Positions 1 through 64,000 of a stretch of DNA of 64,000 nucleotides are shown piece by piece. Source of the DNA: Neobacillus vireti (GTDB lineage Bacteria > Bacillota > Bacilli > Bacillales > Cytobacillaceae). The notes under the pieces are model-generated. The model was not told the DNA's origin, did not search any database, and saw nothing but the letters and a program-made list of their open reading frames with translations. The translations under genes and the position numbers were made by a program. Position 1 is the first letter of the stretch. Each line of letters opens with the position of its first letter. The stretch is from the NCBI RefSeq assembly GCF_001026695.1, contig NZ_LDNB01000007.1, forward strand, positions 251,556-315,555. The letters are read 5' to 3'.

Positions 1-118
1 GCGCCTGCGGGGTCTCACCTGTCCCGCTGCTCCCGCAGGAGTCTCGCGCCTTCCACTCCAATCAACATTGTGCCCAAAATCAACAAGGCGCTTTAACACA
101 GACTGGTTCTTTTAAAAA
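1..118 (-). repeat. Truncated copy of a structured dispersed repeat (family R1)
   Basis: GC-rich palindromic sequence cut by the window edge. Read on the minus strand it matches the element at 50712-50879 nearly base for base, including the flank GTGTTAAAG, two TTGTTGATT motifs and the CTGCGGGAGCAGCGGGACAG core. A third copy lies at 63747-63880. No protein is encoded. The end repeat AATCAACATTG is at 59-69. Confidence 0.75.
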
Positions 119-121
119 AAT

Positions 122-135
122 CGAATGCTAGTTCG
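122..135. promoter_or_regulatory. LexA (DinR) SOS box upstream of uvrB
   Basis: CGAATGCTAGTTCG differs at one position from the Bacillus SOS-box consensus CGAAC-N4-GTTCG. It lies about 140 bp before the uvrB start and just upstream of a possible -10 (TAGAAT at 168-173). The uvrBA operon is LexA-controlled in B. subtilis, so SOS control is expected here. Confidence 0.8.
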
Positions 136-276
136 CATATTGTTGGTTTGTTTTTGGGTGAATGTGGTAGAATGTTAATATGAAATTTTGCAGCACACTT
201 TCCGGCACTATCCCGGTCCACATTAACAAGGTTATTAAGCTGAAAAGTGATTTATTTTATGGGGAGGAAACTTTTT

Positions 277-2256
277 GTGAAAGATCAATTTGAATTAATT
301 TCAAAGTACTCGCCACAAGGGGATCAGCCGGAAGCCATCAGGCAATTAGTCGAAGGCATCAAGCAAAACAAGCGCCATCAAACACTTCTTGGTGCGACCG
401 GTACGGGAAAGACATTTACCGTTTCAAACGTGATAAAAGAGGTAAACAAACCGACATTAGTGATTGCCCACAATAAAACGCTCGCCGGCCAGCTATATAG
501 CGAGTTTAAAGAATTTTTTCCAAACAATGCCGTTGAGTATTTTGTCAGTTACTATGATTACTACCAGCCTGAAGCATATGTGCCACAGACCGATACATTC
601 ATTGAAAAAGATGCCAGTATCAACGATGAGATTGACAAACTGCGCCACTCGGCGACTTCTTCTTTATTCGAGCGCAAGGATGTCATTATTATTGCCTCCG
701 TATCTTGTATTTACGGTCTCGGTTCGCCGGAAGAATACCGCGAGATGGTGCTGTCACTAAGAACTGGAATGGAAATTGAACGCAACCAGCTGCTTCATCG
801 CTTAGTAGATATTCAATATGAACGAAACGATATTGATTTTAAGCGGGGGACATTCCGAGTCCGCGGCGATGTCGTTGAGATTTTCCCCGTTTCACGTGAT
901 GAGCATTGCATGCGGGTGGAATTTTTCGGTGATGAAATCGATCGCATTCGTGAAGTCGATGCTCTTACAGGTGAAATCATGGCTGAGCGAGAACACGTTG
1001 CGATTTTCCCGGCCTCCCACTTCGTTACCCGAGAAGAGAAGATGCGCGTTGCGATTGAGAATATTGAAAAAGAACTCGAAGAACGGCTTGCCGTCCTCCG
1101 TGCTGAAGATAAATTGCTTGAAGCACAAAGGATTGAACAGCGGACTCGTTACGATCTTGAAATGATGCGCGAAATGGGCTTTTGCTCGGGAATTGAGAAT
1201 TACTCGCGCCATCTAACCCTAAGACCAGCGGGATCAACGCCATATACACTGCTCGATTATTTTCCGGAAGACTTCCTGATGATCATCGATGAGTCGCACG
1301 TCACCCTGCCGCAAGTAAGAGGGATGTTCAATGGCGACCAAGCGCGGAAACAGGTGCTTGTCGACCACGGTTTCCGGCTGCCATCAGCGCTCGATAATCG
1401 GCCGCTCACCTTCGATGAATTTGACAAGCACGTTCATAATGCCATCTTTGTTTCGGCAACACCGGGTCCTTATGAATTGGAACACACGCCAGAAATGGTT
1501 CAGCAAATCATTCGCCCGACTGGCCTGCTCGATCCAACGATTGAAGTCCGTCCAATTGAGGGCCAGATAGATGACTTGATTGGTGAAATCCACGAGCGGG
1601 TAAAGAAAAATGAACGAGTCCTTGTCACGACCTTAACGAAAAAAATGTCCGAGGACTTAACCGATTATTTGAAGGAAATTGGCATCAAGGTCCAATACCT
1701 GCATTCAGAAGTGAAGACGCTCGAACGAATTGAGATTATCCGTGAGCTCCGCATGGGAAAATACGACGTTCTCATCGGAATCAACCTTCTCCGTGAAGGG
1801 CTGGATATTCCAGAGGTATCGCTGATTACAATTCTAGATGCCGATAAAGAAGGCTTCCTCCGTTCGGAACGTTCGTTAATTCAGACGATTGGCCGTGCTG
1901 CCCGTAATTCTAATGGTCACGTCATCATGTATGCCGACAAAATCACCAATTCGATGGAACTGGCGATTAGCGAAACGAAGCGGCGCCGTTTGATACAAGA
2001 GGAATACAATCTGAAACATGGAATTACCCCAATGACGATTCAAAAAGAAATCCGCGATGTCATCCGAGCCACTCATGCAGCTGAGGATCAGGAACAATAC
2101 ACACCAGCCGCTTCGTTTGGCAAGATGAGCAAAAAGGAAAAAGAGAAACTGATTGCGAATATGGAGAAAGAAATGAAATTTGAAGCGAAGGCACTTAATT
2201 TTGAACGTGCCGCAGAGCTTCGTGATTTAATTTTAGAGCTGAAAGCGGAAGGATGA
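277..2256 (+). CDS. uvrB: Excinuclease ABC subunit B (UvrB)
   Basis: UvrB is the damage-verifying helicase-like subunit of UvrABC nucleotide excision repair. UvrA loads it onto DNA and it recruits UvrC. The 659-aa product is close to the B. subtilis length (661). It has Walker A GATGTGKT at about residues 39-46, the beta-hairpin region rich in Tyr ([10 protein letters not shown], about 90-100), a DESH Walker B motif and a C-terminal UVR domain (about 620-655) that contacts UvrC. The GTG at 277 is chosen over an upstream ATG at 247 because GGGGAGGAAA (261-270) is well placed for it and the protein then begins [11 protein letters not shown] like its relatives. It is followed 7 bp later by uvrA, so the two form an operon under the LexA box. 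Confidence 0.97.
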
Positions 2257-2263
2257 CGTACAG

Positions 2264-5140
2264 ATGGCGATGGAAAAATTGATTGTGAAAGGCGCCAGAG
2301 CCCACAATTTGAAAAATATTGATGTCACAATTCCGAGAGATAAGCTAGTTGTCTTAACCGGACTTTCCGGGTCTGGAAAGTCCTCACTCGCGTTTGATAC
2401 AATTTACGCCGAAGGGCAGCGCCGCTATGTCGAGTCACTGTCTGCCTACGCCCGGCAATTCCTCGGCCAAATGGATAAGCCGGATGTCGACACGATTGAG
2501 GGGTTATCCCCAGCGATATCGATTGATCAAAAGACAACAAGCCGGAATCCGCGCTCAACCGTCGGAACGGTGACAGAAATCTATGATTATTTACGCTTAT
2601 TATTTGCCAGAGTTGGGCATCCAACTTGCCCGATACACAAAATAGAAATCTCTTCACAAACGATTGAGCAAATGGTCGACCGGATTCTCGAATATCCGGA
2701 ACGAACGAAAATGCAGATCCTTGCCCCGGTTGTTTCCGGTCGTAAAGGAACACATGTCAAGGTCTTCGAAGACATTAAAAAGCAAGGGTTTGTCCGTGTT
2801 CGTGTCGACGGAGAAATGGTCGACATCGGGGATGAGATTGAACTCGAAAAGAATAAAAAGCACTCGATTGAAGTGGTCGTTGACCGGATTGTCGTCAAAG
2901 AGGGGATTTCCGCCAGGATTGCCGATTCCCTAGAAACGGCCCTAAAGCTTGGCGAAGGAAAGGTCATTGTCGATGTGATCGGCGAAGAAGAGCTGTTGTT
3001 CAGTGAAAACCATGCCTGCCCTATTTGCGGTTTTTCGATCGGAGAACTGGAGCCGCGGATGTTTTCGTTCAACAGTCCCTTTGGTGCCTGTCCGGAGTGC
3101 GATGGACTTGGCTCCAAGCTAGAAGTGGATGTGGATCTCGTCATCCCTAATAAGGATTTGACTTTAAAACAGCATGCGATTGCCCCATGGGAGCCGACAA
3201 GCTCGCAATATTACCCGCAGCTATTGGAGGCGGTATGCAATCATTTTGGCGTGGATATGAATATTCCTGTTAAGGATATTCCCGAGCATCTGTTAGAAAA
3301 AGTTCTCTATGGTTCCGGCCGCGAAAAAATATACTTCCGTTATGAGAATGATTTTGGCCAAATCCGTGAAGGGAATATTGAATTCGAAGGCGTCATCCGC
3401 AATGTCGAGCGCCGCTACAAGGAAACAAGCTCCGATTATATCCGTGAGCAAATGGAGAAATACATGGGGCAAAAAGCATGCCCATCCTGTAAAGGCTACC
3501 GCTTGAAAAAGGAAACATTAGCGGTCCTGATCAATGGCCACCATATTGCCCATGTGACAGACCTTTCAATTGAAGAAGCGAAGCAATTTTTCGCCGAATT
3601 AAAGCTTTCGGAAAAAGAAATGCAAATTGCGAAGCTGATCTTTCGTGAAATTAGTGAGCGTCTTGGCTTCTTAGTAAATGTCGGACTCGATTATTTAACG
3701 CTGAGCCGTACAGCTGGGACGCTTTCGGGAGGGGAGGCACAGCGAATTCGCTTGGCCACCCAAATCGGTTCACGATTAACAGGCGTATTATACATTTTAG
3801 ATGAACCGTCGATTGGACTTCATCAGCGTGATAATGACCGCTTAATTGGCACGTTGCAAAGCATGCGTGATATCGGCAACACATTAATTGTTGTCGAGCA
3901 TGACGAAGATACGATGCTTGCGGCGGATTATTTGATTGATATTGGACCAGGTGCCGGTATCCACGGCGGTGAAATTATCTCGGCCGGAACACCTGCTGAA
4001 GTAATGGCGGACCCAAATTCGCTAACCGGGCAATATTTGTCGGGAAAGAAATTCATCCCGCTGCCACTGGAACGCCGCAAAGCGGATGGCCGCTATATTG
4101 AAATCAAAGGCGCATCCGAGAACAATTTAAAAAATGTCAATGTCAAGATTCCGCTTGGGATGTTTATCGCCGTTACTGGTGTATCCGGATCAGGAAAAAG
4201 TACACTAATCAACGAGATTCTTCATAAATCACTGGCGCAAAAGCTTCATCATGCGAAAACGAAGCCAGGGGAACATAAGAGTATCAAAGGCATCGATTAT
4301 CTGGAAAAAGTCGTCGATGTTGATCAGTCGCCAATCGGAAGGACACCGCGTTCCAATCCGGCAACTTACACCGGTGTGTTCGATGATATTCGTGATGTGT
4401 TTGCTTCGACAAATGAAGCGAAGGTGCGCGGTTATAAAAAGGGGCGCTTTAGCTTTAATGTCAAGGGCGGACGCTGTGAAGCGTGCCGCGGCGATGGGAT
4501 CATCAAAATTGAAATGCACTTTTTACCTGATGTATATGTTCCGTGCGAAGTGTGCCATGGGCATCGTTATAACCGTGAAACACTGGAAGTGAAGTACAAG
4601 GGAAAAAATATTTCTGATATCCTCGATATGACTGTTGAAGCAGCCGTCGAATTTTTCGAAAACATTCCGAAAATCAGCCGTAAGCTGCAGACGATTTTGG
4701 ATGTCGGCCTTGGCTATGTCAAGCTTGGCCAGCCGGCGACTACACTATCCGGTGGGGAAGCCCAGCGCGTCAAGCTTGCTTCTGAATTGCACCGCCGTTC
4801 GAACGGAAAATCATTTTATATTTTAGATGAGCCGACAACCGGTCTCCATGTTGATGATATTTCGCGATTACTTGTTGTTCTCCAGCGTTTAGTGGAAAAT
4901 GGCGATACCGTACTGGTCATCGAGCATAACCTCGATGTCATCAAGGCTGCAGATTATCTTGTCGACCTAGGACCTGAAGGCGGAGACAAAGGTGGGACAA
5001 TTGTTGCAACTGGCACACCGGAAAAGATCGCGGAAGTCCCTGAATCTTATACCGGCAAATACTTAAAACCGATCCTCGAGCGTGACCGCTTACGAATGAA
5101 ACAGCAAATTGAAGAGAAAGAAATGACAGTAAAAAGCTAA
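2264..5140 (+). CDS. uvrA: Excinuclease ABC subunit A (UvrA)
   Basis: UvrA is the ABC-type damage sensor that dimerises and delivers UvrB to lesions. The 958-aa product has the full family architecture: two ABC ATPase halves with Walker [10 protein letters not shown] (near residue 31) and GVSGSGKST (near 640), two LSGGEAQR signatures, and zinc-binding CxxC pairs ([32 protein letters not shown]). It is nearly collinear with B. subtilis UvrA (957 aa). It sits 7 bp after uvrB in a two-gene operon. A terminator overlaps its stop codon. Confidence 0.98.
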
Positions 5141-5166
5141 AACTTCGCGTTTTAGCTTTTTTTATA
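5131..5166 (+). terminator. Rho-independent terminator of uvrBA
   Basis: AAAGCTAAAAC / GTTTTAGCTTT stem with a TTCGC loop, followed by a T run. The stem begins before the uvrA stop codon and includes it. It also faces the end of the convergent gln operon, and its A/T flanks could serve both directions. Confidence 0.85.
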
Positions 5167-5173
5167 GTGGAGA

Positions 5174-5884
5174 CTAGCCGGATAAGGATGCAGCTCGAAT
5201 TCTCCTGTTTCCATTTTTCCCGTCTTTTTGATTGGTATCCAACCGTTTTTCCAATGCCCTGGCCACTAGTGATAAACAATAGTTGACAATGAAATAAATC
5301 AATGCGACTAAAATGAAAATTGGTATTACATAGGTGACATTTCCGTTGTAAATCCCTTGCGCATTGTGGAGCATTTCCGGTAATGCGATGACGACAGCTA
5401 ATGATGTGTCTTTTAATAAGGAAATAAACTGGCTTACCAGCGGCGGAATCATCCGCTTTAACGCTTGCGGCAGGATAATATGCCACATCGTTTGGATATA
5501 GGTTAACCCAGAAGATCTTGCCGCTTCGATTTGCCCTTTTTCAATCGAGTTCAATCCGCTTCTGACGATTTCAGAAATCATCGCTGATTCAAAAATCGTT
5601 AACGCCATGATGGCTGCAGGCATGATCTCTAGCTTTAGGCCCACTTCCCGCAATCCAAAATAACTGAAGAAAATGATTAGTAATAAAGGTGAATTCCGAA
5701 TCGTCTCGACAATCACTGCCACTATCTTTGACGAAACGGGAATTTTAGCATATCTGAGTGTTCCTAACAAGCTGCCAATCACAAAGCTTAAAATAATCGA
5801 AATGACTGCGACTTCGAGGGTAATCAAAAAGCCTTTTAGTAAATAGCTAAGGTTTCCGACAGAGTACGCTCCAATAAAGTCCAT
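5174..5884 (-). CDS. glnP: Glutamine ABC transporter permease GlnP
   Basis: Inner-membrane permease of the His/Glu/Gln family of amino-acid ABC importers. The 236-aa product begins MDFIGAYS like B. subtilis GlnP. It has about five membrane segments and the EAA loop EAARSSGLTYIQ that docks the ATPase. Its polar tail (KDGKNGNRRIRAASLSG) runs somewhat past the 218-aa B. subtilis protein. It is last in the order glnQ-glnH-glnM-glnP, 15 bp after glnM. Glutamine is the likely substrate from whole-operon similarity; another polar amino acid cannot be excluded. Confidence 0.85.
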   Translation of the reverse strand: MDFIGAYSVGNLSYLLKGFLITLEVAVISIILSFVIGSLLGTLRYAKIPVSSKIVAVIVETIRNSPLLLIIFFSYFGLREVGLKLEIMPAAIMALTIFESAMISEIVRSGLNSIEKGQIEAARSSGLTYIQTMWHIILPQALKRMIPPLVSQFISLLKDTSLAVVIALPEMLHNAQGIYNGNVTYVIPIFILVALIYFIVNYCLSLVARALEKRLDTNQKDGKNGNRRIRAASLSG

Positions 5885-5899
5885 TGCTCATCACCCCTT

Positions 5900-6550
5900 T
5901 TAATAGCTTCTTGCCAGTCGTTTTTCTGAACGATTGACAAAAAAGCTCAATGGGATTGTTAACACTAAATAAAACAGCGCTGCAAAAATATACGTATCAA
6001 ATGATATCCATGTCTTCTCATGAACATAATCGGCAAAATACATCAATTCCATCCCTGCGACAAGGCCTAAGATCGACGAGTTTTTAACGAGATTAATAAA
6101 TTGATTGCCAATCGGGGGAATGACAATTTTAATCGCCTGGGGCAGTACAATGTGTTTCATCGCTTGAATATACGTTAGTCCGGAAGAGCGGGCGGCTTCC
6201 ATTTGTCCTTTATCAACGGATTGAATCCCGGCACGTACTGCCTCGGCAATAAAAGCAGCTGTATAAATCGTCAGACCAATCGTTCCGGCAGCAAAGCCGC
6301 TTAAATTGATATAGTTACTTAGCCCGTAATAAAAGAAAAACACAATAAGAATGAGGGGAATATTCCGGATAAACTCGACAAAACAGGTCCCGATCCAGTT
6401 TAAGATTCGGAGGGGGGCAATTCTCATCACAGCCACGATAACCCCTAGGATAAAACTGCATATAAGGCCAATAATACTGACTTCAATCGTCGTCAGAAAG
6501 CCTTGGAAATACAAATCAAAGTATTTTGTTAAAATGGAGAAATTAAGCAT
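5900..6550 (-). CDS. glnM: Glutamine ABC transporter permease GlnM
   Basis: Second permease half of the importer, 216 aa, matching B. subtilis GlnM in length. It starts MLNFSILTKYFDLY, then has hydrophobic spans at about residues 15-40 and 55-80 and further spans in the C-terminal half. The EAA loop reads EAARSSGLTYIQAM. GlnM and GlnP probably form the heterodimeric channel bound by GlnQ. A good ribosome-binding site (GAGAGAAAAT on the coding strand) precedes the ATG at 6550. The operon continues directly into glnP. Confidence 0.86.
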   Translation of the reverse strand: MLNFSILTKYFDLYFQGFLTTIEVSIIGLICSFILGVIVAVMRIAPLRILNWIGTCFVEFIRNIPLILIVFFFYYGLSNYINLSGFAAGTIGLTIYTAAFIAEAVRAGIQSVDKGQMEAARSSGLTYIQAMKHIVLPQAIKIVIPPIGNQFINLVKNSSILGLVAGMELMYFADYVHEKTWISFDTYIFAALFYLVLTIPLSFFVNRSEKRLARSY

Positions 6551-6608
6551 ATTTTCTCTCTCCTTTCATCAAAGGATGGGATCCTTTATCCCATCCTCTA
6601 TGAAAATC

Positions 6609-7403
6609 CTACTCTTTAATCCACTTCGCTTTCATTTTGTCGTATTCGCCGCTATCCTTTAACTCTTTCAAAAATTTATTTACATAGTCAACAAATTCTT
6701 TATCTCCTTTTGTCATCGCAATTCCGTAAGGTTCTTCAGTGAAGGTACCGCCGACCACTTCATAATCGGAATCTTGCGCCGCCATCCCATAAAGAATCGA
6801 GTTATCAGTCGTTAGGGCATCGCCTTTACCGGACTTTAATGCTGTGAATGCTTCGGCGTAGTTTTCAAATTCTAATAGCTCTGTTTCAGGCGCCGCCTTT
6901 TTAACGTTTGCTCCAGAAGTTGCCCCCTTAACGGCTAATACCTTTGTTCCTTTTTTCAAATCATCGACACTTTTAATGGCACTGCCTTTTTTCACTAACA
7001 GCGATTGGCCGGCATCAAAATACACATCTGAGAAATCTACTTCCTGTTTTCGCTCCTCGGTAATCGTCATCGTTGCGATAATCGCATCAATATCGCCGTT
7101 TTTCAGCATCGGTATCCGCGTTTTGGACGTAATCTCTACCAATTCAATTTTCTTTTCATCGCCAAGTATTTTCTTTGCAAGGGCCTTTGCGATATCGACG
7201 TCAAAGCCTTCGACCTTACCTGATTGCGGATCTTTGTAGCCGAATAAATACGTGTCATATTTGACCCCGACGACAAACTTTCCGCGATCCTTAATTTTTC
7301 CTAAAGTGCCGTCACTTTCACTGCCTGAGGACGACTTCCCGCAACCAGCCATCAAGGCTGCGATTAAAGTAAATATGACTCCAAAAAATAACCACTTCTT
7401 CAT
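6609..7403 (-). CDS. glnH: Glutamine-binding lipoprotein GlnH
   Basis: Extracellular solute-binding protein (SBP_bac_3 family), 264 aa. A lipoprotein signal peptide ends in the lipobox LMAGC with Cys21 as the acylation site. Family features follow: GKFVVGVKYDTYLFGY, then the G-F-D-V-D-I-A-K-A strand and a hinge region. It captures the amino acid outside the membrane and presents it to GlnMP. It lies between glnQ and glnM, as in B. subtilis. Confidence 0.88.
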   Translation of the reverse strand: MKKWLFFGVIFTLIAALMAGCGKSSSGSESDGTLGKIKDRGKFVVGVKYDTYLFGYKDPQSGKVEGFDVDIAKALAKKILGDEKKIELVEITSKTRIPMLKNGDIDAIIATMTITEERKQEVDFSDVYFDAGQSLLVKKGSAIKSVDDLKKGTKVLAVKGATSGANVKKAAPETELLEFENYAEAFTALKSGKGDALTTDNSILYGMAAQDSDYEVVGGTFTEEPYGIAMTKGDKEFVDYVNKFLKELKDSGEYDKMKAKWIKE

Positions 7404-7424
7404 ACCATTTTTCCCCCTTTATAA

Positions 7425-8153
7425 TTAATGATTTAATACACGTTTTAAAAAGAGCTGCGCCCGTTTAGCCTGTGGATGGGCAAAAAACTCGGCAGGCTTT
7501 CCTTCCTCAACAATTTCTCCTTCATCCATAAAGACGACCCGGTTGGCTACTTCACGAGCAAAGCCCATTTCATGGGTGACCACCACCATCGTCATCCCTT
7601 CGATTGCAAGCTGCTTCATTACCTCGAGAACTTCACCTATCATCTCGGGATCTAAAGCGGAGGTGGGTTCATCGAAAAGCATGACCTTCGGCTTCATTGC
7701 CAGCCCTCTGGCAATCGCAACCCTTTGCTGCTGTCCTCCTGATAGTTGCGATGGGTAGGAATTTGCCTTTTCAGGAATACCGACTTTTTCTAAGTAGAAC
7801 ATTGCCGTTTCATGCGCCTTTTTGTCATCCTGACCGAGTGCTTTAATGGGAGCTAACGTAATATTTTCCAAAACTGTTTTATGAGGATACAAGTTGAAAT
7901 GCTGAAACACCATCCCGATATTTTTGCGGAGATCATTTATATCGGTTTGTTTACTATGCACTTGGATACCGCCTACAACCAGTTCGCCGTCGGTAATGGT
8001 TTCTAATCGATTGATGCAGCGAAGCATCGTACTTTTTCCAGAGCCTGAGGGACCAATGACGACTACAACCTCGCCTTGATTCACTTCTAAACTAATATCC
8101 TTTAAAACATGAAAACTACCGTAATGTTTATTGACATTACGAAATGAAATCAA
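7425..8153 (-). CDS. glnQ: Glutamine ABC transporter ATP-binding protein GlnQ
   Basis: ATPase that powers the importer. The 242-aa product has Walker A GPSGSGKS (34-41), Q-loop [10 protein letters not shown], signature [16 protein letters not shown] and Walker [19 protein letters not shown] at 8153 is chosen as start because it gives [12 protein letters not shown], exactly the B. subtilis N-terminus and length, with GGAGGGGG about 6 nt upstream. The longer frame to 8168 would begin inside that ribosome-binding site. It is the first gene of the minus-strand operon. Confidence 0.9.
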
Positions 8154-8312
8154 TACAACCCCCTCCAAAGCAAAAAATAGTTAAAAGTAAATTCCCTTTA
8201 CACTATGAATAAGGGACAAGGTTTATTCAGTTTTCACAGTGGGAATCTGAATTTAGTCTGAAGTACCTAGGTAATAATACCTGGTTTTATGGAGGTTCGG
8301 GGAATAGAGGCT

Positions 8313-8646
8313 TTGGCGGTATCAATTGTGAAGTTGGCGAAATCCGGGCTAAGTTTGGCGAGACCTGACACCTGTTTGGCAAATCCGTGCCAAGTTTGGC
8401 GAGATTAATCCAAAAGATGGCGAAATCCGGACTCAGTTTGGCGAGATTAATCTAAAATTTGGCGAAATCCAGACCCAGTTTGGCGAGATTAATCTAAAAG
8501 TTGGCGAAATCCGAACCATTTTTGGCGGAATTAGCAATGACCAGGGGGCTAAAAAAGTAGTTTGGCGGAATAAATGCTAAGTTTGGCGGGATCCGCCCCC
8601 AGTTTGGCGAGATTAATCCAAAAAGTTGGCGAAATCCCATGCCGCT
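8313..8646 (+). repeat. Array 1 of 21-bp TTGGCGA repeats
   Basis: Fifteen units begin with TTGGCG or a one-base variant, at 8313, 8334, 8355, 8376, 8396, 8417, 8438, 8459, 8480, 8501, 8522, 8562, 8583, 8604 and 8626. Eleven of the 14 steps are exactly 21 bp; one is 40. Units alternate between a GAGATTAATC type and a GAAATCC type, giving a 42-bp dimer. The array fills the divergent gap between glnQ and the permease pair. Related arrays lie at 16701-17156 and 42306-42800. Function unknown. Confidence 0.93.
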
Positions 8647-8749
8647 TTTTAAAAAAAGGTCATTTCCTATGTAATCTCATTCGCAAAATTGAAATAATTT
8701 TGAAATATTAGTAGAATAGTAGGAGATTCCAAAAAAAGGAGATGAAGAG

Positions 8750-9691
8750 ATGATTTTCAGAAATATTTTTCATCAGACTCTATTATGGCTGATAACCATT
8801 ATGCTGTTTCTGACATTGTTATTCCTGCCACGCACAGCTGCCTATGATATCGGGGCGGGAGGCATGTATAAAGGCGCGACCTACAATTATTCACTCAACG
8901 CCCATATTGACCAATTTAAGCAATTTTTTCAATATCTTAAGGAAAATAAAGGCCTTGGCACCGTTTATAATGGGATCTCGCTTACAGAAAATATTTGGCG
9001 CACCTTCCAAAAAAGCATGCTGATTACCATTCCCGCCCTATTCCTAGGCTTTTTCCTTGGCATCGCCAAAGGTGTTTTCGACTACCGGATTCGCAATCGA
9101 AGAGGGAAGCTGTTTGGGGTCCATACAACAAGATTCTTCCTCTCGATTCCTGACTTATTTTTGATCATTGCCTTGCAGCTGCTAATTATGGAAGGCTTTG
9201 AGGCCGGCCTGCTTCCCCATATTATTGTTTACGGCAGCGACCAGCCAAGTGTTGTCATCTTGGATATTATCTTCTTAGCGATTTATCCGTTATTTTACAT
9301 AGCTAATATTACTTTTTTTAGCATCCGTGACGAGCAGGGAATGGATTACATACGGACCGCCTTTTCCAAAGGGACGTCCTCCTTTAAGGTATTGTACCGC
9401 CACGTCTTAAAAAATTGTTTTGTCAAAATCTTGAGCCATACAAATACGATTACTCTATATGCGCTCTCAAACTTATTCATCGTCGAATTCTTAACGAATT
9501 ATCGGGGCGCCGCCTATTTTTTTTACGAAACGGTTACATCACCGAAAGCTTTCATGGTAGGTCAGGACTTCTCAATAGCGGTTTACCCGGCTGCAGGATA
9601 TGTTATCCTCTTTACCGCTGTAATTTTTCTGGCGAAGGTTCTTAGTGAAATCGCAAAAGGCATGGTATCGCCGTTGGAAAGGAATGAATAG
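8750..9691 (+). CDS. ABC transporter permease, DppB/OppB-like (orphan pair, first gene)
   Basis: Integral membrane protein of 313 aa resembling the permease component of peptide/nickel-type ABC importers. It has one N-terminal membrane segment (about 10-27), an extracellular region (about 30-85), then about five further segments. The cytoplasmic stretch YIRTAFSKGTSS is a recognisable but weak EAA-type coupling loop. AAAAAAGGAGATGAAGAG precedes the ATG. The partner permease follows 2 bp after the stop. No ATPase or solute-binding gene is adjacent, so substrate and energy source are unclear. Array 1 lies immediately upstream. Confidence 0.72.
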   Translation: MIFRNIFHQTLLWLITIMLFLTLLFLPRTAAYDIGAGGMYKGATYNYSLNAHIDQFKQFFQYLKENKGLGTVYNGISLTENIWRTFQKSMLITIPALFLGFFLGIAKGVFDYRIRNRRGKLFGVHTTRFFLSIPDLFLIIALQLLIMEGFEAGLLPHIIVYGSDQPSVVILDIIFLAIYPLFYIANITFFSIRDEQGMDYIRTAFSKGTSSFKVLYRHVLKNCFVKILSHTNTITLYALSNLFIVEFLTNYRGAAYFFYETVTSPKAFMVGQDFSIAVYPAAGYVILFTAVIFLAKVLSEIAKGMVSPLERNE

Positions 9692-9693
9692 AA

Positions 9694-10599
9694 TTGAAGA
9701 ATTGGAAGCTTTGGATAAGTTCGCTCTTTTTACTAGTTTTACTGATTGTTGTGTTCGCTGGGCCATCTTTGCCGTTTGTCGATCACCATTTAAAGCAACA
9801 TGGTGTGATCAAAACCGAAACAGGAGCCTTCATCCTTCCGCCGATTCCACCGAGAGAAGGATTCCCGCTAGGCAGTAATCATAAAGGCGTTGATGTTCTC
9901 AGCCTGATCATTATGGGGGCGAAAGAAACATTGACCACCGTCATCCTTGTCGTTGTCATCCGCTACGTATTGGCCATCCCGTTAGCTGTTGGCGGATTTT
10001 ATTCGAAACTACTGGAAAAAATACTGCAGGGCTGGCAGCAGCTGTTTTCCTTTATGCCGCCAATCTTTTTTGTTACCTTTTTCGTGACACTGCCGCTGAT
10101 CTTCTTTTCCAAGGAAAGAGGATTGTGGGTCATTCTTGTGATTGCGATGCTGGAAACGGGAAGGGTGGCAGAGATTATCCTGCAAAATATGAAGGAGACA
10201 AAGAAACGCCCATATATTGAAGCGGGAATTGTCGCTGGCGGCACGCCGTTTCGGCTGTTTAAAAACTATTATATGCCTGTCGTGATACCGCATCTGATAA
10301 TATTAATCGTCAATGATATAGGCAGGGTGCTTTTCCTGCTCGCACAGCTGGGAATTGTCCATGTTTATGTAACCCATACGTTCATCACGAATGAGTTGGG
10401 GGCCTATGAAGTTGTTAATACCTCCCTTGCATGGCCTACGATGTTTGAAAAAATTACGGCGGATATCTTTACCTATCAATGGATACCGTTTTCCGTAATT
10501 GGCGCGATTGCCGTGACGATTTACACCTTTAATTTGTTCGCAGATGGCTTGCAAAAGTTTTTTGAAAATAAATACCGAACCTACCGCGCTGATTTATAA
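9694..10599 (+). CDS. ABC transporter permease, DppC/OppC-like (orphan pair, second gene)
   Basis: Second membrane subunit, 301 aa, starting with TTG two bases after the previous stop (GGAAAGGAATGAA serves as ribosome-binding site). It has an N-terminal membrane segment (about 7-26), an outside region containing PPIPPREGFPLGSNHKG (DppC-type proteins carry a similar PLGTD-type motif here), then about five segments. The EAA-like loop is YIEAGIVAGGTPFRLF. It presumably forms a heterodimer with the upstream protein. The missing ATPase must be encoded elsewhere, or the pair has another role. Confidence 0.72.
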   Translation: MKNWKLWISSLFLLVLLIVVFAGPSLPFVDHHLKQHGVIKTETGAFILPPIPPREGFPLGSNHKGVDVLSLIIMGAKETLTTVILVVVIRYVLAIPLAVGGFYSKLLEKILQGWQQLFSFMPPIFFVTFFVTLPLIFFSKERGLWVILVIAMLETGRVAEIILQNMKETKKRPYIEAGIVAGGTPFRLFKNYYMPVVIPHLIILIVNDIGRVLFLLAQLGIVHVYVTHTFITNELGAYEVVNTSLAWPTMFEKITADIFTYQWIPFSVIGAIAVTIYTFNLFADGLQKFFENKYRTYRADL

Positions 10600-10610
10600 T
10601 TTAAAAAAAC

Positions 10611-10636
10611 TGAAACCTTCAGCTTTCCCTTCCGTA
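10611..10636 (+). promoter_or_regulatory. SigW-type ECF promoter of yvlABD
   Basis: TGAAAC at 10611-10616, a 16-bp spacer, then CGTA at 10633-10636. This is an exact match to the SigW consensus TGAAAC-N16-CGTA. It lies about 25 bp before the yvlA start. In B. subtilis the yvlABCD operon belongs to the SigW regulon, which supports the call. Confidence 0.9.
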
Positions 10637-10662
10637 AATATAGGATAGAGGTGATGAACGAT

Positions 10663-10977
10663 ATGGATACAAGAAAGGTACTTTCAAGTTTGTGCTATTT
10701 TAGTATTTTTTTCGCAGGGTTTCTTTTTCCATTGGTTGTCTACTTTGCAACAGGGGACGAAGTGACAAAAACTCATGCGAAGAAATCACTAATATCGCAT
10801 TTAATTCCATTGATCCCGACACCGCTGATTGTTGTTGCTGTATGGTATGATTTTGCCAGCTTGCCAGATCAGCTTCCTGCTTTTACCTTTATAAGTATTG
10901 TCGTGTTAATACTGATTTGGATTGTTGTTCTCATTTGGAATATTGTAAAAGGCGTAAAGGTCCTAACAGCTGAATAA
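10663..10977 (+). CDS. yvlA: Small membrane protein, DUF4870-like (YvlA)
   Basis: The 104-aa protein has three to four hydrophobic segments (about 8-30, 45-65, 70-92) and a conserved-looking KTHAKKSLISHL stretch between the first two, typical of DUF4870-type proteins. The ATG at 10663 is preferred over GTG/ATG at 10651/10654 because the AGAGGTG there is its ribosome-binding site. It is the first gene behind the SigW promoter and precedes yvlB and yvlD, so a role in envelope-stress adaptation is inferred. The biochemical function is unknown. Confidence 0.65.
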   Translation: MDTRKVLSSLCYFSIFFAGFLFPLVVYFATGDEVTKTHAKKSLISHLIPLIPTPLIVVAVWYDFASLPDQLPAFTFISIVVLILIWIVVLIWNIVKGVKVLTAE

Positions 10978-11016
10978 GCTTTAAGAGAGAAAAATTTTAT
11001 ATTTGAGGTGGAGACC

Positions 11017-12126
11017 ATGAAAGAGGAACGAAAACGCATTTTAAAAATGGTGGAAGAAGGCAAGCTGCCAGTTGACGAAGCCTTAACATTGCTGGAAGAA
11101 CTCGAAAAAGCACAGAAGACGATGGAAGAGAAGCAGGAGCAAATTGTGAATGAGCTGTCAACGGCCGTTCAATTTGAGGAAGCGAAAAAGGAAGAGCCTT
11201 TCCAGGCGAAATACCAATCGACAAAGGATAAGATTTTTGACTTTGTCGACAGCGCTTTGAAAAAAATAAAAGATTTGGATTTTGACTTGAACTTCGGACA
11301 ATCAGTTGATATTTCCCATATCTTTCACCAAGCGGACGTCGATCTAAAGGATCTGGACATTGACGTCGCAAACGGTTCCGTTAAGATTGCGGCCTGGGAT
11401 CAGCCGGACGTCAGGATTGAGTGCCAGGCGAAGGTTTACCGAGTCGACAACCAGGATCAGGCACGGCAAAACTTTTTAAGAGACGTGAATTTTTCCGCCG
11501 ACAACCGGAAATTACGGTTTATGACCCAGCAGAAATGGATGAAGGTGGAAGCTATCATTCTTGTGCCAAGAGCTCAATATGAGCGGGTGCGCATTCGGAT
11601 GTTCAATGGCGCTGTTACAGGTGAAGAAATGGATGTTCATGACCTGCGGGTGAAAACCGCTAATGGAAAAATCAGTCTTAATCGTTTGAACGGAACGAAA
11701 GCAGAGATTGAAACAGCGAACGGAAAAATCAACATGACCAACAGCCAATTCGATGACCTTGAGGCAGAAACCATTAACGGCGCAATAAAGCTTGAAGGTG
11801 ATTTTAAACAAGTTGAAACGCAGTCCTTTAACGGAAATATCAGCTGCAAATTAACTGGCAGCCGCGCCGAATTACTTCAAGCAAAAGCCACAACGGGCGG
11901 CATTGATTTGCTTGTCCCAGAGGGCGCGCCTATCAATGGCGAGTTTAAGACCAATCTGGGCGGTTTTAATTTGAATCTTGTCGGCGTTCAGGTGCTGGAG
12001 GAGAAAAGTGAAATGATTCAGAAATCGCTTCGCTTCCAATCCGTCAACCATCCTGATAAAATGGTAAGGATCTACGCTGATACAAAAACAGGGTCGATTT
12101 CAATTCAAAAATCACTTGAAGAATAA
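11017..12126 (+). CDS. yvlB: DUF4097-family protein YvlB
   Basis: Cytoplasmic protein of 369 aa. The N-terminal helical segment (ERKRILKMVEEGKLPVDEALTLLEEL, residues 3-28) is the short YvlB/LiaX-type motif. The rest is a beta-helix-like DUF4097 domain with repeated TANGKI / TINGAI / SFNGNI rungs at about residues 210-290. The ATG at 11017 follows GAGGTGGAG. Relatives (LiaX in enterococci) act in membrane-stress signalling. Here it lies in the SigW operon between yvlA and yvlD. B. subtilis has yvlC (PspC-like) between yvlB and yvlD; no such gene is present here. Confidence 0.85.
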   Translation: MKEERKRILKMVEEGKLPVDEALTLLEELEKAQKTMEEKQEQIVNELSTAVQFEEAKKEEPFQAKYQSTKDKIFDFVDSALKKIKDLDFDLNFGQSVDISHIFHQADVDLKDLDIDVANGSVKIAAWDQPDVRIECQAKVYRVDNQDQARQNFLRDVNFSADNRKLRFMTQQKWMKVEAIILVPRAQYERVRIRMFNGAVTGEEMDVHDLRVKTANGKISLNRLNGTKAEIETANGKINMTNSQFDDLEAETINGAIKLEGDFKQVETQSFNGNISCKLTGSRAELLQAKATTGGIDLLVPEGAPINGEFKTNLGGFNLNLVGVQVLEEKSEMIQKSLRFQSVNHPDKMVRIYADTKTGSISIQKSLEE

Positions 12127-12143
12127 CTAGGAGACTAGAGAAA

Positions 12144-12509
12144 ATGAGATGGCTGATTGGATGTTTGATTAATGCAGTTTTGTTTATGGCACTTGCGGGT
12201 TATTTTCACGAAAGCTTTTACTTAACAGGGTTTATGGCCGCATTTCAGGCGAGCATTTTATTATCCATTTTAAATGTGCTGGTGCGCCCGCTCCTGATTT
12301 TGTTTACCCTGCCGGTAACGATAGTAACGATGGGATTGTTTTTATTTGTCATCAATGCCATCACGCTTGAACTGACGGATTGGCTGATGGGATCGTCGTT
12401 CGAGATTCATGGCTTCGGAATGGCCTTGTTTTTTGCGGTGCTGATGTCACTCTTCAACTTAGTCATTCAAAAAACCATTCTCGAGCCATCAAGGAAATCA
12501 AAACGATAA
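12144..12509 (+). CDS. yvlD: Phage-holin-family-4-like membrane protein YvlD
   Basis: Small integral membrane protein, 121 aa, with four hydrophobic segments (about 4-22, 28-47, 55-78, 93-113). The NVLVRPLLILFTLPVTIVTMGLF stretch is typical of the YvlD family (COG1950). It is last in the SigW-driven operon, 17 bp after yvlB. Family members are linked to envelope stress and lantibiotic resistance in Bacillus, but the mechanism is not known. A strong terminator follows. Confidence 0.85.
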   Translation: MRWLIGCLINAVLFMALAGYFHESFYLTGFMAAFQASILLSILNVLVRPLLILFTLPVTIVTMGLFLFVINAITLELTDWLMGSSFEIHGFGMALFFAVLMSLFNLVIQKTILEPSRKSKR

Positions 12510-12516
12510 ATGTCCG

Positions 12517-12552
12517 GGTGCACACTGCAACTTATTAGTGTGTACCTTTTTT
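12517..12552 (+). terminator. Rho-independent terminator after yvlD
   Basis: GGTGCACACT / AGTGTGTACC stem (one G-T pair) with a 10-nt loop and a run of six T. Confidence 0.85.
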
Positions 12553-12566
12553 AATTGTTTTTCCAT

Positions 12567-12594
12567 TTGGTTCTTAGTCAAAAAATGCTAAAAT
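12567..12594 (+). promoter_or_regulatory. Probable SigA promoter of hprK
   Basis: TTGGTT (12567-12572), a 16-bp spacer and TAAAAT (12589-12594), followed about 45 bp later by the hprK start. It is the only reasonable hexamer pair between the yvlD terminator and hprK. Confidence 0.45.
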
Positions 12595-12638
12595 AAGAGA
12601 TAGTGAAAAAAATTAGTCCGCGTTGAGGAGGAAGCTTC

Positions 12639-13574
12639 TTGCCAAAAGTAAGCACCAAAGATATAGTAGATACATTTCATCTTGAATTGGTCAGTGGGGA
12701 AGAGGGCATCAATCGCCCGATTACCACGAGTGATATCTCACGGCCGGGAATTGAAATTGCCGGGTATTTTGAATTTTATCCAGCTGAGCGCATCCAGCTG
12801 TTAGGGAAGACAGAACTATCCTTTTTCGAAGAGCTTCCTGAAAGCGAACGAATTTCAAGAATGGAACGCTTATGCACCGATATTACCCCAGCGATTATTG
12901 TCACCAGGGATATCGAAGTTCCAGTGGAGCTAATCGAAGCATCGGAACGTGAATCCGTCCCTGTCCTTAGGACAAGCATGAAAACGACGCGGTTCTCAAG
13001 CCGGTTAACGAATTTTCTAGAAAGTCAGCTTGCGCCAACGACGGCGGTGCACGGTGTATTAGTGGATGTGTATGGAATAGGCGTGCTGATTACTGGAAAA
13101 AGCGGCGTCGGAAAAAGCGAAACAGCGCTCGAACTTGTCAAGCGTGGACACAGGCTTGTAGCCGACGATTGTGTAGAAATTCGCCAAGAGGACCAAGATA
13201 CCCTTGTTGGTACGTCCCCAGGATTAATCGAACATTTATTGGAAATCCGCGGCTTGGGTATTATCAACGTCATGACGCTTTTCGGTGCCGGCGCTGTCCG
13301 CAGTAATAAGCGCATTACGCTCATCATGGATTTAGAAATTTGGGATTCCAAAAAACAGTACGACCGCTTAGGCTTGGATGAAGAAAAAGTAAAGATTATT
13401 GACACCGAGGTTACAAAGCTGACCGTTCCAGTTCGCCCCGGACGAAACCTCGCTGTTATTATTGAAGTAGCAGCGATGAATTTCCGCTTAAAACGAATGG
13501 GCGTAAATGCTGCACAGCAATTTACGGAACGGCTTTCCGATGTGATTGATGAAGGGGAACAGGAAGATATTTAA
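12639..13574 (+). CDS. hprK: HPr kinase/phosphorylase HprK
   Basis: Bifunctional enzyme that phosphorylates Ser46 of HPr (and Crh) when glycolytic intermediates are high, and reverses this with inorganic phosphate. It drives CcpA-mediated catabolite control. The product is 311 aa with a TTG start after GAGGAGGAAG. Motifs are His138 in the catalytic region, Walker A GKSGVGKS (153-160), DDCVEIRQ (about 176-183) and the family signature [11 protein letters not shown] (201-211). It is followed by lgt-yvoD-ppaX-yvoF in the order also seen in B. subtilis. Its substrate Crh is encoded 17 kb downstream at 30477. Confidence 0.97.
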
Positions 13575-13594
13575 GGGAAAAAGGAGAAAGAGAG

Positions 13595-14413
13595 ATGAAC
13601 GAAACGATAGAACCGCTTAACCCGATTGCCTTTAACCTTGGACCAATTCCGGTGCATTGGTACGGAATTATTATTGGTTCAGGTTTAGCACTTGCCCTGT
13701 TTCTTGCAATTAGAGAAGCAAATCGCCGAGGGCTTCCGAAGGACTTATTTGCCGACTTGATGCTTTGGGCGATTCCAATTGCGATTATTTCTGCCCGGAT
13801 TTATTATGTGATTTTTGAATGGAAGTATTATGTCAAACATCCAATCGACATCCCGCAGATTTGGACGGGCGGGATTGCTATTCACGGCGCGTTGATCGGT
13901 GCCGTGATTACCACAATTGTATTTGCCAAAAAACGCGGAATTTCTTTTTGGAAAATTGCCGACATTGCGGCCCCGAGTATTATTCTTGGCCAGGCGATTG
14001 GCCGCTGGGGCAATTTCATGAACCAAGAGGCACACGGCGGTGAAGTGAGTCTTAGTTTTCTCCAAAGCCTGCATTTGCCGGACTTTATTATCAACCAAAT
14101 GTATATTGAAGGGGTCTATTATCACCCTACTTTCTTATATGAATCTCTTTGGGATTTTGCCGGATTTATCTTATTAATCCTTCTCAGGCGTGCGAATTTC
14201 CGCCGCGGCGAGCTATTTCTTTCTTATGTCATTTGGTATTCCATCGGTCGCTATTTTGTCGAAGGCTTAAGGACGGATAGTTTAATGCTTGGGAGCCTGC
14301 GGATGGCTCAAATGATTTCGATTGCATTGATCGTTGGAGCGATAGCGATTATCCTTTATCGCCGTCAAAAGAAAATGGCGGAAGCCCGGTACTTAGATCA
14401 AGCGAATTTGTAG
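13595..14413 (+). CDS. lgt: Prolipoprotein diacylglyceryl transferase Lgt
   Basis: Membrane enzyme that transfers diacylglycerol from phosphatidylglycerol to the lipobox cysteine of prelipoproteins, the first step of lipoprotein maturation. It will act on GlnH and TcyA encoded here. The 272-aa protein has seven hydrophobic spans, the [10 protein letters not shown] loop with its conserved His, and the [13 protein letters not shown] signature at about 133-145. GGAGAAAGAG precedes the ATG. Its last 18 codons are duplicated just downstream (see the repeat at 14345-14472). Confidence 0.96.
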
Positions 14414-14472
14414 CGAATAGGGATTATACTATATCGCTGTGAAAAGAAAATGACGGAAGCCCGTTACTTAGA
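14345..14472 (+). repeat. Tandem partial duplication of the lgt 3' end
   Basis: The segment 14345-14397 (end of lgt) is repeated at 14420-14472 with 46 of 53 bases identical at an offset of exactly 75 bp. Conceptual translations are [18 protein letters not shown] and GIILYRCEKKMTEARYLE. The second copy lies outside lgt, after its stop, and forms an artefactual N-terminal extension of the yvoD reading frame. Confidence 0.85.
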
Positions 14473-14497
14473 ACTAGAGAATGGGGGAGTTTGGGGA

Positions 14498-15442
14498 ATG
14501 CTGCTAAGCTCAATGAAAAAGGGGTTACTGGTTGGTTTCAAAACAACATGGACGTTAGGGAAAGTTATTTTTCCAGTTACCCTGATTGTGGCAGTGCTGC
14601 AGTATACGCCAGTTCTGCCATGGGTAATGAAGATGATTTCCCCGCTCATGAATCTGTTGGGATTAACAGGGGATGCCGCGATTCCGCTTGTGCTCGGGAA
14701 TTTTCTGAACCTGTATGCGGCAATCGGCGCCATTTTGACGTTCGATTTTTCAGTAAAAGAAGTATTTATTCTAGCCGTGATGCTTTCATTTTCACATAAT
14801 TTATTCATCGAATCCAGCGTCGCCATGAAAGCCGGCGTCAAGCTGTGGGTGGTCATTGTCACAAGGCCCGGGCTTGCTCTCCTGTCTGCTGTCGTGATTA
14901 ATCTTGTTTGGCATGGTGGCACAGAGACAGCAAAGTATGGCTTCATTCAGCCGAGTGCTGAACATCCCGACGGAATCGCTGCTATTTTACTAGAGGCGGT
15001 TCAAAAAGCAGGACTTGGCATTTTTCAATTAGCGATGATTGTCATCCCGCTGATGGTGGTCATCCAAATTTTAAAAGACTTACAATGGTTAAATAAGTTT
15101 TCTAAGATGATGTCCCCCGTAACAAAAACGCTCGGCATGAAGGAGAATACCTCAACGACGATGGCTGCCGGTTTATTATTCGGCTTAGCTTATGGTGCCG
15201 GCGTGATGATTCAAGCCGTAAAAGAAGATGGCGTCAGTAAAAAGGATATTACCCTGGCATTTATATTTCTAATGGCCTGTCATGCGGTTGTTGAAGACAC
15301 GTTAATCTTTGTACCGCTCGGCATCCCGGTTTGGCCGCTGTTTTTAATCCGGCTCGGCGTCGCGATTGTGTTAACCTTGGTGGTTGGGATGATTTGGAAA
15401 CGCAGAGGGTTAGTGAAAAGAAAGGAAGCTACCTATGACTAA
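14498..15442 (+). CDS. yvoD: Nucleoside-recognition (gate) domain membrane protein YvoD
   Basis: Polytopic membrane protein of 314 aa with about eight hydrophobic segments and two copies of the nucleoside-recognition/gate domain (COG3366-like). The first half holds [22 protein letters not shown] and the second [18 protein letters not shown]. The substrate is unknown. The ATG at 14498 is chosen because GGGGGAG lies 8 nt upstream and the preceding in-frame residues are a copy of the lgt tail. It overlaps ppaX by 8 bp, so translation is probably coupled. Confidence 0.8.
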
Positions 15443-16079
15443 AAAAATAACGACAATACTGTTTGATTTAGATGGTACGTTAATTGATACGAATGAATTG
15501 ATCATTGCAACTTATTTGCATACGCTTGAAAAATATTATCCAAGCAAGTACAAACGCGAGGATGTTTTACCGTTTATGGGCCCTACCTTGCATGAAGCAT
15601 TTAGTACAGTAGATCCTGACCGTGTCGAGGAAATGGTTCTGGAGTATCGGACATTTAATCTCGCCAATCATGATGCACTAGTGAGGGAATTTGAGGGTGC
15701 AGTGGAGACGGTTCAAGCTTTATTCGATAAAGGGTACAAACTCGCAATTGTCACAACGAAACGTCATGATACTGCCTTGAAAGGGCTGCGTCTGATGAAC
15801 CTTGACCGCTATTTTGAAGTGATTGTCGCGCTAGATCATGTGACAAAGGTAAAGCCTGATCCAGAGCCGATTTTAAATGCGCTTGAGCAGTTAAAATCCA
15901 CACCTGAGGAATCACTGATGGTCGGTGATAATTACCATGATATTTTAGCAGGAAAAAATGCCGGCACATCGACTGCAGGTGTCGCATGGTCGATTAAGGG
16001 CAGAGAATACATCGCCAAATACGAACCAGATTATATTCTTGATCACATGACGGATTTATTAAAAATTCTCGGAGAGTGA
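15435..16079 (+). CDS. ppaX: Pyrophosphatase PpaX (HAD family)
   Basis: HAD-superfamily hydrolase of 214 aa. In B. subtilis PpaX hydrolyses pyrophosphate, including that released by the HprK phosphorylase reaction, which fits its place in the hprK operon. Motif I is FDLDGTLID (nucleophile Asp11, Asp13). Motif II is VTTKRH (about 108-113). A Lys in KVKPDPEP is motif III and [12 protein letters not shown] (about 162-173) is motif IV. It starts 8 bp before the yvoD stop and ends 3 bp before yvoF. Confidence 0.92.
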
Positions 16080-16082
16080 GTT

Positions 16083-16622
16083 ATGAGGAATACGACCCGC
16101 TACCCCGTTGAAGGCGCGAATTCTTTATGGCATGTTTACAAAACTGTGCCTTTTTGGAAGGTTGTCAAAAATTTTATGGTGATTCAGCTCGCCCGCTACA
16201 CGCCATTTTTAGGGATGAAGAATTGGCTTTACCGTGTGTTTCTCGGAGTTAAGGTCGGCGAGCAGACCTCCTTCGCGCTGATGGTGATGCTCGATGTGAT
16301 GTTCCCGGAGAAAATCAGTGTCGGCCGTAACACGGTCATCGGCTATAACACGACCATCCTGGCCCATGAGTATTTGATTAAAGAATACCGGTTGGGGCCA
16401 GTTTCAATTGGCAGCGAGGTCATGATCGGCGCCAATTCAACGATTCTTCCCGGGGTGACCATTGGCGATGGGGCCATCGTCTCAGCCGGAACCCTTGTCC
16501 ACAAAAATGTTCCCGAGGGGGCATTCGTCGGCGGCAACCCAATGCGGGTGATTTACACAAAGGAAGAACTAGCCGCACGCTGGGCCGATGATGTGATTTA
16601 TGGTGGGAAAATAAATAAATAA
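16083..16622 (+). CDS. yvoF: Hexapeptide-repeat acyltransferase YvoF
   Basis: Left-handed beta-helix acyltransferase of the LbH/XAT class, 179 aa. An N-terminal helical region is followed by imperfect hexapeptide repeats ([13 protein letters not shown] at about 81-93, [26 protein letters not shown] at about 107-132). Its substrate is unknown; an acetyl-type donor is inferred from the family. It is the last gene of the hprK cluster, followed by a strong terminator. Confidence 0.85.
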
Positions 16623-16627
16623 TTATG

Positions 16628-16661
16628 AAGCCTGATTCACGGTAGTGAATCGGGCTTTTTT
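16628..16661 (+). terminator. Rho-independent terminator after yvoF
   Basis: AAGCCTGATTCAC / GTGAATCGGGCTT stem with a 4-nt loop, followed by a T run. Ends the hprK-lgt-yvoD-ppaX-yvoF unit. Confidence 0.9.
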
Positions 16662-16700
16662 AATGAGCTTTTTGAAGCTGTCTTTCACTGTGTTAGGCAT

Positions 16701-17156
16701 TTGGCGAAATTCCCTTGAAAGTTGGCGATATAAAAGTGAAGTTTGGCGAGATTCCTGCCTCGATTGGCGAAATTGAGTTGAAGTTTGGCGAGATTTGGGA
16801 CAGTATGTGAATATAATTCTCCGATTGGCGAAAAAACCGTTCAGTTTGGCGATATAAAAGTATGACTTGGCGATATTCCAGCCTCGATTGGCGAAATCGA
16901 GATGAAGTTTGGCGAGATTCGGGACAGTATGTGAATATAATTCTCCGATTGGCGAAAAAACCGTTCAGTTTGGCGAAATAAAAGTAAAACTTGGCGAGAT
17001 TCCAGCCTCGATTGGCGAAATCGAGATGAAGTTTGGTGGGATTAGGGGTAGTTTGTGATAATCATTCGCGGCTTGGCGAAATTACCACCAAGTTTGGCGA
17101 TATTACTCCCAAGTTTGGCGAAATAAAGGGCAAACTTGGCGAAATAACCCCCATAA
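16701..17156 (+). repeat. Array 2 of 21-bp TTGGCGA repeats with a 124-bp super-period
   Basis: Nineteen units start at 16701, 16722, 16743, 16764, 16785, 16825, 16846, 16867, 16888, 16909, 16949, 16970, 16991, 17012, 17033, 17073, 17094, 17115 and 17136. Every step is 21 bp except three steps of 40 bp. These split the array into blocks of five, giving an exact 124-bp super-period (16701, 16825, 16949, 17073). The 40-bp steps at 16785 and 16909 hold a conserved insert (ACAGTATGTGAATATAATTC) that has diverged at 17033. The array ends about 55 bp before the hisZ promoter. Confidence 0.95.
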
Positions 17157-17211
17157 CCTGCACAATTCCTCCTCAACCACTACATCTCACGCCCTCAAAA
17201 AAGGTTTTCCA

Positions 17212-17240
17212 TTGACGAAAACATACCTAGAGAGTAAACT
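17212..17240 (+). promoter_or_regulatory. SigA promoter of the his operon
   Basis: TTGACG (17212-17217), a 17-bp spacer and TAAACT (17235-17240). It lies 65 bp upstream of the hisZ ATG and just after array 2. The TTG of the -35 element is also the first codon of the over-long open frame, which is therefore not the real start. Confidence 0.8.
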
Positions 17241-17304
17241 ACTAATTATAACTTTAATTCGCTACCAATTTAGCATACTAAAGCAAATGAAGAGGGTGAA
17301 CCAA

Positions 17305-18477
17305 ATGAGTCGCTTGTTTATGTTTGAAAAACCTTTAGGAATGCGCGATACGCTGCCGGAGTTATATGAAAAAAAGCACCAGATTCGCTCGGTAATAGCG
17401 GAAACTATGAAACTCTGGGGCTATCAATTTATCGAAACACCAATACTTGAATACTACGAAACGATTGGGGCTGCATCTGCGATTGCTGACCAACAGCTTT
17501 TTAAATTGCTCGATAAAGAGGGGCATACACTGGTGCTTAGACCGGATATGACAGCACCAATAGCCCGGGTGGCAGCATCAAAGCTTTTAGCTGAGGATCT
17601 ACCTGTAAGATTGGCATACTCAGCCAATGTTTTCCGTGCCCAGCAGCGCGAAGGAGGACGTCCTGCTGAGTTCGAGCAGATTGGCGTTGAATTTCTGAAC
17701 GAGGATACCGTCTCCTGTGATGGCGAGACCATTGCCTTACTGATTTCTTCCTTAAAAAAAGCAGGATTGGCGCAATTTCAAGTTTCGGTTGGCCATGTTG
17801 GCTTCGCACAGGAGTTGTTCATGCAAATCCTTGGAACGAACGGGCGGGCGACAGCATTACGGAAATTTTTATATGAAAAAAATTATGTCGGCTACCGTGA
17901 GCATGTGAACTCACTGCAGCTATCATCGATTGATAAGCAAAGGCTTCTCCAGCTCCATCAATTAAGAGGCGGAGAAGAAGTCATCGGCCAGGCCCTCGAC
18001 ATTATTGAAAACGGTACAGGTAAACAAGCCATTATCGAGCTGAAAGAGCTTTGGGATGTACTCAAGGATTATGGCGTTCAGGAATATGTTAAATTTGATC
18101 TTTCGATTGTCAGCCATATGAGCTATTATTCTGGCATATTATTCGAAGTATATGCTGGGAATGTCGGCTTCCCTATCGGAAATGGCGGACGCTATAGTTT
18201 AATCGAGAAATTTGGAAAAAAAGCAACTGCAACCGGGTTTGCGGTTCGGCTTGATATGCTTCTTGAAGCGCTTGATGGCGTCCAGCTCGAACATGCTGCC
18301 CACTGTATTTTTTTCAGCGGGGAGCGGCGGAAGGAAGCCTTTCAATTAGCAGAAAAAATGCACGGGCAAGGTAAACTAGCGGTACTGCAGGACATTACCG
18401 GAGTAAAAAACCTTGATGCTTTTACAAAAAGGTTTACCGATACGACCTTTTTAATCGGAGGGAGAAGTGATGAATAG
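17305..18477 (+). CDS. hisZ: ATP phosphoribosyltransferase regulatory subunit HisZ
   Basis: HisZ is a histidyl-tRNA synthetase-like protein without charging activity. It pairs with the short-form HisG to make an active, histidine-inhibited ATP phosphoribosyltransferase. The 390-aa product begins [18 protein letters not shown] and retains class II synthetase motifs ([13 protein letters not shown], then [16 protein letters not shown]). The ATG at 17305 follows AGAGGGTGA, and relatives start here. It overlaps hisG by 8 bp and opens the his operon. Confidence 0.95.
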
Positions 18478-19132
18478 CATCTTAACGATAGCAATGCCTA
18501 AGGGGCGAATTTTTGAAGAAGCTGCTGAATTATTAAGGAAAGCGGGTTACAAGCTGCCGCCGGAATTTGATGAGTCACGAAAATTGATAATCGAAGCGGC
18601 TGGGGAAGGACTGCGATTTATTTTAGCCAAGCCGATGGATGTCGCTACATATGTCGAGCATGGCGTTGCTGATGTCGGGATTGCCGGAAAGGATGTTTTG
18701 CTTGAGGAGGAACGCGATGTCTATGAACTTCTTAATCTCAAAATCAGCCCCTGCTATCTTGCGGTCGCCGGACTTCCTAATACACAGATGAATGAGGTTG
18801 CACCAAGAGTCGCTACTAAATATCCGAATGTGGCGGAAACCTACTTTCGCGCACAAGGAGAACAGGTCGAAATTATCAACTTAAACGGCTCAATCGAACT
18901 TGCCCCGTTAATTGGTTTATCTGACCGAATCGTTGATATCGTGTCTACAGGTCGGACATTAAAGGAAAACGGGCTGGTCGAATATGAACGAATTGTTGAT
19001 GTAACATCCAGGCTGATTGTCAATCCTGTCAGCTACCGGATGAAAGATGCCCGGATTGACGAACTGGTAACAAGACTGCATGAAGTGGTTGTGCAAGGGG
19101 GTTCTGACGATGAAAATAGTAAAAATATCTGA
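18470..19132 (+). CDS. hisG: ATP phosphoribosyltransferase catalytic subunit HisG (short form)
   Basis: First enzyme of histidine synthesis (ATP + PRPP to PR-ATP). At 220 aa it is the short form that lacks the C-terminal regulatory domain and needs HisZ, encoded immediately upstream. Motifs are [11 protein letters not shown] at the N-terminus, [13 protein letters not shown] (about 65-77), and the PRPP-binding region [14 protein letters not shown] (about 152-165). ATG at 18470 follows GGAGGGAGA. It overlaps hisZ by 8 bp and hisD by 23 bp. Confidence 0.96.
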
Positions 19133-20381
19133 CAAGGTTTCGATCAAACGCTCCATTGATTCGGGGACCTCTGAGCAGCAAGCGATTGTCAATTCGATAA
19201 TCTCCGATGTTCGCACCCATGGTGATGAGGCATTACGTATGTATACGGAAAAATACGACCAGGTCAACCAATCTACTTTTTCCATAACTACCAAAGAAAT
19301 TGAGGAAGCTTACCAAAAAGTCGATCAGCGTTTTATTTCCATCATTCGGGAAGCGGCAGCAAATATTCGCAGCTTCCATGAAAAGCAGCTCCGGCCTTCA
19401 TGGATGACGACCGAAGAAAATGGCACCATTCTTGGTCAAAAAATAACCCCGCTTGATTCGGTAGGAGTGTATGTGCCAGGCGGGACGGCGGCCTATCCAT
19501 CATCGGTACTGATGAATGTGATTCCAGCGAAAGTGGCCGGTGTCAAACGCATTGTGATGGTGTCACCGCCAAACGAAAATGGCGTTGTACCTGCAGCAGT
19601 CCTTGTGGCTGCTCAGGAAGCCGGGGTTGAAGAAATCTATAAAGTTGGCGGGGCGCAAGCGATTGCCGCGCTAGCTTACGGGACCGAGTCGATTGCATCT
19701 GTTGATAAAATTACTGGCCCGGGAAATATCTTTGTGGCGCTGGCCAAACGTGAGGTATTTGGCGATGTGGATATCGATATGATTGCCGGTCCTAGTGAGA
19801 TTGCGATTTTAGCAGATGAAACGGCGCGTGCAGATGAGGTCGCAGCCGACTTGTTATCCCAGGCCGAACACGACCCCCGGGCCTGCAGTGTTCTGGTTAC
19901 CCCATCAATACGATTTGCCGAAGCAGTGGCAGCTGAAGTAGAAATGCAGCTAGCCTTGCTGCCGCGTCAGGAAATTGCTGCCCGTTCGATTGCCGATTTC
20001 GGGGCAATTTACGTAACAACAGACATCGATGAAGCGGTTGAGACGATTAACCAGTTAGCGCCTGAACATCTCGAAATCATCACCGAAAATGCGCTGGAGC
20101 TTCTTGGAAAAATCCGCCACGCTGGAGCGATTTTTATTGGCCGATACAGCTCCGAACCCGTCGGTGATTATTTTGCGGGTCCGAACCATGTGCTTCCGAC
20201 TAACGGCACCGCGCGTTTTTCCAGCCCGCTGAATGTCGACGATTTTCAAAAGAAATCAAGCGTGATTATCTACAGTGAAAGGGCGTTAAAGGAAAATGGC
20301 GCAAAAATCGCCGCCTTTGCCCGCATAGAAGGACTCGAAGCACACGCCCGGGCAGTGGAAATAAGACTTAAGAATGATTAA
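19110..20381 (+). CDS. hisD: Histidinol dehydrogenase HisD
   Basis: Zinc enzyme for the last two steps, histidinol to histidine with two NAD. The product is 423 aa, near family length. The family signature region spans [14 protein letters not shown], then [10 protein letters not shown], and the catalytic Glu-His lies in LAPEHLEI. The ATG at 19110 gives the family N-terminus MKIVKISD and has AAGGGGG upstream; the longer frame to 19080 lies inside hisG. It is the third gene of the operon. Confidence 0.96.
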
Positions 20382-20410
20382 TAGTCTATCAATTCAAGGA
20401 GGTCCCTTAC

Positions 20411-20998
20411 ATGGAAAGAATCGCAAGTATTGAACGGCAAACAAATGAAACGGATATTCAGCTATCGTTAGCAATTGACGGGGAGGGCCAGTCCAATCTT
20501 GAAACAGGCGTTCCATTCCTTAGTCATATGCTTGATTTGTTCGCGAAACATGGCCAGTTCGACCTGACAGTCGATGCCAAAGGTGATATCGAGGTTGACG
20601 CCCACCATACTACCGAGGATATTGGCATATGCTTAGGCCAGGCATTACAAAAAGCACTCGGAGACAAGCGGGGCATTAAGCGTTACGGGAATGCATTTGT
20701 ACCGATGGATGAGGCCTTGGCACAGGTAGTCGTCGACCTCAGCAATCGTCCGCATCTCGAAATGCGTGCGGAATTCCCTGGGCAGAAGGTGGGCTCATTT
20801 GATACCGAACTCGTCCACGAATTTCTCTGGAAACTCGCCCTCGAGGCACGAATGAACCTCCATGTGATCGTTCATTATGGGACGAACACACACCACATGA
20901 TAGAAGCAGTCTTCAAAGCACTAGGCCGGGCACTCGACGAAGCAACAACAATAGACCCGCGCATCAAAGGCGTCCCCTCAACAAAAGGGATGCTCTAA
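20411..20998 (+). CDS. hisB: Imidazoleglycerol-phosphate dehydratase HisB
   Basis: Manganese-dependent dehydratase for the sixth step of the pathway. At 195 aa it is the monofunctional form without the phosphatase domain. Metal-binding histidine clusters are visible in [15 protein letters not shown] (about 33-47), DAHHTTED (about 63-70) and [23 protein letters not shown] precedes the ATG. It is separated from hisH by 114 bp that carry a dispersed inverted repeat. Confidence 0.96.
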
Positions 20999-21001
20999 AG
21001 T

Positions 21002-21048
21002 GGTGTCAGGCACCAATAGGGATTTATTTACAAATGGTGCCTGACACC
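21002..21048. repeat. Inverted pair of a 13-bp dispersed repeat between hisB and hisH
   Basis: GGTGTCAGGCACC at 21002-21014 faces its exact reverse complement GGTGCCTGACACC at 21036-21048 across a 21-nt loop. The stem could form in the his mRNA. No T run follows, so it is not a standard terminator. The same 13-mer recurs at 41218, 44360 and 63677, and a variant (GGTGACAGGCAC) sits at 21101-21112 directly before the hisH start codon. Confidence 0.85.
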
Positions 21049-21112
21049 TTAAAAGACACTATAAAAGCTATGATGGAAGAAAAATCGACAAAATTCGGGC
21101 GGTGACAGGCAC

Positions 21113-21742
21113 GTGATAGGTATTGTTGACTACGGTATGGGAAATCTCTTCAGTGTAAGTAAAGCATTGAAACGGCTCTCTGCTGAGTATTTTATTTCCG
21201 CTGATGAGAATAAATTGCTTCAGGCAGATGCATTGATTCTCCCTGGGGTGGGCTCATTCCGTGATGCGATGGAACGGCTCCCCGCGGATACCATAAAGGA
21301 ATTTGCGGCATCAGGTAAACCGCTGCTCGGCATCTGCCTCGGCATGCAGCTGCTGTTTGAAAAAAGTGAAGAAAATGGTCTGACGGAAGGGTTGGGGTTA
21401 CTACCAGGGCTTGTTCACCGTTTCCCTGGAAAATCCCGCAATGGCCAGCCCTATAAAGTTCCGCACATGGGTTGGAACCGATTAGAATTTGTCGAAGAAA
21501 CGCCTCTATTTAAAAATCTCAGTGAGGATTATGTCTATTTCGTACATTCTTATTATGTTAATGCAGATAACTCCGATGTCCTCCTTGCCAAAACAGATTA
21601 CCACGAACAGGTTTCTGCAATAGTGGGCAGGGGTAATATTCTTGGGATGCAATTTCATCCTGAAAAAAGCAGCAGGCTCGGGATGGCCCTGCTAGATAAT
21701 TTTTTAAAAATAGTCGAGGAAAGGAAGGCGGTTCGACGATGA
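21113..21742 (+). CDS. hisH: Imidazole glycerol phosphate synthase amidotransferase subunit HisH
   Basis: Glutaminase subunit that feeds ammonia to HisF, 209 aa. The class I amidotransferase triad is visible: the nucleophile Cys in [12 protein letters not shown] (near residue 80) and His-x-Glu in FHPEKSS near 181. The N-terminus is [15 protein letters not shown] as in relatives. The start is a GTG at 21113 with only a weak ribosome-binding site (GGCGGTGA). That site overlaps a copy of the dispersed GGTGnCAGGCAC repeat. It overlaps hisA by 4 bp. Confidence 0.95.
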
Positions 21743-22473
21743 GTATGACGATTTATCCGGCCATTGATATGCGCGGCGGCAATTGTGTCCGTCTGCTCCA
21801 AGGGGATTATGATCAGGAAACGATATACGGGGATTCGCCTTTCGATATGGCCCGAAGTTTTGCCGCTGAAGGGGCAGGGTGGATTCACATGGTCGACCTT
21901 GATGGCGCAAAAGATGGCAAGCGTGTCAATGACCGCTTTGTGATTGAGGCCGCCCAAACACTGAACGGTGTGAAAATCCAAGTTGGCGGCGGCATTCGCT
22001 CTGAGGAAGATATCCTTCACTACCTTGAAAAGGGTGTTGATCGAGTGATAATCGGGAGTGTTGCTGTCTCAAAGCCTGAATTTGCAATTGAAATGATTAA
22101 AAAATATGGCCGGCAAATTGTCATCGGAATTGATGCGAAAAATGGCTATGTCGCCACACATGGCTGGCTGGAAACATCGGAACTAAAGGCCGTTGAACTA
22201 GGTAAACGCTTTGCCGATGCGGGGGCTGAACACTTTATTTTTACAGACATTGCGACCGATGGCACGCTCTTAGGTCCCAATATTCCTGCTGTTTGTGAAA
22301 TGGCTAAAGTCACCGGAAAAAATGTTATTGCTTCAGGCGGGGTCAGCAGTCTCGTAGATTTGCAGGCTTTAGCTGAAGTGAAAATTGTAAGCGGAGCGAT
22401 TGTCGGAAAAGCACTTTACGAGAAGCGGTTTACATTGAAAGCAGCGTTGGAAGAGGTGAAATCATGGTCCTGA
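21739..22473 (+). CDS. hisA: Phosphoribosylformimino-5-aminoimidazole carboxamide ribotide isomerase HisA
   Basis: TIM-barrel isomerase for the fourth step (ProFAR to PRFAR), 244 aa. Catalytic Asp residues lie in [14 protein letters not shown] (about 5-18) and [13 protein letters not shown] (about 169-181). Phosphate-binding glycine motifs [10 protein letters not shown] and [10 protein letters not shown] mark the two half-barrels. The start overlaps the hisH stop by 4 bp and the end overlaps hisF by 10 bp. Confidence 0.96.
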
Positions 22474-23225
22474 CAAAACGGATTGTTCCCTGCCTCGATG
22501 TGAAGGAGGGACGAGTAGTGAAAGGGATTCAATTTGTTCAGCTCCGCGATGCCGGTGACCCTGTTGAACTTGCGCGCTTCTACGATGAGCAAGGTGCAGA
22601 TGAGTTAGTTTTCCTTGATATTTCGGCATCAGTTGAAGGCCGGAAGACAATGGTCGAGGTCGTAAAGGCGGTTGCCTCCGAGCTCGCAATTCCATTCACG
22701 GTTGGTGGCGGAATCAATTCCCTTGACGATATGAAAAAACTCCTCCGTGCTGGGGCGGATAAAGTGTCGCTTAACACTGCTGCTGTATTGAACCCCGCTT
22801 TAATTAACGAGGGTGCCAGCTATTTCGGGTCCCAATGTATCGTGGTAGCAATTGATGCGAAATTTGATGCTGTGCTCGGCACATGGCGAGTTTTTACGCA
22901 TGGCGGCCGAAAAACGACTGATAAAAAAGTGGTAGAGTGGGCGGCAGAAGCGGCCGAGCTTGGGGCCGGAGAAATTTTATTAACCAGTATGGATAGTGAT
23001 GGCGAGAAAAATGGCTTCGATCTCGCCTTGACAAAAGCTGTAAGTGAGGCAGTTCCCATTCCGGTTATAGCTTCGGGCGGGGCAGGGAATGCCGCTCATT
23101 TTGAAACAGCGTTTTTGGAAGGAAAAGCAGACGCTGCCCTTGCTGCCTCGATTTTTCATTATAAGGAAACCTCGGTTCGTGAGGTAAAAAGCTATTTGCG
23201 CGAAAAAGGAGTGACGGTCCGATGA
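22464..23225 (+). CDS. hisF: Imidazole glycerol phosphate synthase cyclase subunit HisF
   Basis: TIM-barrel cyclase that uses ammonia from HisH to make imidazole glycerol phosphate and AICAR, 253 aa. It has [16 protein letters not shown] at the N-terminus with the catalytic Asp, [10 protein letters not shown], and [13 protein letters not shown] with the second catalytic Asp (about 174-186). It begins inside hisA (10 bp overlap) and overlaps hisI by 4 bp. Confidence 0.96.
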
Positions 23226-23827
23226 ATGTAAAATTTGATGAAAAAGGTCTTGTCCCGGCTATCATTCAGGATGCCGGTACGAAAGAAGTGTTAACGCTCG
23301 CTTATATGAACGAGGAGTCGCTGGCGAAGACGATGGATACGGGGGAAACATGGTTTTTCAGCCGTTCGCGTCAGGAGCTGTGGCATAAGGGTGCGACAAG
23401 CGGGAACACGCAGACCGTTGTCAGCATCAACTACGATTGCGATCAGGATGCGATACTCGTAATGGTTACTCCAAAAGGCCCCGCCTGCCACACTGGTTCA
23501 GTTAGTTGTTTTTCGGAGCGGTCAACGAGCCTGGGGGATTATCAGATTTTACAATCACTTGAAAAAGTAATCTTAGAACGTGAGCGGGAGCGTCCAGAGG
23601 GTGCCTACACCACCTATCTTTTTGAAAAAGGCGTCGATAAGATTTTAAAAAAAGTCGGCGAAGAAGCCGCCGAGGTGATTATCGCAGCCAAGAATCGCGA
23701 CCACGAAGAGCTTAGGTGGGAGGCCGCCGATTTACTTTATCACCTGCAGGTATTGTTGGTAGAACAAGGACTACCATTCAAAGAGGTTTTAAGAACACTA
23801 GAGGAAAGACACAAAGACCGTTCATAA
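23222..23827 (+). CDS. hisI: Bifunctional phosphoribosyl-AMP cyclohydrolase / phosphoribosyl-ATP pyrophosphatase HisI(E)
   Basis: Two-domain enzyme for steps two and three, 201 aa. The N-terminal cyclohydrolase domain (about 1-110) has [19 protein letters not shown] and the zinc-binding GPACHTGS. The C-terminal pyrophosphatase domain (about 112-195) has [20 protein letters not shown], typical of an all-alpha NTP-PPase. It is the last gene of the his operon, and a terminator overlaps its stop codon. Confidence 0.95.
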
Positions 23828-23847
23828 TCCGCGGTCTTTCTTTTTTG
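23812..23847 (+). terminator. Rho-independent terminator of the his operon
   Basis: AAAGACCG / CGGTCTTT stem around a loop containing the hisI stop codon, followed by CTTTTTT. Confidence 0.85.
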
Positions 23848-23850
23848 GGG

Positions 23851-24045
23851 TTTTCCATATAATGTCTAATTAGCCAAAACTCCTTAAAAAATAGCCAAAA
23901 CCCCTGGGAAAATAACCAAAACCCCTAAAAAAGTAGCCAAAACCCATCAAAAAGTAGCCAAACTCAAAAAAACTACCTGAAACCTATATAAAAACTACCC
24001 AAGACCCACAAGAACTCCCTAAAACCCCTAAAAAACCACCCAAAC
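23851..24045 (-). repeat. Array 4: 21-bp TAGCCAAAAC repeats (TTTGGC core on the minus strand)
   Basis: Units start at 23871, 23892, 23913, 23934, 23955, 23974, 23996, 24016 and 24037. The first four steps are exactly 21 bp; later ones are 19-22 and degenerate. Read on the minus strand the unit is GTTTTGGCTA, sharing TTTGGC with arrays 1-3. A leader, 23851-23883, is nearly identical to 31828-31860. No ORF or RNA gene is recognised between hisI and the TPR gene other than this array. Confidence 0.85.
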
Positions 24046-24101
24046 GAAGAATCAAGTTAATCCCATCCCCAAATCCCTTCTCGAACAACCGCAAAATATG
24101 G

Positions 24102-24107
24102 TATACT
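24102..24107 (+). promoter_or_regulatory. Extended -10 promoter element of the TPR gene
   Basis: TGGTATACT contains an extended -10 (TGn plus TATACT) 34 bp before the ATG at 24141. No convincing -35 is visible. Confidence 0.5.
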
Positions 24108-24140
24108 ACATAAGTTATATTGAAAAATGTGGAGGACTTC

Positions 24141-25637
24141 ATGGGAAAAGACGCAAAAGCAAGAATTCAAAAGGGAAAATTACTTTCATTTATTCCTACG
24201 GGCGAATATTATTTCACGAAGGGTTTAAAGGCATACCATCGACGTGATTTTATCAAAGCAAAAAAATATCTTGGACGGGCGATGCAGCTCGAGCCTGGTG
24301 AACCGATGATTACATGCCAGCTGGCCATTGTATCAACAGAACTTGGCGAGTTTGAAAATTCCAACCGGCTCTTGCATCAAATCCTTGAAGAACTAGACTC
24401 TGAAATGGTCGAGTGCCATTACTTTTTAGCGAATAATTATGCCCATATAGGATTTTTTAAAGATGCTTATCACCATGCAAAGCTCTATTTACAATTAGAT
24501 CCGGATGGTGATTTTTCAGAGGATACAGAGGAACTGCTTGAACTGCTTACGTTTGAATCAGATGATCTTGAGGATGGGCTGTTTCTGGAGCAGGATGATT
24601 TGATTTTCAAACAGGAACAGGCTCGTGAACTTCTAGAATCGGGTTATTTTCCAAAGGCGATTGAGCTGTTAAAAGATGTCGTCAAGGAATATCCAGAATA
24701 CTGGTCGGCGTACAATAACTTAGCGCTAGCCTATTTTTATTTAGGCAAAACGGAAAAAGCGGAATCAATCTTACAGGATGTGCTCGAGCGCAATCCTGGC
24801 AATCTGCATGCGCTCTGTAACAAACTTATATTTGCCCATTATCAGGGGCAGACAAAGAATGTCACAACCATGCTGCAATCATTGAAAAAAATTCAGCCGC
24901 TCCTTATTGAGCATCAATTTAAGCTTGGTACCAGCTTTGCTTTGGTCGGGGAGTATGAGCTTGCATATTTATTGTTGAAAAAATTATATAAAAATGGCTT
25001 TGATGGTGATGGTCCGTTTTATTACTGGCTTTCTTATTCAGCCTATTTCACCGGCTATGAAAATTTTGCCCAAAACATCTGGAAAAAGATGCTTGCGATT
25101 TATCCAGATAAAGAAGGCATGGAACCATGGAATGCTGAAAAGGCGCAGGTAAATGGTTTGGAAGACCAATCTGGATCTATTTTTCAAAAGCTTGAAAGTG
25201 ACTATGTCGAAGAGCGCTTATTTGCCCTTTTCCTTACCACTATTTCAAGTAAAAAAGAAGAAATCATTACCTCAAAGCGGCTGTTTCAAAATCAGAAATT
25301 CACCAGCCTGGAAAAAGAATATATTTCGTTAATCAGGTCGGGAAAACCATCGATGACATCCGACGCACAGGAAATTGCCGAGCTTTTTTATGAAAACTTT
25401 CAGCCAATTGGCACCATCGAATCTGGCTTGTACTTGATGTGGTTCTCGTTGTATGTCGAAGTTTCAAAGGCCAACATTTCCTTGAAAAATAAACGGGCGT
25501 GGGCGGGAGCGGTAGAATATATGTGGCACAAACTGCGCAGCGAAAAGGTATCCCAGCAGGAGGTTGCCGAACGCTACGGGTTATCAACCGCCACCATCGG
25601 CAAATATGTAAAAATCGTAAATGACTATTTAAATTAA
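24141..25637 (+). CDS. yvcD: TPR-repeat protein with C-terminal helix-turn-helix (YvcD-like)
   Basis: Cytoplasmic protein of 498 aa. Tetratricopeptide repeats are visible at about 15-95 (YFTKGLKAYHRRDFIKAKKYLGRAMQLEP) and about 160-260 (YPEYWSAYNNLALAYFYLGKTEKA). The last 30 residues (SQQEVAERYGLSTATIGKYVK) look like a DNA-binding helix-turn-helix. ATG at 24141 follows TGGAGGA. Position between hisI and trxB matches yvcD of B. subtilis, whose function is unknown. It has its own promoter and a strong terminator. Confidence 0.8.
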   Translation: MGKDAKARIQKGKLLSFIPTGEYYFTKGLKAYHRRDFIKAKKYLGRAMQLEPGEPMITCQLAIVSTELGEFENSNRLLHQILEELDSEMVECHYFLANNYAHIGFFKDAYHHAKLYLQLDPDGDFSEDTEELLELLTFESDDLEDGLFLEQDDLIFKQEQARELLESGYFPKAIELLKDVVKEYPEYWSAYNNLALAYFYLGKTEKAESILQDVLERNPGNLHALCNKLIFAHYQGQTKNVTTMLQSLKKIQPLLIEHQFKLGTSFALVGEYELAYLLLKKLYKNGFDGDGPFYYWLSYSAYFTGYENFAQNIWKKMLAIYPDKEGMEPWNAEKAQVNGLEDQSGSIFQKLESDYVEERLFALFLTTISSKKEEIITSKRLFQNQKFTSLEKEYISLIRSGKPSMTSDAQEIAELFYENFQPIGTIESGLYLMWFSLYVEVSKANISLKNKRAWAGAVEYMWHKLRSEKVSQQEVAERYGLSTATIGKYVKIVNDYLN

Positions 25638-25666
25638 GCAGATAAATGGACTATAATTCAATTGTT

Positions 25667-26730
<1,064 letters not shown>

Positions 26731-26860
26731 GGCTGCAGAGTAAATGTAAAGGTTAGATTTACGAAAAAGTAATTCTGTTTTAATTTTCCTGTAACAATAG
26801 TGAAATAAAGATAGGGTACAATTAAATAAATTGACCCCCTTTAAAATAAATACCTTTTGA

Positions 26861-26895
26861 GCGCACAAGCCCAGCAGCTTGTGCCATTTTTTTTG
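26861..26895 (+). terminator. Rho-independent terminator between trxB and yvcI
   Basis: GCACAAGC / GCTTGTGC stem with a 6-nt loop, then CATTTTTTTT. It is 130 bp after trxB. The stretch 26731-26860 between them shows no ORF or recognisable signal. Confidence 0.8.
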
Positions 26896-26928
26896 TGCCA
26901 AGGTAAAAAAATATCAAATTTGTATTCA

Positions 26929-26957
26929 TTGTGGGTGTTTCCTAAAAATAGTATAAT
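26929..26957 (+). promoter_or_regulatory. SigA promoter of yvcI-rapZ-yvcK-whiA-crh
   Basis: TTGTGG (26929-26934), 17-bp spacer, TATAAT (26952-26957), 50 bp before yvcI. Confidence 0.75.
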
Positions 26958-27007
26958 GAAAAGAATAAAATAAACTGTTACAATATTAGTTTTAGTAGGT
27001 GAAAACA

Positions 27008-27466
27008 ATGCAGCGTGTCACCAATTGTGTTTTGATAAGAAATAATCAAATCTTGTTACTGCAGAAACCGCGCCGGGGCTGGTGGGTGGCTCCAGGCGGA
27101 AAAATGGAACCGGGCGAATCGGTAAGGGACTCCTGCATTCGGGAATACCGTGAAGAAACGGGCATCTATTTAAAAAATCCACAATTAAAAGGTATTTTTA
27201 CAATGATTATGAAGGAAAGTGATGAGCTTCTGTCCGAATGGATGATGTTTACTTTTATGGCAGCGGATTCAGATGGCATTGATTTAGTCGAATCTGAAGA
27301 GGGGAAACTGGCATGGCATCCGACAGACCAGGTGAAAGCTCTGCCGATGGCTGCAGGTGATTATCATATCATCGATTACATGATTCATGGAAAGGGCATC
27401 ATTTACGGTACTTTTACTTATACAAAAGATTTTCAACTAATCAGCTATCGATTAGATCCAAGTTAA
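27008..27466 (+). CDS. yvcI: NUDIX hydrolase YvcI
   Basis: Nucleoside-diphosphate-linked hydrolase, 152 aa. The NUDIX box is visible from GGKMEPGESVRDSCIREYREETGI (about 33-56), with the REEET-type Glu residues for Mg2+ intact. ATG at 27008 gives MQRVTNCVLI as in B. subtilis YvcI, with AGGTGA upstream. It is the first gene of the yvcI-rapZ-yvcK-whiA-crh cluster. The physiological substrate is not evident. Confidence 0.88.
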   Translation: MQRVTNCVLIRNNQILLLQKPRRGWWVAPGGKMEPGESVRDSCIREYREETGIYLKNPQLKGIFTMIMKESDELLSEWMMFTFMAADSDGIDLVESEEGKLAWHPTDQVKALPMAAGDYHIIDYMIHGKGIIYGTFTYTKDFQLISYRLDPS

Positions 27467-27487
27467 TATATTTAGGGGGAATTTAAA

Positions 27488-28381
27488 GTGAGTACCGGTT
27501 CGATTAGCGATACCCAGATGGTGATTATTACCGGAATGTCAGGTGCAGGAAAAACGGTGGCGATTCAAAGCTTTGAAGATTTAGGGTTCTTCTGTGTCGA
27601 TAATTTGCCGCCGACGCTGCTCCAGAAATTTCTTGAACTTATGAAGGAATCAGGGAATAAAATGAATAAGGTTGCCCTCGTAATGGACCTAAGGGGCAGA
27701 GAGTTTTTTGATCATTTATTTAAAGCATTGGATGAGCTCGACGAAACATCGTGGGTGAAGCCGCAGATTTTATTTCTAGATGCGGATGATTCGACATTAG
27801 TTCGCAGATATAAGGAAACTAGGCGGTCGCATCCGCTGGCCAAGTCAGGCTTACCTCTTGAGGGCATCTCGCTTGAGCGTGAACTCCTGGAAGAATTAAA
27901 AGGCCGGGCACAATTAATTTACAATACTTCTCAGATGAAACCGCGTGAACTGCGCGAAAAGATATTAACGGAATTTACGGCAAATAAACAATTAATCTTT
28001 ACTGTCAATGTCATGTCGTTTGGATTTAAGCATGGGCTGCCCATCGATGCAGACCTAGTTTTTGATGTGCGCTTCTTGCCGAATCCCCATTATATTGAAC
28101 ATATGCGACCAAAGACGGGGCTGGATGAAGAGGTCTCGAGCTATGTCTTAAAATGGAACGAAACGCAAAAGTTTTTGGAAAAAGTAACGGACCTGCTTAG
28201 CTTCATGCTTCCGCATTATAAGAGGGAAGGAAAGGCGCAGCTGGTAATTGCGATTGGCTGTACAGGCGGCCAACACCGTTCAGTTGCCCTTGCAGAGTAT
28301 ATAGCCCAATTTTTCAAAAATGATTATAAGACATGCGTTTCCCACCGTGACATTGAGAGGAGAAAGGATAAAACAACATGA
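27488..28381 (+). CDS. rapZ: RNase adapter / nucleotide-binding protein RapZ (YvcJ)
   Basis: P-loop protein of 297 aa. The N-terminal Walker A is GMSGAGKT (about 15-22) and Walker B-like VALVMDLRG is near 60-70. The C-terminal domain has [17 protein letters not shown] (about 256-272), which in E. coli RapZ binds RNA and glucosamine-6-phosphate. In B. subtilis YvcJ is a GTPase/ATPase linked to competence. The start is GTG at 27488. It overlaps yvcK by 4 bp. Confidence 0.92.
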
Positions 28382-29364
28382 GAGAGATAGGACAGCCGCG
28401 GATTGTCGTCATTGGCGGAGGAACAGGTTTACCGGTTTTATTGCGAGGGTTAAAACAGTTTCCTGTGGATATTACCGCTATTGTGACTGTCGCGGATGAC
28501 GGCGGCAGTTCAGGACGCTTGCGCGAGGACCTGCATATTCCCCCTCCCGGTGACATACGCAATGTATTAGCATCATTGTCGGATGTTGAACCGCTGGTCG
28601 AGGAAATGTTTCAACATCGGTTTAAAACCTCCAATGAACTTTCCGGACATTCGCTCGGGAATTTAATCTTGGCGGCGATGACATCGATTACCGGCAATTT
28701 CGTTCATGCCATTCAAGAGATGAGCAAAATTTTGAATGTCCGCGGCAAAGTGCTTCCAGCTGCTAATCAAAGCGTGGTTCTGCATGCGGAGATGGAGGAC
28801 GGGGCCATTGTTTCCGGGGAATCAAAAATTCCGTATTCAGGTAAAAAAATTAAACGAGTATATTTAACTTCTAAAAGTGCAATTCGCCCATTACCGGAGA
28901 CGATTCAAGCGATTCGCCAGGCTGATTTAATTATCATTGGACCGGGAAGTTTGTATACCAGTATCCTGCCAAATTTGCTTGTCCCGCGATTAGGGGATGA
29001 GGTTTGCCGTTCTAATGCGAAAAAGGTGTATATTTGTAATCTCATGACACAGGCAGGGGAAACGCATGGCTATACGGCGAGCGATCATGTCAAGGCCTTA
29101 TATAGCCATATGAGCTGTGCCTTTGTAGATACGGTCCTTGTCAATAATGAAGAAATTCCACAGGATGTGCAGCTGCGCTATAATGAAGAGCTGGCTGACC
29201 CGGTGCAGTACGATTTACCACAGCTATTTGAGCTGGGGCTTGAGGTGGTTCAAGCGGATATTGCCTACCAGGAAGATGGCGCACTCCGGCATGATCCGAA
29301 AAAAGTAGCAAGTATTTTATATAATTTGCTCGTAGATGAAACCAAAAAGCGATGTAAAGCGTAG
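28378..29364 (+). CDS. yvcK: Gluconeogenesis factor YvcK (CofD-like)
   Basis: CofD/YvcK-family protein of 328 aa. In B. subtilis it is needed for growth on gluconeogenic carbon and for normal cell shape, and binds UDP-sugars. The N-terminus has [17 protein letters not shown] (about 10-26), then [15 protein letters not shown] and [30 protein letters not shown] is near residue 185. Translation is coupled to rapZ by an ATGA overlap. Surrounding genes rapZ, whiA and crh are its usual partners. Confidence 0.94.
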
Positions 29365-29410
29365 ATAGTAGCAGGCAATTTATTAATGTTTTTTATTAAG
29401 GGGTGAGGGG

Positions 29411-30361
29411 ATGTCTTTCGCTTCGGAAACGAAAAAAGAATTAACTAACCTGGAAGTGAAAACGTGCTGCATTCAATCAGAGCTATCGGCTTTGATCCGG
29501 ATGAACGGTTCCCTTTCCTTTTCAAACCGTAAGTTAGTTGTTGATATTCAAACCGAAAATGCCGCGATTGCGAGAAGAATTTATACATTATTGAAAAAGA
29601 GTTACCAAGTGCAAGTAGAATTGCTTGTTCGTAAAAAAATGCGCCTGAAGAAAAACAATGTGTACATTGTTCGTTTATCCCAGCTCGCCAAGGAAATTCT
29701 CGAGGATACAAAAATTATTGGAGATGGATTCACCATCATTCACGAAATTTCACCGGAGCTTGTAAAAAAGAAGTGCTGTAAGCGTTCTTACCTGCGCGGT
29801 GCATTTTTAGCTGGAGGCTCTGTCAATAATCCGGAAACGTCCTCCTATCACTTGGAAATCGCTTCGCTCTATAAAGATCATAATGACTCTTTATGCGAAT
29901 TAATGAATACATTTGGACTGAATAGTAAAACGCTTGAGCGCAAAAAAGGCTTTATTACCTATTTAAAGGAAGCAGAGAAAATTACCGAGTTTTTAAATAT
30001 TGTCGGAGCCCATAACGCCCTGCTCCGCTTTGAGGACGTTCGAATTGTCAGGGATATGCGGAACTCGGTTAATCGTCTGGTAAACTGTGAAACCGCAAAC
30101 CTCAATAAAACAATCGGTGCTTCGATCCGCCAGGTAGAGAATATTCGTTTGATTGATTCGACGGTTGGCTTGCAAATTTTACCAGATAAACTGCGAGAAA
30201 TTGCGGAACTCCGGTTGAAATTTCCGGATGTAACACTAAAGGAACTGGGTGAAATGGTTTCCGGCGGCTCCATTAGTAAATCGGGAATTAATCATCGTCT
30301 GAGGAAAATTGATGAGATTGCCGAGAAGCTCCGGGGGGGCGAAATGGCTCCTAGGATGTAG
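29411..30361 (+). CDS. whiA: DNA-binding protein WhiA
   Basis: WhiA combines a degenerate LAGLIDADG homing-endonuclease-like N-terminal domain with a C-terminal helix-turn-helix. It affects cell division and chromosome segregation in Bacillus. The 316-aa product starts [40 protein letters not shown] (about 128-150) is the family-specific LAGLIDADG core, and the [30 protein letters not shown] (about 275-301) is intact. GGGGTGAGGGG lies before the ATG. Confidence 0.95.
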
Positions 30362-30476
30362 ACGGATCTGTAGAATCCCGAACATTACCCGCTTTGGGGC
30401 TAAGTGATTTTGAGTTTGTGAAATAATGAATTTGTTATCATGATATAGGATTAAAAACATAAGGAGGAATTAGATA

Positions 30477-30734
30477 ATGTTGGCAAAACAAGTAGAAGTT
30501 AAATTAAGAACAGGTCTGCAAGCAAGACCAGCAGCACTATTTGTTCAGGAGGCAAACCGCTTTTCAGCGGATATTTTTCTAGAGAAAGATGGCAAAAAAG
30601 TAAATGCAAAAAGTATCATGGGATTAATGAGCTTGGCAGTTGGTTCAGGAATCGTGATTAATATTATCGCAGACGGCGACGACGAAGAAAAAGCCATCAA
30701 CGCATTAACAGATTTTATTCAAAAGGATAATTAA
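30477..30734 (+). CDS. crh: Catabolite repression HPr-like protein Crh
   Basis: 85-aa HPr paralogue. The PTS-active His15 of HPr is replaced by Gln15 (GLQARPA), and Ser46 is kept (NAKSIMGLMSL). It therefore cannot take part in PTS phosphotransfer but can be phosphorylated by HprK, encoded at 12639, and act as a CcpA corepressor. AAGGAGG precedes the ATG. It is the last gene of the yvcI cluster; the 115-bp gap after whiA has no clear promoter. Confidence 0.96.
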   Translation: MLAKQVEVKLRTGLQARPAALFVQEANRFSADIFLEKDGKKVNAKSIMGLMSLAVGSGIVINIIADGDDEEKAINALTDFIQKDN

Positions 30735-30741
30735 ATCAAGG

Positions 30742-30785
30742 AGGGTTCAGCTTTATTTAGGAGGTTGAACCCTTTTATTTTTGCC
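30742..30785 (+). terminator. Rho-independent terminator after crh
   Basis: GGGTTCA / TGAACCC stem with a 16-nt loop and TTTTATTTTT tail. Confidence 0.75.
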
Positions 30786-30845
30786 CGAGGAAGGGAAAAA
30801 GAGAAAATTGTGCCCAGAGACAGTAAAAATGGGTCGCCTCGGTCA

Positions 30846-30879
30846 CAAAAAAATGCAGTTGGCACTCTGCCAACTGCAT
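30846..30879 (-). terminator. Rho-independent terminator of clpP
   Basis: Read on the minus strand: an 11-bp perfect stem TGCAGTTGGCA / TGCCAACTGCA with a 3-nt loop, followed by seven T, directly after the clpP stop codon. Confidence 0.92.
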
Positions 30880-30887
30880 CCATTCGA

Positions 30888-31490
30888 TTATTTCTCTTTT
30901 TTATCAAGTGTGTTGCGGGTAATGATGCTGTCAATCAGACCGTATTCTTTTGCTCTTTCAGCAGTCATGAAATTATCGCGGTCGGTATCTTTTTGAATGA
31001 TTTCAAGCGGTTGGCCAGTGCGCTCTGCTAAAATTCCATTTAATTTTTCACGAAGGAAAAGGATCCGTTTAGCAGCAATTTCAATTTCGGTTGCTTGTCC
31101 TTGAGCACCGCCAAGTGGCTGGTGAATCATGACCTCAGCATTTGGAAGGGCATAACGCTTGCCTTTTTCCCCGGCTGCAAGTAAGAAAGCGCCCATAGAA
31201 GCGGCCATTCCGATACAAACTGTTGATACACTTGATTTGATATACTGCATGGTATCGTAAATCGCCATTCCGGCAGTAATGCTTCCGCCAGGGCTATTAA
31301 TGTAAAGTGTAATATCTTTTTCAGGATTTTCCGCTTCTAAAAATAATAATTGTGCTACAATGCTATTAGCAACATTGTCATCAATAGCGCTGCCAAGCAT
31401 AATGATCCGGTCCTTAAGTAGGCGGGAATAAATGTCATAAGCACGTTCACCGCGGTTTGTTTGTTCAATAACTGTAGGAATCAAATTCAT
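30888..31490 (-). CDS. clpP: ATP-dependent Clp protease proteolytic subunit ClpP
   Basis: Serine protease that forms the tetradecameric barrel used by ClpC, ClpX and ClpE. It degrades tmRNA-tagged and damaged proteins. The 200-aa product starts [20 protein letters not shown], identical in register to B. subtilis ClpP. The catalytic Ser is in [11 protein letters not shown] (near 98), His in MIHQPLGG (near 123) and Asp in DTDRDNFM (near 172). GGAGGAGGAAG precedes the ATG at 31490; the longer frame to 31547 contains promoter DNA. Confidence 0.97.
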
Positions 31491-31537
31491 ATTTCTTCCT
31501 CCTCCTGAGTGTGAAAGTTTAAAATAATATGTATAGT

Positions 31538-31567
31538 AATCATACACTGATGGTCAATAAAGGTCAA
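31538..31567 (-). promoter_or_regulatory. clpP promoter overlapped by a CtsR operator
   Basis: On the plus strand GGTCAAT-AAA-GGTCAAA (31551-31567) matches the CtsR heptad repeat GGTCAAA-NAN-GGTCAAA. On the minus strand TTGACC (31566-31561), a 17-bp spacer and TATGAT (31543-31538) form a SigA promoter whose -35 lies inside the operator. This predicts class III heat-shock repression, as for B. subtilis clpP. Confidence 0.88.
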
Positions 31568-31647
31568 ACAATTCAACTTTATAATGTTCGACAACTTTCC
31601 CTACATAAGCATAACCAATTCGGAATAATTTAAAACCTATTTTTTGC

Positions 31648-31676
31648 TTGCAAAGTTAACGGAACTGGCATATAAT
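31648..31676 (+). promoter_or_regulatory. Promoter of tRNA-Arg
   Basis: TTGCAA (31648-31653), 17-bp spacer, TATAAT (31671-31676), 20 bp before the tRNA 5' end. Confidence 0.75.
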
Positions 31677-31696
31677 ATGTAAGTCGTTACAATTTA

Positions 31697-31768
31697 GCGC
31701 TCGTGGTGCAACGGATAGCACGTAAGATTCCGGTTCTTAAAATGGGGGTTCGATTCCCTCCGAGCGCG
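31697..31768 (+). tRNA. tRNA-Arg (anticodon CCG)
   Basis: Cloverleaf with acceptor stem GCGCTCG / CGAGCGC and discriminator G. The D-arm region is TGGTGCAACGGATAGCA. The anticodon stem TAAGA / TCTTA encloses the loop TTCCGGT, giving anticodon CCG. The T-arm is GGGGG-TTCGATT-CCCTC. CCA is not encoded. It lies next to clpP, where B. subtilis also has a single Arg tRNA. Confidence 0.93.
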
Positions 31769-31776
31769 TAATGAAG

Positions 31777-31815
31777 GCCTCCTGTTTTTTGCAAACAGGG
31801 GGTTTTTATTTTTTT
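31777..31815 (+). terminator. Rho-independent terminator after tRNA-Arg
   Basis: CCTCCTGTTT / AAACAGGGGG stem followed by TTTTTATTTTTTT, 9 nt after the tRNA. Confidence 0.9.
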
Positions 31816-31827
31816 AACAATAATTAC

Positions 31828-31890
31828 TTTTCCATAAAATGTCTAATTAGCCATAACTCCAGAAAAATAGCCAAAAGCCTTAAACCGAAC
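31828..31890 (-). repeat. Array 5: short TAGCCA repeat with shared leader
   Basis: The leader TTTTCCATAAAATGTCTAAT and the first TAGCC unit (31848) nearly match array 4 (23851-23883). A second unit begins at 31868. The array lies between the tRNA terminator and rpoN. Confidence 0.7.
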
Positions 31891-31969
31891 TCCCAAATTC
31901 ATTCAATATTTATTTTCCATACCCGAAACACCATCTTTCATGTAAAATGGAACATAAGGGGGGATTGGC

Positions 31970-33292
31970 ATGAACTTAAAGGCAGGGTTGTGGCAGCAGC
32001 AAACATTAAAATTAGCAATGACGCAGGAGTTGTCGCAGGCGATTGCCTTATTGCAGTACTCGAGCCAGGAACTTGCTGAATTTTTAGAAAATAAAGCGCT
32101 GGAAAATCCCCTTATGCAGATTGAAAATGGGAATGTCCAGCCAATGAATCCCCTAATGGACCGAAATCGCCGGAAGCATCAAAAGTCGGAAAAGGACTGG
32201 ATTGAGCAGCTTGCTGATAAGCCATTTTCACTTGAAGAACATCTAATCTCACAACTAAATATAGCAAATTTATCTGCGGAGCAATTAAGAGTCATCCGCC
32301 ACCTAATTGATAATCTCGATGAAAACGGTTACTTTTCTGGTGACCTTGGGGAAATTGCCACAACCTTACGGGTATCAGAGGAATCAGTTGAAGATGGCCT
32401 TGCGGTGATTCAAACGCTTGAACCGGCCGGAATCGGAGCTAGAGACCTTCAAGAGTGTCTGCTGATGCAAATCTATTATCAAAATCCAACTAACGAACTT
32501 GCGCAAACGATTATTTCCAATTATTTCGTTCCGTTTGCCGAAAAGAAATGGAAACAAATTGCCAAAGAACTGAAGGTATCTTTAAAAGAAATTCAAGATA
32601 TTTTTGATGAGGTTCAACTTCTAGACCCAAAACCGGGAGCTAAGTTACGGAAAGATACAACGACATACATTATTCCTGATGCAATTGTCGAACAATCCGC
32701 TGAAGGACTGACGGTACGGATGTTTGATGATGCCCTGCCAAGGATTAGTCTTAATGAGTCCTATTATAAAAAATTCAAGGACCAGGACCAGCAGGTCAGC
32801 CGGTTTATCCAGGATAAGCTTCAGGATTATCAATGGATTGTCAAAAGTATTGAACAACGAAAAGAAACCTTAACAAGGGTAGTAGCCAAAATCATCGAAA
32901 AACAGACGTTGTTTTTTCAACAGGGCGCACGCCATTTAGTGCCGATGACGATGAAGGAAGTCGCCGCCGAGCTTGAGGTTCATGAATCAACGGTCAGCCG
33001 AGCAGTCCGCGAAAAATATGTGCAGACACCAAACGGGACCTTCACGTTAAAATCATTTTTCACGAGTACCATCCAAACAGTCGCAGCCGATGAAAATACC
33101 TCATCGACACAGGTGAAGAATGCGATTAACCATTTAATAAAGGAAGAAAATAAGGAAAAGCCGCTTTCCGATCAAGAAATAGTCGATCAATTGAAGGAGA
33201 CAAAAGGAATCGTAGTCTCAAGGCGGACCATCGCCAAATACCGCGATCAGCTGGGAATCCCCTCCTCCTCGAAACGAAAAAGGTTTAATTGA
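31970..33292 (+). CDS. rpoN: RNA polymerase sigma-54 factor (RpoN/SigL)
   Basis: Sigma-54 of 440 aa, near the B. subtilis SigL length. Region I is Gln/Leu-rich (GLWQQQTLKLAMTQELSQAI, about 5-24), followed by an acidic linker, the core-binding region and the HTH VAAELEVHESTVSRAVREKY (about 332-351). The RpoN box SRRTIAKYR is near residue 425. GGGGGGATTGGC precedes the ATG. It recognises -24/-12 promoters and needs AAA+ activators; none is encoded in this window. It lies upstream of the cggR operon, away from where B. subtilis keeps sigL. Confidence 0.95.
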   Translation: MNLKAGLWQQQTLKLAMTQELSQAIALLQYSSQELAEFLENKALENPLMQIENGNVQPMNPLMDRNRRKHQKSEKDWIEQLADKPFSLEEHLISQLNIANLSAEQLRVIRHLIDNLDENGYFSGDLGEIATTLRVSEESVEDGLAVIQTLEPAGIGARDLQECLLMQIYYQNPTNELAQTIISNYFVPFAEKKWKQIAKELKVSLKEIQDIFDEVQLLDPKPGAKLRKDTTTYIIPDAIVEQSAEGLTVRMFDDALPRISLNESYYKKFKDQDQQVSRFIQDKLQDYQWIVKSIEQRKETLTRVVAKIIEKQTLFFQQGARHLVPMTMKEVAAELEVHESTVSRAVREKYVQTPNGTFTLKSFFTSTIQTVAADENTSSTQVKNAINHLIKEENKEKPLSDQEIVDQLKETKGIVVSRRTIAKYRDQLGIPSSSKRKRFN

Positions 33293-33310
33293 AAGGAATA
33301 GACTAAAACG

Positions 33311-33577
33311 ATGACACAAACGACCATCACATTATATACACGAAATCGCTGCCCTTTATGCGATAAAGCAAAAGCCACTCTCCTTGAGCTAAAAGAGAAT
33401 TGGGAATTTACCTTCGAGGAAGTCGATATTGAAACAAATGATGACTTAACCGAGCGATATGGCCTGATGATTCCGGTGGTTCATTTGGACGGGGAAGAAG
33501 TCGGATTCGGCTTTATAGACAAATTTGACATAAGTAACCGTTTACATGAAAAAAGCCAATCAAATGAGTTGAAATAG
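33311..33577 (+). CDS. Glutaredoxin-family thiol protein
   Basis: 88-aa thioredoxin-fold protein. It has the redox motif CPLC (residues 14-17), the cis-Pro context MIPVVHLDGEEV (about 58-69) and a short C-terminal helix. It probably reduces small disulfides or mixed thiols in the cytoplasm, with bacillithiol as the likely cofactor in Bacillus (inference). It is 18 bp after rpoN and likely co-transcribed, ending in a terminator before cggR. Confidence 0.8.
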   Translation: MTQTTITLYTRNRCPLCDKAKATLLELKENWEFTFEEVDIETNDDLTERYGLMIPVVHLDGEEVGFGFIDKFDISNRLHEKSQSNELK

Positions 33578-33581
33578 GAAC

Positions 33582-33625
33582 TCACTCCTGCTAGAATAAA
33601 AATCATAGCAGGGGTGATTTTTTTT
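33582..33625 (+). terminator. Rho-independent terminator after the rpoN-glutaredoxin pair
   Basis: TCACTCCTGCTA / TAGCAGGGGTGA stem (one G-T) with a 12-nt loop and T8 tail. Confidence 0.9.
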
Positions 33626-33633
33626 AGTGTAGC

Positions 33634-33669
33634 TGGGACACAATATGTCTATGGTGGACATTTTTCGCC
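33634..33669 (+). promoter_or_regulatory. CggR operator upstream of cggR-gapA
   Basis: TGGGAC-N6-TGTC at 33634-33649, a 4-bp gap, then GTGGAC-N6-CGCC at 33654-33669. The known B. subtilis CggR operator is two direct repeats CGGGAC-N6-TGTC-N4-CGGGAC-N6-TGTC. The first half is near-perfect and the second degenerate, with the spacing preserved. It ends 31 bp before the cggR start. Confidence 0.75.
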
Positions 33670-33699
33670 CAACTACATAGAATTAAGGAGCATGCTCTC

Positions 33700-35782
<2,083 letters not shown>

Positions 35783-35875
35783 AAAGCTTTAGGTTTTCCA
35801 AAGGGGAGCGGGGAGTTGATGCCCCCTTCCCTTTTTTACGTAAATAAATGCCACTACTTTAAGGAGGTCTTTTAC

Positions 35876-37060
35876 ATGAATAAGAAAACACTTAAAGATG
35901 TCGATGTGAAAGGGAAACGCGTATTTTGCCGGGTAGATTTCAACGTGCCAATGCAGGATGGAAAAATAACCGACGAAACGCGGATTCGCGCCGCGCTGCC
36001 AACGATTCAGTACTTAATGGAACAAGGTGCAAAAGTAATTCTAGCAAGCCATTTTGGCCGTCCAAAGGGCAAAGTAGTCGAAGAAATGCGCTTAACACCG
36101 GTTGGCGTAAGACTAGCTGAACTTCTCGGTAAAGATGTGAAAAAGGCAGATGAAGCATACGGTGATTCTGTGAAAGCATTGATTGAGACGATGCAAGATG
36201 GCGAAGTGCTTCTATTAGAAAACGTCCGCTTCTATCCTGGTGAGGAAAAGAATGATCCTGAGTTAGCAAAGGCTTTTGCAGAACTTGCTGATGTATATGT
36301 GAATGACGCATTTGGCGCTGCCCACCGCGCGCATGCTTCAACAGAAGGCATCGCCCATAATCTTCCAGCAGTTTCCGGCTTCTTAATGGAAAAAGAACTG
36401 GATGTACTTGGTAAGGCTCTTTCCAATCCTGAGCGTCCGTTTACAGCGATTATCGGCGGTGCCAAGGTAAAGGACAAAATTGGTGTTATCGAAAATCTTT
36501 TAGAGCTAGTGGACAACTTAATTATTGGCGGCGGACTAGCTTATACCTTCGTGAAAGCACAAGGACACGAAATCGGTAAATCCCTGCTTGAAGCAGACAA
36601 GATTGATCTTGCGAAATCTTTCATTGAAAAAGCGAAGGAGAAGGGCGTTAATTTTTACATGCCAGTAGACGCGGTTGTTGCGGACGATTTCTCTGCTGAC
36701 GCTAACACTAAAGTGGTTGCAATAGAAGAAATCCCAGCTGATTGGGAAGCACTCGATATCGGACCAAAAACAGCTGCAATTTATCGCGATGTCATTCAAA
36801 AATCCAAATTGGTTATCTGGAATGGACCAATGGGCGTATTTGAAATCGACAAATTTGCCGGCGGCACAAAAGCCGTTGCCGAAGCGCTTGCTGGAGCAGA
36901 GGGTACATATTCAGTTATTGGCGGCGGTGACTCAGCAGCAGCGGTCGAGAAATTTGGCTTAGCAGAGAAAATGAGTCATATTTCCACAGGCGGCGGCGCT
37001 TCCCTAGAGTTTATGGAAGGCAAAGCATTGCCAGGAGTCGTTGCATTGAACGATAAATAA
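35876..37060 (+). CDS. pgk: Phosphoglycerate kinase Pgk
   Basis: Makes ATP from 1,3-bisphosphoglycerate, 394 aa. The N-terminal substrate site has [21 protein letters not shown] (about 18-38) and [11 protein letters not shown]. The C-terminal nucleotide site has [16 protein letters not shown] and [14 protein letters not shown]. The ATG at 35876 follows AAGGAGGTC; the open frame reaches 35816 without a usable site. Dispersed repeat R2 separates it from tpiA. Confidence 0.97.
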
Positions 37061-37213
37061 GAAAAGCGCAAGCGCCCTGTTCAGCGGCGTATGGCCTGGA
37101 GCGCTCCAACTGAGATAAAGGAAACACGAAGAGCCGGAGGCGCATTCGTGCTTGACTTATCGTAGGGCGGAGAGCGAAGGACACTAGCCGCTAGGGCGCT
37201 GGAGCTAGACAAT
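37061..37213 (+). repeat. Dispersed repeat family R2, long copy (pgk-tpiA gap)
   Basis: A 153-bp structured sequence with inverted ends: GAAAAGCGCAAGCGCCCTG at the left and AGGGCGCTGGAGCTAGACAAT at the right. The interior contains GGAGCGCTCC and a CGGAGGCGCATTCGTG segment. A short opposite-strand derivative lies at 25719-25762. It sits inside the glycolytic operon and probably forms a large stem in the mRNA. No coding potential is convincing. Confidence 0.8.
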
Positions 37214-37231
37214 AAGGAAAAGAAAGGATGA

Positions 37232-39524
<2,293 letters not shown>

Positions 39525-39584
39525 AAGTGAAAGACCGGTTGAACAAACTGGTGATTTCTAAATTATCGAAAAACCAAATTTTAA

Positions 39585-40895
<1,311 letters not shown>

Positions 40896-40906
40896 TTTTC
40901 CTATCC

Positions 40907-40938
40907 AAAAAGGCACTCGCATATGAGTGCCTTTTTTT
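40907..40938 (+). terminator. Rho-independent terminator after eno
   Basis: AAAAGGCACTC / GAGTGCCTTTT stem with a 6-nt loop and T run. Ends the glycolytic operon. Confidence 0.92.
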
Positions 40939-40981
40939 CAAATATGTGGTACTTTTTGTATATAAAGAGGAGGCGGAAAGT

Positions 40982-41899
40982 ATGAAAAGGTTATTAGATT
41001 GTACGGCAGCTGATTTTGAAAAAATGAACGGAAGTGATTTGCGGCAATCAATCCTAGCATCGGAGGGAAGGACGATTGTAGCTGAGGTAATCGGAGCAGT
41101 AACCCCGTATTATCCTGCGGTTACTAATGCAGAAATGGCTGCAGCCTTTGGTGCTGATCTGATTTTACTAAACTTCTTCGATGTGTTTAATCCAAGTATG
41201 GAGGGTTTGGATGTTGAGGTGCCTGACACCCTAGTTCGAACGTTAAAAAGACATGTTGGGCGGCCGATTGGGTTAAATCTAGAGCCAGTTGATTTGGATG
41301 CTGAGAAGGTAGAAGCATTAGTAGAACTCCCTGAAGGCCGTCTGGCAACGGAAAAATCACTGCAAAAAGCGAAGGAATTGGGCTTTGATTTTGTCTGCTT
41401 AACGGGAAATCCAAAAACAGGTGTTTCCAATGCGGAAATAACAAAGGCAATTGGAAGGGCACGCTCGATTTTTGGTCCGGAAGGCCTTATTATCGCAGGA
41501 AAAATGCACAGTGCCGGTGTCGCCGGCGAGGCAGGCGGCAGCCTGATGTCAACGGAGACGCTGCATTCATTTATCGAGGCAGGAGCCGATATTATCCTTA
41601 TCCCATCACCGGGAACAGTGCCAGGCTTTACGGTTGAAAAAACAGCAAAATTAGTAGATGCTGTTCATGAAAAGGGCGCCCTTGCCATTCTAACAACAGG
41701 AACAAGTCAAGAAGGCGCTGATGAAGCGACGATTAAACAAATTGCTTTGAATAGTAAAATGGCCGGAGCGGACTTATTCCATATTGGTGATGCCGGGGCA
41801 GCTGGAATGGCGATTCCCGAAAACATTACGGCTTATTCCATTGTCGTAAGAGGCAAACGACATACATATGTGAGGATGGCATCGTCGATTTTGAGATAA
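40982..41899 (+). CDS. DUF7916-like TIM-barrel protein (often called PEP phosphonomutase)
   Basis: Predicted cytoplasmic alpha/beta-barrel of 305 aa, starting MKRLLDCTAADFEKM after GAGGAGGCGG. Recognisable stretches are ASEGRTIVAEVIG (about 25-37), ADLILLNFFDVFNP (about 58-71), IAGKMHSAGVAGE and DIILIPSPGTVPGFT. Relatives in Listeria and enterococci often sit beside sugar PTS genes and carry a PEP phosphonomutase label that I cannot verify. The open frame extends to 40946 without support. A dispersed 13-mer (41218) encodes EVPDT in frame. It stands alone after the eno terminator. Confidence 0.6.
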   Translation: MKRLLDCTAADFEKMNGSDLRQSILASEGRTIVAEVIGAVTPYYPAVTNAEMAAAFGADLILLNFFDVFNPSMEGLDVEVPDTLVRTLKRHVGRPIGLNLEPVDLDAEKVEALVELPEGRLATEKSLQKAKELGFDFVCLTGNPKTGVSNAEITKAIGRARSIFGPEGLIIAGKMHSAGVAGEAGGSLMSTETLHSFIEAGADIILIPSPGTVPGFTVEKTAKLVDAVHEKGALAILTTGTSQEGADEATIKQIALNSKMAGADLFHIGDAGAAGMAIPENITAYSIVVRGKRHTYVRMASSILR

Positions 41900-41937
41900 A
41901 AGATGAAGGCCACTTCCAGCAATCACAAATATCGCTA

Positions 41938-41966
41938 TTGTTAAAAGTCAAATAATATGGTAAATT
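41938..41966 (+). promoter_or_regulatory. Probable promoter of secG
   Basis: TTGTTA (41938-41943), 17-bp spacer, TAAATT (41961-41966), 40 bp before secG. Confidence 0.5.
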
Positions 41967-42006
41967 TAAATTACTGTGAAATGTACGTCTACAGGAGGTG
42001 GCCTTC

Positions 42007-42240
42007 ATGCATACATTTGTTGTTATCTTATTAGTAATCGTAAGTATTGGACTTATTGGGGTTGTCTTACTTCAATCAGGTAAAAGCGCTGGATTATCCG
42101 GTGCCATTTCTGGTGGTGCTGAATCCCTTTTCGGAAAGCAAAAAGCACGAGGAATTGACTTGATCCTACATCGTATTACGATTGTATTATCAGTATTGTT
42201 CTTCATTCTTGCCCTTGCCGTTACTTACTTCAAAATCTAA
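42007..42240 (+). CDS. secG: Protein translocase subunit SecG
   Basis: Small auxiliary subunit of the SecYEG channel, 77 aa, with two membrane segments (about 3-22 and 53-74). The conserved loop is [20 protein letters not shown] (about 23-42). ATG at 42007 follows ACAGGAGGTGG; the GTG at 41998 is part of that site. A terminator and then array 3 follow. Confidence 0.95.
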
Positions 42241-42252
42241 TATAGACAGTTA

Positions 42253-42280
42253 AAACCCGGCCAAAGTGCCGGGTTTTTTA
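42253..42280 (+). terminator. Rho-independent terminator after secG
   Basis: AAACCCGGC / GCCGGGTTT stem with a 6-nt loop and T run. Confidence 0.9.
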
Positions 42281-42305
42281 GTTGTCCCGAACGGGAAAAT
42301 ACTTG

Positions 42306-42800
42306 TTAGCGAGATCCTGCCTCAGTTTGGCGAGATAAAGCTAAAAGTTGGCGAAATCCCTTCTCAGTTTGGCGAGATAAACAGAAAGTTTGGCGAAATC
42401 TCAGTCGAAATTGGCTGGAATAAACAAAGTTGGCGAGATCCCAATTAAAATAGGCTGGAATAAACAAAGTTGGCGAGATCCCGTCCCAGTTTGGCGAGAT
42501 AAAACTAGAAGTTGGCGAGATCCCGTCCCAGTTTGGCGAGATAAAACTAGAAGTTGGCGAGATCCCGTCCCGGTTTGGCGAGATAAACCCAAAGTTTGGC
42601 GAGATCTCAATTAAAAAAGGCTGGAATAAACAAAGTTGGCGAGATCCCGTCCCAGTTTGGCGAAATAAAGCTAAAAGTTGGCGAAATCCCTTCTCAGTTT
42701 GGCGAGATAAACCCAAAGTTTGGCGAGATCTCAATCAAAACTGGCGGGATTAAACAAATTAGCCGGAATCCCAATTCAAATTGGCGCTCACTGAACAACC
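42306..42800 (+). repeat. Array 3 of 21-bp TTGGCGA repeats (largest)
   Basis: About 24 units start at 42306 and continue at 42327, 42348, 42369, 42390, 42411, 42430, 42451, 42470, 42491, 42512, 42533, 42554, 42575, 42596, 42617, 42636, 42657, 42678, 42699, 42720, 42741, about 42762 and 42781. Steps are 21 bp except for 19-bp units that carry a GGCTGGAATAAAC variant. Units alternate between GAGATAAA and GAGATCCC types, a 42-bp dimer. The array lies between the secG terminator and est. Because 21 is a multiple of three, several frames stay open, but no ribosome-binding site supports translation. Confidence 0.95.
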
Positions 42801-42877
42801 CGCAAGCCTTTTTCCTAGCATGTTCATCGCTACATTGCTTAAACTAAAAATAAGCAAATATAAAAGGAGTTTTTTAA

Positions 42878-43624
42878 ATGAAAGTCACCCTACCTAAGCC
42901 ATTTACCTTCAAAGGGGGAAAGAGGGCCATTTTGCTCCTCCATGGCTTTACCGGCAATTCTGCTGATGTCCGGATGCTCGGCCGCTTTCTTGAAAAAAGA
43001 GGCTACACCTGCCATGCGCCGCACTACAAGGGACATGGTGTACCGCCGGAGGAACTTGTCCATACTGGACCTGAAGACTGGTGGCAGGATGTAATAAATG
43101 GCTATGAATTTTTAAAAAATAGCGGTCATGAAGAAATTGCTGTTGCCGGGCTGTCTCTTGGCGGCGTATTTTCCTTGAAATTAGGTTACACTGTACCTAT
43201 AAAAGCGATTGTACCAATGTGTGCGCCGATGCATATAAAAAGTGAAGAAGTGATGTATGAAGGTATACTTGAATATGCCCGTGAATTTAAAAAGCGCGAA
43301 GGAAAAACAGACGAGCAAATCGAAAAGGAAATGAATGAGTTTAAACAGACACCAATGAAAACATTAAAAGCCCTGCAGCAATTAATCGCCGATGTCCGTG
43401 AAAATGTCGAGATGATTTATGCACCGACCTTCGTGGTTCAGGCACGCCACGATAACATGATTAATACTGAAAGTGCCAACATTATTTACAACGAAATCGA
43501 GTCAGTCACAAAGGAAATCAAATGGTATGAAGAATCCGGCCACGTAATCACGCTCGATAAAGAACGTGACCAGCTGCATGAGGATATTTACGCCTTTTTA
43601 GAGAAGTTGGACTGGCACGATTAA
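42878..43624 (+). CDS. est: Carboxylesterase Est (YvaK)
   Basis: Monomeric alpha/beta-hydrolase carboxylesterase of 248 aa, the same length as B. subtilis YvaK and Geobacillus Est30. The oxyanion region is [16 protein letters not shown] (about 18-33), the nucleophile elbow GLSLGG (Ser near 93), Asp in QARHDNMIN (near 192) and His in [12 protein letters not shown] (near 222). AAAAGGAG precedes the ATG. It hydrolyses short to medium acyl esters; the natural substrate is unknown. rnr follows by 25 bp. Confidence 0.92.
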
Positions 43625-43649
43625 TAAAGCACCCAAAGGAGGGATTCGC

Positions 43650-46025
43650 TTGGAAGATAACATTCAACAACATATTGACAAGCTATTGCAATATATGAGA
43701 GACGAGGCATATAAGCCATTAACTGTCCAAGAACTAGAAGAGGCATTTGGCATTCAGGACTCTAGTGACTTTAAGGAGTTTGTTAAAGCCCTTGTCCAAA
43801 TGGAAGAAAAGGGATTAGTCGTAAGAACCCGCAGTAACCGATACGGCCTGCCGCAAAAAATGAATTTAATCAGAGGAAAGCTAATCGGTCATGCAAAAGG
43901 GTTCGCGTTTGTCGTACCGGAAGAGCCCGGTATGGATGATATTTTTATTCCGCCAAATGAAACCAACACGGCGATGCACGGTGACACCGTGTTAGCGCGT
44001 GTTTCATCAGAAACCTCAGGATCTCGCCGTGAAGGAAGCATTATCCGCATTATTGAACGAGGCATACAGCAAATCGTAGGGACGTATGTGGAAAGCAAAA
44101 GTTTTGGTTTTGTGATTCCCGATGATAAAAAATTCGCCAGCGATGTGTTTATTCCCAAAAGCGCTTCAAAAGGGGCAGTGGAAGGGCATAAAGTTGTTGT
44201 TAAGCTCGTCACCTATCCCGAGGGGCGAAAGAGCGCCGAGGGCGAAGTCATCACTATACTCGGTCACAAAAACGATCCAGGTGTGGATATCCTGTCTGTC
44301 ATACATAAGCATGGCCTGCCAATGGCTTTTCCTGATGAGGTATTAAAGCAGGCAAATGAGGTGCCTGACACCATAGATGAAAGCGAACTAGTCAATCGCC
44401 GCGATCTTCGGAATGAAACGATTGTTACGATTGACGGTGCGGACGCCAAGGACCTTGATGATGCAGTAACGGTAACAAGGCTTGAGAACGGCAACTTCAA
44501 GCTTGGTGTTCATATCGCCGATGTCAGCTATTATGTAAAAGAAGGTACGCCAATCGACCTCGAGGCAGAGGAGCGGGCAACAAGTGTTTATTTAGTCGAC
44601 CGCGTGATTCCAATGATCCCGCACCGGCTATCGAACGGGATCTGTTCGTTAAATCCAAAAGTGGACCGGCTGACGCTTTCCTGTAATATGGAAATCACAC
44701 CGGAAGGCGCAGTTGTTTCCCATGAAATTTTTCAAAGTGTGATTAAGACAACTGAGCGGATGACCTATCATGATGTGAATCGAATTCTTGTTGATCAAGA
44801 TGAGGAAACACGGGCGCGATACGAACCGCTTGTACCGATGTTTGAAATGATGGAAGAATTGGCTGCCATTCTCCGCCATAAACGAATGAAGCGTGGAGCG
44901 ATTGACTTCGATTTCAAAGAATCAAAGGTTCTTGTCGATGAAGATGGAAAACCGACCGATGTTATCCTGCGTGAGCGTTCGGTGGCGGAGAAGCTAATCG
45001 AAGAATTTATGCTTGCTGCCAACGAGACAGTTGCAGAACATTTCCACTGGCTGGATGTTCCATTTATTTACCGCATTCACGAGGATCCAAAGGAAGATAA
45101 ACTGCGCCGCTTTTTCGAGTTTATTACCAACTTTGGTTACATTGTAAAAGGCACAGCTAATGACGTCCATCCTCGGGCCCTTCAGGAGATCATTGAAGAG
45201 GTTCAAGGCAAGCCGGAGGAAATGGTTGTTTCAAAGGTCATGCTGCGTTCGATGCAGCAAGCAAAATATGATCCGGAAAGTCTTGGCCACTTCGGCTTAT
45301 CGACGGAGTTCTATACCCATTTCACTTCGCCAATTCGCCGTTATCCGGACACCATCGTTCACCGTTTGATTCGGACATATTTGGTTGAAGGAAAGCTGGA
45401 TGAGACAACGCGGGAAAAATGGAATGCCCGCCTGCCTGAAATTGCAGACCATTCTTCCAAAATGGAGCGCCGGTCCGTGGATGCGGAACGGGAAACAGAT
45501 GATTTGAAGAAAGCGGAGTACATGGAGGACAAGGTTGGTGAGGAGTATGATGGAATTATCAGCTCAGTAACCAATTTTGGAATGTTTGTCGAGCTGCCAA
45601 ATACAATTGAAGGGCTTGTTCATGTCAGCTATATGACCGATGATTACTATCGCTATGATGAGCGCCATCTCGCTATGATTGGCGAGCGGACTGGGAATGT
45701 ATTCCGAATTGGCGATGAAATTACCATTCGGGTCGTTAAAGTCAATAAAGAAGAGCGTGCGATTGATTTTGAAATTGTCGGTATGAAGGGAACTCCTCAC
45801 AGAGAACGTTCCGCGACGCCAAAGGTTTTCAAAACGGGTAGTGATACCCACAAGCCTCGCCGCAATAAACAGGGAGATCGTAATCAAAACGGTAAACAAG
45901 GTAGAAATAAAGGCGGTAGCCAGAACGCAGAAAAAGAAGGCAGTCAAGGTAAAAAACCGAAGAAGAAACGCAAATTTTACGAAAATGTTCCTAAGTCAAA
46001 AAGTATAAAGCGGAAAAATAAATAA
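43650..46025 (+). CDS. rnr: Ribonuclease R
   Basis: 3'-5' exoribonuclease that degrades structured RNA and, with SmpB/tmRNA, clears stalled non-stop mRNA. The 791-aa product has an N-terminal HTH and cold-shock domains (about 1-220), the RNB catalytic domain with [14 protein letters not shown] (near 272-285), an S1 domain (about 630-715, [16 protein letters not shown]) and a Lys/Arg/Gly-rich tail ending KSIKRKNK. The start is a TTG after GGAGGGATTCGC. A dispersed 13-mer (44360-44372) is read as EVPDT in frame. Confidence 0.96.
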
Positions 46026-46031
46026 TTATTA

Positions 46032-46062
46032 AGAGAGAGCCTTTTTTGCGAGGCTCTCTTTC
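46032..46062 (+). terminator. Rho-independent terminator after rnr
   Basis: AGAGAGCCT / AGGCTCTCT stem, followed by a short T stretch. Confidence 0.75.
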
Positions 46063-46064
46063 AA

Positions 46065-46093
46065 TTGTATCAGCTCATTTTTTTTGCTAAAAT
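46065..46093 (+). promoter_or_regulatory. Probable promoter of smpB
   Basis: TTGTAT (46065-46070), 17-bp spacer, TAAAAT (46088-46093), 24 bp before the smpB ATG. Confidence 0.6.
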
Positions 46094-46117
46094 AAAGCCA
46101 TAGATGAGGTGAAACAT

Positions 46118-46585
46118 ATGCCAAAAGGTGTAGGAAAAGTAGTTGCGCAAAACAAAAAAGCCTATCATGACTATTTTATCGAAGAAACGTACGAAGCAGG
46201 TATCGTTCTTCAGGGGACAGAAATTAAGTCCATTCGCGCCGGAAAAGTGAATCTCAAGGATGCCTATGCGCGGATTCAAAACGGGGAAGCGATTCTTTTC
46301 GGGATGCACGTCAGCCCATATGAGCAGGGAAACATTTTTAATCACGATCCATTGAGAACGCGTAAGCTTTTGCTCCATAAACGGGAGATCAATAAGCTGC
46401 TAGGGGAAACGAAAGAAGCAGGTTATGCGCTTGTGCCCTTAAAACTTTATTTAAAAAATGGTTTCTGTAAGGTTTTAGTTGGTCTAGCAAAGGGTAAGAA
46501 AAACTATGATAAGCGTGAAGCCTTAAAGCAAAAAGAAGCAAAGCGTGAAATCGAACGTGCCTTCCGCGACCGTCAGAAGATGTAA
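46118..46585 (+). CDS. smpB: SsrA-binding protein SmpB
   Basis: Essential partner of tmRNA in trans-translation. It binds the tRNA-like domain and delivers it to stalled ribosomes. The 155-aa beta-barrel protein starts [20 protein letters not shown], with [21 protein letters not shown] (about 26-46) and the basic C-terminal tail [14 protein letters not shown] that occupies the mRNA channel. ATG at 46118 follows GATGAGGTG. Its RNA partner ssrA lies 144 bp downstream. Confidence 0.97.
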
Positions 46586-46619
46586 GGTGCCATAAAAAAC
46601 AACTTACAAATACTTACAA

Positions 46620-46647
46620 TTGAAATTTCCTGACAATGTGTTATAAT
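46620..46647 (+). promoter_or_regulatory. Promoter of ssrA
   Basis: TTGAAA (46620-46625), 16-bp spacer, consensus TATAAT (46642-46647). It predicts a start near 46654 and a leader of about 75 nt removed during 5' maturation. Confidence 0.8.
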
Positions 46648-46729
46648 AAGTTTGTCGCAGTGATAAGCGGCAGAAACTTTTGCTCAAGACATTGTTGAGC
46701 ATCCTAACGTCTAGTTTCATTTTTATAAT

Positions 46730-47365
46730 GGGGACGCTACGGATTCGACAGGGGTAGTTTGAGCTTAGGTTGCGAGTCGAGGGGATCGGCCTCGTTAAAA
46801 CGTCAAAGCCATAACTGGCAAAACTAACAACAACCTCGCTTTCGCAGCTTAATACTGCATAGCGGTTCCTCCCTCCATTGCCCATGTGGTAGGGTAAGGG
46901 ACTCACTCTAAGTGGGCTACGCCGGATTCCACCGCCTGAGGATGAAGGAAGAGAACAACCAGGCTAGCTGACCGGACGCCGGTCGATAGGCAGAAGGCTC
47001 AGTGAAACACCAATATATCGACTACACTCGTAGATGCTTAAGTGGCGATATCTTTGGACGCGGGTTCGATTAGTAATTAGTCGCCTTATGTGGTAACACA
47101 TAAGTGAAAATTCGGCTTTATCGGTGAAACCTAAGTCACTTTTAAAAAGTGATAAGGCAATGCCGAGCGGTATGTGGAGCAATCCAACAGCCGTGTATCG
47201 ACTTATAGGCTGCCATATTGAAATGGTAGTACTAGGATGCGAAATCCTGCCTAAAAGGCAAATATACATTTTGCATAATACGCCGAGAGGCCTGTTAAAT
47301 CAGGTCTAAGATATAGTCAGTGCCATGACGAAAGCATGGAAACGCACGTCCCGCCGTCTCCACCA
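46730..47365 (+). ncRNA. ssrA: tmRNA (SsrA), interrupted by an intron in the T-loop
   Basis: Transfer-messenger RNA for ribosome rescue. The acceptor stem GGGGACG (46730-46736) pairs with CGTCTCC, and CCA is encoded at the 3' end. The resume codon is GGC at 46817. The tag reading frame 46817-46852 encodes GKTNNNLAFAA and ends in TAA, so the full tag is A-GKTNNNLAFAA. The upstream ACTGGCAAAACTAAC context matches Bacillus tmRNAs. The T-arm is split: GCGGG-TTCGAT ends at 47070 and T-CCCGC resumes at 47349. Removing 47071-47348 gives a canonical 7-nt T-loop (TTCGATT) and a 358-nt RNA, close to the B. subtilis length. Confidence 0.96.
47071..47348 (+). other. Group I-like self-splicing intron in tmRNA
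   Basis: A 278-nt insertion with group I hallmarks. The base before the 5' junction is T (47070). Intron GTCG at 47080-47083 can pair with exon CGAT to form P1 with a G-U pair at the splice site. An 8-bp hairpin with GTAA tetraloop (47085-47104) looks like P2. TCGGC / GCCGA (from 47112 and 47161) fits P4. The S-element AAGATATAGTC at about 47308-47318 could pair with GACT near 47200 as P7. A GTGC...GCAC hairpin resembles P9, and the last base is G (47348). No homing endonuclease is encoded. The secondary structure is inferred by eye. Confidence 0.85.
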
Positions 47366-47379
47366 TACATAGGTGGATA

Positions 47380-47410
47380 ACAAGGCTAGCAGAGATGCTA
47401 GTCTTTTTTA
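47380..47410 (+). terminator. Rho-independent terminator of ssrA
   Basis: GGCTAGCA / TGCTAGTC-type stem (CTAGCA...TGCTAG) followed by TTTTTT, 15 nt after the tmRNA CCA. Confidence 0.85.
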
Positions 47411-47514
47411 TATCTTAAAAAAGGTATCTTCAAAAGCTATTTTCTTTTGAAGTAATCCTTGGTTATATATTCCGTTCCTTGGTGTTACATTCTAATTAAT
47501 TTTAATCAATAATC

Positions 47515-47553
47515 CAAAAAAATCTACCCTATCATCAGATTAGGGTAGATTTT
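47515..47553 (-). terminator. Rho-independent terminator of the coat gene
   Basis: AAAATCTACCCTA / TAGGGTAGATTTT stem with a 9-nt loop. On the minus strand it is followed by T-rich DNA, 22 nt after the coat gene stop. It may act in both directions. The stretch 47411-47514 holds nothing recognisable. Confidence 0.85.
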
Positions 47554-47574
47554 CCTTTTAATGGGAATTCCGAA

Positions 47575-48222
47575 TTAATGTGTCGTATTCATATTATTAT
47601 TCGGCATTTGCTGCATCCCCTGTGCAGGTGCATACGCATTAAGCAGCTGCTGCATATCCTGTTGAGCAAGCTGCGGCACCTGATAGTAATGATGTTTATT
47701 TTGATAAATCGAGAGCTCGTAAGCCATTTCAATGCAATTTGGCACAGAATCGGCAAGCACGCGCCGTACGACAGGGTTAGTCACCTCACAGGCAGCCATT
47801 GCTTTCATGGATGCGCCTGATTTGACAGAACCAAGCATCATGCCTGAAACGCAAGCATCGGTAAGTTCTGTTGGAGATTGCACCGGTTTTTTTGGCTGGG
47901 TTGGGGTTAAACCATAGATAAAGTCATTCCCCTGGGTCATTTTATAGCTTTGTGTCGGTTTTGAAGGGTTCTGTCCCGACTTGAAACATTCCACCGTAAT
48001 GTTGTATTCCTCTTGCATAAATTGGTATTGGCGATCGAGAATATCCAGCAGTTCTGGGTCTTTTACGTGCTGGCGCAGCAGCATGTACGAATCCATCGTG
48101 CCAATGGCTCCTGAAAGAACTTCATGTACATCAAATACTTCATGACCGCCATGGTTCATTTGCGGCGGCACAGTCCCTGTATGCATATTTTGGTGCGTTT
48201 GTCCCTGTTGATTTTGCATCAT
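47575..48222 (-). CDS. CotF-domain spore coat protein
   Basis: 215-aa protein starting MMQNQQGQTHQNMHTG, rich in Gln, Asn and Met at both ends. The central region (about 28-90, FDVHEVLSGAIGTMDSYMLLRQHVKDPELLDILDRQYQFM) resembles the ferritin-like CotF fold of Bacillus coat proteins such as YhcQ. The second half has KSGASMKAMAACEVTNPVVRRVLADSVPNCIEMAYEL, also family-like. GGAGGAGATATTTG precedes the ATG at 48222. It implies a spore-former. It is transcribed alone on the minus strand; a sporulation-sigma promoter was not resolved. Confidence 0.8.
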   Translation of the reverse strand: MMQNQQGQTHQNMHTGTVPPQMNHGGHEVFDVHEVLSGAIGTMDSYMLLRQHVKDPELLDILDRQYQFMQEEYNITVECFKSGQNPSKPTQSYKMTQGNDFIYGLTPTQPKKPVQSPTELTDACVSGMMLGSVKSGASMKAMAACEVTNPVVRRVLADSVPNCIEMAYELSIYQNKHHYYQVPQLAQQDMQQLLNAYAPAQGMQQMPNNNMNTTH

Positions 48223-48442
48223 CAAATATCTCCTCCTAACGGAATTGAACAACCATAGTTATTATGTTTCAGAAAACGGGAGTTATTCAACGACTGCCTA
48301 ATGAATTGTTTGTTTTAAAAAGAAATACCATTTCAATAATGACTAATTAGGAGACCCCGGCAAAAAAGGATTAATACTTGATTTAATGCCCGGAATCATT
48401 TAGAATAAACCTTACAAAAAACGGAAGGGTGACCTTGGAACG

Positions 48443-48618
48443 ATGATCTTATAATCCTATTTCTCATGAAAAAAATATAATCTTTTTTCTGGATAGGATT
48501 AGTCTGTACTTTTATACAAGTCGATAAGATCATAGTGTCCCCTCACGCCGGGATATTTTGCCGCTTTGGAATTGTATTGTGCCGCCTCCTGCCAGAAATT
48601 TACGTAGGAGGTTTTTAT
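48443..48618 (+). promoter_or_regulatory. Structured leader of the MFS gene with SD-masking hairpin
   Basis: ATGATCTTAT (48443-48452) pairs with ATAAGATCAT (48524-48533), and inside it AATCCTAT (48453-48460) pairs with ATAGGATT (48493-48500). TGTA...TACA could add a third helix. Further down, CCTCCT (48585-48590) is the exact complement of the Shine-Dalgarno AGGAGG (48606-48611). This hairpin with a 15-nt loop would block the start at 48619. The layout suggests regulated translation. No known riboswitch class was recognised. Confidence 0.55.
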
Positions 48619-49866
48619 ATGGAAAATAACTTAACCCAACCCGCACCATCGGGTGGTTTATTTCGCAACAGAGTCTTTCTTGCGATTATTATGTCGGGCT
48701 TGTTTTTACAGATAGGTATTTGGGTCCGAAACTTTGCCGTTCTCCTGTTTGTCATGGAGCAGACCAACGGCGATGCCTTTGCAGTCTCAATGATTTCGGT
48801 GGCTGAATTCGCGCCAATCTTTATTTTTTCCTTTATCGGCGGGACCTTTGCCGACCGCTGGGCACCGAAAAAGACAATGGTCTGGTGTGATATTTTGAGT
48901 GCAGTGTCCATTTTTGTCGTGCTCATTACACTTATTTTCGGAACATGGAAAGTCGTGTTTTTTGCGACGTTAATCTCAGCGATCCTCTCACAATTCTCCC
49001 AGCCTTCAGGGATGAAATTGTTTAAGATGCACTTGTCAGCAGATCAAGTGCAACAGGCGATGTCCGTCTATCAAACTGTCTTTGCTTTATTTATGGTACT
49101 TGGCCCGATTATTGGAACATCCATCTTTCAATCGTTTGGCATTGATATCTCAATCGCTGTTACCGGCACGGCTTTCTTGCTTTCAGCCGCAGCTCTTGCC
49201 TTCCTGCCGAAGGACCGTCCATTAGAAGAAGTGGGTGAATCCACATTACTGCAGGAAATGAAAAGTGGAGTTAAGTATGTTTTAGGGAAAAAAGAATTAA
49301 GTCTTTTAGGACTATGCTTTATGGCTGCAGGCCTGGGAATTGGCTTCATTAATCCGTTATCGATTTTCCTTGTCACCGAACAGTTAAACCTTCCAAAGGA
49401 AAACCTTCAGTGGCTGTTTATGGTCAATGGTGTCGGGATGATTATTGGCGGAGCAGCAGCGATGATTTTTGCAAAAAATGTCCCGCCGCAACGGCTGCTT
49501 GTTTTTGGAATGCTCGTTAATGGCATCGGAATCGCTGTTATGGGCTGGTCAACAAACCTCTCGATTACATTGATTGCCGAGTTTTGTAACGGTCTGATGA
49601 TGCCATGTATTCAAATCGGGATCAATACTCTGATCTTACAAAAAACAGAAGAGGCCTTTATCGGCCGCGTCAACGGTATCTTAAGCCCGCTGTTCGCCGG
49701 ATCAATGGTGATAACAATGAGTGTCGCTGGTATTCTAAAGGAGCATTTTTCATTGGTAGCCACGTTTGAAACATCCGCCTTCTTGTTTCTCATCGGTTTG
49801 CTCTTCATTTTGCCAATATATAATCAGAAACAGCAAGCTAAACCGGAAATCCTCGGTTCTAAATAA
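48619..49866 (+). CDS. MFS transporter (probable multidrug-type exporter)
   Basis: 415-aa major facilitator with about 12 membrane segments. Motif A is visible as GGTFADRWAPKKTMVWCD (about 66-83). The first segment, FLAIIMSGLFLQIGIWVRNFAVLLFV, and the even spacing of the rest fit the drug:proton antiporter-like MFS group, but the substrate is not evident. ATG at 48619 follows AGGAGG. The frame stays open upstream to 48535, but that stretch is the structured leader. A terminator follows the stop. Confidence 0.82.
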   Translation: MENNLTQPAPSGGLFRNRVFLAIIMSGLFLQIGIWVRNFAVLLFVMEQTNGDAFAVSMISVAEFAPIFIFSFIGGTFADRWAPKKTMVWCDILSAVSIFVVLITLIFGTWKVVFFATLISAILSQFSQPSGMKLFKMHLSADQVQQAMSVYQTVFALFMVLGPIIGTSIFQSFGIDISIAVTGTAFLLSAAALAFLPKDRPLEEVGESTLLQEMKSGVKYVLGKKELSLLGLCFMAAGLGIGFINPLSIFLVTEQLNLPKENLQWLFMVNGVGMIIGGAAAMIFAKNVPPQRLLVFGMLVNGIGIAVMGWSTNLSITLIAEFCNGLMMPCIQIGINTLILQKTEEAFIGRVNGILSPLFAGSMVITMSVAGILKEHFSLVATFETSAFLFLIGLLFILPIYNQKQQAKPEILGSK

Positions 49867-49867
49867 C

Positions 49868-49898
49868 AAAGCAGAGAATCTTACTTCTCTGCTTTTTC
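49868..49898 (+). terminator. Rho-independent terminator after the MFS gene
   Basis: AAGCAGAGAA / TTCTCTGCTT stem with a 6-nt loop and TTTTTC. The remaining 207 bp before the next gene are AT-rich with no clear feature. Confidence 0.85.
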
Positions 49899-50105
49899 CT
49901 CATCCGCGATTTTTCTTTTGGAAATACAACTAAGGGCTTAGTTTAAAAATTAGTCATCTAGTCCATTTTTTATTGAGCTCTAATCGAGTATAGTGTAATT
50001 TTAAGAAAAAATTAAGAAATGGTTAAGGACTATTTAAAGCTAATTAAACGATAATAGTACAGGGCACCTAGAAAATAGTAATGAATCAGGAGTGAAACAT
50101 AAATT

Positions 50106-50717
50106 ATGTCTATTTCGCAATTAAATGTTGATGTTTTTCGAGCAATTAATGATATAGGGAAAGAACATGCCTCGCTAAACCCAATCGCTATTTTCATGGC
50201 TGATTACATGATCATTGTTTTAGCATTAGGTATGCTAGTTTATTGGTTTACACGAATCAATAAAAATAGAATGATGGTAATCCAAGGCGGAGTTGCTTTT
50301 GTGCTCGCCGAAGTCCTGGGGAAAATTGCCGGAACTATGTATTATCATAACCAGCCATTTGCTGAGCTGCCACATGTAAACCAGCTTATTGCCCACGTGG
50401 TCGACAATGCGTTTCCGAGTGACCATTCGATTTTGTTTTTCTCTGTCTGTTTTTCATTTTGGCTCGTTCGAAAAAAAGATGGGTGGCTATGGCTTGTGTT
50501 TGCTTGCTTCGTAGGAGTCTCCCGGATTTGGGTCGGCGTTCACTATCCCGGCGATGTGGTAACCGGTGCTCTTATTGGAATCGTTGCCGCTCTTGCTGCC
50601 TACTGGATAGTTCCAAAGCTTGGCTTTGTAAAAACGGTCCTTACGAAATATGAAAAAATAGAGCAATCGCTATTGCCGGTAAAAGCCAAGGCTGACGGCA
50701 AATCGAAAAATTTTTAA
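50106..50717 (+). CDS. bcrC: Undecaprenyl-diphosphatase, PAP2 family (BcrC-like)
   Basis: Membrane phosphatase of 203 aa that recycles undecaprenyl pyrophosphate for wall synthesis and confers bacitracin tolerance in B. subtilis. It has about five membrane segments. The PAP2 signature is present: KIAGTMYYHNQPF (Lys/Arg motif C1 region), PSDHS (motif C2, about 103-107) and SRIWVGVHYPGDV (motif C3, about 139-151). ATG follows AGGAGTGAAACATAA at moderate distance. B. subtilis bcrC is under ECF sigma control; no good ECF promoter is visible here. Confidence 0.85.
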   Translation: MSISQLNVDVFRAINDIGKEHASLNPIAIFMADYMIIVLALGMLVYWFTRINKNRMMVIQGGVAFVLAEVLGKIAGTMYYHNQPFAELPHVNQLIAHVVDNAFPSDHSILFFSVCFSFWLVRKKDGWLWLVFACFVGVSRIWVGVHYPGDVVTGALIGIVAALAAYWIVPKLGFVKTVLTKYEKIEQSLLPVKAKADGKSKNF

Positions 50718-50879
50718 AAAAGAAGGCTGTGTTAAAGCACATTGTTGATTTTGAGCACAATGTTGATTGGACGTGGATACTGCGGGAGCAGCGGGACAGA
50801 TGAGACCCCGCAGGCATTCGCCGAGGAGGCTCACCGCCCGCCCCGCGAACCGCTCGCGCCTGGAACGGAAATCAACATT
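50712..50879 (+). repeat. Dispersed repeat family R1, full copy
   Basis: The core 50759-50879 has inverted ends AATGTTGATT / AATCAACATT and a GC-rich interior (CTGCGGGAGCAGCGGGACAG, GACCCCGCAGG, CCGAGGAGGCTCACCG). Left flank GTGTTAAAGCACATTGTTGATT is shared with the copy at the window start. It lies between bcrC and a terminator-like hairpin. Confidence 0.85.
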
Positions 50880-50899
50880 CACTTTAAATACAGCCAAGA

Positions 50900-50936
50900 A
50901 AAACCTCTTTGAACCTAAATTCAAAGAGGTTTTGTC
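50900..50936 (+). terminator. Rho-independent terminator (bcrC unit)
   Basis: AAACCTCTTTGAA / TTCAAAGAGGTTT stem with a 6-nt loop and TTTTG. It would end transcripts reading through bcrC and the R1 repeat. Confidence 0.8.
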
Positions 50937-51239
50937 GTTTTCCCCCATAATGATATGTAGTCAAGAACTGACCTCCTAAATAAAACAAAACCCAACCTGA
51001 TTAGTAAAATCTTGTTCAGTGATATGTATTCCGATATTGTCCAAAACTTGCCTATCTGTTTTTTAAAAATTTTAATTTAAAAATACCCCATTATTCCCAA
51101 ATTTCGGTTATTATGGTTATTAGAGATATTTATTATGAAGTGATTAAATTGTGTAGTTTAGGGAAAATAAGACAGTATCAGCTATATTTCTACTATTCTC
51201 ACTATATTTTTAATAGTATTGTAATATTTTTAATAGATT

Positions 51240-51271
51240 AGTAACAAATCGGGCGGGATATCGTCTATAAT
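51240..51271 (+). promoter_or_regulatory. Possible ECF or SigA promoter of the deacetylase gene
   Basis: AGTAAC (51240-51245), 16-bp spacer, CGTC (51262-51265) resembles SigM/SigX/SigW promoters. A TATAAT overlaps at 51266-51271 but lacks a clear -35. The rest of 50937-51239 is AT-rich and shows no gene. Confidence 0.5.
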
Positions 51272-51310
51272 GAAGAAAGAAAAATAAAACCATCAAAGAG
51301 GGATAGAACC

Positions 51311-52321
51311 ATGGGGAAACTAAAGAGCGGTTGGACAAAAGGGACAATCATTGTCGTTATTGCAATTGGGTTCTTGTTTGCAGGGATATTTGTGAGCAAT
51401 TATTTTCAGGCAAAAGCTACAAGCGGACCTAGTAATCACCAAAAAAATAACCCTATTAATCGTGCAATAGCAAAGGGTCCAACACCAGAAACAATCATCA
51501 GGGATTCTGCGGATGCAAGACTTGAAATAGAACGGATGCGAAAACTGCAAGATCAAGCGATAAAATGGAGGAACAAGCAAGATCATGTGCCAGATACTAC
51601 GACTAAAGATAATACTGCGGAGCAGCCTTCCACAAACGAAACAGGTACTACTCAGCCACCAGTAAAGGAATCCGATGCAGCAGAGCAAGGGGAAAATAGA
51701 ACGGAGCAGCAAGGGAACAATAAGACGGTTTATTTAACATTTGATGATGGCCCGGCTCCATTTTCCGGTGATATCATCTCGCTTCTAGAAAAATATCATT
51801 TTAAAGCAACCTTCTTTATGCTTGACGGGAATATTCGCAGTTATCCAGATGCAGTAAAATTGATGGTTTCAAAGGGAGAGACGGTCGGTCTTCATAGCGT
51901 AACACATGATGTTAAGAAATTTTACGCTTCTGCAGATTCAGTTATCGCTGAACTAACCCAGAACCGCAACACATTGAAAGAAATTTCCGGTGTCGATTCG
52001 TATATCATGAGAACGCCGTATGGCAGTGTTCCGAAAATGACGGCTGAATATCGAAAAGCAGTAGATGATAATGGGTATATTATGTGGGATTGGAATATTG
52101 ACAGCAGGGATTGGGATTATAAGGATGCACGGTATGTCACCAGTGTCATTAACCAATTAGAGAAAATGACACACCATGATGGTCCCATTGTGATTCTTTT
52201 ACACGAAAGAAAAGAAACACTTGCCCATTTGCCTGCACTTTTCGACTATTTAAGTAAAAATGGCTATGAAGGTAAAGCAATCGACAGCTCGATGACCCCT
52301 TACCAATTTAAGGTGAGATAA
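51311..52321 (+). CDS. Membrane-anchored polysaccharide deacetylase (NodB domain)
   Basis: 336-aa protein with an N-terminal membrane anchor (about 12-33), a low-complexity Thr/Gln/Glu/Asn-rich linker (about 85-135) and a C-terminal NodB domain (about 140-325). NodB motifs are intact: LTFDDGP, HSVTHD (zinc His pair), RTPYGSV, DWNIDSRDW and ILLHE. It probably deacetylates peptidoglycan or another surface glycan outside the membrane. The exact substrate among Bacillus deacetylases cannot be told from sequence. Its neighbour bcrC also acts in wall metabolism. Confidence 0.87.
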   Translation: MGKLKSGWTKGTIIVVIAIGFLFAGIFVSNYFQAKATSGPSNHQKNNPINRAIAKGPTPETIIRDSADARLEIERMRKLQDQAIKWRNKQDHVPDTTTKDNTAEQPSTNETGTTQPPVKESDAAEQGENRTEQQGNNKTVYLTFDDGPAPFSGDIISLLEKYHFKATFFMLDGNIRSYPDAVKLMVSKGETVGLHSVTHDVKKFYASADSVIAELTQNRNTLKEISGVDSYIMRTPYGSVPKMTAEYRKAVDDNGYIMWDWNIDSRDWDYKDARYVTSVINQLEKMTHHDGPIVILLHERKETLAHLPALFDYLSKNGYEGKAIDSSMTPYQFKVR

Positions 52322-52352
52322 CGGTTCAAATAAGACAAAATAACTACTGATT

Positions 52353-52361
52353 TGCTATAAT
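52353..52361 (+). promoter_or_regulatory. Extended -10 promoter of the AI-2E-family gene
   Basis: TGCTATAAT (TGn plus consensus -10), 49 bp before the start. The -35 region is weak. Confidence 0.5.
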
Positions 52362-52409
52362 AAAAATAGGTAACACTGGGTTCATAGTAAAAAAAATGGG
52401 GTTCGATAA

Positions 52410-53417
52410 TTGCCTATGATAAATAAACTTTTGCAGAGCAGCGGTTTCAAACGAATTTCAATATTTATTGTCATTGCAGTCATTATTTATGCGATGAGAA
52501 GCATGATTAATTTGATTTTGTTAACATTTATTTTTGCGTTTTTAATGGATCGGCTCGTTCAATTCATTGGCAGTAAAATTCCGCTTAACCGTAAGTTGAT
52601 TGTTATCATTTCGTATGCCTGTATTGTTGGCTTGCTTTCCTACGGCTTAATCATGTATTTGCCGATGATTGCCGGTGAAATTACAGCGTTAATCAAGCAG
52701 CTGACAGCCTTTTACACGTCGAAGCATGATAATTTTGTTCTAAATTATATCGTGAAACGAATTGAAGAAGTCAAAATTTCCAGCTACTTAGAACAGGGTG
52801 TTACGTTCTTATTAAAGTATTTTACCGATATTAGTAAAATTACCTTACAAGTTCTCTTAGCGCTTTTGTTAAGTTTATTCTTCTTACTGGAAAAGCCGCG
52901 GTTAATTGAATTTACAAAGAAATTTAGAACGAGCAAAATTGCCTCGATTTACGTTGAAGTTGAGTTTTTTGCAAGCAAATTCGTAAGAACGTTTGGAAAA
53001 GTAATAGAAGCGCAATTAATCATTGCTCTTGTAAACTGTATTCTAACAACCATTTCCTTATGGCTGCTCCATTTTCCGCAGCTGGGCGGCTTGTCGATAA
53101 TGGTTTTCCTGTTGGGGCTTATTCCTGTTGCCGGTGTGATAATATCATTAATTCCGCTCGTTATTATCGCTTATAGCATCGGCGGTTTGATGAAAGTTCT
53201 ATATGTCGGCATCGCGATTGCAATTATCCATGGAATCGAGGCCTATATTTTGAACCCAAATCTAATGAGCTCCAAGACAAATTTGCCTGTCTTCTATACG
53301 TTCATCGTGTTAATATTCTCTGAGCATTTCTTTGGTGTCTGGGGACTGATTGTCGGGATTCCGGTATTTGTTTTCCTATTGGACGTCTTAGAAGTAACAG
53401 AAACTAAAAAGGTTTAA
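52410..53417 (+). CDS. AI-2E family transporter
   Basis: 335-aa polytopic membrane protein of the AI-2E/TqsA/YdgP family (UPF0118). It has about seven to eight membrane segments, a soluble region at about 90-145, and the conserved C-terminal stretch LIPVAGVIISLIPLVIIA with HGIEAYILNPNLMSSKTNLP (about 272-291). Members export varied substrates or act as Na+/H+ antiporters; the function here is unassigned. The start is TTG at 52410 or ATG at 52416; the ribosome-binding site is poor. Confidence 0.8.
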   Translation: MPMINKLLQSSGFKRISIFIVIAVIIYAMRSMINLILLTFIFAFLMDRLVQFIGSKIPLNRKLIVIISYACIVGLLSYGLIMYLPMIAGEITALIKQLTAFYTSKHDNFVLNYIVKRIEEVKISSYLEQGVTFLLKYFTDISKITLQVLLALLLSLFFLLEKPRLIEFTKKFRTSKIASIYVEVEFFASKFVRTFGKVIEAQLIIALVNCILTTISLWLLHFPQLGGLSIMVFLLGLIPVAGVIISLIPLVIIAYSIGGLMKVLYVGIAIAIIHGIEAYILNPNLMSSKTNLPVFYTFIVLIFSEHFFGVWGLIVGIPVFVFLLDVLEVTETKKV

Positions 53418-53504
53418 CAAAAAGGTCCTCGATTATTCTTGGGCTTTTTTCTTTGGGTTGATTTCTGTTATGCTAAAGCTATTACAGAGCCAGGAGGAAT
53501 AACC

Positions 53505-53738
53505 ATGAGCGAATGCAAGCTGAATCATACACATGAAGATGTAAAGAGTAAATACGAATCACAGGCGGCTTTTTTACCGGAAGAAATGAAGCCATTATTT
53601 GTACAATTTTTTGCAAAAGAACATACACAGGAAATCCTGAATGAAGTGTTCCATTTATTGAAAAAATATGATTTAGCATCAGAGGATGAAAAAAATGAAC
53701 GAACAAACCGTTTAAACATGGTACTGGAAAACTTATAA
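53505..53738 (+). CDS. Small uncharacterised protein
   Basis: 77-aa soluble acidic protein, predicted mostly alpha-helical. It starts MSECKLNHTHEDVKSKYESQ after CAGGAGGAAT, a strong ribosome-binding site, so it is probably real. A Cys-x3-His-x-His cluster near the N-terminus could bind metal (inference only). I do not recognise the family. The frame extends to 53439 without a better start. A weak hairpin follows the stop. Confidence 0.65.
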   Translation: MSECKLNHTHEDVKSKYESQAAFLPEEMKPLFVQFFAKEHTQEILNEVFHLLKKYDLASEDEKNERTNRLNMVLENL

Positions 53739-53869
53739 ACAAAACTGACTCCCACGGCTGGGGGTCTTCTTTATTTTTGCCAATACTTGTCTTCGCTTTT
53801 TGTTTATGAAATATCTTTTTTTAGAAAATAGTAAGGATAAGTCATTTTAGGAACAGAAAAGAGGATTCG

Positions 53870-54841
53870 ATGGGAGAAATATTTCAACTTTTAAAACGCG
53901 GCAATAAATCAGCGATGCTAGCTGCGATTATTAATACGGTCATCTCGATTATTAAAGGTGCCGCCTATATGTTTACTGGCAATGTTGCAATGTTTGCGGA
54001 AACTATGCACAGCCTCGGTGATGCTGCGAACCAGTTCTTTGTGTTCGTTGGTTCAGCCTTAAGTAAAAAGGCGCCGACGGAAAAATTCCCAAATGGGTTT
54101 GGCCGCTTAGTAAACCTCGTTCTTTTAGGTGCTGTGTTAATCGTGGGCATTATGGCGTTTGAAACGATTCGCGAAGGCTGGCATCACGTCATTCATCCAA
54201 CGAAGTCAGCCGGTTTTATCATCAATATTATTGTTTTAGGGGTTTCCACTATACTTGAAACCTTTGTCCTTTTTAAAGCGATGAGAGAAATCCTTCATGA
54301 TCTTGAAATTGAAGCAAGCGGCACGAATGTGTTTGTAAAAACCTTTGCCAATTTAGGAAGAGCGAAACCAGCACCCAAGCTTGTGTTCATGGAAGACCTT
54401 GTTGCGACATTGGGCGGTCTGCTGGCAATTATTGCCGTGGTCCTATCTTATTTTACAAAGTTCCATCAGCTAGAAGGAATCGCCTCGATAATAATAGGGG
54501 GAATGATGTTTTTCGTCGTTGGCAAAGTCTTTTTAGATAATGCTGCCGGAGTGATTGGGCAGGCTGATGAAGAAATGGAAGACAAAATCGGAGCATTGGT
54601 CATGGCGGATCCAGATGTTATGGATATCCAAGATATTACCGTGATTAAAGAGGGCGAGGACCTCCACGTTGAATTGGAAATTGAGGTAGATCCGAAATTA
54701 ACGGTGGCTGCAGCAGACGATATTAAAGATCGGTTAGAAGAAAAAATCCTAGCTGAAAAAGGCGTTGTTGATGTCACAATTGAGATTGATGAAGAAGATG
54801 GAGTGATGACGTGGCAGAAACGCAATGATGCAGACGAATGA
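53870..54841 (+). CDS. Cation diffusion facilitator (CDF) family transporter
   Basis: 323-aa metal transporter with six predicted membrane segments and a cytoplasmic ferredoxin-like C-terminal domain (about 225-315, acidic). AETMHSLGDAANQ (about 43-55) is the CDF signature, with His and Asp of the first metal site. VFMEDLVATLGG (about 175-186) carries an ExxD-type second half. The residue set differs from the HxxxD/DxxxD of classic zinc exporters, so the metal is uncertain. It stands alone, with its own ribosome-binding site. Confidence 0.82.
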   Translation: MGEIFQLLKRGNKSAMLAAIINTVISIIKGAAYMFTGNVAMFAETMHSLGDAANQFFVFVGSALSKKAPTEKFPNGFGRLVNLVLLGAVLIVGIMAFETIREGWHHVIHPTKSAGFIINIIVLGVSTILETFVLFKAMREILHDLEIEASGTNVFVKTFANLGRAKPAPKLVFMEDLVATLGGLLAIIAVVLSYFTKFHQLEGIASIIIGGMMFFVVGKVFLDNAAGVIGQADEEMEDKIGALVMADPDVMDIQDITVIKEGEDLHVELEIEVDPKLTVAAADDIKDRLEEKILAEKGVVDVTIEIDEEDGVMTWQKRNDADE

Positions 54842-54917
54842 TGTCCTGGTTTCGTGAATAATCCAGCTGACTGCTTGGGACTCTATTCGTAAAGCACTAT
54901 TTTAGGAGGACTCCAAA

Positions 54918-55916
54918 ATGACTGAACACAGCATAAGATTATCTAGTTCAGAAATTGGCGGATTGTGGGCTGTCTATCTCCAAGAGAATATGGCTGTTTG
55001 TTTATTAACCTATTTTCTTCATCACAATCAAGATGAACAAATCAAGAAAATTTTACAGCAAGCCTTTGAGATATCTGATGGTCATGTCCAGTGGATCACC
55101 CGTATTTTTACTGAGGAGGGTATTCCAATCCCCGATGGATTTTCCGAAAAAGACGTTAATTTGTCGGCACCGAGATTATTTTATGATATGTATGGCTTGA
55201 GTTTTGTTTATGCAATGAATCGAATGAGCATGATTAACACGAGCTTTATTACGGTGAATACGGCTCGGAAAGATGTGATGGATTTTTTTGTGGCGATGGT
55301 CCAGCAATCGTCGATATTATATCAGCAAGCAACAACCTTAATGCTTGAGAAGGGAATCTATGACCGTCCACCGATGATTCCTTATCCAAATCAAGTGGAA
55401 TATATTGAAAGTAAATCTTATGTGAGTGGATTTGGGAAAAAAAGACCGGTCAATGCGGCAGAAATTACCGAAATCTTTTTTAATACCGAGCGGAATTATT
55501 TTTCTATTTTACTTTGTATGGGATTGCTGCAGGTAGTCAAAGATAAAGAAATTCATGAATATATCCAGGAAGGAAAGGAAATTTCTGAGAAACAAATTAG
55601 AACCTTTAATGACATTCTAATGAGAGAGGAATTATTAGGGAATATCAGTGTAAGTATGGAAGTAACGGATTCAACGGTTTCGCCATTTTCAGACCGGCTT
55701 GTTGTTACGCTTTTCCACTCATTGAATGCGATTGATGTCACGATGATTGGACATGCCTTGTCACTCTCACTGCGAACGGATCTAGCGGCTTATTATGAAA
55801 AGTACATTTTGGAAATTTTACTTTACTCCGCAAAGGGTTTTAAGATAATGGTTAATCGCGGCTGGATGCAAAAACCGCCCCATGCACCTGATCGAGGCAA
55901 ACTACAAAAAATCTAG
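54918..55916 (+). CDS. DUF3231 family protein
   Basis: 332-aa soluble, helical protein made of two tandem ferritin-like halves (about 8-165 and 180-325), each beginning with a similar helix pair (SEIGGLWAVYLQENMAVCLLTYFL; AEITEIFFNTERNYFSILLCMGLL). This layout is typical of DUF3231 proteins, which are widespread and often multi-copy in Bacillus spore-formers. The function is unknown; a stress or sporulation role is often suggested. TTAGGAGGACTCC precedes the ATG. Confidence 0.8.
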   Translation: MTEHSIRLSSSEIGGLWAVYLQENMAVCLLTYFLHHNQDEQIKKILQQAFEISDGHVQWITRIFTEEGIPIPDGFSEKDVNLSAPRLFYDMYGLSFVYAMNRMSMINTSFITVNTARKDVMDFFVAMVQQSSILYQQATTLMLEKGIYDRPPMIPYPNQVEYIESKSYVSGFGKKRPVNAAEITEIFFNTERNYFSILLCMGLLQVVKDKEIHEYIQEGKEISEKQIRTFNDILMREELLGNISVSMEVTDSTVSPFSDRLVVTLFHSLNAIDVTMIGHALSLSLRTDLAAYYEKYILEILLYSAKGFKIMVNRGWMQKPPHAPDRGKLQKI

Positions 55917-55945
55917 GTTCGCGATTACTCGCGAACCTTTAATTA
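55914..55945. terminator. Bidirectional terminator between DUF3231 and thioesterase genes
   Basis: AGGTTCGCG / CGCGAACCT stem with a 6-nt loop. It overlaps the ends of the two convergent genes and has T-rich sequence on the plus side. Confidence 0.75.
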
Positions 55946-56458
55946 TTCCCAAGGCTTCTTAGTTGTGAAATAGTTCGCAAGTTCTCTACTGTTTTTTCGG
56001 TGGAGTTTCCGTTTTTCGGCCCGTTCGTGTCCAGTTTCGTAGAGCTTTTTTTCTTCCTCTGTCTCAGGAATAATTTTTGGGACCGCAGTCGGTTTCCCGT
56101 TGTCATCAAGGGCAACGAAGGTCAAGAAGGCGGTAGCAGCAATTTTTCGGTCACCCGTTTTTAGGTTTTCTGCAATGATCTTGACAAAGACCTCGATAGA
56201 GGACGTGCCTGTCCATGTAACGAAAGACTCGAAACAAACAGAGTCCATTGGTGTAATCGGGCTAAGAAAGTCAACTGAATCAGTCGATGCGGTGACACAC
56301 TCCTTTCGTGAGTGCCTTGTCGCCGAAATCGAGGCAAGCATATCGGCATCACTCATCAGCTTCCCTCCGAACAGCGTATTATGATTATTGACATCATTAG
56401 GAAAAATCCTGCTGGTTCTCACTACTCTTGATTCATTACATGTTTTAGCTTCCATCAT
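55943..56458 (-). CDS. Acyl-CoA thioesterase (YkhA-like hotdog protein)
   Basis: 171-aa hotdog-fold acyl-CoA hydrolase. The conserved segments are FPNDVNNHNTLFGGKLMSDAD (about 19-39, with the catalytic Asn/Asp region) and VTASTDSVDFLSP. The basic C-terminal tail (KRKLHRKNSRELANYF) matches the YkhA group. It probably hydrolyses medium- to long-chain acyl-CoA in the cytoplasm. GGAGGGAAT lies before the ATG pair at 56458/56455. It is convergent with the DUF3231 gene. The upstream gap 56459-56703 has a fragment like the R1 flank (GTGTTAAAGAACATT) and nothing else recognised. Confidence 0.85.
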   Translation of the reverse strand: MMEAKTCNESRVVRTSRIFPNDVNNHNTLFGGKLMSDADMLASISATRHSRKECVTASTDSVDFLSPITPMDSVCFESFVTWTGTSSIEVFVKIIAENLKTGDRKIAATAFLTFVALDDNGKPTAVPKIIPETEEEKKLYETGHERAEKRKLHRKNSRELANYFTTKKPWE

Positions 56459-56703
56459 ATTCCCTCCAGATTATCTTTTTGAAAGGTTGTGTTAAAGAAC
56501 ATTCTCTTTTAACAGAGCCTTTTGAAAAATAACTAAACAGTCACAGTGTGTAATCTCCATTGTAGATAACAACTATTTTTACCACAAGGAGATTTTGTAC
56601 TCGAAAATTTTCCATATTACATAAAAAAAGAGTAACTCACTGTTTATTCATCCATAATAAACGCAAGAATGATTAAATGGAATAGAGGAAGATGTGATTA
56701 GAC

Positions 56704-57783
56704 GTGAAATGGAAAATGATTGTATGGTTTATCTCTCTTAGCATCGGGACTGTAGGATTCTTAAAAAATCCATATTTACTAAAGCCGAAACATAATGTTT
56801 CCGCCCATTTTGAAACGAAACAGAATGAAACAAACCTGCAGCGAAAGCTAAGAAACTATCTAATTGCAAACCACTTAAATGGCAGTTTCGCTATTGTAAA
56901 AGAAAATCAAATCATTTTCCAAGAGGGAGCAGGGTTTGCAAATGTTCAGCAGAAAATCGTAAACCAGCCGGCGACTGCCCATCCGATTGCATCAATTACG
57001 AAGTTAATCGTCGCCGCCAGTATTATGCAGCTTGAGGATAAACAGAAATTATCAATACAAGATGCGGTGGCAGCTTATATTCCTGACTTTCCAAATGGGA
57101 AGAAGATAAAAATCATCCATTTATTAAACCATACATCCGGAATCGATACTCCCCGCTGGCAGCCCGGTAATCCGAAGCCGGCAGAAATAGTGAAGAAAAT
57201 AGCTTCCAAACAGATTCGATTTCCAGCAGGGACACAGTGGGATTATAATGATATCAATTATTTGGTCCTCGGGCATATTGTCGAAAAAGTATCGGGGCTG
57301 CCGCTCCATGAATATATCCGAAAGAATATCTTTACCAAGGCTTCGATGCGCCATTCAGGTTTTATTACCGAGGAGCAAGCGGCCGCCCATTATTCAACAG
57401 GCTATCTTAAACTTGGAACTCAATTGATCCCGGCCAAGCCCCTTAAGACCAATGTCCTTTTTGGCTGTGGCGATATTTATTCCACGGTCCTTGATTTATG
57501 CCTTTTCGATGAGGCGTTAATGAATGGAACGCTTGTTTCTAAACAGAGTTTAACAAAAATGCTGACAGCGGGACCAAAATCGAAGTATGGTTTAGGTCTC
57601 TATGTGACAAATGATAAAGTGTTTAGCCGAGGTGTCGTAGGCGGCTGGGAATCGCTGCATGTTTATTTTAAAAATAAAACCGCGCTGGCAATCCTCCTGA
57701 ATGTTCGTGACAGTAAGATTGACATCCATCAGGTATCAAACGATCTATATAAAATCATCAATAACGTTCCTAGTAAATTTTAG
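56704..57783 (+). CDS. Serine hydrolase, beta-lactamase class C / PBP4*-like
   Basis: 359-aa exported protein. An N-terminal hydrophobic segment (about 4-21) acts as signal or anchor. The serine-hydrolase motifs are SITK (SxxK, near 97-100), HTSGID (about 142-147), YND within WDYNDINYLVLG (YxN-like, near 181) and GGWES near 313. It resembles penicillin-binding-protein-like esterases and peptidases; no beta-lactamase activity can be claimed. The start is GTG at 56704, with GAGGAAGATG about 8 nt upstream. Confidence 0.8.
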   Translation: MKWKMIVWFISLSIGTVGFLKNPYLLKPKHNVSAHFETKQNETNLQRKLRNYLIANHLNGSFAIVKENQIIFQEGAGFANVQQKIVNQPATAHPIASITKLIVAASIMQLEDKQKLSIQDAVAAYIPDFPNGKKIKIIHLLNHTSGIDTPRWQPGNPKPAEIVKKIASKQIRFPAGTQWDYNDINYLVLGHIVEKVSGLPLHEYIRKNIFTKASMRHSGFITEEQAAAHYSTGYLKLGTQLIPAKPLKTNVLFGCGDIYSTVLDLCLFDEALMNGTLVSKQSLTKMLTAGPKSKYGLGLYVTNDKVFSRGVVGGWESLHVYFKNKTALAILLNVRDSKIDIHQVSNDLYKIINNVPSKF

Positions 57784-57845
57784 TGAATGACCGGGGATTG
57801 TGGTACAGTACATATATAAATGAATTTAGCTAGGGGGCTCAAGCA

Positions 57846-58661
57846 ATGCGTTTGCAAGCAAAGATTATCAAGGAGTTACATGTCACCGCGAACATTAATC
57901 CGAAAGAGGAAATTCGTAAACGGGTAGACTTTTTGAAAAAATATTTATTGAAAACGAAAGCAAAAGGATATGTGTTAGGAATCAGCGGCGGTCAGGATTC
58001 CACACTTGCCGGACGGCTGGCGCAGCTTGCTGTCGAAGAGCTGCGGAGCGAAGGTGCGGAAGCTTTATTTATTGCAGTCCGCCTTCCTTATGGAGTCCAG
58101 CAGGATGAAGAAGATGCCAAACGTGCATTGGCGTTTATCCATGCTGACCGTGAACTGATTTTTAATGTTAAGGCGGCTGTTGATGAAGTGCAAAAAGAAT
58201 ATGACACCGAGGCCGGCCATCTTAGCGATTATCAAAAAGGCAATGTTAAGGCGAGAATGAGAATGATTGCCCAGTACGCCGTCGGCGGCATGGAAGGACT
58301 CCTTGTCATCGGTACAGACCATGCTGCAGAAGCAGTCAGCGGATTTTATACAAAGTATGGTGACGGCGGGGCGGATGTCCTGCCCTTAACAGGCCTGACC
58401 AAACGCCAGGGAAAAGCCCTGCTAATCGAGCTTGGCGCCGAAGAAAGCCTCTATTTAAAGGTGCCGACAGCAGACTTGCTCGATCAAAAGCCCGGTCAGG
58501 CTGATGAAACCGAACTAGGCATCAGCTATGATGAACTGGACGATTACCTTGAAGGAAAGCCGGTGTCACATGCGGCCGCCGAGAAAATTGAAAAGCGTTA
58601 TATTGTCACCGAACATAAACGTCAGCTTCCGGCCAACATGTTTGATGACTGGTGGAAATAA
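57846..58661 (+). CDS. nadE: Ammonia-dependent NAD synthetase NadE
   Basis: Final step of NAD synthesis (deamido-NAD + ATP + NH3), 271 aa, the same size class as B. subtilis NadE (272). It has the PP-loop [18 protein letters not shown] (about 45-62), [11 protein letters not shown] (about 138-148) and [22 protein letters not shown] (about 159-180). It lacks the glutaminase domain. AGGGGGCTC precedes the ATG. It is monocistronic with a terminator. Confidence 0.97.
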
Positions 58662-58668
58662 GCTTGAA

Positions 58669-58702
58669 ACGAGAGATTGCTATACATGGCAGTCTCTTTT
58701 TT
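58669..58702 (+). terminator. Rho-independent terminator after nadE
   Basis: GAGAGATTGC / GCAGTCTCTT stem (one mismatch-type pair) with a T6 tail. Confidence 0.8.
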
Positions 58703-58829
58703 GTGGTCATATACAAATTATAGCTTCATTTACGTTTGCAATTTAGCTTTCACCTGTTATCACCAATCCTGATAGGTTTTTATTTTTTCAATAGGGGTAA
58801 AATAATATTGAATCTTGAGGTTATTTTCT

Positions 58830-58858
58830 TTGACAGGAATTTAGGGATGTAATAAGAT
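58830..58858 (+). promoter_or_regulatory. SigA promoter of tcyABC
   Basis: TTGACA (58830-58835), 17-bp spacer, TAAGAT (58853-58858), 43 bp before tcyA. No S-box or T-box leader was recognised. Confidence 0.75.
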
Positions 58859-58901
58859 GATTAAATCCGAGAAAAACAATCAGAATTGAGGAGTTTGAAA
58901 A

Positions 58902-59726
58902 ATGAAAAAATTATCCGTTCTTTTTGCACTATTATTAAGCTTTATGTTCATTTTGTCAGCATGTGGCACAAGCGGTGACAAAGCGACTAACGATAACAAG
59001 AAAACAGGGACTAATCAGTCTGCAGATTTATTGAAAAAAGTAAAATCAGATGGAAAGATCTTAATTGGAACAGAAGGTACATATGCTCCATTTACTTTCC
59101 ATGATTCATCTGGAAAACTGACGGGCTTTGATGTCGAGGTTGCGGAGGAAGTGGCTAAGCGTTTAGGAGTGAAAGCAGATTTCAAGGAAACGCAATGGGA
59201 TTCCTTATTTGCCGGCCTTGATGCCAAGCGTTTCGATATGATTGCCAACCAGGTGGGAATTCGCCCGGACCGTCAAGAAAAATATGATTTCTCTGATCCC
59301 TATATCAGTTCAGCGGGTGTCCTTATCGCTCATAAGGATAATGATAAAGTGAAAGCATTTGAAGACATTAAAGGATTAAAGGCAGCTCAATCACTAACTA
59401 GTAACTATGCAGATCTGGCAAAGAAATATGGCGCTAATCTTGTCGGTGTAGACGGCTTTACCCAAGCTGTTGATTTGATCACTTCGAAGCGTGTCGATGT
59501 ACACATCAACGATAAGATTGCCTTTTTAGATTTTAAAAAGCAAAAGCCTGACGCACCGGTAAAAGTTGTTGCTACGGAAGCTGATGCTTCACACAGTGGC
59601 TTTATGTTTAGAAAAAATAATCAGACTCTTGTCGATGCAGTAAACAAAGCTTTAAAAGACATGATTGATGATGGCACGTATAAAAAAATCTCTGAGAAAT
59701 GGTTTGGTGAAGATGTACTTAAATAG
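58902..59726 (+). CDS. tcyA: L-cystine-binding lipoprotein TcyA
   Basis: 274-aa SBP_bac_3-family lipoprotein. The signal peptide ends in the lipobox ILSAC (Cys21). The mature domain has [21 protein letters not shown] (about 50-70), [27 protein letters not shown] (about 73-99) and [16 protein letters not shown]. These are close to B. subtilis TcyA, hence cystine as substrate. It is the first gene of the importer operon and overlaps tcyB by 14 bp. Confidence 0.88.
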
Positions 59727-60408
59727 TATTTTTGCTGACCCGGAAAGAACAGCAAGATTAGTTGATATTGCCAAAACCTCCCTCTGGCCGCTGCTGGAGG
59801 GTGCTATTATGAACACGATTCCCTTAACAATTATTTCATTTATTATTGGCTTGATTTTAGCTGTTCTAACAGCGCTCGCCAGGATTTCACATGTGAAGTT
59901 CCTTCAAATCATTGCGAGAATCTATGTTTCAGCTATCCGGGGAACGCCCTTATTGGTGCAGTTATTTATCATTTTTTATGGGCTTCCGAATATCGGGGTA
60001 ACCATCGATCCATTTATTTCTGCCGTTATTGGTTTTTCCTTAAGTGTAGGAGCGTATGCCTCGGAAATAATTAGGGCTGCGATTCTTTCAATTCCAAAAG
60101 GACAGTGGGAAGCGGGCTATTCGATTGGAATGTCATATACCCAGGCGTTAAAACGAATCATCTTGCCGCAGGCAGCGCGAGTATCCCTACCGCCATTATC
60201 AAATTCGTTTATTAGTCTTGTAAAAGATACTTCACTCGCATCCGTTGTCCTAGTTACCGAGATGTTCCGCCGTGCCCAGGAAATTACTGCGGCAAACTAT
60301 GAATTCTTATTAGTCTATTCCGAAGCCGCACTTATTTATTGGGTGATATGCTTCTTCCTTTCGGTGCTACAAGGGTTTATGGAAAGAAGATTGGATCGGT
60401 ATGTGTGA
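59713..60408 (+). CDS. tcyB: L-cystine ABC transporter permease TcyB
   Basis: 231-aa permease with about five membrane segments and the EAA loop [18 protein letters not shown] (about 131-148). [18 protein letters not shown] (about 74-91) is typical of polar amino-acid permeases. The ATG at 59713 gives a length near B. subtilis TcyB (234) and overlaps the end of tcyA, suggesting coupled translation. The frame extends to a TTG at 59665, deep inside tcyA, which is less likely. Confidence 0.88.
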
Positions 60409-60513
60409 TTTAAAGTTTAGAAGACAGGTGTTAGAGGTGGGACCGGAGGGACTCCGCGAATTGCTGCTTTTTTCTGTACCAGCCATTTTAACCTTTTACA
60501 GGGGAGTTTTACG

Positions 60514-61248
60514 ATGATTTCAATTAAAGGTTTATATAAGCAGTTTGGTCAATTAGAGGTTTTGAAAGGAATTAACCTAGAGGTCAAAAAAGGCCAGGTC
60601 ATTGTTGTCATCGGTCCTTCCGGATCTGGAAAGACGACAATGCTCCGTTGTTTAAATGTGCTCGAAACACCGACAAAAGGGGCCATTTCCATTGAAGGAC
60701 AAAGCCTTGATTTTTCGAAGTCGGTTCCGAAAAAGTCTGTCGCATCCTTTCGCCGCTTAACAGGAATGGTTTTTCAAAACTATAATCTTTTCCCTCATAA
60801 AACAGCACTTGAGAATGTGATGGAGGGTCCTGTGATTGTGAAAGGTGAGGATAAAACGACAGTAAGAAAAAAGGCGCAGGCACTGCTTGAAAAAGTAGGT
60901 CTTGGCGACAAAATCGATTACTATCCTGCCCAGCTTTCAGGAGGTCAGCAGCAGCGTGTCGGCATTGCCCGCGCATTGGCAATGGAACCGGAGGTCATGC
61001 TGTTTGACGAGCCAACTTCCGCCCTCGACCCCGAGCTGGTAGGCGAAGTATTAAAAGTAATGAAGGATCTCGCCTTGGAAGGAATGACCATGATCGTCGT
61101 CACCCATGAAATGCGCTTTGCCCGTGAGGCTGCCGACGAAGTCATTTTCATGGACGGCGGCGTCATCGTCGAACGAAACAAGCCTGAAGAAATTTTCACC
61201 ACCCCAAAAGAAGAACGAACAAGAAAGTTTTTGAATATGATACAGTAA
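60514..61248 (+). CDS. tcyC: L-cystine ABC transporter ATP-binding protein TcyC
   Basis: 244-aa ATPase of the polar amino-acid importer family. Walker A is GPSGSGKTT (34-42), Q-loop [10 protein letters not shown], signature [17 protein letters not shown], Walker [15 protein letters not shown] and a switch His in [22 protein letters not shown] precedes the ATG. It lies 105 bp after tcyB; that gap has no clear promoter or terminator, so it probably belongs to the same operon. Confidence 0.88.
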
Positions 61249-61282
61249 GGTGTTATAGCCAGGTGCTATGGCACTTTTTTTA
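61249..61282 (+). terminator. Rho-independent terminator of tcyABC
   Basis: GTGTTATAGC / GCTATGGCAC-type stem (one mismatch) and a T7 tail. Confidence 0.75.
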
Positions 61283-61385
61283 TGTCAAGTGACTCAGCAT
61301 TCACAGGGATACAGCCTTGTGCGAAATGTGTCGAAAGTTGTTAGGTTCTTTAGTTGGAAGATAATGATAAAATATATGTGAATAA

Positions 61386-61411
61386 TGAAACTTTTTCTTT
61401 TTTCATCCGTA
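61386..61411 (+). promoter_or_regulatory. SigW-type ECF promoter of yuaF-floT
   Basis: TGAAAC (61386-61391), 16-bp spacer, CGTA (61408-61411). This is an exact match to the SigW consensus. It lies 123 bp before yuaF. The B. subtilis yuaF-floT operon is SigW-dependent. The rest of 61283-61534 holds no gene. Confidence 0.9.
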
Positions 61412-61534
61412 TTACCCAATATACATATCACAAAGGAAAGGGAAGGGGAAGATGCTATATGCTTAAATTTTTCTGAAATTGTAGTCCCTGCTTTCCTTTG
61501 GTGTTGTTCCAAATACAAAAAGGGAGTGATGTAA

Positions 61535-62080
61535 ATGGAGCCTTTTAGCATTCCTTTAGAGACAATTTATTTGTATGGTTTAATTATTGCAGGTATTTTA
61601 ACGGTTTTATATGTACTGTTTGCCGATGTGTTTCATTTTCATGGCACTGGGGACGGAGGGCTGCATTTCCTTAACCCCGTACTGATCTTTGCCTTCGTGA
61701 CCATCATGTCTGCAAGCGGCTACTTGTTTGAAAAGCTATCATCACTACATTATTTACTCATTTTAGGTATCTCAGCTGTTGCCGCCTTCATTGTGGTAAC
61801 CTTACTAAATGTCTTTGTGCTCGTACCATTGTCTTCCGCGGAGGAATCGCTTGTCTATAAAGAATCGGATCTACAAGGCCGAATCGGGACAGTCATTACC
61901 TCAATCCCAGCGGATGGCTATGGTGAAGTGATAATTGAAAGTACGAGTGGAAGAATTGCCAAACCAGCTGTAAGCTTTGATGGTGACCAAATTCCTAACG
62001 GCACAAGCGTGCTTGTTGTCCAGGTCAAGGATGGCGTGCTCCAGGTTACGGTTCACCATCAATTAGAAAGTTATATATAG
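61535..62080 (+). CDS. yuaF: NfeD-like membrane protein YuaF
   Basis: 181-aa protein with three membrane segments (about 12-30, 48-66, 73-98) and a C-terminal OB-fold domain (about 108-178, DLQGRIGTVITSIPADGYGEVIIES). This is the NfeD-2 type, usually encoded next to flotillin. In B. subtilis YuaF works with FloT in membrane fluidity and microdomain organisation. GGGAGTGATGTAA precedes the ATG. floT follows 19 bp later. Confidence 0.9.
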   Translation: MEPFSIPLETIYLYGLIIAGILTVLYVLFADVFHFHGTGDGGLHFLNPVLIFAFVTIMSASGYLFEKLSSLHYLLILGISAVAAFIVVTLLNVFVLVPLSSAEESLVYKESDLQGRIGTVITSIPADGYGEVIIESTSGRIAKPAVSFDGDQIPNGTSVLVVQVKDGVLQVTVHHQLESYI

Positions 62081-62099
62081 ATAAAGGGGGAATAGAAAA

Positions 62100-63620
62100 A
62101 TGGATTTCAACGTTATTTGGGTCATTGTCGGGATTGTCGTACTTATTTTCATAGCTTTAATAGGTGTATTTATTACAAAGTACAGAACAGCCGGACCAGA
62201 TGAGGCACTAATTGTGACTGGTAGTTTTCTGGGGAACGGGAGTGTCCACGTGGACGAGGCCGGAAATAAAATCAAAATTATTCGTGGCGGCGGGAGCTTT
62301 ATTTTACCAGTATTCCAACAAGCCAAACCGCTTAGCTTGCTTTCAAGTAAGCTTGAAGTAACTACACCTGAAGTTTATACCGAACAAGGTGTACCGGTGA
62401 TGGCCGATGGTGTCGCGATTATTAAAATCGGCGGATCGATTAGCGAGATTGCCACAGCAGCTGAACAATTTCTCGGTAAGCCAAAGGAAGATCGCGAAAA
62501 TGAAGCAAGGGAAGTACTTGAGGGTCACCTCAGATCCATTCTTGGCTCGATGACAGTCGAAGAAATTTATAAAAACCGTGATAAATTTTCTCAAGAGGTC
62601 CAACGCGTTGCCTCTCAGGATCTTGCAAAAATGGGCTTAGTAATTGTATCGTTTACGATTAAAGATGTCCGTGACAAAAATGGCTACCTTGATTCACTTG
62701 GTAAACCGCGGATTGCTCAAGTAAAACGTGATGCCGATATTGCGACAGCTGAGGCGGAAAAAGAAACACGGATTAAAAAAGCAGAAGCTTCTAAGGAAGC
62801 AAAGCGTAATGAATTAGAACGGTCAACGGAAATCGCAGAAGCGGAGAAAGTCAATCAGTTGAAAGTCGCTGAATTCCGCCGTGAACAGGATATTGCCAAA
62901 GCGAGAGCTGACCAGGCCTATGATCTTGAAACAGCAAGATCAAAACAGGATGTAATGGAACAGGAAATGCAAATCAAGATTATCGAAAGACAAAAACAAA
63001 TTGAGTTGGAAGAAAAAGAAATTCTTCGCCGTGAGCGCCAATACGACTCTGAAGTGAAGAAAAAGGCCGATGCTGACCGTTATTCCGTTGAGCAGTCTGC
63101 GGAAGCGAACAAGGCAAGGGAAATTGCGGAAGCGGAAGCCAATAAATACCGAATCGAAGCCATGGCAAAGGCAGAAGCCGAGCGGATTCGCCTTGACGGT
63201 CTTGCAAAAGCAGAAGCACAAAAAGCACAGGGGTCAACAGAGGCCGAGATTATCCGCCTAAAAGGTTTGGCAGAAGCGGAAGCGAAAGAAAAAATCGCCG
63301 AAGCGTTCGAGCAATTCGGTCAAGCTGCGATTCTCGACATGGTCGTCAAAATGCTTCCTGAATATGCGAAACAAGTGGCAGCCCCATTATCCAATATTGA
63401 TAAAATCACCGTTGTCGATACTGGCGGCGGTACTGGTGAAAATGGCGGCGCCAATAAAATCACAAGCTATGCAACCAACTTAATGGCAAGCCTGCAAGAG
63501 TCATTAAAGGCATCAAGTGGTATTGATGTTAAAGAACTCATTGAGAATTACTCAGGAAAAGGCAATGTAAAGCGAAGCATAGAGGAATTGGCTGAAGAGG
63601 TTAAGAAGAAAGACGAATAA
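62100..63620 (+). CDS. floT: Flotillin-like protein FloT
   Basis: 506-aa scaffold protein of functional membrane microdomains. It has an N-terminal membrane hairpin (about 6-26), the SPFH/PHB domain (about 30-200, with GGGSFILPVFQQAKPLSLLSSKL), then a long coiled-coil flotillin region rich in Glu-Ala repeats (about 215-410, AEAEKETRIKKAEASKEAKR and similar), and an oligomerising C-terminus. Length matches B. subtilis FloT (509). AAAGGGGGAATAG precedes the ATG. It is the second gene behind the SigW promoter. No yuaI-like gene follows within the window. Confidence 0.95.
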   Translation: MDFNVIWVIVGIVVLIFIALIGVFITKYRTAGPDEALIVTGSFLGNGSVHVDEAGNKIKIIRGGGSFILPVFQQAKPLSLLSSKLEVTTPEVYTEQGVPVMADGVAIIKIGGSISEIATAAEQFLGKPKEDRENEAREVLEGHLRSILGSMTVEEIYKNRDKFSQEVQRVASQDLAKMGLVIVSFTIKDVRDKNGYLDSLGKPRIAQVKRDADIATAEAEKETRIKKAEASKEAKRNELERSTEIAEAEKVNQLKVAEFRREQDIAKARADQAYDLETARSKQDVMEQEMQIKIIERQKQIELEEKEILRRERQYDSEVKKKADADRYSVEQSAEANKAREIAEAEANKYRIEAMAKAEAERIRLDGLAKAEAQKAQGSTEAEIIRLKGLAEAEAKEKIAEAFEQFGQAAILDMVVKMLPEYAKQVAAPLSNIDKITVVDTGGGTGENGGANKITSYATNLMASLQESLKASSGIDVKELIENYSGKGNVKRSIEELAEEVKKKDE

Positions 63621-63624
63621 ACAG

Positions 63625-63660
63625 AAAAAATCCTTATCGAATCTGATAAGGATTTTTTTC
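63625..63660 (+). terminator. Rho-independent terminator after floT
   Basis: AAATCCTTATC / GATAAGGATTT stem with a 6-nt loop and a T7 tail. Confidence 0.92.
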
Positions 63661-63676
63661 GGTACAAAATACCAAT

Positions 63677-63689
63677 GGTGCCTGACACC
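63677..63689 (+). repeat. Copy of the GGTGCCTGACACC 13-mer
   Basis: Exact copy of the dispersed oligonucleotide also present at 21002 (inverted), 21036, 41218 and 44360. Confidence 0.8.
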
Positions 63690-63746
63690 CAAACAGGATT
63701 TTTTAAAAATAAACACTCTGTTAATGCTCAGTGTTAATTTTACACC

Positions 63747-63880
63747 CAGTTGATTGGAGTGGAGGGCGCTTGACTCCTGCGGGATAGACGGGTCACTGGA
63801 GAACCCCGCAGGCGCGGATGCGCCGAGGAGGCTCCAGGACTCGCCCGCGGAAAGCAAGCGCCCGGAACGGAAATCAACTG
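63747..63880 (+). repeat. Dispersed repeat family R1, third copy
   Basis: Inverted ends CAGTTGATT / AATCAACTG enclose a GC-rich interior with CTCCTGCGGGA, CCCCGCAGGCGC, GCCGAGGAGGCTC and GGAACGGAAATCAAC. These blocks are shared with 50759-50879. Compensating changes at the ends (CAGTTGATT here, AATGTTGATT at 50759) keep the inverted repeat intact. Confidence 0.85.
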
Positions 63881-63963
63881 GCTAGTTTAAAAGAGCAAAA
63901 AATTTGGCGCCCCAGCGATTGGGACGCCCTTACTATTTTTAAAAAAGAGAGGTTAAATTTGGG

Positions 63964-64000
63964 ATGAGTAAGATGGCCGATAACCATGTACTGCATCAAA
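63964..64000 (+). CDS. Start of a gene cut by the window edge
   Basis: ATG at 63964 after an AGAGAGG stretch, opening a frame that reads MSKMADNHVLHQ to the window end. Too short to identify. Confidence 0.35.
   Translation, partial: MSKMADNHVLHQ

Follow-up and report, generated by a model that had tools for sequence, protein, structure and literature searches.

The window, by which we mean the whole 64,000-nt stretch of DNA analysed here, carries a split ssrA gene downstream of rnr and smpB (Table 1). Its two exons flank an insert that interrupts the T-loop behind TTCGAT. Run over the whole window, ARAGORN called no tmRNA, and on the unspliced ssrA stretch it reported nothing. From 46601-47070 joined to 47349-47420 it built a complete tmRNA: the T-stem, the 7-nt T-loop and the acceptor stem form, CCA is encoded, and the tRNA-like domain, the resume site and the tag frame are all present; the tag is given as GKTNNNLAFAA, which the program marks as not identified. 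Since a full tmRNA is found from the joined exons only, the initial annotation was right that removal of the insert restores the T-stem and the 7-nt T-loop, and the boundaries it gave for the 278-nt insert fit group I rules exactly, with a U preceding the insert and a G as its last base. On the split gene the RF00023 match stops at the insert and reaches 156.8 bits, compared with 205.9 and 206.5 bits on the continuous genes of two relatives (L160 and L093). The sole tRNA gene called in the window is a tRNA-Arg (ccg) at 31697-31768.

Table 1 Genes and signals around ssrA and the predicted helices of the insert, in window coordinates. Two-sided changes and paired cells refer to the intron loci of 37 relatives.
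Feature	Position	Strand	Content or partner	Basis or comparative result
rnr (RNase R-like)	43650..46025	+	upstream	Pfam RNB, 7.1e-117
smpB	46109..46585	+	partner protein gene, directly upstream of ssrA	Pfam PF01668, 1.1e-65
Promoter-like site	46620..46647	+	TTGAAA-16-TATAAT, upstream of ssrA	agreement with consensus only; 2 in the region against 2.4 expected
ssrA 5' exon	46730..47070	+	acceptor 5' strand, tag region, T-stem 5' strand, TTCGAT of T-loop	ARAGORN on joined exons; RF00023
P1	47067..47083	+	exon CGAU and intron UAG opposite guide UUAGUCG; wobble U47070-G at the splice site	
Group I intron, 278 nt	47071..47348	+	T-loop position 7, after the sixth loop nucleotide	no homing endonuclease gene found
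P2 hairpin	47085..47104	+	8 bp, GUAA loop	two-sided change in 4/8 pairs; 100% paired
P3, 5' strand	47111..47116	+	partner 47282-47287	two-sided change in 4/6 pairs; 100% paired
P4-P5-P5a domain	47121..47166	+		two-sided change in P4 1/5, P5 0/3, P5a 4/4 pairs
P6-P6a	47167..47194	+		two-sided change in 3/9 pairs; 100% paired
P7, 5' strand	47200..47207	+	one bulge; partner 47312-47318, the end of S-element AAGATATAGTC	
P7.1/P7.2/P7.2a extension	47210..47275	+	between P7 and P3'	two-sided change in 16/20 pairs
P8	47288..47307	+		two-sided change in 3/7 pairs
P9 and closing GUG/CAC	47320..47347	+	followed by the last G, 47348	97-100% of cells paired; no two-sided change
ssrA 3' exon	47349..47365	+	last T of T-loop, T-stem 3' strand, acceptor 3' strand, CCA	ARAGORN on joined exons
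Intrinsic-terminator-like hairpin	47382..47405	+	after ssrA	agreement with consensus only; 5 in the region against 0.9 expected

The insert had been proposed to be a group I intron that a covariance model should recognise, and RF00028 (Intron_gpI) bears this out in part: the model matches 47061-47339 from end to end (model positions 1-253) with an E-value of 1.2e-7 in a search of 711 nt, but at 36.5 bits the match lies under the gathering score of 50 bits, so that the insert goes unreported at that threshold. In a whole-genome search the E-value is 2.1e-7. Introns at the same tmRNA site in related genomes also stay below 50 bits (29.7-42.3 in six of the seven loci scored; the seventh, L006, is absent from the list at E 0.01). 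We regard the gathering score as the cut-off of a general model and not as a defining feature of the class. The locus is an annotation pitfall in that ARAGORN as run misses the tmRNA, RF00023 halts at the intron and RF00028 scores under its cut-off.

The host genome holds three other group I introns, which belong to the same ribozyme class as the ssrA intron and lie in other host genes; at 92.4, 85.8 and 70.3 bits on RF00028, all are over the cut-off. Two of them (L001 and L002 on contig C12; 92.4 and 85.8 bits) lie right after long flagellin-like open reading frames, and the third (L003 on contig C4; 70.3 bits) lies at the end of a ribonucleotide-reductase-like one, the frames being named by sequence reading. 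For Bacillus, flagellin and nrd introns have been described (PMC3984707).

A near full-length match to the intron occurs at the same place in 88 of 200 genomes, the host included. Two of these 88 loci (L009 and L073) did not fit our boundary pattern and were dropped, although L009 can still be read with a T before the intron and a G at its end. All 86 parsed introns, which are 268-290 nt long, have a U at -1 and a G as their last base, in agreement with the U before the 5' junction and the terminal G that had been noticed in the window's copy. An endonuclease had been thought absent from the insert, and none was found in a Pfam search of the open reading frames over it (61 aa on the plus strand and about 100 aa on the minus strand), which gave no match above cut-off (best E 0.18, 12.6 of 27 bits).

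Because the tmRNA introns score under the RF00028 cut-off, a secondary structure was drawn by hand on the window's intron and tested in relatives, using 37 of the 88 intron loci, 84 predicted pairs and 3105 cells (Table 1). Of these cells 96.4% are paired, and 36 of the 84 pairs show two-sided changes. Shuffles, a control that leaves relatedness in place, gave 19.5 such pairs on average (sd 2.1), and none of 500 reached 36. Sliding the partners by 1-3 columns left 6-14 pairs with a two-sided change; this control preserves relatedness, but a structure drawn on one row tends, simply through having been drawn there, to beat its slid versions in the share of cells paired. Two-sided changes speak for the predicted helices P2, P3, P5a, P6, P7.1, P7.2 and P8, and among the putative core helices P3-P8 and P4-P6 the covariation is weaker for P4 and P5.

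In P1, the splice-site U-G pair that had been suggested for the 5' junction occurs in all 37 rows; six of the seven pairs are nearly invariant, and the loop-side seventh is non-standard in 17 of 36. The S-element singled out in the initial annotation ends in the predicted 3' strand of P7. This helix is paired in 99.6% of cells and six of its seven pairs are invariant, so the alignment is compatible with P7 and carries no covariation signal for it. P7.1, P7.2 and P7.2a are paired in 90.3, 96.3 and 78.3% of cells, respectively, and an extension of this kind between P7 and P3' is what we take to be the mark of subgroup IA. The hand-drawn structure was made out without a P10 pairing to the 3' exon. 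The pair counts exclude chance, as does the recurrence of a nearly full-length match at this site in 88 of the 200 genomes, and this comparison among relatives settles the group I class at the level of sequence; the end-to-end RF00028 match agrees with it.

The low Rfam score would also fit a decayed, non-splicing sequence that breaks ssrA. We consider this very improbable: every drawn helix forms in the window's copy, the same form recurs in the 88 genomes, and real decay, as seen in three relatives described below (G029, G072 and G111), looks otherwise. Similarly, the insert might be cut by nucleases or retained, with a tmRNA in two pieces as the product, like that of permuted genes. Such two-piece molecules exist (PMC11915505), and pairing of the T-stem is open to the precursor as well, where RNAalifold pairs columns 3-7 with 328-332. 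Against this stand the group I splice-site letters, invariant in 86 of 86 introns, the covarying core helices and the standard, non-permuted order of the exons, and we hold such a fate to be highly unlikely as well.

The reading we prefer, and consider almost certain, is that the insert is an endonuclease-less group I intron at T-loop position 7 of ssrA that would be spliced out so that the T-arm closes. In the precursor, exon CGAU would pair with the intron guide AGUCG to form P1, setting U47070 in a U-G wobble. A guanosine held in P7 would attack after U47070, the freed exon U would then attack after G47348, and the joining of the exons would close the T-arm, leaving a mature tmRNA open to charging and to binding by SmpB and EF-Tu. 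Because the insert splits the T-loop, unspliced RNA should not form a normal T-arm. SmpB and EF-Tu need the tRNA-like domain of tmRNA, as is generally known, so rescue would depend on splicing.

Group I introns are known at this site, and tmRNA has reportedly been the subject of a 2002 paper whose title speaks of 'invasion by an intron'. PMC11915505 describes 883 unique intron-form tmRNA genes from 21 phyla, mainly Bacillota, all with the intron in the T-loop and most at position 7; endonuclease genes occur in 36 of the 883, and the mean intron length is 293 bp for 843 founding cases. Our position-7 numbering, counted after the sixth loop nucleotide, follows our reading of the Figure 2 legend of that paper. 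Compared with the position-7 form as described there, the window's intron shares the gene, the internucleotide site, the U at -1, the final G, a similar length, the usual lack of an endonuclease gene and the main occurrence in Bacillota, and we found no difference from these published particulars. A further likeness is to the group I intron of Clostridium botulinum tmRNA, which in the published description (PMC2729099) is 287 nt long, lies between a 5' exon of 338 and a 3' exon of 24 nt and has CGAU as its P1 substrate; host gene, size and P1 exon strand resemble those of the window's intron. The C. botulinum intron is called self-splicing in that description, a property that is predicted for the window's intron. 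The kind, site and mechanism of the ssrA intron are therefore already known.

Dependence on host proteins is common among group I introns, and the window's intron, too, might need one to splice in the cell. This is a variant of the preferred reading and shares in its probability; we think it rather unlikely, given that the C. botulinum tmRNA intron, much the same in length and likewise with CGAU as exon strand of P1, is reported to be self-splicing (PMC2729099), and that compact forms with the same helices are found throughout the kin examined.

The initial annotation had taken introns in tmRNA T-loops to be rare, a view that gives way before the 883 unique cases of the 2025 database and the distribution we observed: the intron is present in 103 of 193 family genomes, about half, and is thus common in its family. 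A scan of named genomes for the 3'-junction pattern returned 94 stretches, and the 80 listed come from Neobacillus species and other Bacillaceae-like genera. Among the 112 genomes counted as intron-less, this state was inspected base by base in 58 (59 sites, one genome being read twice) and for the others means that no match was found; in 17 of the 112 the tmRNA query, too, matched nothing.

In a comparison of ssrA among related genomes, as the initial annotation had proposed, the intron is present in some and absent in others, and close relatives differ in it repeatedly. On a tree of the rnr-smpB stretch from 52 Neobacillus genomes (35 with and 17 without the intron), at least 12 changes of state are needed, 12 of them forced by well-supported branches. 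Because this tree took in badly alignable spacer, it was repeated for 51 genomes on smpB only (12 changes, 8 forced) and on smpB plus rnr (12 changes, 9 forced); L021 was left out of both and L007 out of the second. These counts are blind to gain versus loss. Intron labels are weakly clustered on the trees, 34-42 of 500 shuffles being as low. The closest contrast is between tree sisters G059, which has the intron, and G032, which does not: only two of the 345 nt preceding the site differ between them, and the site in G032 is exactly empty. In the 59 intron-less sites the base at -1 is T in 25 and C in 34, a tally uncorrected for kinship, and in the parsed introns it is T.

Distances between introns follow those between hosts with a rho of 0.36, about as those of the 5' exon do (0.31; L009 left out). 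In AU tests, the pairing of L005 with L019, whose hosts are sisters, was rejected at p 0.041, and four other pairs were not rejected (p 0.17-0.54), nor was genus monophyly. We do not claim horizontal transfer of the window's intron, since one p of 0.041 among five pairs is weak.

Several tmRNA genes in the collection vary in other ways. In nine loci (L049, L055, L084, L085, L089, L097, L132, L142 and L146) the tmRNA ends in CTCCAT.., CTCCACTA or CTCCACTT.., so that CCA is not encoded. One genome (G089, contig C16) has two tmRNA-like genes, L118 and L135, about 0.86 Mb apart. Intron-less tmRNAs of several genera (L094, L107, L108, L119, L130, L136, L148 and L149) share a variant T-stem, GAGGG/CCCTC, and a C at -1, mostly with one identical terminator start, as if the 3' end had been swapped as a block.

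Across the 193 family genomes, 106 match the 3' end of the intron and 103 its 5' end, and the difference is made up of G029, G072 and G111, each of which holds a fossil of the intron. G111 (L093) has a continuous tmRNA end and terminator and, roughly 75 nt further along, about 200 nt of decayed intron that align with nt 76-272 of a congener's intron at 91% identity; a second 3' exon comes after them. G029 (L094) retains the last 40 nt of the intron with a 3' exon, some 110 nt beyond the end of its tmRNA. In G072 (L125 and L126), the last 41 nt and a 3' exon lie near the end of a different contig from the tmRNA, and this remnant is downstream of a second T-arm copy. The 5' end alone was matched in none of the 193 family genomes, so the 3' part is the survivor in all three fossils. 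Our search, an 80-nt query of the intron 3' end that sees only what it matches, thus found fossils in 3 of the 112 intron-less genomes (3 of 80 and 0 of 32, the empty 0/32 showing nothing by itself).

This arrangement resembles what the Islander abstract (PMC4383910) describes for genomic islands, where the island restores its tRNA or tmRNA target gene and the displaced fragment marks the island's far end. By analogy, the fossils may stem from island integration: an integrating element would supply a continuous tmRNA 3' end, and the 3' part of the old intron with its 3' exon would be pushed downstream as a displaced fragment and then decay. Illegitimate recombination with an intron-less copy would fit the fossils too. 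No integrase was recognised beside them among open reading frames of at least 130 codons, whose starts were read by eye. A query of the intron plus flanking sequence matched nothing in phage and plasmid records; with the whole split gene as query, two Enterococcus phage records matched at 67.4% over the 5' exon. A scan of viral contigs for the tmRNA 3' end returned 92 stretches, of which 38 contain a full tmRNA according to ARAGORN, 36 contain none and 18 are too near a contig end; many of the 36 look like tRNA genes that share the T-arm, and the scan is evidence neither for nor against att sites.

We see an evenly balanced case for a broader scheme in which islands or phages integrating into intron-split tmRNA genes cure them of the intron which, together with exact loss by other means and perhaps re-entry, would let the intron come and go without an endonuclease. 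No description of an island-type route of intron loss was found in searches of openly licensed papers, and what may be new in this work is the patchy history of the intron together with its fossils. In summary, the fossils point to a route of intron loss, and the near-identical tmRNA genes with and without the intron in Neobacillus form a natural pair for the cost of an intron in a rescue RNA.
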